From Thiohalobacter thiocyanaticus (GTDB taxonomy: Bacteria; Pseudomonadota; Gammaproteobacteria; Thiohalobacterales; Thiohalobacteraceae): a stretch of DNA of 64,000 nucleotides. The position numbers and the translations under genes were made by a program. Of this stretch, positions 1 through 64,000 are shown piece after piece; within the stretch, counting starts at the first letter, position 1; every line of letters starts with the position of its first letter. The notes under the pieces were generated by a model. It was not told where the DNA came from. It did not search any database and saw only the letters and a program-made list of their open reading frames with translations. The stretch lies in the NCBI RefSeq assembly GCF_002356355.1, contig NZ_AP018052.1, forward strand, positions 2,108,001 through 2,172,000, given 5' to 3'.

Positions 1-260
1 GGCATGGACGCGCAGAAAACCCTGAACCCTCTCAGCATTCTGCCGGTGTGCGCGAGTCCGCCGGGTCGGTGGGTGGCCTTCGCCGCAAGGGCCTTCGGTC
101 TGTCGCGGGCGAATCCACGCAGCCGCTGCCGGAATTCACCTGAAGGAAACCGTTTTCGAAGCCGCCGATATCCAGGAACTCGAAGCGCCTGCATGGCCCG
201 GAGCGCCCCGTCCTGGGATGATGGATTGAACACCCATGATTTGGTCGGAGAGCCAGCACG
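1..260. other. Leader region of mgtE, no gene supported
   Basis: The third forward frame is open from the window edge to a TGA at 141-143 and could be the tail of a gene starting before the window, but its composition gives no recognisable family. The last 15 bases carry a GGAGAG ribosome-binding site for mgtE. I looked for a Mg2+-sensing leader such as an M-box and saw no convincing one. Confidence 0.3.
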
Positions 261-1604
261 ATGAGAAAGAATGAAACAAGCCCGGGCGCTACGATGCCCC
301 CGGAAGATGCCTCGAACGAGACCATCCGCCATTTCGTCCAGACGGCGCATGCGGTCGATCTGGCCGCCTGGCTTGCGGAGCTTCCGCAAGACCTGGCGCA
401 GGAGCAGATTCTGGCACTGGCGCAGCCCCGGCAGGCCGAAACCTTCAGCTATCTTTCGCTCGACGTTCAGGCAGCGCTCGCCCGACGGCTGGGTCGCCGG
501 GAATTGGCGGAAATCGTCACCCGGATGGAAGCCGACGACCGCGTCGACCTGTTCAACCATCTAAAACCAGAAGAACAGCAGCGGCTGCTGCGCGATCTTG
601 CGCAGGAGGAGCGCGAGGATATCCGGCGCCTGTCGACCTATGCCGAAGAAACCGCTGGTGCAATAATGACCTCGGACTATGCGACGCTGGCCACATCCAT
701 GTCGGCGCATGAAGCGATCGAGGTGCTGCGGCGTGAGGCGCCCGAGAAGGAAACCATCTACCGGTCCTATGTCCTCGACGCCGACCGCCGGCTGATCGGC
801 TCGGTTCGACTGGTGGAATTGATCCTGGCTGGCACCGATACGTTGATCGCCGAAATCATGGACCCGGATCCAATGGCTGTCACGCTGGACACGGATCAGG
901 AGGAAGTCGCCCGGTTGATCGCACGCTATGATCTGACGGCACTGCCGGTAATCGATGAGCATGGCAGACTGGTCGGAATCATCACGCGCGACGACGCGGA
1001 AGATGTGATGCAGCGTGAGACCACGGAGGATTTTCAGAAGATCGCCACGGTCATCCCGTTTTCGCAGAGTATACGCGAGGCCGGCAAGAGTGTACTTTAT
1101 AAAAAGCGGATCTTCTGGCTTGCGCTGCTGGTATTCGGCAACCTGTTTTCGGGCGCGGGGATCGCGTTCTTCGAGGAGACGATCCTGGCCTATGTGGCAC
1201 TTGTATTCTTTCTTCCGCTGCTAATCGACAGCGGCGGCAATGCCGGGTCTCAGGCGGCCACCCTGATGGTGCGCGCGCTGGCCACGGGCGACGCGGCATT
1301 GAAAGACTGGCGCGACCTGATTCTACGCGAGTTGACGATCGCGACGGCGCTGGGGGCGACCATGGCGCTCATTGTCTCGCCGATCGGGTTGCTGCGTGGC
1401 GGCTCCGACATCGCGCTTGTAGTGAGCCTGACGATGATGCTGGTCGTCATCGTCGGGAGCTTGGTGGGGATGTCGCTTCCGTTTCTGCTCAGCCGGCTGC
1501 GCCTCGACCCCGCGACCGCCAGCGCGCCGCTGATCACAACGATATCGGATGTGGTCGGCGTGCTGATCTATTTCTCGCTTGCGACATCGATACTGGGCCC
1601 CTGA
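261..1604 (+). CDS. mgtE: Magnesium transporter MgtE
   Basis: Inner-membrane Mg2+ channel of the MgtE family, 447 residues, the usual length. The order is a helical MgtE_N domain at about 35-135, a CBS-domain pair at about 140-255 that in this family senses cytosolic Mg2+, and a five-helix pore domain from about 285 to the end. The pore signature GGNAGSQ is visible at residues 325-331. The ATG at 261 follows GGAGAG at good spacing. The gene runs toward a universal stress protein gene on the other strand and the two coding regions overlap by 37 bases. Family assignment is secure; whether it also carries Co2+ cannot be told. Confidence 0.95.
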   Translation: MRKNETSPGATMPPEDASNETIRHFVQTAHAVDLAAWLAELPQDLAQEQILALAQPRQAETFSYLSLDVQAALARRLGRRELAEIVTRMEADDRVDLFNHLKPEEQQRLLRDLAQEEREDIRRLSTYAEETAGAIMTSDYATLATSMSAHEAIEVLRREAPEKETIYRSYVLDADRRLIGSVRLVELILAGTDTLIAEIMDPDPMAVTLDTDQEEVARLIARYDLTALPVIDEHGRLVGIITRDDAEDVMQRETTEDFQKIATVIPFSQSIREAGKSVLYKKRIFWLALLVFGNLFSGAGIAFFEETILAYVALVFFLPLLIDSGGNAGSQAATLMVRALATGDAALKDWRDLILRELTIATALGATMALIVSPIGLLRGGSDIALVVSLTMMLVVIVGSLVGMSLPFLLSRLRLDPATASAPLITTISDVVGVLIYFSLATSILGP

Positions 1605-2512
1605 TCCGGGCTATCCCCGGGCCCTGTACCGTCCAGTGTGCGACAGATCAGGACATCGCAGGCTGCATTGTTCAAGACCCGCTGGGTGACGCTGCCGAGC
1701 AGCGCCCGGCGGATCCTGCCCGTGCCACCGGGTCCCAGCACGATCAGGCCCACCTTCGGGCTCCATGTCGCCCGTACCAGTGATGTCGCCGGATCGCCGG
1801 CAAGGACCCGCGCCATGCCTCTTATCGGGCGTGGGTCCAGCCTTTTGGAAGCAGCGTTCAGCTCGGCTTTCGCCTTGCGCACCAGGGCCTGGCGATGGGC
1901 CGCTACGCTTTGGCCAACGCCCGCGTGCAGCATCGCCGCTTCGAGTTGGGGCGGGATCTGCACCACATGGATCAGGTAGAGTCCGGCCTGCGGAAGCAAC
2001 GCGGCCGCGAACGGTACAAGCGCATCGGAGTCATCCGCCGTGGCAGTGGCCACCACAACACGCTGATAGGCCCGCGTGGCCGGGCGTTTGACCACCAGCA
2101 CCGGCGAGTTACTCGCACGGATCACCCGATCCGTCGTCGAACCTATGATTTTATCCGCCACCGAATCGCGCTGATGCGCCCGCATCACGACCAGATCGGC
2201 ATTGCCTTCATCGATCAGGTCAATCAGACGCAGGAACGGGGATCCGGTCTCGATGCGAATATCGATGGTGTCAACGCCGGCCGCCTGTTCTGCAACCGCA
2301 GCCTCGACACGTCCGTAGGCCTCGATCCGCATCTGCTGCTGGATGCGCATCAGCTCAGTGGAGGCAGAATCGAACCCGGTGAGGCTGTCGATGACATGGG
2401 CCACAGTGAGCCTTGCCCGGTGGGCGCGAGCGATTTCCACGGCCCGCGTCAGTACCGGATCATCCTGCGGGAACTGACCCACAGCGGCGATGATGTGCCG
2501 CGCCTGAATCAT
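1568..2512 (-). CDS. Tandem universal stress protein (UspA family)
   Basis: Cytoplasmic stress protein of 314 residues made of two UspA folds. The second fold keeps the nucleotide-binding signature G-2x-G-9x-GS (GPGG, nine residues, GS). In the first fold the equivalent GxxG has become RAHQ, so probably only the C-terminal half binds ATP. I start it at the ATG giving MIQARHIIAAVG, because that places the first beta strand at the N terminus; an in-frame upstream ATG would add 24 residues without Usp character. It lies 16 bases after another usp gene on the same strand, a likely two-gene operon, and its 3' end overlaps mgtE. The ligand and stress response are unknown. Confidence 0.85.
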   Translation of the reverse strand: MIQARHIIAAVGQFPQDDPVLTRAVEIARAHRARLTVAHVIDSLTGFDSASTELMRIQQQMRIEAYGRVEAAVAEQAAGVDTIDIRIETGSPFLRLIDLIDEGNADLVVMRAHQRDSVADKIIGSTTDRVIRASNSPVLVVKRPATRAYQRVVVATATADDSDALVPFAAALLPQAGLYLIHVVQIPPQLEAAMLHAGVGQSVAAHRQALVRKAKAELNAASKRLDPRPIRGMARVLAGDPATSLVRATWSPKVGLIVLGPGGTGRIRRALLGSVTQRVLNNAACDVLICRTLDGTGPGDSPDQGPSIDVASEK

Positions 2513-2528
2513 TGCACCACCCGGCACA

Positions 2529-3431
2529 TCACGGAGGCACAGCCAGGACGTCGCACCGGGCCTCACGCAAGGTGTGCATTGCAACGCTGCCGATCATGAG
2601 ATGGCCGATACCTCTTGCGCTGCGTGTGCCGATGGCTATGAGGTCCGCAGGCAGGTCAGTGGCAGCGCGCACGATCGTTGTATCCGCGTCGCCACGACAG
2701 AGCAGAAAGTCCACGGCCCCCGGGTCGAGACCCGCGGCATCTGCGAAGCGGCGCAGTTTCTGCTCGTAAATGTGTTCACGTTCCTGAGCTGTCGCCGGCA
2801 AGTGATGGTTCGCTTCGTTGTGCGCAACCGAGCCGTCGTCAGGTGCGGCTGCATCGGCGTGCATGATCAGCAGCCTTTCCCGGGGCGCAAGGCGGTGGAC
2901 AAGCTCCAGCGCCTTGCGCGATGTATCGGAGAAATCGACGGGTACCAAAACCCGTTGATACCGATAGGCGGGTTTCGTCCTGACCACCAGAACAGGGCAC
3001 GCGCCGTTACCCACTATCTTCTCTGCCAGTGTACCGAGAAGACGATCACGCATGAGGTGTCGGCCGTGGGCCCCGATGACGACCAGTTCGATGGAGCGCT
3101 CGCGCACTTCGTCAAGGATCTGCGTCAGCGGATCGCCGACCCGGGTCCGGATGTCTACGGACGCTGGGCCCGGGGCCTGATTACGCTCGAGCTGACGGCG
3201 CAGCTCGGACTGTGCCTCCTGCCGGAGCACCTGCACCGCCTTCTGCGGTGTTTTCGCCAACCGTTCCCAGGCCGCACTGGGCACGCCCGGGCCGTCGACA
3301 GGCTCGACGATATGAAGGACGCTGAGCACGGCATCGTGCTGCGCGGCGATCCGCCACCCACGCGACAGGGCACGATTCGCTCTCGGCGAAAGGTCGCTCG
3401 CAACCAGAATCTGTCTGATCTGCTCGGCCAT
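2529..3431 (-). CDS. Tandem universal stress protein (UspA family)
   Basis: Two-domain UspA-family protein of 300 residues, first gene of a leftward pair of usp genes. Domain 1 has a complete ATP-binding signature (GAHG, nine residues, GT). Domain 2 reads GTRS, nine residues, GS, so its second glycine is lost. This is the reverse of the downstream gene, where domain 1 is the degenerate one. The start giving MAEQIRQILVASD is preceded by AAGGGG at good distance. Longer in-frame starts exist but add low-complexity sequence. Probable role is stress survival through nucleotide binding; no specific trigger can be read from the sequence. Confidence 0.85.
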   Translation of the reverse strand: MAEQIRQILVASDLSPRANRALSRGWRIAAQHDAVLSVLHIVEPVDGPGVPSAAWERLAKTPQKAVQVLRQEAQSELRRQLERNQAPGPASVDIRTRVGDPLTQILDEVRERSIELVVIGAHGRHLMRDRLLGTLAEKIVGNGACPVLVVRTKPAYRYQRVLVPVDFSDTSRKALELVHRLAPRERLLIMHADAAAPDDGSVAHNEANHHLPATAQEREHIYEQKLRRFADAAGLDPGAVDFLLCRGDADTTIVRAATDLPADLIAIGTRSARGIGHLMIGSVAMHTLREARCDVLAVPP

Positions 3432-3855
3432 GGGGTCCCCTTGTCTGATTTGCTTATTCAAGCGCTCATGACGGTACGCAGACTTAATTATTGAATATAC
3501 CGCTGCTTCTGTCGAGCACGGACAACCCGCTTGCAACCGAAATCCGCGTGCACCCGGGACGCCGGTTCCACGGATTCGCGTGCTGCTGACTTGGCTGCGT
3601 TCAGCAGGACTCATGCGGCTGTAATCGCTTGACATACAACACCCCTTCTATACAGTTGCACTGATTGAGGCAGGTGTTGCGCCAGGAAAGCGAGACCGCC
3701 TTATTATCATCATTTCATGATGTTAGAGACGCCTGGTTGAACATTGAAACCACTGCATCACGGATCCGGATCGGGATGAAGCTTTGTGGTTTCGATCGAC
3801 ATGCCGCATAAATCAAGGCGGCATCAGGCCGGTGCTGATCGATGGAGCAGATGAA
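3432..3855. other. 424-bp divergent spacer between usp genes
   Basis: This spacer separates the leftward usp pair from the rightward uspE-like gene and is more AT-rich than its surroundings. It contains one good rightward sigma-70 promoter candidate at 3629-3656. No small gene with a credible ribosome-binding site was seen. Confidence 0.5.
3629..3656 (+). promoter_or_regulatory. Sigma-70 promoter candidate for uspE
   Basis: A perfect -35 hexamer TTGACA at 3629-3634 is followed after 16 bases by TACAGT at 3651-3656, matching four of six -10 positions. It lies about 200 bases upstream of the proposed uspE start. TATACA at 3649 is an alternative -10 but leaves a spacer of only 14. Confidence 0.45.
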
Positions 3856-4836
3856 TTGTCGGCTTTCAAAAATATTCTCTGTGTAGTGGACGTCAACGAG
3901 AAGTGTACAGCTGCCGTGGAACGCGCTGTCACGCTGGCCGTAAACAACCAGGCACGCCTGACTGTGATCGACGTGATCGATCGCGTGACCGTCGGCATCG
4001 GCATGCCGGACGGAGGGCCGTTTTCCGTTGATCTTCAGGCTGCGATGGCAGCCGATCGCGCACAGGCGCTGAAAGCGTTGATTGATCCTTATCGTGAACG
4101 GATGCCGATCAACACGAAGGTGCGCACCGGTATTCGTTTTCTGGAAAGCATTCGTCAGGTGTTAGACGAGGAACACGACTTGGTGATCAAGGTTCCCGAA
4201 ACGCTGACCTGGCTGGGCCGATTGTTCGGCAGTGATGATATGAACCTGTTACGCGAGTGCCCGTGCCCGGTCTGGCTCGTCAAACCGCAGGCGGAAGAAT
4301 CCTACCGGCGGGTCCTGGCGGCGGTCGATGTAGACGACGCCTATCCCCCGGCGGAGCAGAAATCACGGCATGCGCTGAATCAACACATCCTTGAAACGGC
4401 AGCTGCACTGGCACTATCCGAGTTTGCCGAACTGCATGTCGTCTATGTCTTGCAGGCGGTCGGCGAAAGCGCCATGCGTGGCGCCTTTACACATATCCCG
4501 GAGGCGGAAATTACCAGCTACGTGGAGCGGACCAGACGCCGGCACAGGACCCGCCTGGACGAGCTCATGCACGCAGCCACCGACAAGCTTGGCCAGGAGG
4601 CGGCGGAGCACCTCAATCCCAGAACGCATATGGTGAAAGGCTGGGCCCGTGAAAAGATCCCGGCGCTGGCCAAACTGCTTACGGCCGATGTCATAGTTAT
4701 GGGGACCGTGGCCCGCACCGGCATCCCGGGCTTCATCATGGGCAACACGGCCGAGATGATCCTGAATCAGATCGACTGTTCGGTACTCGCCATCAAGCCC
4801 CCCGGTTTTGAAACGTTGGTGATACCGGAGGACTGA
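3856..4836 (+). CDS. uspE: Universal stress protein E-like
   Basis: Two-domain universal stress protein of 326 residues, the size of UspE. The C-terminal domain carries a UspE-like stretch, MGTVARTGIPGFIMGNTAE, where GNTAE replaces the usual GS/T of ATP-binding Usp proteins. Domain 1 lacks the glycine signature entirely. No ATG lies near the first beta strand (SAFKNILCVVD). I chose the TTG at 3856 because GGAG sits eight bases before it. A GTG at 3832 with AAGGCGG upstream is nearly as good. E. coli UspE has been linked to motility, adhesion and oxidative stress; transfer of that role is inference. It is divergent from the other two usp genes. Confidence 0.8.
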   Translation: MSAFKNILCVVDVNEKCTAAVERAVTLAVNNQARLTVIDVIDRVTVGIGMPDGGPFSVDLQAAMAADRAQALKALIDPYRERMPINTKVRTGIRFLESIRQVLDEEHDLVIKVPETLTWLGRLFGSDDMNLLRECPCPVWLVKPQAEESYRRVLAAVDVDDAYPPAEQKSRHALNQHILETAAALALSEFAELHVVYVLQAVGESAMRGAFTHIPEAEITSYVERTRRRHRTRLDELMHAATDKLGQEAAEHLNPRTHMVKGWAREKIPALAKLLTADVIVMGTVARTGIPGFIMGNTAEMILNQIDCSVLAIKPPGFETLVIPED

Positions 4837-4973
4837 CTATCCCGGTCCGGCTGGTTATCAACCCCCACCCGCCTGCGGCGGCTGGCCTGACTTGGCAGGC
4901 ACCCGCCACAACGGCTATGCTGGCACGAATTGGCGACACCCGCCGTGAGGACAGGTATCTGCCTGCATCAACA

Positions 4974-5804
4974 ATGCCACTCAATCACCGTCTCGCCTGC
5001 CTTCTCTGCCTGCTCCTGCCGCTCTGGCTGGCCTGGACCGCGCCCGCTTTCGCTGCCGCTGAGCTCGAATCGATCTCCCTGCACAACCGCCCGGCCGAAC
5101 AGATCATCCCGCTGCTGCATCCGCATCTGGAGGCCGGCGAGGCGCTGACCGGGCAGGGTTTTCAGCTCATCCTGCGGGCGCGGGCGGAGCGGGTGAAGGA
5201 ACTGAAGGGGCTGATCGCGCAGCTGGACGCGGCGCCGGCGCGGCTGCGGATCAGTGTGCGGCGGGCGTCGGTGGCGGAGATCGAACGGGACAACCGGCGA
5301 TCAGGCGCAGGGGTCCGTGTTGACGGGGACGGGACCGCGCTCAGGGGCAGGGTCACCATCCAGCGCACCGAGACCCGGTCACACGAGCGTGATACGCACA
5401 GGGTGAGCGCCCTGGAGGGCGAACCGGCCTACATCGCCGAGGGGCTGGCCTTCCCGAGTGTTGGCAGCCAAGTGTACATCATCAACGGGCGCGAGGTGAT
5501 CAGCAACACCGTCGAGTACCGGCAGCTGGAATCCGGCTTCTATGCCCTGGCCCGGATCAATGGCGATCAGGTCACGGTCACGGCCAGTCCGAAGCAGGAG
5601 GCGCTGAGCCCGCGTGGGGGCGGGCTGGTGGAGTCCGAGGCGCTCGTGACCACGGTGCGCGGGCCGGTCGGGCAGTGGCTGGAACTGGGCGGGCGGACGG
5701 CGTCGGTCGAGCGCCGCGGTTCGGGGGTTGTGCATCGTACCGAGAGCAAGGAACATGAAGCGAATCCGATCTGGATCAAGGTGGATGTTCTGGAGGGGGA
5801 GTAG
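4974..5804 (+). CDS. Exported protein with secretin-N-like domain
   Basis: Protein of 276 residues with a clear Sec signal peptide (hydrophobic core RLACLLCLLLPLWLAW, cleavage after APAFA near residue 27). After it comes a stretch like the N0/N1 domains of secretins: SISLHNRPAEQIIPLLHPHL, then FQLILRARAERVKELKGLIAQLD. The beta-barrel secretin domain of GspD or PilQ is absent and no pilus or secretion genes are nearby. The rest is beta-rich with no motif I recognise. The ATG at 4974 was chosen because it begins the signal peptide; an upstream start would add 19 residues. Function unknown; it probably acts in the periplasm. Confidence 0.65.
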   Translation: MPLNHRLACLLCLLLPLWLAWTAPAFAAAELESISLHNRPAEQIIPLLHPHLEAGEALTGQGFQLILRARAERVKELKGLIAQLDAAPARLRISVRRASVAEIERDNRRSGAGVRVDGDGTALRGRVTIQRTETRSHERDTHRVSALEGEPAYIAEGLAFPSVGSQVYIINGREVISNTVEYRQLESGFYALARINGDQVTVTASPKQEALSPRGGGLVESEALVTTVRGPVGQWLELGGRTASVERRGSGVVHRTESKEHEANPIWIKVDVLEGE

Positions 5805-5911
5805 AGTCTGCTATTGAGGGCTGGTCGCAGTAATGCCCCCTCACCCTGCCCTTTTATGCCCTGTGGGTACTCCCGCGAGGGGATAGGGGAATGTGAAGAT
5901 GATCAGCCGTT

Positions 5912-6271
5912 ATGGAATCTGATACCAATAACAACGCCCCTGCCGATCAGGCCATCACCCAGGTACTGGCGGCCGAGCGCGAGGCCCGGGCGCAGGTCGA
6001 GCAGTGTCGCGAGGAGGCCGCCCAGCAACTCAAGCAGGCCCGTCTGCATGCGGCACGCGTCCGTCAGCGCACCGATCACCGCATCACCCGGGTCCACCGC
6101 CTGTGCCTGGCGACGAGCCGGCACGAGCTGGATGCCCTGCGCCGGGAACGCCACGAAGCGCTGATGGAGCGGCTGGCGCGGCTGCAGCCGGATGAGCAGC
6201 GGCTGGAGCAGGCCGCCCAGCGGCTGGCCATGGAGCTCATCATGGGCGAGGCGGAGAAACCGCCGCCGTGA
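5912..6271 (+). CDS. V/A-type ATPase subunit G/H (peripheral stalk)
   Basis: First gene of the ATPase operon. It encodes a 119-residue, highly charged, almost wholly helical protein rich in Ala, Arg, Glu and Gln. This fits the coiled-coil G/H subunit that pairs with subunit E to form the peripheral stalk. Sequence identity in this family is low, so the call leans on size, composition and position. The 3' end overlaps the next gene through GTGA. The short spacer before it (5805-5911) holds an imperfect GC-rich inverted repeat. Confidence 0.7.
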   Translation: MESDTNNNAPADQAITQVLAAEREARAQVEQCREEAAQQLKQARLHAARVRQRTDHRITRVHRLCLATSRHELDALRRERHEALMERLARLQPDEQRLEQAAQRLAMELIMGEAEKPPP

Positions 6272-7017
6272 CCAATCCCTGCATCTTTCCCGGCGTGCGG
6301 CTGCAGGCCCGGCTCGGCCGGCGCCTGGACGAACGCGACTGGCAGCGCCTGGGCAGCGTGCGCGATGCCCAGCACCTGATCGACAGCCTGCTGCAGACCT
6401 CTGCCGCGGGCTGGGTACGCGGCCTGGACAGCGGCAGTTCCGCCGAACTGGCCGAGCAGCAGCTCAAGCTGCGGGCCGGCGAGCAGACCGAAGAGATCGC
6501 CCGCTGGTATCCCCGCCCCTGGCGCGCGGCCATTCGCTGGACCCGCATCCTGACCTGGCTCGACACCCTGCGCCGGCAGCAGACGGCGCTCGGCACCGGC
6601 GAACTGCTGCGGCTGGCACCCACGCCGCTGGAACCGCTGGCCGGTCACGAGGACGAGGCCGCACTGAAGCACCTGCACGAGACCGACTTCGCCCCGCTGC
6701 TGCCGGCGCTCGGCACGGGCGAGAATCTCTACAGCGCCTGGTACGAGCACTGGCTCGGCCTCTGGCCCGGCCCCGACCGCACATTGCAGCGCCGCCTGAC
6801 TGATGTCGGCCGGCGTCTGCACCTGGCGCATTCCGCCGTCAGCCTCGGCGAACAGGATCCGGCCGCTGCCTCGATGCTGCTGCTGCGACCGCTGCATCAG
6901 CATCCGTTCACACCGGTCGCGCCCTTCGCCTATCTGGCCATACAGGCGCTGGACCTGACCGGGTTGCGCCGGCTGCTGATCGACCGGCTGCTGTTCGTTC
7001 ACGGAGAGGCGGCCTGA
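6268..7017 (+). CDS. V/A-type ATPase subunit C-like
   Basis: A 249-residue, all-helical, Arg- and Trp-rich protein in the position of the C subunit, which in bacterial V/A-ATPases forms the funnel linking the central stalk to the membrane ring. It is shorter than typical AtpC/NtpC (about 320-380 residues) and no diagnostic motif is obvious, so the assignment rests on being the only operon member left for this role. It starts with a GTG overlapping the previous stop, and its own TGA overlaps the next ATG (TGATG), suggesting translational coupling. Confidence 0.6.
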   Translation: MTNPCIFPGVRLQARLGRRLDERDWQRLGSVRDAQHLIDSLLQTSAAGWVRGLDSGSSAELAEQQLKLRAGEQTEEIARWYPRPWRAAIRWTRILTWLDTLRRQQTALGTGELLRLAPTPLEPLAGHEDEAALKHLHETDFAPLLPALGTGENLYSAWYEHWLGLWPGPDRTLQRRLTDVGRRLHLAHSAVSLGEQDPAAASMLLLRPLHQHPFTPVAPFAYLAIQALDLTGLRRLLIDRLLFVHGEAA

Positions 7018-8861
7018 TGCGTCCGGTGCCCGCTCACTGGTTCGAGGCACTGGTGGCGCGCGATGACATGACGCACGCCATGGAGCAGCTTGCCCGCACC
7101 GGGCTGATCCAGCTCGAACCCGGCGTGCCCGCGCGCGCCGAAGCCTCGCTGCGCGACCTGCAGGGGCTGTACCAGCAGTACCACGAACTGCGGCAGCGCG
7201 ACGGCGGCTACTGGCCGGACAGTGACATCCGCCCCGGCACCCACCACGGCCGCCCGGCCACGACCTATGCCCGCGCCCTGGAACAGCTGCGCAGCTGGCG
7301 CGAGGACAACGACCGTCTGATCCACACCCTGGAGGTGCGCCTGCGCGAGCAGACCCGGTATCGCCACCTGCTGGTCTGGCTGAAGCATCTCGAGGGCGCC
7401 GCCACACTCGATCAGACATTCGACTTGGGCGCGCTGCACCGCATCGGTCCCTGGCTGGACTACCGGCTGGTGCTGTGCCCGCCGGAATGTGACGTCGATT
7501 TCAACAGCGACGACCTGCTGCTGCTCAATGCCCCGGTCGAGCCGGACCTGTACCGGCTGGTGATCGGCGGCCGCGAACGTATGGCGCAACTCGACAACCA
7601 GCTGCTGCAGACCGAGGTGATGCAGCTCAGCCTGCCCGACTGGCTGAGCGGCCGGCCGCCGCAGGCCATCGCCGCGCTCGAGCACCGGCTGGATCAGACA
7701 CAACAGGAGCTGCGCCGACTGCAGGCCGCACTGGAGGCCTCGCACGCCAGCGCCGGGCTGCACACCGCGTTGGGCGATATCGCCCGGCTGAACTGGTTCA
7801 TGCAGCATATCGAATACCACCTGGAATCCGACCACCTCGCCTGGGTACACGGCTGGACCATCGCCGGCTCCGCCGGGAAACTGCAGCAGGCACTGGCAGA
7901 TGAGGGCGCACGCGGCCTGGTGCACTTCACCCCGCCGCCAGAGGGCATGGAGCCGCCGCTGACATTGCGCCACACAGGCTGGAACCGCGCCTTCGAACTG
8001 TTCCCGCGTCTGCTGGGCATGCCCGGGCGTGACGAGTTCGATCCCACTGCCCTGCTGGCCTGGGTGGTCCCGCTACTGTTCGGTTATATGTTCGGTGACG
8101 TGGGTCAGGGACTGGTGATCCTGCTGGCCGGGGTACTGCTGCGTCGCCGCGTGCCGCAGCTGACCATTCTCATCCCGGCAGGAATCAGTGCCATGATCTT
8201 CGGCCTGCTCTACGGCAGTGTGTTCAGCATCGAGGGTCTGATCCCGGCACTGTGGCTGCATCCGATGCAGCACCCGCTGCTGCTCCTGGGTATTCCGCTG
8301 GCCGGGGGCGCGCTGCTGCTGCTCATCGGACTGGTGCTGGCCGGATTGCAGGCGAACTGGGCCGGCCAGCGGCGGCGCTGGTGGCTGGGCCAGGCGCCGG
8401 TGATCCTGCTGTATCTGGGTCTGCTGCTGCTGTTCATCGCGCCGCCGCTGGCCCAGGTGCTGCTGCTCGGCGGGCTCGCCGCCTATCTGGCCGGCCATGC
8501 CCGGCTGGCGCCGGCGCGGCCGCTGCGCGCCGCGCTGCTGGCGCTGGCCGAACTGGTGGAATCGCTGTTCCAGCTGATCATCAATACTTTGTCCTTCGCC
8601 CGCGTCGGCGCCTTCGCCCTGGCCCATGCCGCCCTGTCGCAGGCGGTGATGGCGCTGATGGGCATCACCGGCTCGGTCATCGGCACGGCACTGGTATTCC
8701 TGCTGGGCAACCTGCTGATCCTGGTGCTGGAGGGACTGGTGGTCTCGATCCAGACCACGCGTCTGGTGCTGTTCGAATTCTTCATCCGGTTCCTGCGCAG
8801 CACCGGGCGGGGCTTCGTGCCGCTGCCGGCGCCGGGTTATGGTAATGCCCCGGCCGGATGA
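7017..8861 (+). CDS. V/A-type ATPase subunit I (membrane stator)
   Basis: Protein of 614 residues with the two-part build of subunit I/a. A soluble, coiled-coil-rich N-terminal half runs to about residue 340. A C-terminal half follows with about seven hydrophobic segments, beginning LLAWVVPLLFGYMFGDVGQG. The FGYMFGDVGQG stretch and the late segment SFARVGAFALAHAALS are characteristic of the family, and the arginine in SFARVGAF fits the half-channel arginine needed for ion translocation. It sits between the stalk genes and the proteolipid gene and overlaps the upstream stop codon. Confidence 0.92.
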   Translation: MRPVPAHWFEALVARDDMTHAMEQLARTGLIQLEPGVPARAEASLRDLQGLYQQYHELRQRDGGYWPDSDIRPGTHHGRPATTYARALEQLRSWREDNDRLIHTLEVRLREQTRYRHLLVWLKHLEGAATLDQTFDLGALHRIGPWLDYRLVLCPPECDVDFNSDDLLLLNAPVEPDLYRLVIGGRERMAQLDNQLLQTEVMQLSLPDWLSGRPPQAIAALEHRLDQTQQELRRLQAALEASHASAGLHTALGDIARLNWFMQHIEYHLESDHLAWVHGWTIAGSAGKLQQALADEGARGLVHFTPPPEGMEPPLTLRHTGWNRAFELFPRLLGMPGRDEFDPTALLAWVVPLLFGYMFGDVGQGLVILLAGVLLRRRVPQLTILIPAGISAMIFGLLYGSVFSIEGLIPALWLHPMQHPLLLLGIPLAGGALLLLIGLVLAGLQANWAGQRRRWWLGQAPVILLYLGLLLLFIAPPLAQVLLLGGLAAYLAGHARLAPARPLRAALLALAELVESLFQLIINTLSFARVGAFALAHAALSQAVMALMGITGSVIGTALVFLLGNLLILVLEGLVVSIQTTRLVLFEFFIRFLRSTGRGFVPLPAPGYGNAPAG

Positions 8862-8900
8862 ACCGGTGGCAGCCTGAACACCAAACCAAGGAGAACAACC

Positions 8901-9257
8901 ATGCCACGTTATCGCTTCGCCCTCGGGATGACCGCCGTGACCCTGGTCTGGGCCGTGCTGGGTTCGCTGCTGCTGTGGCTGCCGGGCCTGGGCCTGGCCG
9001 AAACGGCAACCGCGGTAGCGGCCGGGATCGATCCGGAGGTCCGCAAGTGGGGCTACATGGCGGCAGCCCTGGCCACCGGCCTGTCGTCGCTGGGCGCCGG
9101 TTTCGCCGTGGCCTCGGTGGGCAGTGCCGCCGTTGGTGCCATCGCCGAGAAGCCCGAGGTGTTCGGACGCACCCTCATCTTCGTCGGCCTCGCGGAAGGC
9201 ATCGCCATCTATGGCCTTATCATTTCCATTCTGATTCTCAATGCGTTGACGGCATGA
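8901..9257 (+). CDS. V/A-type ATPase proteolipid subunit K (c ring)
   Basis: Membrane protein of 118 residues: a signal-like hydrophobic leader (about 8-34) followed by a single helical hairpin. The ion-carrying glutamate is in GLAEGIAIYGLIISIL on the second hairpin helix. This is the short two-helix form with a leader, as in Thermus, rather than the four-helix NtpK of Enterococcus. A short c subunit gives one carboxylate per hairpin, which favours ATP synthesis or reversible work (inference). The gene has a strong AAGGAG site, a 39-base gap before it, and an ATGA overlap with the next gene. H+ versus Na+ use cannot be decided. Confidence 0.92.
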   Translation: MPRYRFALGMTAVTLVWAVLGSLLLWLPGLGLAETATAVAAGIDPEVRKWGYMAAALATGLSSLGAGFAVASVGSAAVGAIAEKPEVFGRTLIFVGLAEGIAIYGLIISILILNALTA

Positions 9258-9559
9258 GCGTACCGCACTACATCGGCGATGCCGACACCGCCGCCGCCCT
9301 GCGCCTGGCGGGCGTTCAGGTCTATGTGCCCGGCGAGGACGAGGACGCTGAGGCATTGTTCCAGCGGCGCCTGGCCGAAACCGATTTCCTGCTGCTGGGT
9401 ACGGCCTTCGCCCAGCGGCTGCCGCCCCAGACCCTGAAGGCAGCCCTGCAGGCGGGCCAGCCGCTGGTGGCGGTGATCCCGGACGTGCTGGGCGCGGAGG
9501 ATTTCATCGGCGAATCGGTCCGGCTGCGCCGGGAACTGGGCTGGGGAAGCGCGACATGA
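9254..9559 (+). CDS. V/A-type ATPase subunit F
   Basis: Small 101-residue alpha/beta protein with the subunit F layout: MSVPHYIGDADTAAALRLAG opens with a GD near the N terminus, then ETDFLLLGTAFAQRL and VAVIPDV. Subunit F sits on the central rotor shaft with D and modulates ATPase activity. The start is the ATG overlapping the proteolipid stop codon (ATGA). The end overlaps the subunit E start the same way. Confidence 0.85.
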   Translation: MSVPHYIGDADTAAALRLAGVQVYVPGEDEDAEALFQRRLAETDFLLLGTAFAQRLPPQTLKAALQAGQPLVAVIPDVLGAEDFIGESVRLRRELGWGSAT

Positions 9560-10192
9560 CGCCTGATGTGCAGACCAGCACCGAGGCGCTGCGCCGGCTG
9601 ATCCGGGAGAGCGCCGAGGCCCAGTGCCGCGAGATTGAACAGCAGACCCGTGTCGAAGCCCGCGACCTGCTGCGCCGGTCCCGCCGCGAGGCATGCGAGC
9701 GGGTGCATCAGACGATCGAACACGAGCGTCAGCAGCACGCCCGGCGCCTGGACCACGAACGCGCCGCGCTGGAAAGCCATGACCGTCAGCAGCTGCTGGA
9801 GGCCACCCGCCGTACCCTGGGCCGCGCCTGGCAGGAACTTGAGGGCATGCTTGCTGCCCTGTGGCAGGCGCACGAATGCCGCAGCGAGTGGATCCGCAGC
9901 CTGTTCGAACAGGCCCTGGAACGCCTGCCGCCCGGGCACTGGCGCATCGAGCATCCGCTGCCCTTCCCGGAGGAGATCGATGCCGACTGGCAGCGGCGGC
10001 TGCGCGAGTACAACGGCCGGGAACCGGAGTGGATCGCCCGGGCCGGGATCCGCGCCGGCCTGCGCATCCGCGTCGGCGGCGTGCACCTGGATGCCACCCT
10101 GGACGGCCTGCTGGCCGACCGCACCCAGCTGGAGGCACGGCTGCTGGATCACATCGAGCGCTGCATGGACATCGAAGCGGGAGGCAGTCCCC

Positions 10193-10200
<8 letters not shown>
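9556..10200 (+). CDS. V/A-type ATPase subunit E (peripheral stalk)
   Basis: Protein of 214 residues with a long charged helix over roughly the first 95 residues and a compact alpha/beta C-terminal domain (RIRVGGVHLDATLDGLLADR). This is the classic subunit E shape and ending. It would pair with the 119-residue G/H protein as the stator stalk. It starts in an ATGA overlap with subunit F and its last eight bases overlap the start of subunit A. Confidence 0.88.
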
Positions 10201-11933
<1,733 letters not shown>

Positions 11934-11944
<11 letters not shown>

Positions 11945-13319
11945 CCTGTACGCCGCCGGCAACGCCACCCGCATCGACGGCCCGCTGCTGTTCCTGCAGC
12001 GCAGTCTCGACGTGGGCCTGAACGAGGCCGTGGAGGTCAGCGGCGCCGACGGCCGGCCGCGGCTGGGCCGCGTGGCCGCACTGGACGATGACTTCATGAC
12101 CATCGAGGTGCTGGAGACCACCCAGGGCCTGGCGCTCAGCGAGACCCGGGTGCGCTTCCGCGGCGCACCGCTGCATTTCAGTCTCGGGCCCGACCTGCTC
12201 GGGCGCGTCTATGACGGCGTCGGCCGGGTGATCGACGGCGGCCCGCCCATCGCCGCCGAACAGCACCTGCGCATCGAAGGTCTGGCGCTGAATCCGGCGC
12301 GGCGTGCCAGTCCGGCGGACTTCATCGAGACCGGCATCAGCAGTATCGACATCATGGACAGCCTGGTGCGCGGCCAGAAGCTGCCCATCTTCTCGGGCGG
12401 CGGCCTGCCGCATGACAGCCTCGCCATCCAGCTGGCACGTCAGGCGCGGCTGCGTGGCGACGACGCCGGACGCTTCTCCATCGTCTTCGCCGGTATCGGC
12501 ATCCCCCACGACACCGCCGAGCAGTTCCGCACCGCCATGGAACGCAGCGGCGTGCTGGGCCATACCGCCCTGTTCCTGAACCTGGCCTCCGACTCCAGTG
12601 TGCAGCGCCTGCTTACACCGCGCTTCGCGCTGACCGCGGCCGAGTACCTTGCCTACGAACGGGGCCACCACGTACTGGTCATCCTCACCGACCTCACCAA
12701 CTACTGCGAAGCCCTGCGCGAGGTCTCGGCCAGCCACGGCGAGATACCCAGCCGCAAGGGCTATCCCGGCTACATGTATTCGGACCTCGCCACCCTGTAC
12801 GAACGCGCCGGCATCATCGAGGGCCGCGGCGGCTCACTCACCCAGATCCCCATTCTGAGCATGCCCTCGGACGACATCAGTCATCCCATACCTGATCTCA
12901 CCGGTTATATCACCGAGGGCCAGATCGTGCTCGACCGCAACCTTCACCGGCGCGGCCTGTACCCGCCGGTGAAGGTGCTGCCCAGCCTGTCGCGACTGAT
13001 GAAGGACGGCACCGGGCGCGGCTTCACCCACGAGGACCACCCCGACCTGGCCAACCAGCTGTATGCCGCCTACGCCCGCGCGGTACAGGTGCGGGTGCTG
13101 GCCAACGTGGTCGGCGAGGACGGCCTGACCGAGACCGACCGCTACTACCTGCGCTTCGGCGACCAGTTCGAGCGCGAGTTCGTCGCCCAGGCCGCGCGCC
13201 GCAGCCTGGAGGCCAGCATGGAGATCGGCTGGCGCCTGCTCGCCGCCCTGCCCGCCGCCGAGCTGCACCGGCTGAACGACGCCCAGATCGCGAAGTACAT
13301 CGAGCCGCATCATGCCTGA
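11934..13319 (+). CDS. V/A-type ATPase regulatory subunit B
   Basis: The non-catalytic partner of subunit A, 461 residues. The P-loop position has the degenerate PIFSGGGLPHDSLAIQLARQ that marks B subunits. Other landmarks are YLAYERGHHVLVILTDLTNY, EIPSRKGYPGYMYSDLATLYERAG and PDLTGYITEGQI. The ATG at 11934 follows AAGGAAAC and overlaps the end of subunit A by 11 bases. It forms the A3B3 head. Confidence 0.97.
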
Positions 13320-13371
13320 CTCGAGTCCCCATTTGTCACCCCCTTTCTGCTGCGACGCACGACGGTAGGAA

Positions 13372-13974
13372 ATGGAGACTTCTGCCACCACCCACGCCGA
13401 TCTGCTGGAGCTGCGCGACGAGCGCGGCGTAATGCAGGAGGGTTTCCATTTCCTGGACGAAAAGCGCTTGATGCTGGCGACGGAATGCCTGCGCGAGCTC
13501 AACGAACTGGAGACGCTCGAGATTGACGCCGTGGCCGGCCGTGAGCGGGTGCGCGAGGCGCTGCGCGCCCTGGTACGCGAACAGGGCCTGGCCGGCAGCC
13601 GCACCCTGCCCGCGTTGCTGCAACTGACGACCGACTTTCACTTTCTGCGCCGCAACTTTCTCGGCACCCGCGTGCTCAGCGGTGATCCGGGTCTGTTGGA
13701 GGAACCGGTCAGGCAGCTGTCGCGTGAGGCCCCGGGACGCGACTGCGCCGAGGCCGTGGTCGAATGGCTGCGTCGGCTGGCACGCATGGCGGTCCTGACG
13801 CATAATCTGACGGCACTGGTGGCCGACTACCGGCGCACCGAGCGTCGCGCACGGGCCATCGAGGATGTACTGCTGCCCGAAAACGAACAACGCATCCATG
13901 AGCTGGAGGACCGGCTCGAAGACGTCGACCAGGAAGAGGCCATCCGCGTGCGCCTGTCCCAGTCGACCGACTGA
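13372..13974 (+). CDS. V/A-type ATPase subunit D (central shaft)
   Basis: The 200-residue rotor shaft subunit, mostly two long antiparallel helices: an N-terminal one beginning LLELRDERGVMQEGFHFLDE and a C-terminal one ending RRTERRARAIEDVLLPENE. The latter contains the RRTxRRxxAIExVLLP signature of subunit D. A 52-base gap separates it from subunit B, with TAGGAA as the ribosome-binding site, so it is slightly less tightly coupled than the rest. It completes a nine-gene set, enough for a whole enzyme. Confidence 0.92.
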   Translation: METSATTHADLLELRDERGVMQEGFHFLDEKRLMLATECLRELNELETLEIDAVAGRERVREALRALVREQGLAGSRTLPALLQLTTDFHFLRRNFLGTRVLSGDPGLLEEPVRQLSREAPGRDCAEAVVEWLRRLARMAVLTHNLTALVADYRRTERRARAIEDVLLPENEQRIHELEDRLEDVDQEEAIRVRLSQSTD

Positions 13975-13991
13975 AACTGTCGCACAAGCAC

Positions 13992-14222
13992 ATGAACACC
14001 CAACGCCTGCGCATTCATCTGACGCTGTCCGCCGACGAGGTACTGCGCTACTACCGCGGCGAGGTCGACAGCGTCCTGGCCCGGACCCCGGACGGGATTT
14101 CGGTGCGCTTTCCGGTGGAGGCCCTGCGCCCCCATGTGCTGCGGAACGGGGTACAGGGCTGGTTCGAGCTGGAGTTCGACGGCAACCGGAAGTTCGTCGC
14201 CCTGCATCGCATATCGGACTGA
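13992..14222 (+). CDS. DUF2835 family protein
   Basis: Small protein of 76 residues recognised by the family pattern EVLRYYRGEVDSVLARTPDGISVRFPVEALRPHV followed by GVQGWFELEFDG (shown here in pieces of the same region). DUF2835 proteins are common in gammaproteobacteria and have no established function. It begins 17 bases after the ATPase subunit D stop and is probably read from the same transcript. A REP pair begins 12 bases after its stop and may end transcription. Confidence 0.8.
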   Translation: MNTQRLRIHLTLSADEVLRYYRGEVDSVLARTPDGISVRFPVEALRPHVLRNGVQGWFELEFDGNRKFVALHRISD

Positions 14223-14234
14223 TTCCTCAGTATC

Positions 14235-14320
14235 GTAGGTTGGGTCAGGCGCGCAGCGCCGTAACCCAACAGGTTGCAGCCGCGATTTGTCGGGTTACGC
14301 TGCGGCTGACCCGACCTACG
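14235..14320. repeat. REP pair (variant stem)
   Basis: Two inverted REP hairpins in the convergent gap between the DUF2835 gene and the oxygenase-like gene. The left arm reads GTAGGTTGGGT...ACCCAAC rather than the usual TCGGGT/ACCCGA, so both sides of the stem changed together. The last bases, CCTAC, contain the TAG stop of the leftward gene. Confidence 0.85.
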
Positions 14321-14852
14321 CAGTACGCCCCACATTGATCCCGATCGACAGCCGGCTGTCGCCGGAAAGGTTCGGTGTCACCCAGTGCAGCGCATCGGGC
14401 GCAAACAACACCATCCGCCCGGCCCGCGGCCGCACCAGCAGGCGCTGTCCTCCCTCCTCCACCGCCAGGCAGCCGGCGTTGTCCGGCACCTGGACATAGT
14501 AGACGCAGGAGACCAGTTCATCGTCGTCGTCATGGGTGTGCGGCAGGGTACGGCCGCCCGGCGGCGTGTCATTGAACCAGAAGCCGGCCCGATAATCGCC
14601 GGGGACACCGCCATGCAGCCGCGCAGTCACGGCGCAGGCCGCCCGCAGCACCGGCTCGATCGCCGGCAGGCGTTCGCGTCCGATATAGATGTTCTCGTAG
14701 CGCCCCGCGAAGAAATGGCTGCGTCGCTCCACGCCGGCGGCGAGCTGATCATGATAGGCCGGCAGCAGTTCGCGGTTCAGGGCCGCGGCCCCGGGCAGAT
14801 CCAGTACCTTCACAGGCGGGCAGTCGCGAAGCTCGATCGGAGATGGCATCAT
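14316..14852 (-). CDS. Putative 2OG-Fe(II) oxygenase
   Basis: Protein of about 178 residues with a double-stranded beta-helix iron-site pattern. PHTHDDDDELVSCVYYVQVP provides the His-x-Asp/His ligands and start of the core sheet; LHWVTPNLSGDSRLSIGINVG provides the distal His and the arginine for 2-oxoglutarate. This resembles the 2OG-FeII_Oxy_5 group; the substrate is unknown. Two adjacent ATGs (14852, 14849) are possible starts and neither has a strong ribosome-binding site. Further upstream the frame only translates a REP. Its TAG stop lies inside the REP pair at 14235-14320. Confidence 0.6.
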   Translation of the reverse strand: MMPSPIELRDCPPVKVLDLPGAAALNRELLPAYHDQLAAGVERRSHFFAGRYENIYIGRERLPAIEPVLRAACAVTARLHGGVPGDYRAGFWFNDTPPGGRTLPHTHDDDDELVSCVYYVQVPDNAGCLAVEEGGQRLLVRPRAGRMVLFAPDALHWVTPNLSGDSRLSIGINVGRTA

Positions 14853-14877
14853 GTATAAAGCTTGATTCATACAGAAT

Positions 14878-14955
14878 GTAGGTCGGGTTAGCGCAGCGTA
14901 ACCCGACACTTGCCGGCGGATGTCGGGTTACGCCTTGCAGGCTGATCCAACCTGC
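14878..14955. repeat. REP pair
   Basis: The left arm starts GTAGGTCGGGTTAGC and closes with GTAACCCGAC. The inverted right arm is decayed at its foot (CCAACCTGC in place of CCGACCTAC). It occupies the divergent spacer between the oxygenase-like gene and the HIT gene, so it lies in promoter rather than terminator territory. Confidence 0.85.
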
Positions 14956-15011
14956 GTCATTACCATCCGGTTTCCGCCAGGATGAGGTGTATAAGGAGCC
15001 AGAATTCTACC

Positions 15012-15422
15012 ATGACCCGACTCCATCCCCGCCTGGAACAGGACTGTCACTACGTCAGCCGCCTGGATCTGTGCCACCTGCTGCTGATGAATGACTGCAA
15101 TTATCCCTGGTGCATCCTCGTTCCCGACCGGGAGGACATCAGCGAGATCCATCAGCTGGAGGAAGCCGACCAGCAGCAGCTGATCCGCGAGTCCTCGCGC
15201 CTGGCCCGCGGCCTGACACGGCTGTACCGGCCGGACAAGCTCAACATCGCTGCCATCGGCAACCTGGTACCGCAGCTGCATCTGCATCACGTGGTACGTT
15301 ATATCGGCGATCCGGCCTGGCCGAAGCCGGTGTGGGGCCATGCCCCCGCCCGTCCCTACACGACTGAAGCGGCGGACGAGGCCGTTGCACGTCTGCAGGA
15401 GGTCATCGCCCGGTCTGTGTAG
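15012..15422 (+). CDS. HIT-family hydrolase
   Basis: Histidine-triad protein of 136 residues. The signature NLVPQLHLHHVVRYIGDPAW contains the histidine cluster and continues into PKPVWG, the form seen in the short proteobacterial HIT hydrolases. These enzymes cleave nucleotide phosphoramidates or dinucleoside polyphosphates; the actual substrate is unknown. The ATG at 15012 follows AAGGAG by 13 bases, somewhat long. The stop codon TAG is the GTAG end of a palindromic repeat (15419-15500). Confidence 0.85.
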   Translation: MTRLHPRLEQDCHYVSRLDLCHLLLMNDCNYPWCILVPDREDISEIHQLEEADQQQLIRESSRLARGLTRLYRPDKLNIAAIGNLVPQLHLHHVVRYIGDPAWPKPVWGHAPARPYTTEAADEAVARLQEVIARSV

Positions 15423-15500
15423 GATGGGTGGAGACGCATCGTGCCGCAACCCATCACCGGAGCGGGTACGATGGGTTGCGCTGCGCTCCACCCATCCTAC
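15419..15500. repeat. Palindromic repeat, GTAGGATGGGT family
   Basis: Imperfect inverted repeat starting GTAGGATGGGTGG and ending CCACCCATCCTAC, with an inner pair GCAACCCATC/GATGGGTTGC. It is related in design to the main REP (GTAG foot, long stem) but has a different stem sequence. It fills the whole convergent gap and donates TAG stops at both ends: 15420-15422 for the HIT gene and 15497-15499 for the antiporter gene. A fragment of the same family, GTAGGATGGG, occurs at 53291. Confidence 0.75.
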
Positions 15501-17308
15501 GCCTGCGCTTCCGTTTTCACCTTCTCTTCCTCCGACCTGACCAGAGTCAGCAGCGTCCACCCAGGTCCGAACTCCAGATCCCTGTCCTCGACGATCACGC
15601 GCAGCCTGCCGCGCGGATCGATGGCGAACAGCAGGATGCCCTTGTCGAAGTATTTTTCGTAATAGGCATCGAAATCGAAACTCTCGCTCAGCCTGGTCTC
15701 GTGCATCTCGGCGCCGAGGCTGATCCACTCGGCCAGATGCTGGTAGGTCAGTTCCCTGCTGAAGGCGATGTAGCCCGCCTCGGGTTTGTCCTGTGCCTTC
15801 TCGCCCTCTTCCCTGCTGAGCAGCGTATAGAGATTCCCTTCGCCGAATTCACGTCGATAGCGCACCACCGCCAGTGCATTGACCTCGCGCTGGGGTGACA
15901 ATGCCAGCAGCCGGCCCAGTCCGACCAGGTCCAGCCGCCGGTCGGCATCCTGGGACACCGGATGACCGTAGAAGGTCTTCAAACCATGCATGCGTGCAGT
16001 GCGCACATAGGACCAGTTGGTATCGCACAGCAGACAATCATAGTCATGCTTGACCAGGCTCTCGGCCAGGGTGCGCGCCACCGGGTTGGCGCCGACGATG
16101 AGAAAACCGCTGGGTTCGGGCTCGGCCACCTTCAGCGCCCGCGCCAGCAGCCCCGCGGTCGCGCTCTGCAGCACCACAGTACCGATGATCACGATGAAGG
16201 TCAGCGGCACCAGCAATTCGGCGGCCGCATACCCCTGCTGCTGCAGTTGCAGTGAGAAGATCGCCGCCACGGCCGCAGCCACGATGCCGCGCGGGGCGAT
16301 CCACGACAGCAGCGCACGCTCGCGCCAGTTCAGATTGGAACCGAAGGCCGCCACCATCACCTTGAGCGGCCGGGCCACGAACTGCAGAATGGCGAGTACC
16401 GCCAGTGCCGGCCAGCCGAGCGCCTGGATCTGGCCCAGATCGAGTCGCGCGGCGAGCAGGATGAACAGCCCGGAGATCAACAATACACTCAGGCTTTCCT
16501 TGAAATTGAGGATATGCTCGATGTTCAGGTCCTTGCGGTTGGCCAACCAGATGCCCATGACCGTCACGCTGAGCAGCCCGGACTCGGCCATCAGGGTATC
16601 GGAGGCGGCGAACACCACGAACACCAGTACCAGGGCCGCGACGTTATGCAGATACTCCGGCATCAGGTGCCGACGCAGGATCTGCTCCAGGGCGAAGCCG
16701 CCGCCACCGCCCACCAGCACTCCGATCAATATGGTCTTGGCGAACTGCAGCAGGGTATGTTCCAGCGCCTGACTGCCCTGGCCGGAGATGATGAATTCGA
16801 ACACCAGCACCGCCAGCAGCGCGCCCAGCGGGTCGATGACGATCCCCTCCCAGCGCAGGATGTTGCTGATGCGGCTGTTGGGCCGCACGGTACGCAGCAT
16901 AGGCACGATCACGGTCGGACCGGTCACCACCATGATGGCGCCGAACAGGATCGCGAGTTCCAGGGGAAAGGCAAGCAGATAATGAGTGGCCAGGCTGACC
17001 ACGGCCCAGGTGACCAGCACCCCGCTGCTGACCATGCGTCGCACCACCGTCTCCAGCCCGGCGATCTCGCGAAAGCGCAGCGTGAGCGCCCCCTCGAACA
17101 GGATCACACCGACCGACAGGGAGATGATGGGAAACAGCAATTCGCCGAACAGGGCATCCGGGTTCAGCCAGCCGGTCACCGGGCCGGCAACGATACCGGA
17201 GAGCAGCAGGAACAGGATCGCCGGCAGCTTGACCCACCAGGCGAACCACTGACACAGGATGGCCAGCAGGCCGATCAGCGCCAGGGTCAGGAGGATATCG
17301 GTATGCAT
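15497..17308 (-). CDS. CPA1-type cation:proton antiporter with TrkA-N domain
   Basis: Inner-membrane antiporter of 603 residues. About 12 hydrophobic segments fill the first 390 residues. VTGPTVIVPML and GIVIDPLGALLAVLVFEF correspond to the conserved TP and acidic ion-site helices of NhaP/CPA1 exchangers. A soluble C-terminal part contains a TrkA-N/Rossmann-like domain (GFLIVGANPVARTLAESLVKH) whose glycine motif is imperfect, then a TrkA-C-like tail. It probably exports Na+ or K+ for H+ with nucleotide gating; ion specificity is not readable. The stop codon is contributed by the palindrome at 15419-15500. Confidence 0.88.
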   Translation of the reverse strand: MHTDILLTLALIGLLAILCQWFAWWVKLPAILFLLLSGIVAGPVTGWLNPDALFGELLFPIISLSVGVILFEGALTLRFREIAGLETVVRRMVSSGVLVTWAVVSLATHYLLAFPLELAILFGAIMVVTGPTVIVPMLRTVRPNSRISNILRWEGIVIDPLGALLAVLVFEFIISGQGSQALEHTLLQFAKTILIGVLVGGGGGFALEQILRRHLMPEYLHNVAALVLVFVVFAASDTLMAESGLLSVTVMGIWLANRKDLNIEHILNFKESLSVLLISGLFILLAARLDLGQIQALGWPALAVLAILQFVARPLKVMVAAFGSNLNWRERALLSWIAPRGIVAAAVAAIFSLQLQQQGYAAAELLVPLTFIVIIGTVVLQSATAGLLARALKVAEPEPSGFLIVGANPVARTLAESLVKHDYDCLLCDTNWSYVRTARMHGLKTFYGHPVSQDADRRLDLVGLGRLLALSPQREVNALAVVRYRREFGEGNLYTLLSREEGEKAQDKPEAGYIAFSRELTYQHLAEWISLGAEMHETRLSESFDFDAYYEKYFDKGILLFAIDPRGRLRVIVEDRDLEFGPGWTLLTLVRSEEEKVKTEAQA

Positions 17309-17447
17309 GCAGCTGCGGCTTTTCTATGGTTTAGGCTGCAGTCTATGCAATACCCATCGAAGGGACAAGATTGAACTGTGAACGGGCAGCCCCGTATTGC
17401 ATCCTGATAAACCGGATTTCACTATATCCGTCATCCCCGCGCAGGCT

Positions 17448-17524
17448 GTAGGTCGGGTTAGCGCAGCGTAACCCGACATGCCATGAGTGCGTCGGGTTAC
17501 GCCTTTCAGGCTAACCCGACCTAC
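17448..17524. repeat. REP pair
   Basis: A standard pair: the left arm GTAGGTCGGGTTAGC-GCA-GCGTAACCCGAC and the right arm with loop CCTTTCAGG, facing each other across about 15 bases. It lies downstream of the DUF3365 gene and upstream of the antiporter gene. The 230-base spacer holds no gene. Confidence 0.9.
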
Positions 17525-17540
17525 ATCACTGCATGGAACC

Positions 17541-18143
17541 TCAGCTGTCCTCGGCCGGCAGCGGCTGCTTGATGCTGACCGCGCCGCGCACCTGGCCGGC
17601 GCTGTAGCCGACAGCCTGGTCATGGGGATAGGCCGATTCGATGGCCTGCCTGACATCGGCCGGCATCTGCTCGCGCTCGCCATGGCAGGTCAGGCATACC
17701 GGCTTGGTGCCGATGGCCTTCATGTAGCGGAAGTAGCGCTGGCCGTCGGCCTCGGTCACGACCTCGGTGAATTCGAGCTCAGCCGGTTTTCTGCCCGCCT
17801 CGACCTGATGGTGAAACTCTTCCAGTACCCCGGCCTCCCAGTCGTCGGCCATGCCCAGCATGGGGTTGCGCACGCGGTCGCTGACCCGGGTGACCCGCCA
17901 GCCGTTGCGGCGCGACAATTCGCCGGCGATCTGCGGCGCGACGTCGCGGCAGACGGTGATGGCCGCGGCCGGGCCGGCGGTCTTCATCTCCTGCTGCAGG
18001 GTCCCGCCCAGCTTCTGGATCAGTTCCATGGAGGCATTGCGCGCCGCTTCGGTGCGTGCGGCCTCATCCACCTCGGCCAGCACCGTACCGGAACCGGCAA
18101 CAACAGCCGACAGCAGTACCGATTTCAGGATGGTTCCGTGCAT
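17541..18143 (-). CDS. Periplasmic haem-binding DUF3365 protein
   Basis: Exported protein of 200 residues with a signal peptide (ILKSVLLSAVVAGSGTVLA, about 1-23). A single c-type haem motif CLTCH is in KPVCLTCHGEREQMP near residue 155. The DUF3365 (Tll0287-like) features are AITVCRDVAPQIAGEL and RRNGWRVTRVSDRVRNPMLG. Such proteins act as sensor or redox modules; here the domain stands alone, so a small periplasmic cytochrome or redox sensor is likely. An FNR-like box lies 62 bases before the start. Confidence 0.82.
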   Translation of the reverse strand: MHGTILKSVLLSAVVAGSGTVLAEVDEAARTEAARNASMELIQKLGGTLQQEMKTAGPAAAITVCRDVAPQIAGELSRRNGWRVTRVSDRVRNPMLGMADDWEAGVLEEFHHQVEAGRKPAELEFTEVVTEADGQRYFRYMKAIGTKPVCLTCHGEREQMPADVRQAIESAYPHDQAVGYSAGQVRGAVSIKQPLPAEDS

Positions 18144-18204
18144 GGTGATCTCCTTGATTGTTCAGACCTGGCAGCGAGTCTAGCCAACACTGGCCGTGGC
18201 GGAC

Positions 18205-18218
18205 TTGGCCTGGATCAA
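18205..18218. promoter_or_regulatory. Weak FNR/ANR-like box
   Basis: TTGGC-CTGG-ATCAA matches the TTGAT-N4-ATCAA dyad with two mismatches in the left half. It lies 62 bases upstream of the haem-binding DUF3365 gene, a spacing compatible with class II activation if the leader is short. Confidence 0.25.
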
Positions 18219-18244
18219 GAATCACAACGATACCCGGAGATGGA

Positions 18245-18787
18245 TTACCAGAAGCGCACCCGGCCGGTATCCAGGTGGATGAAATTGGATTTCGGGTAAT
18301 ATCCCACGCCGCCGGCCTGCAGCGCCAGCGCCGCCTCGCGCAGCCTGGACAACTTCACGCCCGGCAGACGGACGTCGATGGCGCGGCCCTGCATGTGCAG
18401 GCTGCGCTTGGCCACGCCGTTGCTCTGGCTGCTCAGCATGGCATTGGTGGCAGGCGAGCGGTAGCCGGAAATGACGTGGTAGGGGCGCTCCACGCCCACC
18501 GAGCGCTGCAGCACGTAGAGCTGATCGAGCAGGGCCGGATCCATCTCCCAGACCTCGCCGCTGCGGTGATCGCGCAGCAGATGATTCAGGTCGGTCAGGG
18601 CGGAACTGGCATAGTCGCCATCGCGCCAGTAAACCACCTCGGTGGACTCACCGGTGTGCAGGTTGTGCAGGGCCAGTTCGCGCCGCGTCGGCGTTCCGAT
18701 GCGGGCCAGTGCCGCCGGGCTGCTCAGGAGCGCGCCGAGACCGGCGATATTCTTGATAAAGCCTCGTCTATTCAAATGCTTGGTCAT
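18245..18787 (-). CDS. mepK: Murein endopeptidase MepK-like (DUF882, YcbK)
   Basis: Exported protein of 180 residues. The N terminus NRRGFIKNIAGLGALLSSPAALA has a twin-arginine motif followed by a hydrophobic core, fitting the Tat-exported E. coli YcbK. The peptidase-M15-like core shows YHVISGYRSPATNAML, KRSLHMQGRAIDVRLPG and GVGYYPKSNFIHLDTG, giving the zinc ligands His, Asp and His. MepK cleaves meso-DAP cross-links made by L,D-transpeptidases, and the next upstream gene encodes one, as in E. coli. The start at 18787 places the RR motif near the N terminus. Confidence 0.88.
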   Translation of the reverse strand: MTKHLNRRGFIKNIAGLGALLSSPAALARIGTPTRRELALHNLHTGESTEVVYWRDGDYASSALTDLNHLLRDHRSGEVWEMDPALLDQLYVLQRSVGVERPYHVISGYRSPATNAMLSSQSNGVAKRSLHMQGRAIDVRLPGVKLSRLREAALALQAGGVGYYPKSNFIHLDTGRVRFW

Positions 18788-18907
18788 AAACAGTCCATCT
18801 TGTTCAAAGTCTTGGGCAGGTACAGACATGCATTGCCCGTGCCACAGTTCAGGCCCCAGTATACCGTCACGACGGAAAAATTCCGGGAAGCCGTTCAGAA
18901 AATCGGG

Positions 18908-20572
18908 TTATTGGACGGCCGCTTCGGATTCGGATTCCGCCTGCGTCCCCAACCACTGCGCCATGCGGCGGTCCCGGCCATAAACGTCATTGACGAAATG
19001 AGCCCGACCTTCGTCATCGACCCACACCGTCCAATACAGCACGTACACGGGCAGCGGTTCGGGCAGCCGGATGCTGCGGGTCTCCCTGCTTGCGATCACT
19101 TCGCGGATCGCGTCTGCGCTCCAGTCCTCCTCCGTCCCGGCGAGTACCCGCTCGGCCAGTGCGACCGGTTCCTCCACCCGGATGCAGCCCGAACTGAAGG
19201 TGCGCACGGTACGCTCGAACAGGTGCCGTGCCGGTGTATCGTGCAGGTAGACATCGAAACGGTTGGGCAGCATGAACTTGATCCGGCCCAGACTGTTCTG
19301 CGGCCCCGGGTCCTGGCGCAGGCGATAGGGAAACTGGGCCGGCCGCACCCGCTGCCAGTCGATTTCGGCGGGATCGATCTCCCTGGCCTCCGGACTCCAG
19401 CCCTCCAGGATCCGGTAGCCGTTGGCGGCGAGATAGCCGGGATCGGCAATCTGCTGCGGAAGCAGGTCTTCGCGCATGTTGCGCTCGGGCACATTCCAGT
19501 AGGGATTGAACACCAGATAGCTCATGCGGCCGACAAAGGCCGGCGTCGAGCGGTAGGGCTTGCCGATGATCACACGCATGTCCTGCGTGACCTGATCGTG
19601 CTCGACCAGCTGCAGTCGGAAACCGGCGATGTTGACCATGATGTGACGCGTACCCAGATCGTGCGGCAGCCAGCGCCAACGCTCCAGATTGAGCAGGATC
19701 TGCTGAATACGCTCGGTGGCTGTCACATTCAGCGCCTGCAGCGTATCCGGGCCGACGATGCCGTCGGGCTCGATGCCACGCAGCTGCTGGAACCTTTTCA
19801 GCGTCTGTTCCAGGTGGGAATCGAACAGGTATTCGTCGCCTTCCCAGTCCACCGGAAATCCCTCCAGCCACAACCGCTGGCGCAGCGTGGCCACGCGCAG
19901 GTCGCGCGCGCCCGGCCGCAGCAGCGGCCCGGGTTCCAGGGCCGGCCAACCGCCGCTTGCGGCCAGGCCGCGATAGCGCACCAGCAGGTCCTGGAGTTGT
20001 CGGTATTCGGGGTGCGGCGGCGCCAGGGCGGCGAGCGTCGCTTCCAGGCGGGTGTTGTCCAGCACCCGGGCCAGCAACGCCTCGGCATCCAGGCTGTCCG
20101 GCTCGATGTGCCATGCCGGATCGATCAGCTGCGGGCGGTTGCGGCCGCTGTACAGATGTCGGGCATAGGCCAGAAAAGCATCGGTCAACAGGACATCGAT
20201 CTGGACCAGGTCAGCCTCCGGCCTGCTCGGCAGCAGCGCCATCAGTTCATGCAGGTGATAATCGCTGACCGACAGGCCATGTTCGGGACTCTGCTCGAGG
20301 ATCGCGATCAGTTGCTTCGCGGCCGGGACCGGTCGGCGTTCGAATATATCCCACCAGACCGGAAGGTAGCCGCGCTGGGAATAGAACCGCTGCAGCGCCT
20401 CCCAGTCCAGGCCACGGCAGGTCATCTGCGTCTCGGCACGGGTGACGAAGTGTTCGATTCCATTGCGCAGATCGACGCTGTCGGGACCGGCCGCGGCCGC
20501 CGGCCATGCCGTCAGCAACAGGGCGTATGCAAACAGACGTCGGAGAATATTGAGGAAAAACGGTTCAGACAC
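18908..20572 (-). CDS. ldtD: L,D-transpeptidase LdtD (YcbB family)
   Basis: Periplasmic peptidoglycan cross-linking enzyme of 554 residues with a signal peptide (about 1-28). A peptidoglycan-binding domain (FQQLRGIEPDGIVGPDTLQAL) lies at about 235-260 and a YkuD domain in the second half. The catalytic segment is HDTPARHLFERTVRTFSSGC followed by IRVEEP, with the nucleophilic cysteine in SSGCIR. It forms DAP-DAP bonds that the adjacent MepK can hydrolyse, so the pair is a cut-and-join unit for 3-3 cross-links. It lies 60 bases downstream of recJ on the same strand. Confidence 0.92.
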   Translation of the reverse strand: MSEPFFLNILRRLFAYALLLTAWPAAAAGPDSVDLRNGIEHFVTRAETQMTCRGLDWEALQRFYSQRGYLPVWWDIFERRPVPAAKQLIAILEQSPEHGLSVSDYHLHELMALLPSRPEADLVQIDVLLTDAFLAYARHLYSGRNRPQLIDPAWHIEPDSLDAEALLARVLDNTRLEATLAALAPPHPEYRQLQDLLVRYRGLAASGGWPALEPGPLLRPGARDLRVATLRQRLWLEGFPVDWEGDEYLFDSHLEQTLKRFQQLRGIEPDGIVGPDTLQALNVTATERIQQILLNLERWRWLPHDLGTRHIMVNIAGFRLQLVEHDQVTQDMRVIIGKPYRSTPAFVGRMSYLVFNPYWNVPERNMREDLLPQQIADPGYLAANGYRILEGWSPEAREIDPAEIDWQRVRPAQFPYRLRQDPGPQNSLGRIKFMLPNRFDVYLHDTPARHLFERTVRTFSSGCIRVEEPVALAERVLAGTEEDWSADAIREVIASRETRSIRLPEPLPVYVLYWTVWVDDEGRAHFVNDVYGRDRRMAQWLGTQAESESEAAVQ

Positions 20573-20632
20573 GATTTTGAACGGTAATGGGATGATCCGA
20601 TGACCCGGCTGCAGGGCGGGACCGCAGGCGGG

Positions 20633-22378
20633 TCACAGCGTTTCGATGTGCTCCACCACCAATTGTAAACTGCATTGGCCGCGAAAGGCATTACTGTCGG
20701 CCCGGTAGGCCAGATGCAGTTCCGCGCCCGCCTCCAGCACATGCTGCGCCGCCGCGTGAAAGGCGATGGCATCCAGGTTCCGGCCGGAGCGCGGTTCGCG
20801 CAGTTGCAGCTTGAGGTGATGCTCACCGACCACGCGCTGGCCGACCAGTTCGAAATCGCCGTCGAACACCGGTTCGGGAAAGGCCTGCCCCCAGGGACCG
20901 GCGGCCCGCAGTAGTTCGGCGGTCTCCAGGCTGAGCTCGTCCGGGGCGAGTTCACCGTCGCTGTATACAACCCCATGCAGGGCCTGTTCATCCAGGTGCC
21001 GGCGCACCTCGGCATCGAAGGCGGCCTTGAACTCAGCCAGCGCGGATTCGGCCAGGCTCAGTCCCGCGGCCATGGCGTGACCACCGAACTTGCGGATCAA
21101 CTCCGGATGGCGCGCGGCAACGGCGTCAAGCACATCGCGGATATGCAGTCCCGGCACCGAGCGGGCCGAGCCCTTGAGTTCATCCTCGCCGGCGCGCGCA
21201 AAGGCGATCACCGGACGGTGCCAGGCCTCCTTGACCCGCGCGGCCAGGATCCCGATCACACCCTGATGCCAGTCCGGATTGTACAGGCACACCCCGACCG
21301 GCAGTTCGGCCGCTTCGTCCAGGTGCAATGCCTCCAGTTCGCGCAGCGCCTCCTCCTTCATCTGCGTCTCGACCTCGCGCCGCTCGCGGTTCAGGCCGTC
21401 CAGGGTGGCGGCCAGGCTGCGCGCCTCGGCCATGGAGTCGGCCAGCAGGCAATCGATGCCGATGCGCATATCCTCCATGCGCCCGGCGGCATTGAGCCGG
21501 GGGCCGACGGCGAAGCCGAGGTCGGAAGCCACGCAGCGCCTCGGGTCGCGCCCGGCCGCCTGCAGCAGCGCGGTGATGCCCGGCACGCACTGGCCGGCAC
21601 GGATGCGGCGCAGGCCCTGCTCGACCAGGATGCGATTGTTGTGATCCAGCGGCACCACATCGGCCACCGTGCCCAGCGCGACCAGATCCAGCAGCGCGGC
21701 CAGATTGGGCTCGTCGATCCCGCGGGCATTGAACCAGCCGGTCTCACGCAGCCGGGCCCGCAGGGCCGACAGGACATAGAAGGCCACCCCGACGCCGGCG
21801 AGGTGCTTGCTGGGGAAGGGGTCGCCCGGCAGGTTGGGATTGACGATGGCCTCGGCCGGCGGCAGCACTGCGCCCGGCAGGTGATGGTCGGTCACCAGCA
21901 CCTGCACCCCGGCGGCCTGGGCAGCGGCCACCCCCTGGTGGCTGGAGACGCCGTTGTCCACCGTCATGATCAGATCGGGCCGGCGTTCAAGTGCAACGTC
22001 GACGATCTCGGGCGTGAGTCCGTAGCCGTACTCGAAGCGGTTGGGCACCAGGAACTCGACCTGACGCGCACCCAGGGCGCGCAGCGCCCGCACGCACAGG
22101 GCGCTGCTGGTCGCGCCGTCGGCATCGAAATCGCCGACGATCAGGATGCGGCTGTCGCCGGTCAGCGCATGCTCCAGCAGATCGACCGCCGTAGCCAGCC
22201 CACCCAGCTGCTCCGGCCGGTGCAGACGTTTGAGCGCATGCTCCAGCTCTTCCGGACGGCTCACGCCACGCGCGGCATAGACGCGGCGCAGCACGGCCGG
22301 CAGGCTGTCGGGCAGTTCGGCGGGATCGACCTGCGGCTCGCGGCGGACGATGCGTTTGTGGCGGGACGGATGCGTCAT
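20633..22378 (-). CDS. recJ: Single-stranded-DNA-specific exonuclease RecJ
   Basis: 5'-3' ssDNA exonuclease of 581 residues used in mismatch and RecF-pathway repair. DHH-family metal motifs are present: DFDADGATSSALC (motif I), TVDNGVSSHQG (II), LVTDHHLPG (III, the DHH) and the downstream PRLNAAGRMEDM. DHHA1 follows with KFGGHAMAAGLSL, then the OB-type C-terminal domain. Length and architecture are complete. The RpfE-like gene lies upstream, the arrangement reported in Xanthomonas. Confidence 0.96.
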   Translation of the reverse strand: MTHPSRHKRIVRREPQVDPAELPDSLPAVLRRVYAARGVSRPEELEHALKRLHRPEQLGGLATAVDLLEHALTGDSRILIVGDFDADGATSSALCVRALRALGARQVEFLVPNRFEYGYGLTPEIVDVALERRPDLIMTVDNGVSSHQGVAAAQAAGVQVLVTDHHLPGAVLPPAEAIVNPNLPGDPFPSKHLAGVGVAFYVLSALRARLRETGWFNARGIDEPNLAALLDLVALGTVADVVPLDHNNRILVEQGLRRIRAGQCVPGITALLQAAGRDPRRCVASDLGFAVGPRLNAAGRMEDMRIGIDCLLADSMAEARSLAATLDGLNRERREVETQMKEEALRELEALHLDEAAELPVGVCLYNPDWHQGVIGILAARVKEAWHRPVIAFARAGEDELKGSARSVPGLHIRDVLDAVAARHPELIRKFGGHAMAAGLSLAESALAEFKAAFDAEVRRHLDEQALHGVVYSDGELAPDELSLETAELLRAAGPWGQAFPEPVFDGDFELVGQRVVGEHHLKLQLREPRSGRNLDAIAFHAAAQHVLEAGAELHLAYRADSNAFRGQCSLQLVVEHIETL

Positions 22379-22443
22379 GGACTCGATGTATATTGGTGAT
22401 TCTCGTGATTGCGGGTACCCAGAGGGAATGACACTTAGTTAGC

Positions 22444-22530
22444 CGTCATTGCGAGCGCAGCGTGGCAATCTCATACTGCAGAATCAACCGGTTGGAGATT
22501 GCCACGGCGCTACGCGCCTCGCAATGACGA
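22444..22530. repeat. Dispersed palindrome, GTCATTGCGAGC family (copy 1)
   Basis: An 87-base inverted repeat beginning CGTCATTGCGAGCGCAGC and ending GCGCCTCGCAATGACGA, with inner arms GGCAATCTC/GAGATTGCC. A second copy occurs at 57110-57196, and similarity continues about 17 bases further (AATAAATCA...GGTTCC). It is unrelated to the GTAG-type REP, which starts 25 bases later. Confidence 0.85.
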
Positions 22531-22554
22531 ATAAATCATTGGTTCCTTAAGCCT

Positions 22555-22635
22555 GTAGGTCGGGTTAGCGCAGCGTAACCCGACAGGTCAGCCATGGGCG
22601 CGTCGGGTTACGCCTTTCAGGCCAACCCGACCTGC
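22555..22635. repeat. REP pair
   Basis: GTAGGTCGGGTTAGC...GTAACCCGAC followed by an inverted arm ending AACCCGACCTGC (final GTAG decayed to GCAG). It lies between recJ and the RpfE-like gene, directly next to the GTCATTGCGAGC palindrome. Confidence 0.88.
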
Positions 22636-22652
22636 ATGACTGCGTCTGCTGG

Positions 22653-23699
22653 TCATTGCAGGTATGCGGAAAATCGCTTGTCGCGGCGCCAGAACCGGAA
22701 GCGATGCCGGCCTTGGTAGTGAAAAACCGCGCCGTTGCAGGGCAGCAGGCTGACCCGTTGCACTCTGCCTGAACGCACGGCGGCGAGCAGCGGCTGGAAC
22801 CAGGCGGCCTCCAGTTCCATGACGGCCTGCGACCAATGTTCAAGATCCCGATAGGCCAGCGGCTGCAGCAGTCCCGTCAGGTGAATCCAGTGCTGCCCCG
22901 GACCCACCGAGGCCAGCCAGTGGGCGGGATCGGCGGGCAGCGGCCGGGCGTTGACCGACAGGTGCCGGCCGATGCCCTGCACCAGCGGATCATCGGCCCA
23001 CAGGGTCCTGAACTCCGTCTGGCCGTCGACCAGCTCGCCTTCGCCCCAGAGCCAGATACCGTTGATCATGGGCCGGCCGGACTGCTGGCGCTGCTGGTTC
23101 ACCGGCTGCTGGAACAGCAGCATCTGCCACTCGTTGAGCAGGGCATGCCAGCGGGAGGAGTCGCGACCTGCCGGCAGCAGGGGATCGATGTCACGGCCGC
23201 GGGCATACGGCAGCGGAGTCGTGGTGATGCCGGCTGCGTCCGGCAGGTGCAGGTACCAGTGCTCCGGCGTCACGCATTCCAGCCGCATACTGCTGTCCGC
23301 CTCGAAGGCGTTGAAGGCAGCGCACAAGGCCCGCGCTTCCCCGGCAGTGACATTCAGATCGGCATCGAACAGAAGCACCCGGTCCTGGTCGGCGCGCAGA
23401 TGCACCGGATCGGCGCACAGCAATTCACCCGGACCGCCCATGCCGCCGGTCTCGCCGAGGTAGCGCAGCCGGGCCGCGGGCAGCGCGCCGCGCGGATAGC
23501 CGCCGAGTCCGGCCAGCGCCTCGAATGCATCACGCGGCCCGCGGCCGCGATCGGCGCGGGACAGCAGACGGCTCAGCGCCGGTACCGCGGGCAGGTCGAT
23601 CTGCGCCGGGTCGAGGCCGGCCAGCGGCCCCAGAAGGCCGGGAATGCACAGGCTCAGTTCGATCAGTTCAATTGCCTTCCATCCCCTTGAGGATGGCAT
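22653..23699 (-). CDS. RpfE-like / phosphoglycerate-mutase-related protein
   Basis: Protein of about 348 residues beginning (after a short leader) [18 protein letters not shown]. It contains [38 protein letters not shown] and [11 protein letters not shown]. The pattern and the position next to recJ resemble the Xanthomonas RpfE-type protein, often labelled as related to cofactor-independent phosphoglycerate mutase, but I see no complete catalytic motif set. The frame begins inside the 3' end of thrC. The only ATG giving a full protein is at 23699, a 32-base overlap; a start just after the thrC stop would need a rare codon. Function unknown. Confidence 0.6.
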
Positions 23700-24822
23700 C
23701 GCGCACCGCGTCCAGGGTGGCATCGATGGTCAGCATGGTCCCGTCGGCCCGGCACTGGCTGATGGCGGTATCCGGATCCTTCAGACCGTTGCCGGTCAGG
23801 GTGCAGACGATGGAACTGCCCTCGGGGATCTTCCCGTTCTTCACGTCGCGCAGCGCGCCGGCCAGCGAGGCGGCCGAGGCCGGTTCGCAGAACACGCCCT
23901 CGTTCTGCGCCAGCAGTTTCTGCGCAGCCAGGATCTCCTCATCGGTGCATTCGTCGAACCAGCCGCCGGACTCCTCCCTGACCTTCCAGGCCTGGTCCCA
24001 GGACTGGGGATGGCCGATGCGGATGGCCGTGGCCACGGTGTCGGGATCGTCCACCATGGCGCCGCGCATGAAGGGCGCGCTGCCCGCGGCCTGGTAACCG
24101 ATCATCTTCGGCCGGTTGCCGACGATGGCGCCGCCGGCGTAGCTGCAGTGACCCTTGCAGAAGGTGCAGGCCTCGGTCACGTGATCGCCCGAGCCGGAGG
24201 AGTACTCGCAGTAGCCGATCCAGTGGGCGGTGATGTTGCCGGCATTGCCCACCGGCAGACAGTGATAATCCGGGGCCCGACCCAGTTCCTCGACGATCTC
24301 GAAGGCGGCCGTCTTCTGGCCCTGCAGCCGGTAGGGATTGATGGAATTGACGATGGTCACCGGCGCGGCCTCGGCCACCTCCTTGACCAGACGCATGCCG
24401 GCATCGAAGTTGCCGCGGATCTGCAGCACCACCGCACCGTGCATCATGGCCTGGGCCAGTTTGCCCATGGCGATCTTGCCCTCGGGAATGAGCACGAAGG
24501 CGGTGATGCCGGCGCGGGCGGCATAGGCCGCGGCTGCCGCCGAGGTGTTGCCGGTGGAGGCGCAGATGATGGCCTTGCTGCCCTCCTCCACCGCGCGCGT
24601 GACCGCCATGGTCATGCCGCGGTCCTTGAACGAGCCGGTCGGGTTCAGGCCCTCGAATTTGACGTAGATGTCGACCTCCTTGCCGATCACACGCGGGATG
24701 TTGTTCAGCCGGATCAGCGGCGTGTTGCCCTCGCCCAGGCTGATGATGCGGGTGTCGTCATGGACGGGCAGCCGGTCGCGGTACTTGTCGATCAGACCGG
24801 TGTAGCGGGTACGGAATGGCAT
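23668..24822 (-). CDS. thrC: Threonine synthase
   Basis: PLP enzyme converting O-phosphohomoserine to threonine, 384 residues. The PLP lysine is in [15 protein letters not shown], the phosphate-binding stretch is [17 protein letters not shown], and SLGEGNTPL is near the N terminus. A cysteine cluster [16 protein letters not shown] is found in one branch of bacterial threonine synthases. It follows hom on the same strand with only a REP pair between, a standard threonine operon order. The 3' end overlaps the RpfE-like gene. Confidence 0.95.
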
Positions 24823-24860
24823 GGTGGGCCCTCGGTTTGATGTATATAAAACTGAACCAC

Positions 24861-24941
24861 GTAGGTCGGGTTAGCGCAGCGTAACCCGACATGCCCGGCG
24901 GACTGCGTCGGGTTACGCCCTGCCGGGCTAACCCGACCTAC
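24861..24941. repeat. REP pair
   Basis: GTAG-footed arms with loops GCGCAGC (left) and CCTGCCGGG (right). It occupies most of the spacer between hom and thrC, so it would be transcribed within the presumed operon and could stabilise the upstream hom message or cause attenuation. Confidence 0.88.
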
Positions 24942-24991
24942 GCCACTTGGCGCCCTTGGCGCCTTGGCGGTTCAAGAATATTCAAATCAGT

Positions 24992-26308
24992 TCAACTCGC
25001 ATCCAGATGCTCGAGACGGATGCGGGTAACCTTGTCCTCGATGTGCTCCAGCGCCTCGATGGCGGCGATGGCCTCGTTCATCGCCCCCTCGGTGACCCGG
25101 TGGGTTAGGATGATCACCGGCACCCGGGTCGCGCCTTCGACCGGTTCCTTCTGCAGGATGGCCTCGATGCTGATTGCGCGCTGGGCCAGGATGCGGGTGA
25201 CATCGCTGAGCACGCCCGGCTTGTCCTGGGCGCACAGGCGCAGGTAATAGGCCGTCTCCACTGCCTCCATGGGCAGGATGGGCGTATCCGACAATGCATC
25301 GGGCTGGAAGGCCAGGTGCGGCACCCGGTTCTCGGGATCGGCGGTCAGCACCCGGGTGACATCGACGATGTCGGCCACCACGGCCGAGGCGGTCGGCTCG
25401 GCGCCGGCGCCGGCGCCATAGTACAGGGTGGGGCCGACGGCATCACCCTTGACCAGGACGGCGTTCATCACGCCGTCGACATTGGCGATCAGGCGCCGCT
25501 CCGGGATCAGGGTGGGATGCACCCGCAGTTCGATGCCGTCCGGGGTGCGGCGGGAAAAGCCCAGGTGCTTGATGCGGTAGCCGAGTTCGCCGGCATAGGC
25601 CACATCGTCGCGGGTGATGTTGCTGATGCCCTCGGTGTAGGTGCGGTCGAACTGCAGCGGCACGCCGAAGGCGATGGAGGCCAGGATGGTCAGCTTGTGC
25701 GCGGCGTCGATGCCCTCGACGTCGAAGGTCGGATCGGCCTCGGCATAGCCCAGCGCCTGGGCCTCGGCCAGCACGTCGGCGAAGTCGCGGCCCTTGTCGC
25801 GCATCTCGGTGAGGATGAAGTTGCCGGTGCCGTTGATGATGCCGGCCATCCACTCGATCTGGTTGGCGGCCAGGCCCTCGCGCACCGCCTTGATGATGGG
25901 GATGCCGCCGCCGACCGCGGCCTCGAAGGCCACCATCAAGCCCTGGTCCTGGGCCGCCTTGAAGATCTCGTTGCCATGCAGGGCGATCAGCGCCTTGTTG
26001 GCGGTGACCACGTGCTTGCCGTTCCCGATCGCCCTGAGCACCAGTTCCTTGGCCGGAGAATAACCGCCGATCAACTCGACGATGATGTCGATCTCCGGGT
26101 CGTCGACCACCTTGAAGGCGTCGTCGGAAACCTGAATGCCCTCGATGCCGGGCAGACGCGCCGGGTCGTATTCGCGCGCCGCGGCGTGCACGATCTCGAT
26201 GCCGCGGCCGGCACGGCGCGCGATCTCCGCGGCGTTGCGCCGCAGCACGTTGAAGGTGCCGCCGCCGACGGTACCCAGGCCCAGCAGGCCGACCTTGACC
26301 GGTTTCAC
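24992..26308 (-). CDS. hom: Homoserine dehydrogenase
   Basis: NAD(P)-dependent enzyme reducing aspartate semialdehyde to homoserine, 438 residues. The order is a Rossmann domain starting VKVGLLGLGTVGGGTFNVL, a catalytic domain containing GGGIPIIKAVREGLAAN and ILTEMRDKGRDFADVLAEAQ followed by GYAEADP, and a C-terminal ACT domain from about residue 355 that in this family mediates threonine inhibition. Not fused to aspartokinase. It lies between alaC and thrC on the same strand. Confidence 0.96.
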   Translation of the reverse strand: MKPVKVGLLGLGTVGGGTFNVLRRNAAEIARRAGRGIEIVHAAAREYDPARLPGIEGIQVSDDAFKVVDDPEIDIIVELIGGYSPAKELVLRAIGNGKHVVTANKALIALHGNEIFKAAQDQGLMVAFEAAVGGGIPIIKAVREGLAANQIEWMAGIINGTGNFILTEMRDKGRDFADVLAEAQALGYAEADPTFDVEGIDAAHKLTILASIAFGVPLQFDRTYTEGISNITRDDVAYAGELGYRIKHLGFSRRTPDGIELRVHPTLIPERRLIANVDGVMNAVLVKGDAVGPTLYYGAGAGAEPTASAVVADIVDVTRVLTADPENRVPHLAFQPDALSDTPILPMEAVETAYYLRLCAQDKPGVLSDVTRILAQRAISIEAILQKEPVEGATRVPVIILTHRVTEGAMNEAIAAIEALEHIEDKVTRIRLEHLDAS

Positions 26309-26334
26309 TTCAGTTCACTCCTTGTTGTCTTGAA

Positions 26335-26499
26335 TGGCCACGGAATACACGGAAGAACACGGAAAAATGCAAGTCAAAGGACATAAAAATAGACAAAAAT
26401 CGTCATTCCGGCATGCGCCGGTATGACGGGAAAACTGTCAGGCATTGATGTTTCAATGCATCATGCTCTTTCCGTGTTTTTCCGTGTATTCCGTGGCCA
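26335..26499. mobile_element. MITE-like element with 31-bp terminal inverted repeats
   Basis: A 165-base AT-rich insert between alaC and hom. Its ends are inverted repeats starting TGGCCACGGAATACACGGAA (26335-26365) and matching 26469-26499 with one mismatch in 31. The centre carries a separate small palindrome (26401-26429). There is no coding capacity and no clear target-site duplication. It could equally be a long hairpin repeat rather than a transposable element. Confidence 0.55.
26401..26429. repeat. Small palindrome, GTCAT-CCGGC family
   Basis: CGTCATTCCGGC-ATGC-GCCGGTATGACG, a near-perfect hairpin nested in the MITE-like element. A relative with stem ATCCCGGC/GCCGGGAT lies at 28504-28529. 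Confidence 0.6.
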
Positions 26500-26514
26500 T
26501 GATCATGTTCGCAT

Positions 26515-27714
26515 TCACCCCGCCGAGGCCTTCTTCTGGTCCCGCCGGAACATGTCGCGGATGCCGCGCACCGCCTGGCGGGTACGGTGTTCATTCTCGA
26601 TCAGGCCGAAGCGCACATAGTCGTCGCCGTAGTCGCCGAAGCCGATCCCCGGCGAGACCGCCACCCTGGCCTCGGCCAGCAGCTTCTTGGAGAACTCCAG
26701 CGAGCCCAGGTGCCGGTACTGTTCGGGAATGGGCGCCCAGACGAACATGGTTCCCTTCGGCTTCTCCACTTCCCAGCCCAGGGCGTTGAGGCCGTCGCAC
26801 AGCACGTCGCGGCGCTTGCGGTAGAGTTCGCGAATCTCCTCGACACAGTCCTGCGGCCCTTCCAGGGCGCTGATGGCCGCGACCTGGATGGGCGTGAACA
26901 TGCCGTAATCGAGATAGGATTTCATCCGCGCCAGCGCGGCGACCAGGGTCTCGTTGCCGCACATGAAACCGACCCGCCAGCCGGGCATGTTGTAGCTCTT
27001 GGACAGGGAAAAGAACTCCACCGCCACCTCGCGCGCCCCCGGTACCTGCAGGATGGACGGTGCGGTGTAGCCGTCGAACACCAGGTCGGCATAGGCCAGG
27101 TCCTGCACCACCCAGATCTGGTGTTCGCGGGCGATGGCCACCACCCGTTCGAAGAACTCCAGGTCCACGCACTGGGTGGTCGGGTTGCCGGGGAAGTTCA
27201 GCACCAGCATCTTGGGCTTGGGCCAGGAATCCTTGATCGCCTTCTCAAGTTCGACGAAGAAGTCGATGTGCGGCACCAGCGGCACATGGCGGATATCGGC
27301 GCCGGCGATGACGAAGCCGTAGGGATGAATGGGATAGGCCGGGTTGGGCACCAGCACCGCATCGCCCGGCCCCACCGTGGCCAGGGCCAGATGCGCCAGG
27401 CCCTCCTTGGAACCGATGGTGACGATGGCCTCGGTCTCGGGATCCAGATCCACGTCGTAGCGCTGCTTGTACCAGCGGCAGATGGCCCGGCGCAGCCGCG
27501 GGATACCGCGCGAAAGCGAATAACGGTGGGTGTCCCGGCGCTGGGCGGCCTCGACCAGCTTGGCGACGATGTGATCCGGCGTGGGCTGATCGGGATTGCC
27601 CATGCCGAAGTCGATGATGTCCTCCCCCCGCGCTCGCGCCTTTGCCTTCAACTCGTTGACAATATTGAAAACATAGGGAGGAAGGCGTTTGATGCGCTGA
27701 AATTCGTCCAACAA
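26515..27714 (-). CDS. alaC: Alanine transaminase AlaC-like (class I aminotransferase)
   Basis: PLP aminotransferase of 399 residues strongly resembling E. coli AlaC (YfdZ): [46 protein letters not shown], and the PLP-lysine segment [18 protein letters not shown]. AlaC makes alanine from pyruvate and glutamate. Here it stands upstream of hom and thrC on the same strand, a common gammaproteobacterial arrangement. The start is a TTG at 27714 (the second codon is also TTG); no suitable ATG is near. The AT-rich upstream stretch (27760-27850) probably holds its promoter. Confidence 0.92.
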
Positions 27715-27867
27715 GGCTGGGTACCCGAGTCTGTGTGCTGCCGGTTTATGAAATCGAACGCTGCAATTTACTTAAATTGCGCCGGATATACAAGAGAGAC
27801 AACACACAGATCCAAAACTAGCTTACTGAATTTTATAAGGTTATACGCATGCCGCGGATTGAGCCCC

Positions 27868-27949
27868 GTAGGTCGGGTTAGCCCGGCAGGGCGTAACCCG
27901 ACGTGATCCACACAGACATGTCGGGTTACGCTGCGCTAACCCGACCTAC
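27868..27949. repeat. REP pair
   Basis: The left arm has the GCCCGGCAGGGC loop and the right arm the GCTGCGC loop, so the two arm types are in the opposite order to most loci. It lies between alaC and the rightward Mth938-like gene. The 11-mer TTATACGCATG occurs 17 bases before it and also 13 bases before the next REP pair. Confidence 0.88.
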
Positions 27950-28003
27950 GCATACCGGGACGCCGTCTTGCACCCGGGTGCCGCGGGCGACTATCTTGTG
28001 TCC

Positions 28004-28375
28004 ATGCACTTCGCCCAGGACACCAATACCGGCAGCTACGCCATCCGCGGCTATGGCCCCGGCGAGATCCGGATCAACGAGGATGTCTACCGGGAAAGCC
28101 TCATCATCTCGGCCACCCGGCTGAGCACCGACTGGCCGCCCGAGACCATGGCCGAGTTGCAGCTGGAGCACATCGATGTCCTGCTCGGAATGGAACCCGA
28201 GATCCTGGTGCTGGGCACGGGAGCGAGCCTGCGGTTTCCGCAAGCGGCCATCATGCACCGGGTCCAGGCCGCCGGGGTGGGGTTGGAGGTGATGGACACC
28301 GCCGCGGCCTGCCGCACCTTTGCCGTGCTGGCCTCGGAGGACCGCAATGTGGTGGCGGCGTTGATGATGATCTGA
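28004..28375 (+). CDS. Mth938-like (DUF498) domain protein
   Basis: Protein of 123 residues of the Mth938/Xcc1710-like family: YAIRGYGPGEIRINEDVYRES, then DVLLGMEPEILVLGTGASLR and EVMDTAAACRTFAVLASEDR. This small alpha/beta fold has no established enzymatic role; a homologue is associated with mitochondrial complex I assembly in eukaryotes. The start is uncertain: ATG at 28004 is the natural fit, but a TTG at 27968 would add 12 residues. REP pairs stand on both sides. Confidence 0.8.
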   Translation: MHFAQDTNTGSYAIRGYGPGEIRINEDVYRESLIISATRLSTDWPPETMAELQLEHIDVLLGMEPEILVLGTGASLRFPQAAIMHRVQAAGVGLEVMDTAAACRTFAVLASEDRNVVAALMMI

Positions 28376-28407
28376 GCGCAAACCTTATACGCATGGGGGA
28401 AGCGGAC

Positions 28408-28488
28408 GTAGGTCGGGTTAGCCTGAAAGGCGTAACCCGACAGGATTCGCGCTGTATTGTAGGGTTACGCTGCGCTAACCCGACCTAC
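28408..28488. repeat. REP pair
   Basis: The left arm has a GCCTGAAAGGC loop. The right arm begins TGTAGGGTTACGCTGCGC, where CGGG has become AGGG on one side only, an uncompensated change. It lies in the convergent gap between the Mth938-like gene and rpoS. Confidence 0.85.
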
Positions 28489-28503
28489 ATTTCTGCTTCT
28501 TCT

Positions 28504-28529
28504 GGATCCCGGCGTGCGCCGGGATGACG
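28504..28529. repeat. Small palindrome, possible rpoS terminator
   Basis: Perfect hairpin ATCCCGGC-GTGC-GCCGGGAT starting about 30 bases past the rpoS stop codon. No T-run follows in the rpoS direction, so it is a dispersed palindrome that might slow or end transcription rather than a textbook terminator. Confidence 0.4.
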
Positions 28530-28558
28530 AAAGGGAAATTATTCAGGGATTACCTGAT

Positions 28559-29530
28559 TCATCGCAACAGCGCATCATGGGAGAAGCCCTCGCTCTCCAG
28601 TATCTCGCGCAGACGCCTGAGCGCATCCATCTGGATCTGACGCACCCGTTCACGGGTCACGCCGATCTCCCTTCCCACTTCCTCCAGGGTACAGGTCTTG
28701 TGGCCGTGCAGGCCGAAGCGGCGCTCCACCACATCGCGCTGCTTGGGGTTGAGTTGATCCAGCCAGAAGTCCAGATTGTCGTGGACGTCATCATCGGCCA
28801 GCAGGTCGGAGGGGTCGGGGTTGTTCTCGTCCGGCAGGGCATCGAGCAGCGAGCGATGCGAGTCGCCGCCGATGGGTGAGTCCATCGAGGCAGTCTTCTC
28901 GTTCAGCCCCAGCAGGCGCTCGACGTCCTCGAGCGGCTTGTCCAGCAACTCGGCGATCTCTTCGGGCGAGGGTTCATGGTCGAGTTTCTGCGCCAGCTTG
29001 CGCGCCGCACGCAGATAGACGTTGATCTCCTTGACGATGTGAATCGGCAGACGCACGGTGCGGGTCTGGTTCATCAGCGCCCGCTCGATGGTCTGGCGGA
29101 TCCACCAGGTGGCATAGGTGGAGAAACGGAAGCCGCGCTCGGGATCGAACTTCTCCACCGCGCGGATCAGGCCCAGATTGCCCTCCTCGATCAGATCCAG
29201 CAGGGCCAGGCCGCGGTTCATGTAGCGCCGGGCGATCTTGACCACCAGCCGCAGGTTGCTCTCGATCATCCGCTGGCGGCCGGACTCGTCGCCGCGCTGG
29301 GCCAGGCGTGAATAGTAGACCTCTTCCTCGGCCGTCAGCAGCGGCGCGAAGCCGATCTCGTTCAGGTACAGCCGGGTGGCATCGATCTGGTGATCCGGCA
29401 CGGCACCGGCCTCGAACACGACCTCCTCTTCGGCTGCGGGCTGTTCAAGTTCGGGGTCTTCGTCGTTGTCTTCGAGTTGCGCGGCCTGGATGCCGCTGGC
29501 GGAAATGTCGACCTTCGGATTCTTTGCCAT
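28559..29530 (-). CDS. rpoS: RNA polymerase sigma factor RpoS
   Basis: Stationary-phase sigma factor of 323 residues. An acidic N terminus is followed by region 1.2 ([21 protein letters not shown]), region 2 ([20 protein letters not shown], then [18 protein letters not shown]), region 3 ([20 protein letters not shown]) and region 4 with the -35 helix-turn-helix ([20 protein letters not shown]). Spacing and the single ATWWIRQ block favour RpoS over RpoD, which would carry a long 1.1/NCR. It lies 37 bases after nlpD, the conserved neighbour whose gene usually houses an rpoS promoter. Confidence 0.96.
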
Positions 29531-29567
29531 GGGATTCCCCTCGCTTCATTATCCCGGCAAGACTGCA

Positions 29568-30353
29568 TCAGTGGCGACGCGGCAGGTACTGCAGCGGATC
29601 CACCGGCTTGCCTTTACGGCGGATCTCGAAGTGCAGCTGGGTTCGGTTGGTCCCACTGCTGCCCATCAGGGCCAGCACCTGCCCGGCCTTGACCACATCG
29701 CCCTCGCTGACCAGCAGCTTGTCGTTGTGACCATAGGCACTGAGATAATCCTCACTGTGCTTCACGATGATAAGCCTGCCATAACCGACAAGTCCACTGC
29801 CGCTGTAGACGATTCTTCCCGCCGCCGCCGCGCGGATTTTTTCGCCTTTTTCCCCACTTATTGTAATGCCTTTCTTGCCGGGCGAGTTCGGGTCGAACGG
29901 GCGCAGGATCCGGCCCTGCACCGGCCAGCGCCAGGTGCTGACCCGATCCGGATAGCTGTAACGGTCAGGGGCGGTCGTCGGGGCGCGCGGGGCGGGGCTG
30001 GAACGGACCCGGATATCCCGTTCGGGGGCGGGGGCCGGGCGCGATGCCGGAGCCGGTGCCGGCCGGGAATCTGCCCGGGCCGAGGGCGCGGCCGGGCGCA
30101 GCCGCAGCCGCTGATTCACATAGATGGTGTAGGGCGAACCGATGCCGTTCCAGCTGGCCAGCTGCTGGTAGTCCAGGCCGTATTTCCAGGCAATGGAATA
30201 CAGGCTCTCGCCGCGCTCAACGCTGTGGTAGGACGGCCGGTCAAGATCGGGCTCGCCGCGTACACCGACCGGGGCCAGCGCACGCCCGCCGCAGCCGCCC
30301 AGCAGGACCGCCAGCAGCAGCAACCGGACGAACTGGGACAGCACCCGCCGCAT
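29568..30353 (-). CDS. nlpD: Lipoprotein NlpD (LysM plus degenerate LytM)
   Basis: Outer-membrane lipoprotein of 261 residues. The signal peptide ends LLLAVLLGGC with a lipobox cysteine. A LysM domain (YHSVERGESLYSIAWKYGLD) is followed by a proline/alanine/arginine-rich linker and a C-terminal LytM/M23 fold. The M23 zinc site is broken: the usual HxGxD is GITISG here and the final HxH is QLH. So it should not cut murein itself but activate an amidase, as NlpD does for AmiC. The ATG overlaps the yqaA stop by one base (TGATG). Confidence 0.93.
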   Translation of the reverse strand: MRRVLSQFVRLLLLAVLLGGCGGRALAPVGVRGEPDLDRPSYHSVERGESLYSIAWKYGLDYQQLASWNGIGSPYTIYVNQRLRLRPAAPSARADSRPAPAPASRPAPAPERDIRVRSSPAPRAPTTAPDRYSYPDRVSTWRWPVQGRILRPFDPNSPGKKGITISGEKGEKIRAAAAGRIVYSGSGLVGYGRLIIVKHSEDYLSAYGHNDKLLVSEGDVVKAGQVLALMGSSGTNRTQLHFEIRRKGKPVDPLQYLPRRH

Positions 30354-30931
30354 CAGCCCCTCAGCAACAGATAGGCCACCACCCCGCCGCCGATCACCAG
30401 CCAGCCCAGGGCCTCGACATAGCGGTGCAGGGCCGCCTCCAGCCGCGGCCCGCCCCAGGCCAGCAGACCGGCCACCAGAAAGAAGCGCGCTCCGCGCCCC
30501 ACGGCCGAGGCGATGATAAAAGGAAACAGCGCCATGGACAGGCTGCCGGCGGCGATGGTGAAGATCTTGTAGGGAATGGGCGAGAAGCCGGCGATGAACA
30601 CCGTCCAGAACCCCCACTCGGCGAACCAGTCACGGGCATGCAGATACTTGTCCCAGTAGCCGGCCTCGTGCAGCAGCGGCTCGACCAGTTCGAAGGCGAA
30701 CACGCCGATGGCGTAACCGAGGATGCCGCCGAGCACCGAGGCCAGTGTGGTCAGCCCGGCGTAGTGCCAGGCCCGGTCGGGACGGGCCAGGCTCATGGGG
30801 GCGAGCATCACGTCCGGCGGGATGGGGAAGAAGGACGATTCGGCGAAGCTCAGCCCGGCCAGGTAACGCTCGGCATGCGGATGACGCGACCAGCGCATCA
30901 CCCGCGTATACAGGCCGCCGAACAGGCGCAT
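30353..30931 (-). CDS. YqaA/DedA-family membrane protein
   Basis: Inner-membrane protein of 192 residues with about five hydrophobic segments and the SNARE-associated/DedA-like stretches GLSFAESSFFPIPPDVMLAP and FIAGFSPIPYKIFTIAAGSL. This matches the YqaA subgroup. DedA-type proteins are implicated in lipid-carrier flipping and membrane homeostasis; the YqaA role is not settled. It overlaps pcm upstream and nlpD downstream by one base each (TGATG), so the genes are translationally coupled. Confidence 0.85.
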   Translation of the reverse strand: MRLFGGLYTRVMRWSRHPHAERYLAGLSFAESSFFPIPPDVMLAPMSLARPDRAWHYAGLTTLASVLGGILGYAIGVFAFELVEPLLHEAGYWDKYLHARDWFAEWGFWTVFIAGFSPIPYKIFTIAAGSLSMALFPFIIASAVGRGARFFLVAGLLAWGGPRLEAALHRYVEALGWLVIGGGVVAYLLLRG

Positions 30932-31587
30932 CAGCCCAGCCCCCCCAGCAGCGGCACGAAGCTGACCAGTTCCAGGTTCTCCTGCTCGCAGACATTGCCG
31001 CGGCGGGTGATCACCGCCAGGCGCTGCTCGCGGGCGCTGCCGATGGGTGCGACCATGCGTCCGCCGTCGGCCAGCTGCTCCAGCAGGGCGGTCGGGATCT
31101 GCTCCGGGGCGGCGGTGAGCAGGATGGCGTCGAACGGCCCCTTGGAGGCCCAGCCGATGCTGCCGTCGCTGTGCTTGAGCTGGACATTGTGCAGCCCCAG
31201 ACTGCGCAGGCGCTGGCGCACCTGGCGCAGCAGCGGATCGATCCGCTCGACCGTGAATACCTTCTCCACCAGCTGGGCCAGGATGGCGGCCTGGTAGCCC
31301 GAGCCGGTGCCCACCTCCAGCACCGTCTTCGGATTGCCCTTCATGATCTCCTCGGTCATGCGCGCGACAATGTAGGGCTGGGAGATGGTCTGGCCGTAAC
31401 CGATGGGCAGGGCCGTGTCCTCGTAGGCGCGGCTGGACAGCGCCTCGTCCACGAACAGGTGGCGCGGCGTCTTGCGCATGACCTCCAGTACCGCCGGGTT
31501 GCTGATACCCTTGTCCTTGAGCCGCTGCACCAGCCGGTCGCGCGTGCGCTGCGAGGTCATGCCGATGCCGTCGTACTGTTTGCGCAT
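30931..31587 (-). CDS. pcm: L-isoaspartate O-methyltransferase
   Basis: Cytoplasmic protein-repair enzyme of 218 residues that methylates L-isoaspartyl residues using S-adenosylmethionine. Visible motifs are the SAM loop [20 protein letters not shown], the entry motif [13 protein letters not shown] and the closing [10 protein letters not shown]. The start directly abuts the surE stop (TAG then ATG), and the end overlaps yqaA. surE-pcm-nlpD-rpoS is a conserved stationary-phase survival cluster. Confidence 0.96.
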
Positions 31588-32331
31588 CTACTGCTCCAGC
31601 CAGCCTGCCACCTTGTCCAGGGCGTCGTAGCGGGTCAGATCCACCTGGATCGGGGTGATCGAGACCGCGTGGTGACGCACGGCATGAAAATCGGTGCCCT
31701 GCCCCGCGTCCTGCTCGGCCCCGGCCGGGCCGACCCAGTAGATCGGCCGGCCGCGTGGATCCTCCATGCGGATGACCGGCTCGGACTTGTGGCGATGGCC
31801 GAGCCGGGTGGCCTGGAAGCCGGTCAGATCCTCCCAGGGCACATCCGGCACATTCACGTTGAGGATGGTATCGGCCGGCAGCGGGTCGCGCTGCAGCTTG
31901 TCCACCAGCCAGCGCGCCACCCGGGCGGCGGTGTCGAAGAACTGGGGCTGGGCGGCCACGCAGGAGACCGCAATCGCGGGCAGTCCCAGAAAACGGCCCT
32001 CCATGGCCGCCGCGACGGTGCCGGAGTAGAGCACGTCGTCGCCCATGTTGGCGCCGGCGTTGATGCCCGAGACTACGATATCCGGTTCCTGCTCCACCAG
32101 GCCGGTGATGGCCAGGTGCACGCAGTCGGTGGGGGTGCCATCGACGCTGTAGAAGCCGTTGTCCTGGCGGGTCATGCGCAGGGGGCTGTCCAGGGTGAGG
32201 GAGTTGGAGGCGCCGCTGCGGTTGCGGTCGGGGGCGACCACGGTGATGTCCCCCAGCGGGCGCAGGGCCTCGGCCAGGGCCGCCAGGCCCGGGGCATGAT
32301 AGCCGTCGTCGTTGCTGAGAAGCAGGTGCAT
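31588..32331 (-). CDS. surE: 5'/3'-nucleotidase SurE
   Basis: Metal-dependent nucleotidase and exopolyphosphatase of 247 residues. The N terminus [15 protein letters not shown] carries the metal-binding Asp-Asp, and [20 protein letters not shown] is the active-site asparagine/serine region. The ATG at 32331 was taken because the family starts exactly here; the reading frame upstream is not conserved protein. It is divergent from smr with a 103-base gap that should contain both promoters. Confidence 0.95.
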
Positions 32332-32434
32332 AGAGTGATTCGAAAAAGTCGCGTTGTACCAGAATGAAATCATACTGGAAGCCCGGCGACCTGTCGCATG
32401 GTCATTGCGCCGGGGTTCGTGGCAAGATGCCCCC

Positions 32435-32992
32435 ATGAGCAAGCCGCGTCGCCCCAAATCGACCCTGACCGAGGCCGACCGGGCGCTGTTCCGGGACAGT
32501 GTCGGGCCGGTGCGCCCCCTGCGCCGGGACCGGGTCGAACTGCGCCCGCCGCCGCCGACGCCACGGCCGCAGTTCCGTGAGCAGGACGATCTGGCCGTGC
32601 TGCGCGACATGCTCTCCGACGAATACGACCCGGCCGAGCTGGAGACCGGAGAGGAACTGCTGTTCGCCCGGCCCGGCCTGCAGCACCGGCTGCTGAAGCG
32701 GCTGCGGCGCGGCCAGTTCGCGGTCGCCGCCGAGTGCGACCTGCATGGCATGCGGGTACCGGAGGCGCGCCAAGCCCTGGTGGCCTTCCTGAACCGCTGC
32801 CGGCGCAGTCAGCAGACCTGCGTGCGCATCATCCACGGCAAGGGCCACGGCTCGGTACAGCGCATCCCGGTGCTCAAGCACAAGGTCGCCCGCTGGCTGC
32901 AGCAGCGCGACGAGGTGCTGGCCTTCTGCTCGGCCCGACCGGTGGACGGCGGCACCGGGGCGATCTATGTGCTGCTCAAGGCGCTGCGGTGA
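32435..32992 (+). CDS. Smr-domain endonuclease (SmrB/SmrA-like)
   Basis: Protein of 185 residues with a charged N-terminal extension and a C-terminal Smr domain. [20 protein letters not shown] contains the DLHG motif, and [18 protein letters not shown] the HGxG loop, ending [10 protein letters not shown]. In E. coli SmrB cleaves mRNA at collided ribosomes, while SmrA is less defined. This protein lacks an obvious SmrB ribosome-binding N-terminal hook, so I leave the symbol open. The ATG at 32435 starts [13 protein letters not shown]. It lies between surE and truD, which are adjacent in E. coli. Confidence 0.85.
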
Positions 32993-33032
32993 GGTGGTGC
33001 ATCTCTGGGCTGGATGCTGTCAACGCAGTGAT

Positions 33033-33110
33033 GTAGGTCGGGTTAGCGCAGCGTAACCCGACATGCCGCGGAGGGTGTCGGGTTACGCCTTTCAGGCTAA
33101 CCCGACCTAC
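33033..33110. repeat. REP pair
   Basis: A standard pair with GCGCAGC and CCTTTCAGG loops in the convergent smr/truD gap. It is followed at 33124-33175 by an imperfect inverted repeat of another family (AACGCGGAAACGC ... GCGCCTCCGCGTT). Confidence 0.9.
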
Positions 33111-33198
33111 GCCTTGGGCGATGTCAACGCGGAAACGCAGGGTTGTTCTTTCCAATAATTGAAACCTTTGCGCCTCCGCGTTCCCCTCGCCGCAGTCA

Positions 33199-34209
33199 CT
33201 AGTCCCACTCCACCAGCTGCTCCAGCAGCACAGTGGCATAGCTGCCGGCAGGCAGGCCGAACTCCAGCCACAGATCGCCACCCTCCGGCGTCACCCGCAA
33301 CCCTTCCACCCGTACCCGCAGGGCCCGGCGGTCCAGTTCCATCCCTGCCCGCTCCAGCCCCTCGCACAGCGCGGCTTCCGGTTCCAGGCAGGCCGCTTCC
33401 AGCCGCGCGCATTCATCGCCGGCCAGCGACTCGCCCCGCCCCCACAACGCCCCGGTGGGATGGATCTCCTGCGCGGCCAGGCGGGATTGAATCTCATCAT
33501 CGCACGCCGGGACGGCGAACAGGGCGCTGCGCCCGTCCAGTTGCATCACATCGCCGGACAGGCAGCGATCCCAGTCACCGCGGCGCACCCGCTCGGCCAG
33601 AATCCGGTTGAACAGATAACTGCGGGCCGCGGACAGATACAGGCTGCGTTTCTGGCGCGGCAGGCGTCGGCGCGGATCGGCGAACATGCGCCGGGCCGCC
33701 GCCAGATTGCCGCCCTCCCGGCCGAAACGCTGCGCGCCGAAATAGTTGGGCAGGCCGCGGGAAGCGATCACCTCTGTCCGTTCCAGCAGGGCATCGACAT
33801 CGCCGGTAAAGTCGCGCAGCCGCAGGCGGAAACGATTGCCGCGCAGCGCGCCCCGGCGCAGCTTGCGCGAATGCCGCCGCGCCTCGAGCACGGTCACGCC
33901 CTCGGCGTCCAGTACGGACCAGTCGGGATCCGCGCGCCCCGGCAGCTGCACCGAAAACCACTGCTCGGTCACGGCGTGGCGGTCCTTCAATCCGGCGTAG
34001 CTGACGTCACGTGATTTCACCCCGGCCAGGCGCGCCAGCTGCCCGGCCACCCAGTCGGTGTTCTGGCCGCGTTTGCGCACCCGCAACCAGGCATGCTCGC
34101 CCTGATCCGCAGGTTCCACCAGGGGCTGCTCGATGACGACGAAATCCTCGGGCTCGACGCGCAGCCGGCCGCGGCCGAGCGGCGGGCCGAAGGCAGGATG
34201 GTATTCCAT
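33199..34209 (-). CDS. truD: tRNA pseudouridine(13) synthase TruD
   Basis: Modifies uridine 13 of tRNA-Glu; 336 residues. The catalytic aspartate is in VSYAGLKDRHAVTEQWFSVQ. Other family stretches are LPNYFGAQRFGREGGNL and RSLYLSAARSYLFNRILAER. In E. coli and Pseudomonas truD sits between ispF and surE. Here ispF is 10.8 kb away across an accessory block, and smr separates truD from surE. Confidence 0.95.
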   Translation of the reverse strand: MEYHPAFGPPLGRGRLRVEPEDFVVIEQPLVEPADQGEHAWLRVRKRGQNTDWVAGQLARLAGVKSRDVSYAGLKDRHAVTEQWFSVQLPGRADPDWSVLDAEGVTVLEARRHSRKLRRGALRGNRFRLRLRDFTGDVDALLERTEVIASRGLPNYFGAQRFGREGGNLAAARRMFADPRRRLPRQKRSLYLSAARSYLFNRILAERVRRGDWDRCLSGDVMQLDGRSALFAVPACDDEIQSRLAAQEIHPTGALWGRGESLAGDECARLEAACLEPEAALCEGLERAGMELDRRALRVRVEGLRVTPEGGDLWLEFGLPAGSYATVLLEQLVEWD

Positions 34210-34254
34210 TCGCTATCCTTTTGAGACTTGCGTGAATGGTGAACATGTGGACCC

Positions 34255-34340
34255 GTAGGTTGGGTCAGGCGCGGCAGCGCCGTAACCCGACGAATCCGGT
34301 CCGGGATGTTGGGTTACGCCATTTGGGCCAACCCAACCTG
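34255..34340. repeat. REP pair (variant)
   Basis: The left arm is GTAGGTTGGGTCAGGC...CGTAACCCGAC and the right arm GTTGGGTTACGCC...CCAACCCAACCTG. The right arm shows the paired TCGGG to TTGGG and CCCGA to CCCAA change; the left arm has changed on one side only. It lies in the divergent truD/DUF72 spacer. Confidence 0.8.
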
Positions 34341-34380
34341 GGAATTTCACGAAATATGCAAACATCAATAATGGGTGGGC

Positions 34381-35121
34381 ATGACGGGACGGGTTTATAT
34401 CGGCACCTCCGGCTACCAGTACCGGCACTGGCGCGGCCCGGTGTACCCGCAGAAGCTGCCGCAGCGGGCCTGGTTCGACTATTACAGCCACCGCTTCGAC
34501 ACGGTCGAGATCAACAACACCTTCTACCGGCTGCCGGAAGCGGATACCTTCCAGCGCTGGCGCGAAGCCGCGCCGGCGGGCTTTGTCTACGCCCTCAAGG
34601 TCAGCCGTTATCTCACCCATGTCAAATACCTCAAGGCGCCGGCGCAGCCGGTCAGACGCTTCCTCGAACGCGCCCGGCTGCTGGGCGACGCACTCGGTCC
34701 ATTGCTGATCCAGCTCCCGCCCCACTGGGGCCCGAACCTCGACCGCCTGGACGGTCTGCTCGCCTGCCTGCCGTCCGGCTATCGCTGGACCCTGGAACTG
34801 CGCCATCCGGGGTGGCTGGATGATACCGTATTCGACCGGCTCAGGGAGGCCGGCGTGGGATTGTGCATCCACGACCTGCTGCCGGAGCATCCCCGGATCG
34901 CCACCGCCGACTGGCTCTACCTGCGCTATCACGGCATCGATTACAGCCACCGCTACAGCCATCAGTATCTGACGGCCGAGGCGGAGCGGCTGGCCGACCG
35001 GGTCCGGGATGGAATGGATCTGTACGCCTACTTCAACAACGACGCGGCGGGTCATGCCTTTCACAACGCTGCCCAGCTGCGTCGTTATCTGCACGACCGG
35101 CTGTCATGGGGAAGCCGTTAG
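34381..35121 (+). CDS. DUF72 family protein
   Basis: Protein of 246 residues with the TIM-barrel DUF72 (YecE-like) pattern: VYIGTSGYQYRHWRGPVYP, then DTVEINNTFYRLPEADTFQR, APAGFVYALKVSRYLTH and LLIQLPPHWGPN, ending with YAYFNNDAAGHAFHNA. The biochemical function of DUF72 is unknown. The ATG at 34381 lies just after GGTGGGC; an in-frame ATG two codons earlier is also possible. It converges on the TauD-family gene with a three-base gap. First gene of the block that separates truD from ispF. Confidence 0.88.
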   Translation: MTGRVYIGTSGYQYRHWRGPVYPQKLPQRAWFDYYSHRFDTVEINNTFYRLPEADTFQRWREAAPAGFVYALKVSRYLTHVKYLKAPAQPVRRFLERARLLGDALGPLLIQLPPHWGPNLDRLDGLLACLPSGYRWTLELRHPGWLDDTVFDRLREAGVGLCIHDLLPEHPRIATADWLYLRYHGIDYSHRYSHQYLTAEAERLADRVRDGMDLYAYFNNDAAGHAFHNAAQLRRYLHDRLSWGSR

Positions 35122-35124
35122 TGC

Positions 35125-36024
35125 TCAGGCAAGTGCAATGCGGTCATAGTAGCGGCCGCGGAACAGCAGTCTGGGCCGCTCGGCGGAATCGATGAAGGCG
35201 GTCCGGTCATGCAGCACATTGTTGCTGATCAGGCCCATGCCCGGCTGCAGGGTGCCGCGCAGAACGCAGCTGGATGACTCATCCTGCAGCAGGGATTCCA
35301 GACAGGCCCGGGCCTCCTGAACCGGACCCTCCGCCTTCCAGACGGCATTGCGTTGGCGCGCTGTATACCGCATGTGCAGGGCGCCGGTCTGCGGATCGAT
35401 GCTGAATACCGGCCCGGAGCGGGCCGGTCGGGGGCTCCCGCCCGCCTGGGTACCGGCAGGAATGGTAAGCGCATCGGGCGCCATCAGCGCCCGGACATAG
35501 TCGGGGTTGAGATTGCGCAGCAGGATATAGGCGAGTTCGGGATCGAGCAGCCCGTTGCTGCCGCCGGCCGCCGCAGGCTGCGCACAGTGCAGCAGCAGTC
35601 CACGGATCTGCCGATCCGGGGCATTGTAGTAGCCGTCGGTATGCCAGCTGATGGCGCGGTCGGTATAGGGGATGTAGCCGCTTCGGGTTCCATCGGCCGC
35701 CACGCTCAGCGGGGTCAGGCCGTCGGAATCCGCCAGCCAGTTGCGATCGAGCCGCCGCAGACCGAAGCGTTGCCCCAGGGCCATCACCACATCGCGCTCC
35801 ACGCCCGGCGGGCCGGCATAGATCACCATGTTGGCGCGCCGGATGCGGTCGGCCATCGCCTCGTACTCAGCCGTGGTCAGGCGATAGGGATCGCCGATCT
35901 CAACCACCAGGTCTTCCAACCGGCGGGGATAGCCGGCCAGCCTGGCCTCGCTCCAGCGCGCAAAGGCCGCGGGATTGTTCAGGTCAAAGGGATCGGGCAT
36001 GCAGGCGGCATGCATGGAAGACAT
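35125..36024 (-). CDS. TauD/TfdA-family dioxygenase-like protein
   Basis: Protein of 299 residues of the TauD clavaminate-synthase-like fold. AISWHTDGYYNAPDRQIRGL gives the iron ligands His-x-Asp, LISNNVLHDRTAF gives the distal His, and RPRLLFRGRYYDR supplies the 2-oxoglutarate arginine. An oxidative reaction on a small organic acid or sulfonate is likely, but the substrate cannot be inferred and no sulfonate transporter is nearby. An FNR-type box TTGAC-ATGC-ATCAA lies 62 bases before its start. Confidence 0.8.
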   Translation of the reverse strand: MSSMHAACMPDPFDLNNPAAFARWSEARLAGYPRRLEDLVVEIGDPYRLTTAEYEAMADRIRRANMVIYAGPPGVERDVVMALGQRFGLRRLDRNWLADSDGLTPLSVAADGTRSGYIPYTDRAISWHTDGYYNAPDRQIRGLLLHCAQPAAAGGSNGLLDPELAYILLRNLNPDYVRALMAPDALTIPAGTQAGGSPRPARSGPVFSIDPQTGALHMRYTARQRNAVWKAEGPVQEARACLESLLQDESSSCVLRGTLQPGMGLISNNVLHDRTAFIDSAERPRLLFRGRYYDRIALA

Positions 36025-36085
36025 GATCTGCTCCGGCGTATCGGTACGACGCTCGGCAGTCTAACCCTGCGCACGCTGACAGGGT

Positions 36086-36099
36086 TTGACATGCATCAA
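36086..36099. promoter_or_regulatory. FNR/ANR-type box
   Basis: TTGAC-ATGC-ATCAA matches the TTGAT-N4-ATCAA consensus in nine of ten specified positions. It lies in the divergent spacer 62 bases from the TauD-family start and about 150 bases from the membrane protein start. The 11-mer CATGCATCAAC that includes its right half recurs at 36855-36865, before the next gene. Confidence 0.5.
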
Positions 36100-36249
36100 C
36101 CCCCCCCGCTCGGATGACGGTCTCATGAACAGATTCCAGACTGTGACGGCCATCATGGCCGCCGCCGTTCAGGCTCCTATCATGACGCCGTACCCGTAAT
36201 CGCGATTTCGCACGGACGGATGCAGTACCCGCAAATCAACGGAGCGGTC

Positions 36250-36804
36250 ATGGAACGAATCCTATCCCTCAATCACTTCCGGTATCTGATGGTATTCATC
36301 TTCACCGGAATATTCCTCATCCTGACACTCGTCCTGACAGGGATCACGGTCGCCAGCATCTGGCATGGCTTTGCCGGCGATACCGATCTGGTGGAATCGT
36401 TCATCAAGGCCATCAACACCGCCGTCGTCGCCCTGGCCACCTTCGAACTCGGGCTGGTCGTGCACAAGGAATACCGGAGCGACGAAACCCACGTCATCGT
36501 GGTGCTGCGCCGCACCCTGCCCCGCTTCATCAGTATCGTCTGCATCGCACTGGCGCTCGAGGGGCTGCTCATGGTGATCAAGTACAGTCAGCTGGAAATG
36601 GCCGGCAATCTGTTCTACCCCGTTGCCATCATCGTCAGCGCCGCCCTGCTGCTGGCCGCCCTCGGGGTGTTCCTGCGCCTGTCCGACGGAGTCGATGACA
36701 ACCACTTCGATACCGGGATGCCGCAACACGCCGCGGCAGAAGGCTCGCCCGCGGGAATGCTGCATCCGGCAACTGACCCGCAGACGCCGTCCGGCATTTT
36801 GTGA
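36250..36804 (+). CDS. Four-helix membrane protein of unknown function
   Basis: Protein of 184 residues with four predicted membrane segments, starting FRYLMVFIFTGIFLILTLVL, INTAVVALATFELGLVV, FISIVCIALALEGLLMVI and NLFYPVAIIVSAALLLAALG. There is a charged loop VHKEYRSDETHVIVVLRR and a soluble, histidine-containing tail. I do not recognise the family. GGAG lies six bases before the ATG. The stop codon is inside a perfect CRP-type palindrome, so the next gene may be regulated from within its end. Confidence 0.7.
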   Translation: MERILSLNHFRYLMVFIFTGIFLILTLVLTGITVASIWHGFAGDTDLVESFIKAINTAVVALATFELGLVVHKEYRSDETHVIVVLRRTLPRFISIVCIALALEGLLMVIKYSQLEMAGNLFYPVAIIVSAALLLAALGVFLRLSDGVDDNHFDTGMPQHAAAEGSPAGMLHPATDPQTPSGIL

Positions 36805-36816
36805 TGCCGTTCACAA
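36799..36816. promoter_or_regulatory. Perfect CRP/Vfr-type palindrome
   Basis: TTGTGA-TGCCGT-TCACAA is a perfect 6+6+6 dyad containing the core TGTGA-N6-TCACA of cAMP-receptor-protein sites. It overlaps the TGA stop of the membrane protein gene and lies 118 bases upstream of the next ATG on the same strand. Confidence 0.55.
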
Positions 36817-36933
36817 TTGCGGCGCCGGGGCTTGGATAGACTCTGGCTCAGGAACATGCATCAACGGATGAGGCGCGTGTCATGCACCGGCGCCTCGGCA
36901 TGAGGCCGGGGTGCGCCGTCTGTGGAGTCCGTC

Positions 36934-37299
36934 ATGATCACCCGACCGGTCTGGGCCCTGATCTTCAGCGCCACCCTGTTCCTGGTTGTCTCGACCAGCA
37001 TCTATCTGCGCACTCATCCGGATACACTGTCAGGGCTGTTCACCCGCGAGCCCGAACCGCCGGAATACCGCATCGGCACCTTCTACGCCGAGGGCGCGGA
37101 AGGCACACAACAGATCATGGCCATCCATGATTTTCTGCGCACTCAGGACGGCGTGCTCTATGTCCGCATCGAGACCGGCAATTATTTCGTGATCAAATTC
37201 GACCGCAACCGCTTCGACTGGAAAAACGCCTGGCGCGCCATCCGCTACAACGACTGGGCAAAATTCAGCGCCAGCGATTTCGTGGTCTCCAGGCCCTGA
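36934..37299 (+). CDS. Small membrane-anchored protein of unknown function
   Basis: Protein of 121 residues: one N-terminal membrane segment (VWALIFSATLFLVVSTSIYL) then a soluble domain. The domain includes YRIGTFYAEGAEGTQQIMAI, TQDGVLYVRIETGNYFVIKF and DRNRFDWKNAWRAIRYNDWA. No family recognised. The ATG at 36934 is preferred over a GTG four codons earlier. The upstream 130 bases contain a perfect CRP-type palindrome and a repeat of the FNR-box half CATGCATCAAC, so regulation by carbon or oxygen status is plausible. Confidence 0.6.
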   Translation: MITRPVWALIFSATLFLVVSTSIYLRTHPDTLSGLFTREPEPPEYRIGTFYAEGAEGTQQIMAIHDFLRTQDGVLYVRIETGNYFVIKFDRNRFDWKNAWRAIRYNDWAKFSASDFVVSRP

Positions 37300-37318
37300 G
37301 GTCCGCTGCCACTGCGGT

Positions 37319-37930
37319 TCAGCCGCACAACGGCCCCACCTGGTACCACCTCCGGCACTTGAACCGTTCCTCGCAGCGACGCAGCTGGGCACCGTATTCC
37401 CGCGCTGTGTGATCGACGCGATCGGCCACGCGCAGCAGCCACCTTTTGTTCCGGTAGGTGCCACGGCGGTAACCGCCATGGCCCTCATGGTAGGCGAGAT
37501 AGAGGTTCTTCGGGTCCCATTTGGAAATACCGAGCACTCTGTTGCTCTTGTGGTTGTACCAGCCGACGAAATCCAGCGCGTCCTCCATATCCGAACGGCT
37601 CTTGAACAGGCCGCCGGTCTCGCGTCGGTAGTCCTTCCAGGCCGGGTCCTGGATCTGGGCATAGCCCTCGGCCGATGAGGGCCGCCCCAGCGGGATGAAC
37701 AGGAACCACTCGAACGGCGGTTTGGCATCATGCCGGTAGCTGGATTCGTGGCGCACGAAGGCCATGAGGATATGCGCCGGCACGCCCCACCTGTCCTCCG
37801 ACTGCTTGGCGTAGTCGTACCAGTCGGGATGCTGGTCGAACACCGCGCACAGGTCGTGCTGCTGTTTCGGCGGGCTGGCGGCGCAGCCGGCCAGGGCCAA
37901 TACCAGCAGAATCATTGCCGTCCGTTTCAT
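37319..37930 (-). CDS. Transglycosylase SLT-domain lipoprotein
   Basis: Lipoprotein of 203 residues. The signal MKRTAMILLVLALAGC ends in a lipobox cysteine. The lysozyme-like transglycosylase fold shows HILMAFVRHESSYRHDAKPP, where the glutamate of RHESSY is the catalytic acid, then GYAQIQDPAW and NLYLAYHEGHGGYRRGTY. It probably cleaves glycan strands of murein at the inner leaflet of the outer membrane. The ATG at 37930 gives the cleanest signal peptide. It converges on the 121-residue gene with a short gap. Confidence 0.85.
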   Translation of the reverse strand: MKRTAMILLVLALAGCAASPPKQQHDLCAVFDQHPDWYDYAKQSEDRWGVPAHILMAFVRHESSYRHDAKPPFEWFLFIPLGRPSSAEGYAQIQDPAWKDYRRETGGLFKSRSDMEDALDFVGWYNHKSNRVLGISKWDPKNLYLAYHEGHGGYRRGTYRNKRWLLRVADRVDHTAREYGAQLRRCEERFKCRRWYQVGPLCG

Positions 37931-37966
37931 ATTCAACATGGATACAGTCATCGCATTCCTACACCT

Positions 37967-38131
37967 TGTCGGGTTACGCCCTGTGGGCTAACCCGACCTA
38001 CTCTTCTGACCCGACCTGCCCGCTTCACTCATTGCGGCGGAATCCTGTCGGGTTACGCCCTTCGGGCTAACCCGACCTACGTTGGCATCTTGTCTTATCC
38101 CGTAGGTCGGGTTAGCGAAGCGTAACCCGAC
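37967..38131. repeat. REP cluster of three
   Basis: One single arm at 37967-38001, a second arm in the same direction at 38046-38080, and an inverted arm at 38102-38131 beginning GTAGGTCGGGTTAGC-GAA-GC. A decayed fragment (GACCCGACCTGC) lies near 38008. The cluster separates hsdR from the transglycosylase gene. Confidence 0.88.
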
Positions 38132-38155
38132 AAAAATTCAACTCAATCCCGACAC

Positions 38156-40546
38156 TCAATACAGATTACGCTGGAATCCGACAAAAACTTCCCGAATATT
38201 TTTCACTTCGCCCAGCTCATATACCGCGTCATCAACTGTATTGTATTTCAGTGTGATCAGCTGCGGCAGCTTCTCGGTATCGAGCTCGGTGACGCCGCGC
38301 TCGATATAGTGATTCAGCACAAAATCCAAGAACTCCCGCTGATGAAAATCATAGGGCCGGAATATGTCCTCGCGGTGAAGCGCCACCCGCTCGGCCCGGG
38401 TCACCGGCGGCAGGGCGAAGGCGATGTAGGCCAGCACATCGTAGAGATCACTGTTCTCGGCCTCGATCAGCTTCCCGATCTCGCGCAACTGCTCGATGCC
38501 ATAGCCCTTCTCCTCCAGCCCCGCCAGCAGCCGGCGACGGGTTTCGGGATCGCTCCACAGCTCGCGCAGCTCATCCTCGTTGCGGAACAGCTCCGGCAGC
38601 TCGCCGAACAACCGCTGGACGAACTCGGCCGCCGAGATGGGTTTGCCGTCCGGGCTCCAGAAACTGGTGGCGGCCATGTGCTGTATGGTCCGTTCCTTGC
38701 CGTCCGCGAGTTTAACCTTCACCTTCCGGCGGTTGTCACAGACACAGGGATACTCGCCACAGACGGGACATGCCTCTGGCGGTGGTTTCTCGCACACACA
38801 GGGCCGCTGGCCGCAGACCGGACAGGGCCGGGGCGGGTCCACCACGCAGGTGCAGGGGCTGTTGCCGCAGCGACCGCAGGGCTCGGGCGGCAGCGGCTCA
38901 CCGTCCCATTCCTCATCTTCGAAGTGTTCGTAGGCCTTCACGAAGTCGTGGATGGTGAAGTAGTCCTTGCCCTCGAACAGGCGGGTGCCGCGGCCGATGA
39001 TCTGCTTGAACTCGATCATGGAATTCACCGGCCGCATCAGCACGATGTGGCGCACATTGCGGGCGTCCACGCCGGTGGAGAGCTTCTGCGAGGTGGTGAG
39101 GACGGTCGGGATGGTCTTTTCGTTGTCCTGGAAGGCACGCAGCCAGCGCTCGCCTTCGGCGCCGTCGTTGGCGGTGACCCGTTCGCAGTAGTGCGGATCG
39201 GGGTTGGACTTCATCTGGTTGACCAGGTCCCGCACCGCCAGCGCATGCTCCTGGGTGGCGCAGAACACCAGGGTCTTCTCGCGCGGGTCGATACTTTCCA
39301 GGAACAGCTTCACCCGATACTTCTCGCGCGCTTCGATCTCGATGACCCGGTTGAAGTCGTCCTCGATGTAGCGCTTTCCCTCCTCTATCTCGCCTTCCAC
39401 CACCTGATCGTCCGAGGTGTAGACATACTCGTCCAGGGTGGTGGCGATCTGGCGAACCTTGAACGGGGTGAGGAAACCGTCGTTGATGCCGTCCTTGAGG
39501 GAATAGATGTACACCGGCTCGCCGAAGTAGTCGTAGGTGTCGGCGTTAGCGTCGCGCCGGGGCGTGGCGGTCAGCCCCAACTGCACGGCGGGGCTGAAGT
39601 ACTCCAGGATGCCGCGCCAGGTGCTCTCATCGTTGGCTCCGCCCCGGTGGCACTCGTCGATGACGATGAAATCGAAGAAATCCGGCGGATAGTCGCCGAA
39701 GCTGGGCTGCGGATTGCCCTCGGCGTCGCGCCCGCTCATGAAGGTCTGGAAGATGGTGAAGAACAGGCTGCCGTTCTTGGGCACACGGCCCTTCTTGCGG
39801 ATCGACTCCGGATCGATCCGCACCAGGGCGTCGTCGGGAAAGGCCGAGAAAGCGTTGAAGGCCTGATCGGCCAGGATGTTGCGGTCGGCCAGGAACAGGA
39901 TACGCGGCAACCGCCCCGTCTCCCCGCTCTCCCGTGCCACCAGGCTCCAGCGGGCGTGGAACAGTTTCCAGGCGATCTGGAAGGCGATGGCCGTCTTGCC
40001 GGTGCCGGTGGCGAGTGTCAGCAGGATGCGGTCGCGACCGTCGGCAATGGCCTCCAGGGCGCTGTTGATAGCGTTGTGCTGATAGTAGCGCGCCTCCCAA
40101 GCCCCGCCCCGGGCCTCGAAGGGCACCGCCCCGAAGCGCTCGCGCCAGACCTTGCGCTCGGCGAAGGTCGCATTCCACAGGTCATCCGGCGCCGGCCAGG
40201 CCTCCACCGGCCCTTCCGTGCCGGTGTGCATATCCACCCGGTAGATGTCCTCGCCGTTGGTGGCGAAGGCGTAGCGCGCCTGCAGCCGCTCGGCGTAACG
40301 CTTGGCCTGGCCCAAGCCCTCGGTCACCGGCAGGCCGCACTTCTTGGCCTCGATCACCGCAAGATTCTGCCCCCGGTAGGTCAGGACGTAATCCGCGATA
40401 TCCCGCTGCCCGCGACGGCCACCGCCGATCAGGCGACCGGGCGCAATAATCACCTCACGCCTGGGCCTGCTGCCGTCGACCACGCCCCAGCCGGCCTCCT
40501 TCAGGGCCGGGTCGATGAGTTCGGCGCGGGTTTCGGCTTCATTCAT
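38156..40546 (-). CDS. hsdR: Type I restriction enzyme subunit R, EcoEI-like
   Basis: Endonuclease/translocase subunit of 796 residues. The N-terminal PD-(D/E)xK nuclease has D52, E66 and K68 in DIADYVLTYRG then AVIEAKK. The SF2 motor has Walker A ATGTGKT at 179-185, a DECH box (FIVIDECHRGG), LTATPRRDA and IIGRGTRLFEGKDYF. An EcoEI-type C-terminal domain follows. Unusual is a cysteine/proline-rich insert at about residues 556-604 with three C-x2-C-x4-C-x-C repeats, a likely zinc-binding module. HsdR normally needs the HsdM/HsdS pair encoded upstream; a RAYT gene and REPs sit between. Confidence 0.93.
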   Translation of the reverse strand: MNEAETRAELIDPALKEAGWGVVDGSRPRREVIIAPGRLIGGGRRGQRDIADYVLTYRGQNLAVIEAKKCGLPVTEGLGQAKRYAERLQARYAFATNGEDIYRVDMHTGTEGPVEAWPAPDDLWNATFAERKVWRERFGAVPFEARGGAWEARYYQHNAINSALEAIADGRDRILLTLATGTGKTAIAFQIAWKLFHARWSLVARESGETGRLPRILFLADRNILADQAFNAFSAFPDDALVRIDPESIRKKGRVPKNGSLFFTIFQTFMSGRDAEGNPQPSFGDYPPDFFDFIVIDECHRGGANDESTWRGILEYFSPAVQLGLTATPRRDANADTYDYFGEPVYIYSLKDGINDGFLTPFKVRQIATTLDEYVYTSDDQVVEGEIEEGKRYIEDDFNRVIEIEAREKYRVKLFLESIDPREKTLVFCATQEHALAVRDLVNQMKSNPDPHYCERVTANDGAEGERWLRAFQDNEKTIPTVLTTSQKLSTGVDARNVRHIVLMRPVNSMIEFKQIIGRGTRLFEGKDYFTIHDFVKAYEHFEDEEWDGEPLPPEPCGRCGNSPCTCVVDPPRPCPVCGQRPCVCEKPPPEACPVCGEYPCVCDNRRKVKVKLADGKERTIQHMAATSFWSPDGKPISAAEFVQRLFGELPELFRNEDELRELWSDPETRRRLLAGLEEKGYGIEQLREIGKLIEAENSDLYDVLAYIAFALPPVTRAERVALHREDIFRPYDFHQREFLDFVLNHYIERGVTELDTEKLPQLITLKYNTVDDAVYELGEVKNIREVFVGFQRNLY

Positions 40547-40700
40547 TGCTGACAGCCATCAGATAATCAAAACCCGATCAGGGAATATTGTCGTGCCCGG
40601 GTTTCTTAATATGTTGTTTTTGATAAATTATTAAGCAACACAATATCGGTTGTCTCTGCCCGAGTCAAAGCCCGCTCAGGAAAATCTTCTTATTACCCCA

Positions 40701-40786
40701 TGTCGGGTTACGCCCTTCGGGCTAACCCGACCTACGAAAATGAAGCACGGCTGATGTAGGTCGGGTTAGCGCAGCGTAACCCGACA
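40701..40786. repeat. REP pair next to RAYT and hsdR
   Basis: An arm with the GCCCTTCGGGC loop at 40701-40735, then an inverted GTAGGTCGGGTTAGC arm at 40756-40786. It ends six bases before the RAYT stop codon and lies about 150 bases upstream of the hsdR start. Confidence 0.9.
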
Positions 40787-40792
40787 CGGCGG

Positions 40793-41329
40793 TCACTCCC
40801 GCCCAACCCCCTCAAAATCCACGCACCCACCACCCCAATCAGGCGGATACGCCCCCATCCCCACATACCGATGAAAACTCGACCAGGCCCAATCCGCTAC
40901 CGACCCCACATAGCCATGCTTCACCGGGTTGTAATGGATATATTCCACATGCCGCACATAATCATCAGCGTCGCGCAACGTATGTTCCCAGTATCGGTGC
41001 TGCCAGACCCCGCCTTCGCCCCTTTTCGCCTGGCGCTGCGAAGCCATTCCGCGCAACAACGGATCGCAATGCCGGGTAAACCCCGTCTTGATCAGCCGCC
41101 AGCGGGTCGCGAAATCCGCATCGCCCTCCGGCAGCGTCCAGATGCAATGCAGATGGTCGGGCAGGATCACCACCGCATCCATCCGGAACGGGTAGCGGGT
41201 CCGGACCGACCGAAAGGCCTCGCGCAGCACAGCGACCGAATTCATGCGGGTCAGAATCGGCCGGCGGCCGGCCGTCACCAGCGTGAAAAAGAAACACCCG
41301 CCCGCCACGAAATTGCGTCGGTAGTTCAT
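40793..41329 (-). CDS. REP-associated tyrosine transposase (RAYT)
   Basis: HUH/Y1-type single-strand DNA transposase of 178 residues, IS200-like. The HUH motif is H59-L-H61 in VVILPDHLHCIWTLP. The tyrosine helix contains DYVRHVEYIHYNPVKHGYVG, with Y123 or Y130 as candidate nucleophile. The family signature FFFTLVTAGRRPIL is near the start. RAYTs bind and nick REP hairpins having a 5' GTAG foot, exactly the repeats that flank this gene on both sides and fill the spacers of this window. Unlike an insertion sequence it is a single copy without its own ends. It lies between hsdS and hsdR. Confidence 0.93.
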   Translation of the reverse strand: MNYRRNFVAGGCFFFTLVTAGRRPILTRMNSVAVLREAFRSVRTRYPFRMDAVVILPDHLHCIWTLPEGDADFATRWRLIKTGFTRHCDPLLRGMASQRQAKRGEGGVWQHRYWEHTLRDADDYVRHVEYIHYNPVKHGYVGSVADWAWSSFHRYVGMGAYPPDWGGGCVDFEGVGRE

Positions 41330-41390
41330 AACGACATCCTTGTCGTAATTGCATATTGTTCACGTTGCCGAACAACCCCCACACCACCCC

Positions 41391-41472
41391 GTAGGTCGGG
41401 TTAGCGAAGCGTAACCCGACACATAACGCCGGAATCCCGTCGGGTTACGCCCTTCGGGCTAACCCGACCTAC
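41391..41472. repeat. REP pair between RAYT and hsdS
   Basis: The left arm is GTAGGTCGGGTTAGC-GAA-GCGTAACCCGAC and the inverted right arm has loop CCCTTCGGG. The same two loop variants also occur in the cluster downstream of hsdR (38046-38131), suggesting they arose together. Confidence 0.9.
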
Positions 41473-41494
41473 GCCTCGCCATGCACGGCCGCGG

Positions 41495-42751
41495 TCATGC
41501 CACGGCCTCCTGCACCTCGTCTTCGGCCTTGTCCGCCGTCAGCTCGCCGGAGAAGGCCTTTTGCAGGAGGGATTGTTTGAGTTCGGCAAGAGCTGAAAGC
41601 TTTTTCCTATATATATTTTCCAATTCACCCGTCGTTTGACGATGCTCGTTCAATTTCAGAATGATATTTTCCTGCTGATCGATTGGTGGCATTGGAACCC
41701 GGATTTCCTTTAGCACCTTCACAGAAGCAACGTTTTTCATCGCTGCCCCAACAGAATGCTTGGAGATTTCATTCAGAAAAGCACCTGACTCCATCCAGAA
41801 TTTCAGGAATTCAGATAGAACATCATTGGATGGCGTCAACTTCAGTAATGCCTGATTGATAATTCCACGCTTCAGACCTGATGGCGCTATAGAGACTTTA
41901 CCCATTGTGCCAGAACAACTCATGATAAGATCTCCCGGCTTCAGCTCAAATCTGGCCATTTGCTGAAATTTACCGCCGTCAACAAAATACCTGACCTCAT
42001 CAAACTGGTTATTTATGGCATGTTGTTGCTCATATACTGCATAGCCTTCCGGAACAAATATCGATTTCTTGAGACTCCCTCCAAAAGGGCCACGAACAAA
42101 CTCACATACGTCACCAAAGCGGACTTTTGAATATTTTTCATCAAGCACCTGAAACAGGGAATTCAAATAACTCTCAAACAACTCCCGCGCATTGGCGAGG
42201 TTCTTTTCGGTATTGGCGATGGCCGTTTCAATCCCCGCGAAGGTCTCATCGAGAATGGCGACGATGCGTTTTTGTTCAGCCACAGACGGCAAAGGTATCG
42301 GATGATTTTCAATAAATTCTTTCGGTACACGTTTGTGACCGACCGCGCCGGACATAACGCTGGCACCGGCTTCCCTAAAGCTATCTTGCGAAAGAAAATA
42401 AAAAAGGAATTCCGGATCAAGCTCATCGCCAGATCTGAATACGATGAATTCACTCGACCCAAATCCAATCCCATTGGTTAGGCCACGCGCGATACCCAGC
42501 TTTCCATTCTCGAAACACGGAGTAATCTTTGCTAGCAACACATCACCCTCCGCAAAGTAGGTATAGCTCCCCGCGACTTCGGATAACCGTCTGTCGGTAG
42601 TCAGCCGCAGTTGTTTTTCGCGAATTCCAAGCTGATCCATCGGGACGAAGGACACTAAATCATCATCTGCAAGCCGCAGCTTAGCCTCTCTTTTGGGAGG
42701 CTTAATCTGACAAACATCACTCAATGCACGCCAATCCCAGTCAGGTCTCAT
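41495..42751 (-). CDS. hsdS: Type I restriction-modification specificity subunit S
   Basis: DNA-recognition subunit of 418 residues with two target-recognition domains. The first runs to about residue 155 (ends KEFIENHPIPLPSVAEQKRI, then VAILDETFAGIETAIANTEK); the second ends IRVPMPPIDQQENIILKLNE. The repeated IPLP/VPMP-x-QQ/EQ helices are the conserved spacer regions that set half-site spacing. Both TRD segments are clearly more AT-rich than neighbouring genes, typical of exchanged recognition domains. The start overlaps the hsdM stop (ATGA). The target sequence cannot be predicted. Confidence 0.93.
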   Translation of the reverse strand: MRPDWDWRALSDVCQIKPPKREAKLRLADDDLVSFVPMDQLGIREKQLRLTTDRRLSEVAGSYTYFAEGDVLLAKITPCFENGKLGIARGLTNGIGFGSSEFIVFRSGDELDPEFLFYFLSQDSFREAGASVMSGAVGHKRVPKEFIENHPIPLPSVAEQKRIVAILDETFAGIETAIANTEKNLANARELFESYLNSLFQVLDEKYSKVRFGDVCEFVRGPFGGSLKKSIFVPEGYAVYEQQHAINNQFDEVRYFVDGGKFQQMARFELKPGDLIMSCSGTMGKVSIAPSGLKRGIINQALLKLTPSNDVLSEFLKFWMESGAFLNEISKHSVGAAMKNVASVKVLKEIRVPMPPIDQQENIILKLNEHRQTTGELENIYRKKLSALAELKQSLLQKAFSGELTADKAEDEVQEAVA

Positions 42752-44616
42752 AACATCCCCCTAATCCCCTCCAGAATCTCCTCACTCTCCCGATCCAGCG
42801 TCTCGATCTCGTTGATGATGACCTCCGGATCGCGCAGGGGATCCTCCTCGACCTTGTTGGGATTCTTCACCGACAGGTCCCAGGTCTCCGGGTCGATGTC
42901 CTCGATGTTCACGGTCCAGGATTCATCGGAGTCGGCAAAACTCGCCTGCAGCTCGACGAATTCCTGCAGGTCGTCATCGTTGAGCGGGCTGGTCTTGCCC
43001 AGGCTGCGGCCGGGGTCGAGGTGGTAGTACCAGATGTTCTGCGTGGGCCGGCCCTTCTCAAAAAAGAGCACCACGGTCTTCACGCCGGCGCCGAGGAAGG
43101 TGCCGCCGGGGCAGTCGAGGATGGTGTGCAGGTTGCAGTTCTCCAGCAGTTCCCGGCGCAGGGCGCGGGAGGCGTTGTCGGAGTTGGAAAGGAAGGTGTT
43201 CTTGATGACGATGGCCGCGCGGCCGCCGGCCTTGAGATGCTTGATGAAGTGCTGCAGGAACAGGAAGGCGGTCTCGCCGGTCCTGATATCGAAGTTGTTC
43301 TGTATCTCCTTGCGCTCCTTGCCGCCGAATGGCGGGTTGGCGAGGATGATGTCGAAGCGGTTCTTCTCCTGGATGTCGGCGAGCTTCTCGGTGAGGCTGT
43401 TGGTGTGGATGATGTTGGGCGCCTCGATGCCGTGCAGGATCATGTTCATCAGCCCGATGACATAGGGCAGGCTCTTCTTCTCCTTGGCGGTGAAGGTGCG
43501 GGTCTGCAGGGTTTCCAGGTCCTGGGTGGAGAGCTTCGGATGGTTGGCCCCGTCCGGGCCCTCGGGGCCGTAGCGCAGGTAGTCGTAGGCCTCGCACAGG
43601 AAGCCGCAGGAACCGGCCGCGGCGTCGTAGATGGTTTCGCCGATCCGCGGGTCGATCACCCGGATCATGGCGCGGATCAACGGGCGCGGGGTGTAGTACT
43701 CGCCGCCGTTGCGCCCGGCGTTGCCCATGTTGCGGATCTTGGCCTCGTAGAGGTGCGACAGCTCGTGCTTCTCCTTCTGGGAGCGGAAGCTGAGTGCGTC
43801 CACATATTCCAGGGCGTCGCGCAGACTGTAGCCACTCTGGAACTTGTTGCGGATCTCGCTGAAGATCTCGCCGATCTTGTACTCGATGGTGTCGGTGTTC
43901 GCGGCGCGTTCGCGGAAGCCCTGCAGGTAGGGGAACAGCTCGGTGTTGACGAAGGTGATCAGGTCGGGGCCGGTCAGGGCATTGTCGTGATCGAAATTGC
44001 CCTCCTCGTCCTTGGGCGCGGCCCAGCTGGACCAGCGGAAGGCCTCTTCAATGATGGGTGCATAATCCTTGCCGCGGAGTTCCGCCTCATCGGCCCGCCT
44101 GCGTTCCAGGTCGTCCAGATACTTGAGAAACAGCATCCAGGAGGTCTGCTCGGTGTAGTCCAGCTCGGTGGCGCAGCCGGCTTCCTTCCACAGGACGTTA
44201 TCGATGTTCTTGAAGGTCTGCTCGAACATTGGGGCGGTCGGTTCCCGTTTGCGGTCGGCCGGACGTGGCGCGGGCCTGGGTTTGGGGGTTGCCTGTCTGG
44301 CGGGCGGTTCAGATTCGAATTCGGTTTCGGGCTCTGATTCAGGCTCGGGCGGCTCGTTGCCGAGCAGTCGGTCGATCAGGGGCTGCTTCTCGCGGCCGCT
44401 GCTGTCCAGGCCCTGCGCCTCGCACAGGGTCTTGAGTTCGGCACGCTTGAGTGCGTGCAGCAGGTACTCGACCGGCAGGCTGCGCTTGCGGCTGAGGATG
44501 GCGACGAAATCGGGTTTGTTCAGGCCGGTGAGGCCCTCGATGCCGAAATCGGCGGCGAGTTCGCGGCCGCGGGCGAGGGTCAGGGTTTCGAAGATCTGTT
44601 TGCGGGTGATGCTCAT
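42748..44616 (-). CDS. hsdM: Type I restriction-modification methyltransferase subunit M
   Basis: N6-adenine methyltransferase of 622 residues. An HsdM_N helical domain covers about 130-265, then the SAM motif DAAAGSCGF at 331-339 and the catalytic NPPF at 427-430. Odd is an extra N-terminal region: residues 1-85 form two SAP/Rho-N-like helical motifs (LPVEYLLHALKRAELKTLCE), followed by an acidic then proline/arginine-rich linker to about 128. Most HsdM proteins begin near the MFEQTFKNIDNVLW equivalent at residue 130. It is the first gene of the hsd locus, and its upstream spacer is an array of REPs. Confidence 0.93.
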   Translation of the reverse strand: MSITRKQIFETLTLARGRELAADFGIEGLTGLNKPDFVAILSRKRSLPVEYLLHALKRAELKTLCEAQGLDSSGREKQPLIDRLLGNEPPEPESEPETEFESEPPARQATPKPRPAPRPADRKREPTAPMFEQTFKNIDNVLWKEAGCATELDYTEQTSWMLFLKYLDDLERRRADEAELRGKDYAPIIEEAFRWSSWAAPKDEEGNFDHDNALTGPDLITFVNTELFPYLQGFRERAANTDTIEYKIGEIFSEIRNKFQSGYSLRDALEYVDALSFRSQKEKHELSHLYEAKIRNMGNAGRNGGEYYTPRPLIRAMIRVIDPRIGETIYDAAAGSCGFLCEAYDYLRYGPEGPDGANHPKLSTQDLETLQTRTFTAKEKKSLPYVIGLMNMILHGIEAPNIIHTNSLTEKLADIQEKNRFDIILANPPFGGKERKEIQNNFDIRTGETAFLFLQHFIKHLKAGGRAAIVIKNTFLSNSDNASRALRRELLENCNLHTILDCPGGTFLGAGVKTVVLFFEKGRPTQNIWYYHLDPGRSLGKTSPLNDDDLQEFVELQASFADSDESWTVNIEDIDPETWDLSVKNPNKVEEDPLRDPEVIINEIETLDRESEEILEGIRGML

Positions 44617-44642
44617 CTGCGGTTGTTATTCTGTTGGTAGCT

Positions 44643-44997
44643 GCATGTTTTCTGAACAGACGCGGCATATGTCGGGTTACGCCCTGCGGGCTAACCCGAC
44701 CTACGTACTGCATATTTTCTGAACAGACGCGGCATATGTCGGGTTACGCCCTGCGGGCTAACCCGACCTACGTACTGCATATTTTCTGAACAGGCGCGGC
44801 ATATGTCGGGTTACGTCCTGCGGGCTAACCCGACCTACGTACTTGTCCCGGCGGAATCCTGTCGGGTTACGCCCTGCGGGCTAACCCGAGCTATGTGCCC
44901 GTTGCGGCGGAACCCTGTCGGGTTACGCCCTCACGGGCTAACCCGACCTACTCTGCTCCTGCACTTCGTAGGTCGGGTTAGCGTAGCGTAACCCGAC
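44643..44997. repeat. Tandem 67-bp REP array upstream of hsdM
   Basis: Three near-identical 67-base units start at 44643, 44710 and 44777. Each consists of GCATATTTTCTGAACAGACG, a short joint and one REP arm with the CCCTGCGGG loop. Two diverged arms follow (44860-44894 and 44916-44951), with joints containing GGCGGAA. One inverted arm closes the array at 44968-44997. The 400-base spacer between ispF and hsdM holds nothing else. Confidence 0.9.
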
Positions 44998-45016
44998 AAC
45001 GATCACCAAACCCGTC

Positions 45017-45490
45017 CTACAGGTTTTCAATCAGCACGACGGCGAAGGCCGCGATGCCCTCGCCGCGGCCGGTGAAGCCCATCCGCTCGGTGGTGGTGGC
45101 CTTGACGTTGACGCCGTCGGGGTCGAGGTTCAGATCGGCGGCGATGTTGGCGCGCATGGTCTCGATATAGGGGGCGAGTTTCGGGGCCTGGGCGATGAGG
45201 GTGAGATCGGCGTTGACCACACGGTAGCCCTTCGCCGCGATCTTCTGCATGACCTCGCGCAGCAGCACGCGGCTGTCCGCGCCTTTGTACTGCGGATCGC
45301 TGTCGGGGAAGTGCCGGCCGATATCGCCCAGGGCGGCGGCACCCAGCAGGGCATCGCACAGGGCGTGCAGGGCGACGTCGCCGTCGGAGTGGGCTTCCAG
45401 CCCCTGATCATGCGGGATCTCGACCCCGCCCAGCACCAGCCGGCCGCCCGGCTTGAAGGCATGGGCATCGAAGCCCTGTCCGATTCTCAT
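45017..45490 (-). CDS. ispF: 2-C-methyl-D-erythritol 2,4-cyclodiphosphate synthase
   Basis: MEP-pathway isoprenoid enzyme of 157 residues. The N terminus [20 protein letters not shown] carries the zinc-binding D-x-[21 protein letters not shown] and the closing [20 protein letters not shown] complete the family pattern. It overlaps ispD through ATGA. In related bacteria truD follows; here the hsd block does. Confidence 0.96.
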
Positions 45491-46194
45491 AACCGCTCCT
45501 GCTGTTGCAGATAAAATCCGGCCAGGGCCAGGTCCTCGGGCCGGGTGATCTTCAGGTTGTCGGCGTGGCCCTCGACCAGTTTCGGTTTCAGGCCAAGGTG
45601 TTCGACGGCGAAGGCCTCGTCGGTCACGGGCCGGGCGTCGTCGCGGGCGCGGACCAGGGCCTCGTGCAGGGTCTGCAGCCGGAACATCTGCGGGGTGAGC
45701 GCGTGCCAGATGACACTGCGATCGAGGGTGGCGACCACGCGGCCCTGGTCGTCGGCCTCCTTCATGGTGTCGCGGGTGGGCACGGCCAGCAGGCCGCCGA
45801 CCTCGTCCTCAGTCAGGGTATCCATGAGATTTGCAATATCCTCGCGCCGCAGGCAGGGCCGGGCGGCGTCGTGGACCAGCACCCAGTCGTCGGGGTGCGC
45901 CTGCGTGAGCAGGTTGAGAATGCCACTGAGGACGGAGTCGCTGCGTTCGGCGCCGCCCGGCGCCTCGATGAGGGGACGCGGAGCCGAATACCGCAGTGTC
46001 TTCCAGTAGGGATCGTCGACAGCATGGACAACGCAGACGGCCTGGATGCGCGGCTCCTCGTAGAGGGCATCCAGGGTGTGTTCAAGCACCGTCTGGCGCC
46101 CGAGCGGCAGGTACTGCTTGGGCACCTCGGCGCCCATGCGGCGGCCGATGCCGGCGGCGGGGACGACGGCCCAGTAGCGTTGGCTGTGTGACAT
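45487..46194 (-). CDS. ispD: 2-C-methyl-D-erythritol 4-phosphate cytidylyltransferase
   Basis: CTP-dependent MEP-pathway enzyme of 235 residues. The nucleotide-binding start [20 protein letters not shown] is diagnostic. [20 protein letters not shown] and [20 protein letters not shown] are the substrate-binding regions. It is translationally coupled to ispF. A REP pair fills the short spacer to ftsB, where many relatives have almost none. Confidence 0.96.
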
Positions 46195-46213
46195 AAGCAG
46201 GTGTCCAGGTCCC

Positions 46214-46294
46214 GTAGGTCGGATCAGCCCGTCAGGGCGTAATCCGACACCCGTAGGCAGCCCTGTCGGGTTACGCTGCGCTAACCCGACCTAC
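46214..46294. repeat. REP pair (covarying stem)
   Basis: The left arm is GTAGGTCGGATCAGCCCG...GGGCGTAATCCGAC: CGGG became CGGA and CCCG became TCCG together, preserving pairing. The right arm is standard. It lies between ftsB and ispD. Confidence 0.88.
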
Positions 46295-46298
46295 AGAG

Positions 46299-46592
46299 CT
46301 AATCATCCGTTTCTTTCCTGTCGGACTCGATGACCTGATAGAAGGTCTCGCCGTCGCGGATCATGCCCAGTTCACTGCGGGCACGCTCCTCGACCGCTTC
46401 AAGTCCCTGCTTGAGGTCCTGCACCTCGGCGTCCAGGGCGCGGTTGCGCTCGCGCAGTTCCTCGTTCTCGGCCCCCTGTTCCGCGACCGCGCCCTTGAGG
46501 TGCCAGACCTCGGCCAGGCTGCCCTCCCCCACCCACAGCTTGTACTGCAGGCCGAGGAAGATCAGGCCGAGGATCAGCAGCAACCAGCGCAT
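46299..46592 (-). CDS. ftsB: Cell division protein FtsB
   Basis: Divisome protein of about 97 residues that joins FtsL and FtsQ. A single N-terminal membrane helix (RWLLLILGLIFLGLQYKLWV) is followed by a leucine-zipper coiled coil (ENEELRERNRALDAEVQDLK) and the conserved tail RARSELGMIRDGETFYQVIE. I start at the ATG at 46592 (MRWLLL); a GTG at 46607, directly after the eno stop, would add five residues. The eno-ftsB-ispD order is conserved in gammaproteobacteria. Confidence 0.94.
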   Translation of the reverse strand: MRWLLLILGLIFLGLQYKLWVGEGSLAEVWHLKGAVAEQGAENEELRERNRALDAEVQDLKQGLEAVEERARSELGMIRDGETFYQVIESDRKETDD

Positions 46593-46607
46593 CAGCGCGG
46601 TGCCCAC

Positions 46608-47909
<1,302 letters not shown>

Positions 47910-47958
47910 CTAGTTACGATTTAAACTTAAAGTCGATTACCCGGCATGAATGGCGCCA

Positions 47959-47987
47959 ATTCTAGCGCACTCGGGAGGGTTTGTCGT
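47959..47987 (-). promoter_or_regulatory. Sigma-70 promoter candidate for eno
   Basis: Read leftward, ACGACA (four of six -35 positions) is separated by 17 bases from TAGAAT (five of six -10 positions). It stands just downstream of the REP pair that separates kdsA from eno, so eno may be expressed independently of kdsA. Confidence 0.4.
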
Positions 47988-48017
47988 GGCGGGTTCGGGT
48001 GTCCGCTGTGCCGGCAT

Positions 48018-48099
48018 GCAGGTCGGGTTAGCGTAGCGTAACCCGACAGGAACGCGGCAATAACGTCGGGTTACGCCCTGTCGGGCTAACCCGACCTAC
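48018..48099. repeat. REP pair
   Basis: The left arm has GCAGGTCGGGTTAGC (foot GTAG changed to GCAG) with a GCGTAGC loop; the right arm has the CCCTGTCGGG loop. It lies between kdsA and eno. Confidence 0.88.
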
Positions 48100-48109
48100 A
48101 AGGATGCAC

Positions 48110-48955
48110 CTACATCAACTCCGCCTCGGCAAACCCCCGCTCCTTCACCGCCGCGTCGATGACCTTCAGCGTGGCCAGCAGATTTTCCATGCTGCCCAGC
48201 GGCCAGGCATTGGGGCCGTCGGACAGGGCCTCGGCCGGATTGGGATGGGTCTCCATGAACAGACCGGAGACGCCGGCGGCCACGGCGGCGCGCGCCAGCA
48301 CCGGGACGAACTCGCGCTGGCCGCCGGAGCTGGTGCCCTGCCCGCCCGGCTGCTGCACCGAGTGGGTGGCGTCGAACACCACCGGGGCGCCGGTCGCGCG
48401 CATGATGGCAAGCCCGCGCATGTCCGAGATCAGGGTGTTGTAGCCGAAGGACACGCCGCGCTCGCACACCATGATCTGGTCGTTGCCGACCTCGCGCGCC
48501 TTGTCGACCACGTTCTGCATGTCCCAGGGGGCGAGGAACTGGCCTTTCTTGATATTCACCGGCCGGCCCTGGCGGGCGACATTCTGGATGAAGTTGGTCT
48601 GCCGGCAGAGGAAGGCCGGGGTCTGCAGCACATCGACCACGCTGGCGACCTCTTCCAGCGGCGTGTCCTCGTGCACGTCGGTCAGTACCGGCACGCCGAT
48701 TTCATCCTTCACCTGCTGCAGGATACGCAGGCCCTCCTCCAGGCCGGGGCCGCGGAAGCTTCGGGTCGAGGAGCGGTTGGCCTTGTCGAAGGAGGACTTG
48801 TAGATGAACGGGATGCCGAGCCGGTCGGTGATGGCCTTGAGCTCGCCGGCGGTGTCCAGCGCCAGCTGCTCGCTCTCGATCACGCAGGGACCGGCGATAA
48901 GAAAGAAGGGCCGGTCCAGACCGACCTCGAAGCCACAGAGTTGCATGTTTGCCAT
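48110..48955 (-). CDS. kdsA: 2-dehydro-3-deoxyphosphooctonate aldolase (KDO-8-P synthase)
   Basis: Makes KDO-8-phosphate from arabinose-5-phosphate and PEP for lipopolysaccharide; 281 residues. Family pattern: [40 protein letters not shown] followed by RGPGLEEGL, and [20 protein letters not shown]. An asparagine is visible in [11 protein letters not shown] where metal-dependent forms carry cysteine, suggesting the metal-independent type. It follows pyrG by 24 bases on the same strand. Confidence 0.96.
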
Positions 48956-48979
48956 TGAAGGTTACCGTAATTGATGCGG

Positions 48980-50671
<1,692 letters not shown>

Positions 50672-50781
50672 TCAGCGGCCGGCGGGATGACGCGGGCGGC
50701 GCTACGGACGGGAGTCAACGATACCAGAACCCCCCCACCCGTACAACGCGACCCGCATCACAAACGGCTCCATTGCTGATC

Positions 50782-50861
50782 GTAGGTCGGGTTAGCGCAG
50801 CGTAACCCGACACGAAGCCGGCAAATGTCGGGTTACGCCCTCTCGGGCTAACCCGACCTAC
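50782..50861. repeat. REP pair flanked by 16-bp direct repeats
   Basis: A standard pair with GCGCAGC and CCTCTCGGG loops between tilS and pyrG. The perfect 16-mer CAAACGGCTCCATTGC occurs before it at 50761-50776 and after it at 50899-50914, where it is part of the tilS 3' end. Confidence 0.88.
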
Positions 50862-50889
50862 GGGTCGGGCGCAGAAAAGCGGGGCGGAA

Positions 50890-52224
50890 TCAGCCCGGCA
50901 AACGGCTCCATTGCAATACCAGGCCGGGCTGCTCGCCGCGCGCCTGCCAGCCCTCCGCGAGCCACAGGCCGGCCACGGCAACGAGTTCATCGTCACAGTA
51001 CACCAATGGCACGCGGTCGCGCTCCCAGGGGGGAATGCCGCGCTCCTGGAACAGGTGCTTGAGACTGTGGTGATGACCGCGACCGGCCGGGGCCAGGCGT
51101 TCGCCGCCGACGCGGAAACCGAGCTGCAGGCGACGGCCGGCGAGCGCCTCCCGGGCCAGCCCCTGCCCCGGCGTGGGCATGACCTCGAGCCGGCCTGCGG
51201 CGGCAGGGATATTCACGTCACCGCCGTCCCAGCCCTGTCGCTGGGCGGGCGGCACGGGCAGCGGCGGCATGGCATAGAGATCGTCCCGGTAACGGCGCAC
51301 CTCGCCCCCGGGCCAGTGCACCCGCGGCATGGTATCGGCGCGGGCCCCCAGCACGCTCTGCTCGATCTGTTCCAGCACCGCCTCGCTGGGCATGAGCAGG
51401 CCCAGGCCATGCAGCCAGTAGCGCAGCAGGTTGCGCCGACGCGGCGGGGTGTAATGCAGCAGGGCCGCGACCGACAGGGTGGCCGGTCCCCGGCCGCCGA
51501 CCTGCAGCAGATCGCTGATGGCCAGATCGACCTGCAGACTGGCGGCATCGGCCTGGTGGCGGGCCGCACGGGCCAGGGCACGTTTCACGCCCGGCCAGCG
51601 CGCCTGCAGCCGCGGCAGGATCTCGTGGCGCAGGAAGTTGCGGTCATAGTGCCGGTCGGCGTTGCTCGGATCCTCGATCCAGTCCAGATCCCGGTTCCGG
51701 GCCCACTCCAGCAGCTGGGCACGCGTGACCTCCAGCAGCGGCCGGCACAGCCAGCCCGGGCCGAACACGCTCACTGCGGGCATTCCCGCCAACCCCCTGG
51801 GTCCACTGCCGCGCAGCAGCTGCAGCAGCAGGGTCTCGGCCTGATCGTCCTCGTGATGGGCCGTGACCAGACAATGATCCGGTTGCAGCCACTCACGCAG
51901 CGCCCGATAGCGGGCCTCGCGCGCAGCGGCCTCGGGGCTCTCGCCCGGCCCGGGCCGGGCCTCGACCCGGTGCAGTTCAAAGGGGATGTCCAGCTCCTGG
52001 CACAGCGCCCGGCAGCGCTCACTCCAGTGCGCCGAGTCCGGCTGCAGCTGATGATCCACATGCACCGCACCCAGCGGCATCCCCAGCTGTTCGCGCTGAT
52101 CGGCCAGCCGGTGCAGCAGAACGACCGAATCCAGACCGCCGCTCAATGCCACCCAGCAGGCCTGCGCCTGGGGAATCCATTCCTTGATGTGACGGGCGAC
52201 CGGGGGGAGCGTCGAGGTGCTCAG
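50890..52224 (-). CDS. tilS: tRNA(Ile)-lysidine synthase
   Basis: Modifies C34 of the tRNA-Ile that reads AUA; about 444 residues. The PP-loop ATPase motif is CWVALSGGLDSVVLLHRLAD. HDQLQPDSAHWSER-type (here HVDHQLQPDSAHWSE), HHEDDQAETLLLQLLRGSG and DPSNADRHYDRNFLRHEILP are family stretches, followed by TilS substrate-binding and C-terminal domains. No ATG, GTG or TTG exists in frame between the accA stop and the PP-loop region. A CTG at 52224, ten bases after AAAAGG and six bases after the accA stop, is the best start. Confidence 0.9.
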   Translation of the reverse strand: MSTSTLPPVARHIKEWIPQAQACWVALSGGLDSVVLLHRLADQREQLGMPLGAVHVDHQLQPDSAHWSERCRALCQELDIPFELHRVEARPGPGESPEAAAREARYRALREWLQPDHCLVTAHHEDDQAETLLLQLLRGSGPRGLAGMPAVSVFGPGWLCRPLLEVTRAQLLEWARNRDLDWIEDPSNADRHYDRNFLRHEILPRLQARWPGVKRALARAARHQADAASLQVDLAISDLLQVGGRGPATLSVAALLHYTPPRRRNLLRYWLHGLGLLMPSEAVLEQIEQSVLGARADTMPRVHWPGGEVRRYRDDLYAMPPLPVPPAQRQGWDGGDVNIPAAAGRLEVMPTPGQGLAREALAGRRLQLGFRVGGERLAPAGRGHHHSLKHLFQERGIPPWERDRVPLVYCDDELVAVAGLWLAEGWQARGEQPGLVLQWSRLPG

Positions 52225-52229
52225 AAGGG

Positions 52230-53192
<963 letters not shown>

Positions 53193-53244
53193 GGGGGCGT
53201 AAGGATACTCGGCTGCGGGTAGGGCGGCAACCGCTGCCGATGTT

Positions 53245-53439
53245 CAACACAAAGGCGCGAAGGCGCAGAGAACGCAGAGTTTTCAATCATGTAGGATGGG
53301 CTGGGCAGAGTAGTAGGTCGGGTTAGCGCAGCGTAACCCGACACTCGGCAGGAGATCCTGTCGGGTTACGCCCGAATGGGCTAACCCGACCTACCTCTCA
53401 TACATCTTGCGTCCTCTGCGCCTTCGCGCCTCTGCGTTG
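53245..53439. repeat. Long inverted repeat with nested REP pair
   Basis: Outer arms of about 34 bases (AAAGGCGCGAAGGCGCAGAG at 53251-53270 and its complement in 53406-53439, about 30 of 34 matching) enclose a REP pair at 53313-53394. Related GCGCAGAGGCGC-type sequence occurs alone near 57027-57062. The whole spacer between dnaE and accA is made of these repeats. Confidence 0.7.
53313..53394. repeat. REP pair
   Basis: The left arm has a GCGCAGC loop and the right arm a CCCGAATGGG loop. It is the rightmost REP of the window; none was seen in the last 10.6 kb. It is preceded at 53291 by a fragment of the GTAGGATGGG family. Confidence 0.88.
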
Positions 53440-53452
53440 AAGATTTTCACTT

Positions 53453-56956
<3,504 letters not shown>

Positions 56957-57109
56957 GGGGGCAAAGTTTCCGGCACCGCGGCGGGGGATGCAAGGCTTGA
57001 CAGTTGGGCTCAGAGCCTGGGCGAGAACAACGCAGAGGGCACAGAGGCGCGGAGACGCAGAGTTTCATAAGGAAATACCTGAGGAAACTCTGATTAATTC
57101 GATGATTCT

Positions 57110-57196
57110 CGTCATTGCGAGCGTAGCGAAGCAATCTCACACTGCAGAATCAATCGGTTGGAGATCGCCGCGGCGCTACGCGCCTCGCAATGACGA
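57110..57196. repeat. Dispersed palindrome, GTCATTGCGAGC family (copy 2)
   Basis: It begins CGTCATTGCGAGCGTAGC and ends GCGCCTCGCAATGACGA, with the same internal ACTGCAGAATCAA spacer as the copy at 22444-22530. A truncated CGTCATTGCG follows at 57222. It lies in the 283-base spacer upstream of dnaE, which otherwise holds only a GCGCAGAGGCGC-type fragment (57027-57062) and no gene. Confidence 0.85.
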
Positions 57197-57239
57197 ATAA
57201 ATCAGAGGTTCCCTGATTAATCCGTCATTGCGTTCCGGT

Positions 57240-58441
57240 TCACTCGTGGCGCAGGGCGTCGATCGGATCCAGGCGGGCCGCGCGGCGGGCCGGGAAGTAA
57301 CCGAACATCACGCCGATGGCGGCGGAGAACACGAACGAAAGCAGGTTGATGGCCGGATCGAAGATATAGGGCACCGACATCAGGCCGGCGAGAAACACCG
57401 AGGCGCCCGCGGCCAGCAGAATACCGATCACACCGCCCAGGCTGGACAGCACCACCGCCTCGATCAGGAACTGCAGCAGCACGTCGCGCTCGAGCGCGCC
57501 GATGGCCAGGCGGATACCGATCTCGCGGGTACGCTCGGTGACCGACACCAGCATGATGTTCATGATGCCGATGCCGCCCACCAGCAGGCTCACCGCGGCC
57601 ACCGCACCGAGCAGCAGGGTCAGGACGCGGGTGGTGCCGGTCAGGGTCTCGGCGATCTGGCGTGTATCCATGACCCGGAAGTCGTCATCCTCGAACTCGC
57701 TGATGTTGCGCCGCTCGCGCAGCAGCGAAATCAGTTGGGCCTTGACCCGGTCGATCGAGGCGCCGGCGGCCACCGAGACCATGATCATGCGCACATCCGT
57801 ATTGCCGACCAGGCGCCGCTGCACCGTGCGCAGCGGCATGATCACGGTGTCGTCCTGATCCGAGCCCATCGCCGACTGGCCCTTGGCGCCGAGCAACCCG
57901 ATCACCTCGCAGGCGAACTGCCGGATGCGGATCTCCGCACCCACCGGATTCTGCTGCCCGAACAGATTCTCCCGCACTGTCTCGCCGATCACGCACACCG
58001 CCTTGCCGGCGCGCTCCTCGAGTTCGGTGAAACTGCGCCCGGCGACGATCTCCCAGTTGGCGGCGGTGAAATAGGCGTTGCTGCTGCCGGTGACCGAGGT
58101 GGACCAGTTGCTGGCCTGGAACACGGCCGTCACTGCACTGCTCACCACCGGCGCCACCGCCGCCGTGCCGCCGATCTGGTTGCGCACCGCCTCGACGTCG
58201 GCGAGTTTGAAATTGGGTGCGGCCTCCGCCGCCGGGCCGAAGCGCTGGCCGGGGCGCACCATGAGCAGGTTGCTGCCCATGCTGGCGATCTGGTCGGCCA
58301 CCGAGCGGGTGGCGCCGTTGCCCAGCGTCACCATGGTGATGACTGCGGCCACACCGATGACCACGCCGAGGATGGTCAGAAAGGAGCGCATCAGGTTGCG
58401 GCGGATGGCGCGCAGGGCCAGCATCAGGGTGTTCCACCACA

Positions 58442-58442
<1 letters not shown>
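57240..58442 (-). CDS. MacB-type ABC transporter permease
   Basis: Permease of 400 residues with the MacB/FtsX layout: an N-terminal membrane helix (RSFLTILGVVIGVAAVITMV), a large periplasmic domain with MacB_PCD features (GSNLLMVRPGQRF), and three C-terminal helices (TLLLGAVAAVSLLVGGIGIM then NIMLVSVTERTREIGIRLAI). E. coli MacB fuses ATPase and permease; here they are separate. Last gene of a leftward operon with its own adaptor and outer-membrane channel, overlapping the ATPase gene by one base. Probable export of a peptide, siderophore or drug. Confidence 0.92.
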
Positions 58443-59148
<706 letters not shown>

Positions 59149-59152
<4 letters not shown>

Positions 59153-60447
59153 CGGGTCACCGACATCTCGGTAATGACCTCCATGCCGGGCTCGAGGCCG
59201 CCGCCGAGGATCTCGGTGACGCGGCCGTTGGTCGCGCCGGTCTCGACCGTCAGCCTGACCGCCTGTCCATCGCGCAGTACCCACAGACCCTGGCCGCCCC
59301 CGCCGCTGCCCGCGGTCCGGGGCCGGGAACTGCTCTGGGCCGGCCGCCGCGGCATCAGCGATCCGATCACGCCGCGGCCGGAATCCTCCGCCGCCGTCGC
59401 TGCCGGCGGCGTGAAGCGCAGCGCGGCATTGGGGACCAGCAGGGCGTCCTCGCGCACCAGGGTCGTGATCTCGGCCGTGCCGGTCATGCCCGGGCGCAGA
59501 CTCAGATCCCGGTTGTCCACCTTGAGCACGGCCGGATAGGAGATCACGCCATCGCTGTCGGTGGCGTTGTAGCCGACACGGATGATCTCGGCCTCGAAGC
59601 GCCGTCCCGGCCAGGCATCGACGCTGAAGCCGGCCGGCTGCCCGGGCTGCACCTGGCCGACATCGGCCTCGTCCACGTCCACCCGCAGTTCCATCTGGGT
59701 CAGATCCTCGGCCAGCAGAAACAGGGTCACCGCCTGCAGCGAGGCGGCCACCGTCTGGCCCGGGTCGACCGCGCGCTCCAGCACCACGCCGTCGATGGGC
59801 GAACGGATGCGGGCCTTGTACAGGTTGGTCTCGTCGCTGCGCAGCGCGGCCCGCGCCTGGGCGACCCCGGCCTGCGCGCTGGCCACATCGGCTTCGGCCC
59901 GTGCCAGTTCGGCCTCGGCGGTCTCCATCTCGGCATGCGAGGGCACCTTGCCGCCGGACAGGCGTGAGACCTCGCGAAACCGCGCCAGCCGCGCCCGCAC
60001 CTCGGTGACCGTGGCCTCGGCCTGTTCCAGGGCCGCTTCGGCCGCGGCCACCGTCGCGCGCGAGCGGGCCACCGCATCCTCGAACTTGGACAGGTCGAGT
60101 TCGGCCAGTATCTGGCCCTCGGTCACGCGGTCATCGTCGTCGACGAACACCGACTCGACCGTGCCGGACATCTCGCTGCCGACCTCCACCTGGTTGGTCG
60201 GCTCCAGCCGGCCGGTGGCCGATACCGTCACCACCAGCGTGCCGCGCTCCACGGTCTCGGTGCGGTACTGCGGCTTGCCGGCATCGCCATTGCCGCCGAA
60301 CATGAAGTAGGCGGCCAGTAGCAGCAGAATCAGGCCGGCGATCAACGGCAGGCGCCAGCGGCGCAGCCGGCCGCCGCTGCCCTGCCGGGTCAGGATGGCT
60401 TCGAGGTCGGCGGCCGGACCGCCGTCGGGTCGGGAAGTATCGTTCAT
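59149..60447 (-). CDS. MacA-like periplasmic adaptor (RND/HlyD family)
   Basis: Membrane-fusion protein of 432 residues. An N-terminal anchor (LPLIAGLILLLLAAYFMFGG) is followed by the lipoyl half ERGTLVVTVSATGRLEPTNQ and VGSEMSGTVESVFVDDDDRV. A long alpha-hairpin (about 120-215, rich in Ala-Glu) comes next, then the second half RIRSPIDGVVLERAVDPGQT and beta-barrel. It bridges the inner-membrane transporter to the outer-membrane channel encoded just upstream. Starts and ends overlap neighbours by ATGA. Confidence 0.92.
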
Positions 60448-61913
60448 GGATCGATCCTGGTATGTGCTGTGTCCGGCGCCGCAACGGATGCGGATGCGGG
60501 CGCCCAGCCGCCGCCGAGGGCCTTGTAGAGCCGGATCTGGGCCGCCGCCAGCTCCCCGGTACTGCTGGCGAGCTGGTCCTCCAGGCTGAGCAGGCTGCGC
60601 TGGCTGTCGAGCACGGAGAGGAAATCGGCCAGCCCGGCGGCATAGCGCTGTTCGGCGATCGTATGGGCCTCCCGCGCCGCCGCCACGGCCCGGGCCAGGC
60701 GCTCCCGGCGTTCGGCGGTTGCGGCCACGTCGACCAGGGCGTTCTCCACCTCCTCGAGCGCGGCCAGTACCGCCGCCTCGTAGCCCAGCCGCGCCTGCTC
60801 GAGCAGCGCGTCCTGGATCCCGATGTTGGCGCGGATGCGGCCGGACTGGAAGATCGGCGCAGTGACGGCACCCAGCAGCGAACGGGCATCCGCGCCATTG
60901 TTGTTCAGACCGGACAGGCTCAACGCCTCCAGTCCGATGGAGCCGGACAGCCGGAAACCGGGATAACGCGCCGCCTCGGCCTGGCCCAGGCGGGCGGTCT
61001 GTGCCGCCAGCCGCCGTTCGGCGGCACGCACGTCCGGGCGTCGCCGCAGCACGTCGGCGGGAATGCCGACGGCGGCCGCGCGCCCGGCCAGGGGCACGGC
61101 GGCCGTCGCGGCAAGCCGTTCGCGCAGTGCGCCCGGATTCCGGCCCAGCAGTACCGCCAGCCGGTGTCGGGCCGCGCTCACCGCGCTGCGCAGCGCCGGC
61201 AGCGCGGCCTGCGCGCTCTCCAGATCGGTGCGCGCCTGGGCGACATCCAGTTCCGGCACCAGTCCCGCCTGCCAGCGCCAGCGGGTCAGGTCATGGGTTT
61301 CGCGGCGGGCGGCGACACTGGCCTCGGCCACGGCCAGGCGCCGCTGGGCCGTGCGCAGATCGGTGTAGTTCAGTACCACCTCGGCGGCCAGCGAGACCCG
61401 GGTGTCGCGCAGTGTCTCGAGGCTGGCGTCGAGTTCGGCGGCGGCGGCCTCGCGGCCGCGGCGCAGGCCGCCGAAGATGTCCGGCTCCCAGGCGGCGTCG
61501 AAGCCGGCGCTGTACAGATCGCGCGTGGCGCCGGTCCCGAGCGTTTCGCTCGACGTACTGCGGGCCGCCGAGGCCGCGGCGTCCAGTGCAGGCCCGAGCT
61601 GGGCGCCGGCCAGGGCGCGCCGCGCCCGCGCCTCGCGCAGCTGGGCCCGGGCGGTGGCCAGCTCGCGGTTGGCGGCCAGGGCCTCGTCCACCAGCGCGTT
61701 CAGCAGCGGATCCTCGAACTGGCGCCACCATTCGGCCAGCACGGCGGCATCCGGGGCGCGGGTATCGGTTGCCGTCCCCCAGTGCGCGGGCACCCCGGGT
61801 TGCGGTGCCTGGTAGTCCGGACCGACCGCGGCACAGGCGGACAACAGCGAGGCAATCACCGTGCAGAGCACGGCATGCGGCGGCAACAACAACGAATATC
61901 CGTGCGGCTTCAT
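60444..61913 (-). CDS. Outer-membrane efflux channel lipoprotein (NodT/TolC family)
   Basis: Outer-membrane factor of 489 residues. The signal ends VIASLLSAC, a lipobox, followed by AAVGPDYQAP, the classic NodT-family start. Two OEP repeats form the TolC barrel: the first includes WWRQFEDPLLNALVDEALAA, the second RRRPDVRAAERRLAAQTARL and later SLLGAVTAPIFQSGRI. First gene of the efflux operon. The ATG at 61913 fits the signal peptide; an in-frame upstream ATG would add a peptide made largely of Met-Asp repeats. Confidence 0.93.
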   Translation of the reverse strand: MKPHGYSLLLPPHAVLCTVIASLLSACAAVGPDYQAPQPGVPAHWGTATDTRAPDAAVLAEWWRQFEDPLLNALVDEALAANRELATARAQLREARARRALAGAQLGPALDAAASAARSTSSETLGTGATRDLYSAGFDAAWEPDIFGGLRRGREAAAAELDASLETLRDTRVSLAAEVVLNYTDLRTAQRRLAVAEASVAARRETHDLTRWRWQAGLVPELDVAQARTDLESAQAALPALRSAVSAARHRLAVLLGRNPGALRERLAATAAVPLAGRAAAVGIPADVLRRRPDVRAAERRLAAQTARLGQAEAARYPGFRLSGSIGLEALSLSGLNNNGADARSLLGAVTAPIFQSGRIRANIGIQDALLEQARLGYEAAVLAALEEVENALVDVAATAERRERLARAVAAAREAHTIAEQRYAAGLADFLSVLDSQRSLLSLEDQLASSTGELAAAQIRLYKALGGGWAPASASVAAPDTAHTRIDP

Positions 61914-61934
61914 ATCCTCTGTCCCGGCACGGCC

Positions 61935-61956
61935 CATGTCCATGTCCATGTCCATG
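61935..61956. repeat. Hexanucleotide tandem repeat
   Basis: (CATGTC)x3 plus CATG lies 22-43 bases upstream of the efflux channel start. The unit is a multiple of three, so copy change would not shift a frame, but it might alter leader spacing. Confidence 0.6.
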
Positions 61957-62000
61957 AGCCACAAGTAACACGTATCCTAGCCTGTATTCGCCCGGGGGAT

Positions 62001-62014
62001 CTGACCCACATCAA
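62001..62014. promoter_or_regulatory. Weak FNR/ANR-like box
   Basis: CTGAC-CCAC-ATCAA matches the FNR-type dyad with two mismatches. It lies 88 bases upstream of the efflux operon start in a 267-base spacer that has no other feature I could identify. Confidence 0.2.
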
Positions 62015-62180
62015 GCTCAGGGCGGGGATCCGGCGGTGCCGGCGGATACTGCACGCTCACGGTGAAGGGTGTGCAATCGCGGGCTGGAACAAGCACACCC
62101 CATCCGACATATACGGACAGTTGCCGGAAACGGGCCTGCAGCCGATCCGGCCTGTGAGACCGCTTTTCCCCGGCTCTAGC

Positions 62181-62798
62181 CTATCGGCCCCGTCCCTGTT
62201 CAATCAGGCGCCGCACCGGCGCATAGGAACGGCGATGGATGGGCGTCACCCCCAGGCGCTCCAGCGCGGCCAGATGGGCCTGGCAGGGATAGCCCTTGTG
62301 GCTGGCCAGACCGTAGCCGGGATACTGCGCATCCAGAGCGATCATCTCCGCGTCGCGCGCCACCTTGGCCAGGATGGAGGCGGCGCTGATGGCCTCGACC
62401 CGGCTGTCGCCCTTGATGACGGCCTGCGATGCGCAGGGCAGTTCGGGACAGCGGTTGCCGTCGATCAGGGCCAGTTCCGGCGCCACCCCCAGGGCGGCGA
62501 CCGCGCGCTGCATGGCCAACAGACTGGCCTGGAGGATGTTGATGCGGTCGATCTCCTCGACCTCGGCCCGGCCCAGGGCCCAGGCCAGGGCCTGTTCCCG
62601 GATCTGAGCGGCCAGCACGCCGCGCCGCTTCTCGCTCAGGGTCTTGGAATCGGCCAGGCCCGACAGCGGCCGGGCCGGGTCCAGGATGACCGCGGCGGCC
62701 ACCACCGGTCCGGCCAGGGGGCCGCGCCCGGCCTCGTCCACGCCGGCAACGCAACCGGTGGCATCGACAATGAAATCCAGTTCCGCCTGCTCAGGCAT
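62181..62798 (-). CDS. rnhB: Ribonuclease HII
   Basis: Removes ribonucleotides from DNA; 205 residues. The N-terminal motif [20 protein letters not shown] carries the first two acidic residues. [11 protein letters not shown], the region [15 protein letters not shown] and the helix [20 protein letters not shown] complete the active site and signature. The ATG at 62798 overlaps the lpxB stop by eight bases. dnaE normally follows directly, but the efflux operon intervenes. Confidence 0.96.
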
Positions 62799-63981
62799 GG
62801 CCGGCCACCTCCAGCACCGCGGCCGCGGCGGCCTGGTCGGCATTGTGCTGCAACTCGGTGTGCAGTTCCCGGAAGCGTCGGGTCAGCAGGCTGCGACGGG
62901 CCGGATTGTGCAGCTGGTTGAGCAGCGCCTGGCCCAGATTGACCGGCGTGACCTCGTCCTGGATGTACTCGGGCACCAGGGCCTCGCCGGCCAGCAGGTT
63001 GGGCAGACTGTAGTGCGGCACCCTGACCAGCCGTTTCATCATCCAGTGGGTGGCCGGCGCCAGCCGGTAGGCCACTACCATGGGGCGCTTGAGCAGCATG
63101 GCCTCCAGCGCCGCGGTGCCCGAGGCCAGCAGCACCGCATCGGCGGCGGTCATGGCGGTGCGGGCGCGGCCGTCGAGCAGGGTCAGCGGCAGGTCCGCCG
63201 CACTGCGGGCAAGGATGGACTCGAACAGCTCCCGGGTCCGGGGACTGGCGCAGGGCACGATGAAATGCAGTCCGCGGTCGCGTTCCAGGCACCACTGCAG
63301 GGTCTCGATGAAGGGTTGCGCCAACCGCTGTACCTCGCCCAGCCGGCTGCCGGGGAGCACCGCCACCAGCGGACCGCGCTCGGGCAGTCCCAGCTGCTGC
63401 CGGGCGGCAGTCGCATCCGGCAGCAGCGGGATGCGCTCGGCCAGGGGATGGCCCACGAAGGTCACCGGCACGGCATGGCGGCGGTAGAATTCGGCCTCGA
63501 AGGGGAACAGGGTCAGCATCCGGTCCAGGCTACGCACGATGCGCTTGATGCGGTAGCCGCGCCAGGCCCACACCGACGGGCTGACATAGTGCAGTGTGCG
63601 GATGCCCTGCCGGTGCAGGCGGCGCTCCAGGCCCAGGTTGAAATCCGGGGCGTCGATGCCGACGAATACATCGGGCGGTTCGGCCAGCAGCTGCCGGGCC
63701 AGCCGGCGGCGCAGCCGCAACAACCCGGGCAGATGCCGCAGCACCTCCACCAGCCCCATCACCGACAGGGCCTCCATGGGATAGAGACTGCGGCAGCCCG
63801 CCGCCTGCATTTCCGGGCCGCCGATGCCCTCCACCATCAGTTCCCGCCTGCCGGCCAGCTGTTCGCGCAGGGCGTGGATCAGGCCGGCGCCGAGCTGGTC
63901 GCCCGAGGCCTCGCCCGCCACCATGGCGATGCGCAGCGGCGGAAGAGGTCTGGTCCGGCCGGTGTCGGTGGTTTCATCCAT
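62791..63981 (-). CDS. lpxB: Lipid-A-disaccharide synthase
   Basis: Glycosyltransferase joining two acylated glucosamines in lipid A synthesis; 396 residues. The N terminus [20 protein letters not shown] is diagnostic. [40 protein letters not shown] and [16 protein letters not shown] are the conserved GT19 stretches. The gene is complete, starting 19 bases before the window edge; lpxA would be expected beyond. Confidence 0.96.
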
Positions 63982-64000
63982 GACAGCTGAATCTTCAGCG

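Follow-up and report, generated by a model that had tools for sequence, protein, structure and literature searches.

The locus studied here raises the question of whether a transposase gene and the hairpin repeats on either side of it belong to one system, and of how that system is seated in a restriction operon. The gene lies in a 64,000-nucleotide stretch of Thiohalobacter thiocyanaticus DNA (NZ_AP018052.1, positions 2,108,001 to 2,172,000; hereafter the window). We are highly confident that the locus is a REPtron, that is, a single-copy domesticated HUH/Y1 transposase (RAYT, TnpAREP group 2) together with its cognate GTAG-footed REPs.

The RAYT gene (40793..41329, minus strand) is intact and encodes 178 amino acids. 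It matches NF047646, "REP-associated tyrosine transposase," with 199.9 bits (cut-off 80), Pfam Y1_Tnp with 21.1 bits, slightly under the cut-off of 23, and the E. coli TnpArep structure 4er8 with an E value of 1.9e-46. The HUH residues (H59-L-H61), the catalytic-type Tyr130 and N134 were all mapped, with H59/H61 and Y130 aligning with H59/H61 and Y115 of the E. coli enzyme and being kept in 115 to 116 of 116 relatives, and the equivalents of E. coli GTAG-contact residues are present as Q110, E115, and R119. The C-terminal GTAG contacts of E. coli, G160/E161, correspond to a tail that is unaligned in this RAYT and in nearly all of its relatives. Subclass 2.2 of group 2 is recognized by an E at the position equivalent to residue 100 of E. 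coli (2.5 and 2.7 have D) and an insertion between helix C and beta-4 (PMC6006769); here, E115 occupies that position, and about 15 extra residues lie between helix C and beta-4.

Four REPs lie within 150 bp of the gene. On its downstream side, the long-loop REP GTAG-GTCGGGTTA-GCCCGAAGGGCG-TAACCCGAC (40702..40735, minus strand) stands tail to tail with the short-loop REP GTAG-GTCGGGTTA-GCGCAGCG-TAACCCGAC (40756..40785, plus strand), which adjoins the RAYT stop, while on its upstream side a short-loop REP (41391..41420, plus strand) and a long-loop REP (41439..41472, minus strand) stand head to head and make up a complete REPIN. The sequence-only reading, which had placed an HUH/Y1 gene between two REP pairs, is borne out in this respect (pairs at 40702-40785 and 41391-41472). 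Across the window, a strict scan (GTAG or GCAG foot, 9-nt arm, complementary 3' arm) found 36 REPs at 17 loci, and the same rule found none in 40 Markov-1 simulated windows with the same dinucleotide frequencies. A relaxed scan gave 40 entries without adding to the 17 loci; two of these entries are overlapping artefacts, leaving about 38 REPs. The earlier count of about 39 GTAG-footed REPs at 17 loci therefore falls within the range from 36 (strict) to 40 (relaxed), with a chance expectation of none, and the first 14 kb and last 10.6 kb of the window are indeed free of REPs, since the first REP of the strict scan starts at 14235 and the last ends at 53394.

Beyond the RAYT flanks, the strict scan places REP pairs at 14235..14319, 22555..22635, and 24861..24941 and a diverged REP at 34255..34291 (plus strand); the pair at 14878..14955 has a degenerate second member, and the one at 17448..17524 is a short/long pair set head to head. 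Several loci can be followed into two sister species (G009 and G010). The pairs at 33033..33110 and 48018..48099 are shared with both, the pair at 28408..28488 is shared with G009 with at least one of its REPs present in G010, those at 46214..46294 and 50782..50861 are present in G009 and not in G010, and the one at 53313..53394 is shared with G010. Copies of AACGGCTCCATTGC flank the pair at 50782..50861 on both sides (window 50765-50930), here as well as in G009, while a single similar copy without a REP is found in G010. All REP loci examined between 33 and 53 kb lie between identified genes. A cluster of two long-loop REPs (minus strand) and one short-loop REP (plus strand) at 37968..38131, between the SLT-domain gene and hsdR, and another cluster at 44671..44997, between hsdM and ispF, form the left and right borders of an hsd/RAYT insert relative to the sister species. 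The second of these starts with three 67-bp tandem units (44671-44838), whose long-loop REPs, one per unit, all point the same way. The claim that the arms are mostly head to head thus holds for most pairs, the exceptions being this tandem array and three tail-to-tail pairs with GTAG inside (38047/38102, 40702/40756, and 44917/44968).

Each REP consists of GTAG, GTCGGGTTA, an inner hairpin, one unpaired G, and TAACCCGAC, with the inner hairpin being either short (GC-NNN-GC; loop GCNNAGC) or long (GCCC-N(3-4)-GGGC and variants). Both forms fold as single-stranded DNA far beyond shuffled sequences (z of -4.2 and -5.3), and the best long-loop fold includes the bulged G. For 20 distinct 30-nt REPs that flank RAYTs in many species, the 11-pair helix has 99.5% of its cells paired, and six stem pairs show changes on both sides, a level reached in 0 of 500 shuffles; an alignment that included the GATGGGCAA REPs was misaligned and was set aside. 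Base 1 (G) and base 4 (G) of the arm are invariant at 106 RAYT loci, the first G being part of the selection. With a GTAG foot, an imperfect palindrome, and a high copy number, these repeats fall within the GTAG REP superfamily; Rfam gave nothing at the gathering threshold on the sequence.

A short-loop REP is combined with a long-loop REP in every real inverted pair examined in this genome, 16 in the window and 7 in another stretch of 60 kb (23/23 over 124 kb), and in 16 of 18 inverted pairs in the sister species. The pairs, mostly head to head, have a spacer of 12 to 21 bp, so that the unit GTAG...CTAC measures 76 to 85 bp, and little is conserved outside it apart from a weak pyrimidine preference before GTAG and purine preference after CTAC. 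At the site orthologous to the pair at 27868..27949, G009 lacks the entire doublet and is a clean empty site, with 96% identity on one flank, roughly four additional bases to the left and five to the right, and no clear target duplication; G010 likewise has no REP there. This fits a REPIN gain in the lineage of the genome studied here (G000), to which a precise loss of the doublet in G009 is the alternative, with G010 also being REP free at this site. It was the single clean case found, other candidate empty sites being too diverged from the relatives or occupied by other sequence. To judge from these sequence comparisons, that is, the consistently heterotypic pairs and an empty site at one locus only, the mobile unit is the two-REP unit (REPIN). 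Elsewhere in the genome (G000:C1:912219-912399), we observed a REP pair nested in another inverted repeat (GACGCAAAGACACAGAGGCGCAAAG ... CTTTGCGCCTTTACGCCTCTGCG), inside which G009 has other sequence.

Genome-wide, REPs with the GTCGGGTTA stem (class A) amount to 175 exact copies, or 178 when looser loops are allowed (control pattern, 0), and one class A RAYT gene stands against these 178 dispersed cognate REPs. The sequence-only reading had proposed a genome-wide check for a single RAYT, and this check returned two strong RAYTs plus one remote relative. The second RAYT (G000:C1:321525-322019) lies 1.8 Mb away, is 55% identical to the window RAYT, and is flanked by class B REPs, GTAG-GATGGGTG...CAACCCATC, with 126 copies in the genome. 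With repeats of a separate class (GATGGGTG stem), this RAYT is no competitor for class A REPs, and no rival RAYT with better-matching flanks was found. Two parallel REPtrons coexist in this genome, each with its own repeat. We further observed class B REPs bordering a segment of about 1.9 kb on either side at the second RAYT, a lone class B-like hairpin in the window (15419-15455, the sole one there), and a third RAYT-like gene (G000:C1:661859-662218) with 73.6 bits, under the cut-off, and no REPs seen beside it.

REP copy numbers follow RAYT content among the sisters. G000 has both RAYTs, G009 (78% complete) has only the class B RAYT, and none was found in G010 (91% complete), with class A REPs numbering 178, 129, and 64 and class B REPs numbering 126, 70, and 10, respectively. 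REP density is therefore not equal in the RAYT-less relative, where class A copies are fewer (64 versus 178), although they persist. No RAYT A orthologue was found in the genomes of the family; a search at order level covered the same 11 genomes. With 129 class A REPs in G009 without RAYT A, and 64 in G010 without any RAYT, the gene is not needed for their upkeep. The share of perfect copies does not differ among the three species (0.39, 0.33, and 0.37; the 3 to 4 mismatch bins of this tally include reverse strands of the same REPs), indicating that decay after gene loss is not visible.

A search of a collection of bacterial and archaeal genomes places the 80 best relatives of the RAYT, at 52 to 66% identity, mostly in gamma- and betaproteobacteria and to a lesser extent in candidate Methylomirabilis, deltaproteobacteria, a cyanobacterium, and other groups, labels that may err where they belong to metagenome bins. 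The suggestion that the GTCGGGTTA stem defines a REP class of its own does not stand, as exactly this arm stands at 63 of the 106 RAYT loci whose flanking arm was scored, from several phyla; the 63 is not a census, because loci were sampled for their similarity to this RAYT and a few rows are duplicates across two collections. On the RAYT tree of the 106 loci, the REP arm changes 27 times, compared to a mean of 42.5 and a minimum of 39 in 500 shuffles. This supports the notion that the REP arm follows RAYT phylogeny and that the REPs of the window are the cognate repeats of this RAYT, which itself forms a lone basal branch of its clade (best match, 66% identity). Among 369 genomes of the class, taken to be Gammaproteobacteria because some of their RAYTs are identical to those of named members, a RAYT is present in 21 of the 24 with class A REPs and in 82 of the 345 without them (Fisher P = 4e-10, kinship not corrected), and G000 has by far the most class A REPs. 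Class A REPs in G001, G025, G031, G038, and G091 were found only around the RAYT. The residue column that best changes together with the arm is position 83, beside E. coli K82 (P = 1.5e-4, uncorrected over about 900 tests), which makes it a lead only.

The window RAYT sits in the slot between hsdS and hsdR in a type I restriction operon whose genes all lie on one strand. An EcoAI/FtnUII-type hsdR (38156..40546, minus strand; NF046051, 798 bits) is separated by the RAYT from hsdS (41495..42751, minus strand; Pfam Methylase_S), and hsdM (42748..44616, minus strand; Pfam N6_Mtase, PADLOC MTase_I) adjoins hsdS, giving the order hsdM-hsdS-RAYT-hsdR. The GC content of hsdS is 47%, compared to 64% for hsdR, 63% for hsdM, and 65% for the window, which suggests a swapped specificity gene, and no close relative of this HsdS was found among ten genomes of the family. 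The hsdS-hsdR junction (window 40546-41495) is variable in homologous plasmid operons (HsdR 63 to 67% identical): the slot holds a Phd/PIN toxin-antitoxin pair in Methylomagnum and a PDDEXK nuclease in Nostoc and is empty in Crinalium, while in Aquincola a Phd/PIN pair precedes hsdR and hsdS lies beyond the examined stretch.

The operon as a whole is bracketed by REP clusters between ispF and the SLT-domain gene. Comparing window 37952-45016 with L146 8204-9008 and L147 8748-9375, we observe that ispF and the SLT gene are just 0.6 to 0.8 kb apart in G009 and G010, with REPs between them and without the hsd/RAYT insert. Instead, G009 carries a DUF2283 gene with a small partner, and G010 carries a BrnT toxin with a CopG-type antitoxin (the latter slightly under the cut-off). 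REPs and differing cargo in three species mark the interval as an integration site associated with REPs, where the cargo changes and here includes the RAYT. Arrival of the RAYT together with the operon and a later move into it fit the lack of a family orthologue and the basal branch alike. RAYT genes are regarded as immobile. That a whole REPtron moved or was captured, with a REP-RAYT-REP cassette entering the hsdS-hsdR slot, REPs providing the places where defence cargo lands or recombines, and the RAYT travelling along, seems to us rather unlikely.

We infer the chemistry and timing of REP spread. By analogy with the E. coli enzyme (PMC8266576), this RAYT would bind and nick these REPs: once a REPIN becomes single stranded, the RAYT would read the GTAG foot and the bulged hairpin, cut beside the hairpin via a tyrosine link, and join the REPIN elsewhere, so that REPINs would spread at a low rate while the RAYT gene stays at one copy. 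The second RAYT would serve its different REP class likewise. An ordinary IS200/IS605 transposase with the REPs as its ends could account for the weak Pfam Y1_Tnp match and the palindromic flanks, but not for a RAYT equivalog match far over the cut-off or for one gene copy against about 178 non-coding flank copies, and we give it practically no credence; a mobile multi-copy insertion sequence of this type is refuted by copy number and family assignment. It is also very unlikely that the repeats are simply maintained by the host as RNA or DNA elements (mRNA 3' hairpins, terminators, or gyrase/IHF sites) and spread by ordinary recombination and duplication, with the RAYT being a mere neighbour that has two pairs. 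The many REPs at orthologous sites in the sister species agree with this, as does their retention without visible decay in the RAYT-less G010, but the tight match of RAYT clade and REP arm across phyla, the tracking of RAYT presence by REP presence, the five genomes with class A REPs at the RAYT only, and the clean empty site in G009 all argue against it. Host upkeep and RAYT-driven spread are nevertheless compatible, and both can be true.

A further alternative concerns history and is compatible with the REPtron reading, namely, that class A REPs were spread by an earlier, now lost RAYT and that the present RAYT A is a recent newcomer that came with the hsd operon. The insert is absent from the orthologous ispF-SLT site in both sisters, neither HsdS nor RAYT A has a close counterpart in the family, RAYT A branches alone, and many class A REPs are present in both sisters nonetheless. 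However, this history requires the coincidence that the REPs of a foreign RAYT matched letter for letter those already amplified, even if the class is widespread, and loss of an ancestral gene in two sisters explains the same data, RAYT loss with REP retention being known in E. coli (PMC8049555, PMC3733652). The GC3 of the RAYT, 0.73, is below that of most neighbours and is not decisive. We consider the newcomer history a possibility to be held tentatively, somewhat doubtful on balance.

The REPtron described here is in line with that of E. coli (TnpAREP/RayT; Y, Z1, and Z2 REPs; PDB 4ER8; PMC8266576), with which it shares a group 2 RAYT (79 of 160 aligned residues identical), a GTAG foot directly on a long stem with unpaired bases, REP pairs of differing subtypes flanking a single-copy gene, and relatives that keep REPs without the gene; E. 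coli strains without RAYT have fewer REPINs but never none (PMC8049555). It differs from E. coli in the GTCGGGTTA stem with its single bulged G, in the 15 or so residues inserted before beta-4, in having T in place of K82 (the E. coli residue in contact with the bulged C), in the second REPtron of the genome, and in the location of the gene inside an hsd operon. The Pseudomonas fluorescens REPINs (PMC3116915, PMC8049555) likewise have an inverted REP doublet as the mobile unit and a single-copy RAYT, but there the RAYTs are of group 3 and the REPs are short and mostly perfect, whereas here the RAYT is of group 2 and bulged REPs always combine a short-loop and a long-loop arm. Stenotrophomonas (PMC2817692) shares the REP-rayt-REP layout, RAYT/REP co-evolution, several RAYTs with their own REPs per genome, and REP numbers that track the cognate gene, yet with different stems and another RAYT group; here, one stem is common to RAYTs from different phyla that are about 55 to 66% identical to the query. 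Multiple REPtrons per genome are known from Stenotrophomonas and others (PMC2817692, PMC6006769). GTAG REP families 1 to 24 (PMC3733652) share the GTAG tag, head-to-head dimers, and, as in GTAG-3, GC/GC and GGC/GCC loop ends, a comparison made by description because the family consensus sequences are in a figure.

The REPtron, RAYT/REP co-evolution, the REPIN unit, and orphan REPs after gene loss have already been published (PMC2817692, PMC3733652, PMC3116915, PMC6006769, PMC8266576, PMC8049555). A literature search for the letters of the GTCGGGTTA stem found no REP paper among the results listed, sequences shown in figures being out of its reach, and as far as shown within that searched literature, this REP class and its spread are new. 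Also new are the double REPtron of this genus with its graded natural comparison and, unusually, the seat of a RAYT inside a restriction operon that is absent from the sister species.

RAYTs count as one of the clearest examples of transposases that persist for long periods without obvious mobility, and the mode of REP spread is still unsettled (PMC8266576). RAYTs with differences at 35 to 45% of their residues have retained one nine-base stem, whereas other clades have changed it with compensation, and the clades with kept and changed stems are a ready set in which to find the stem-reading residues. The genus itself offers a natural comparison, with three species that have both, one, or no RAYT, two shared REP classes, and orthologous loci that can be aligned.
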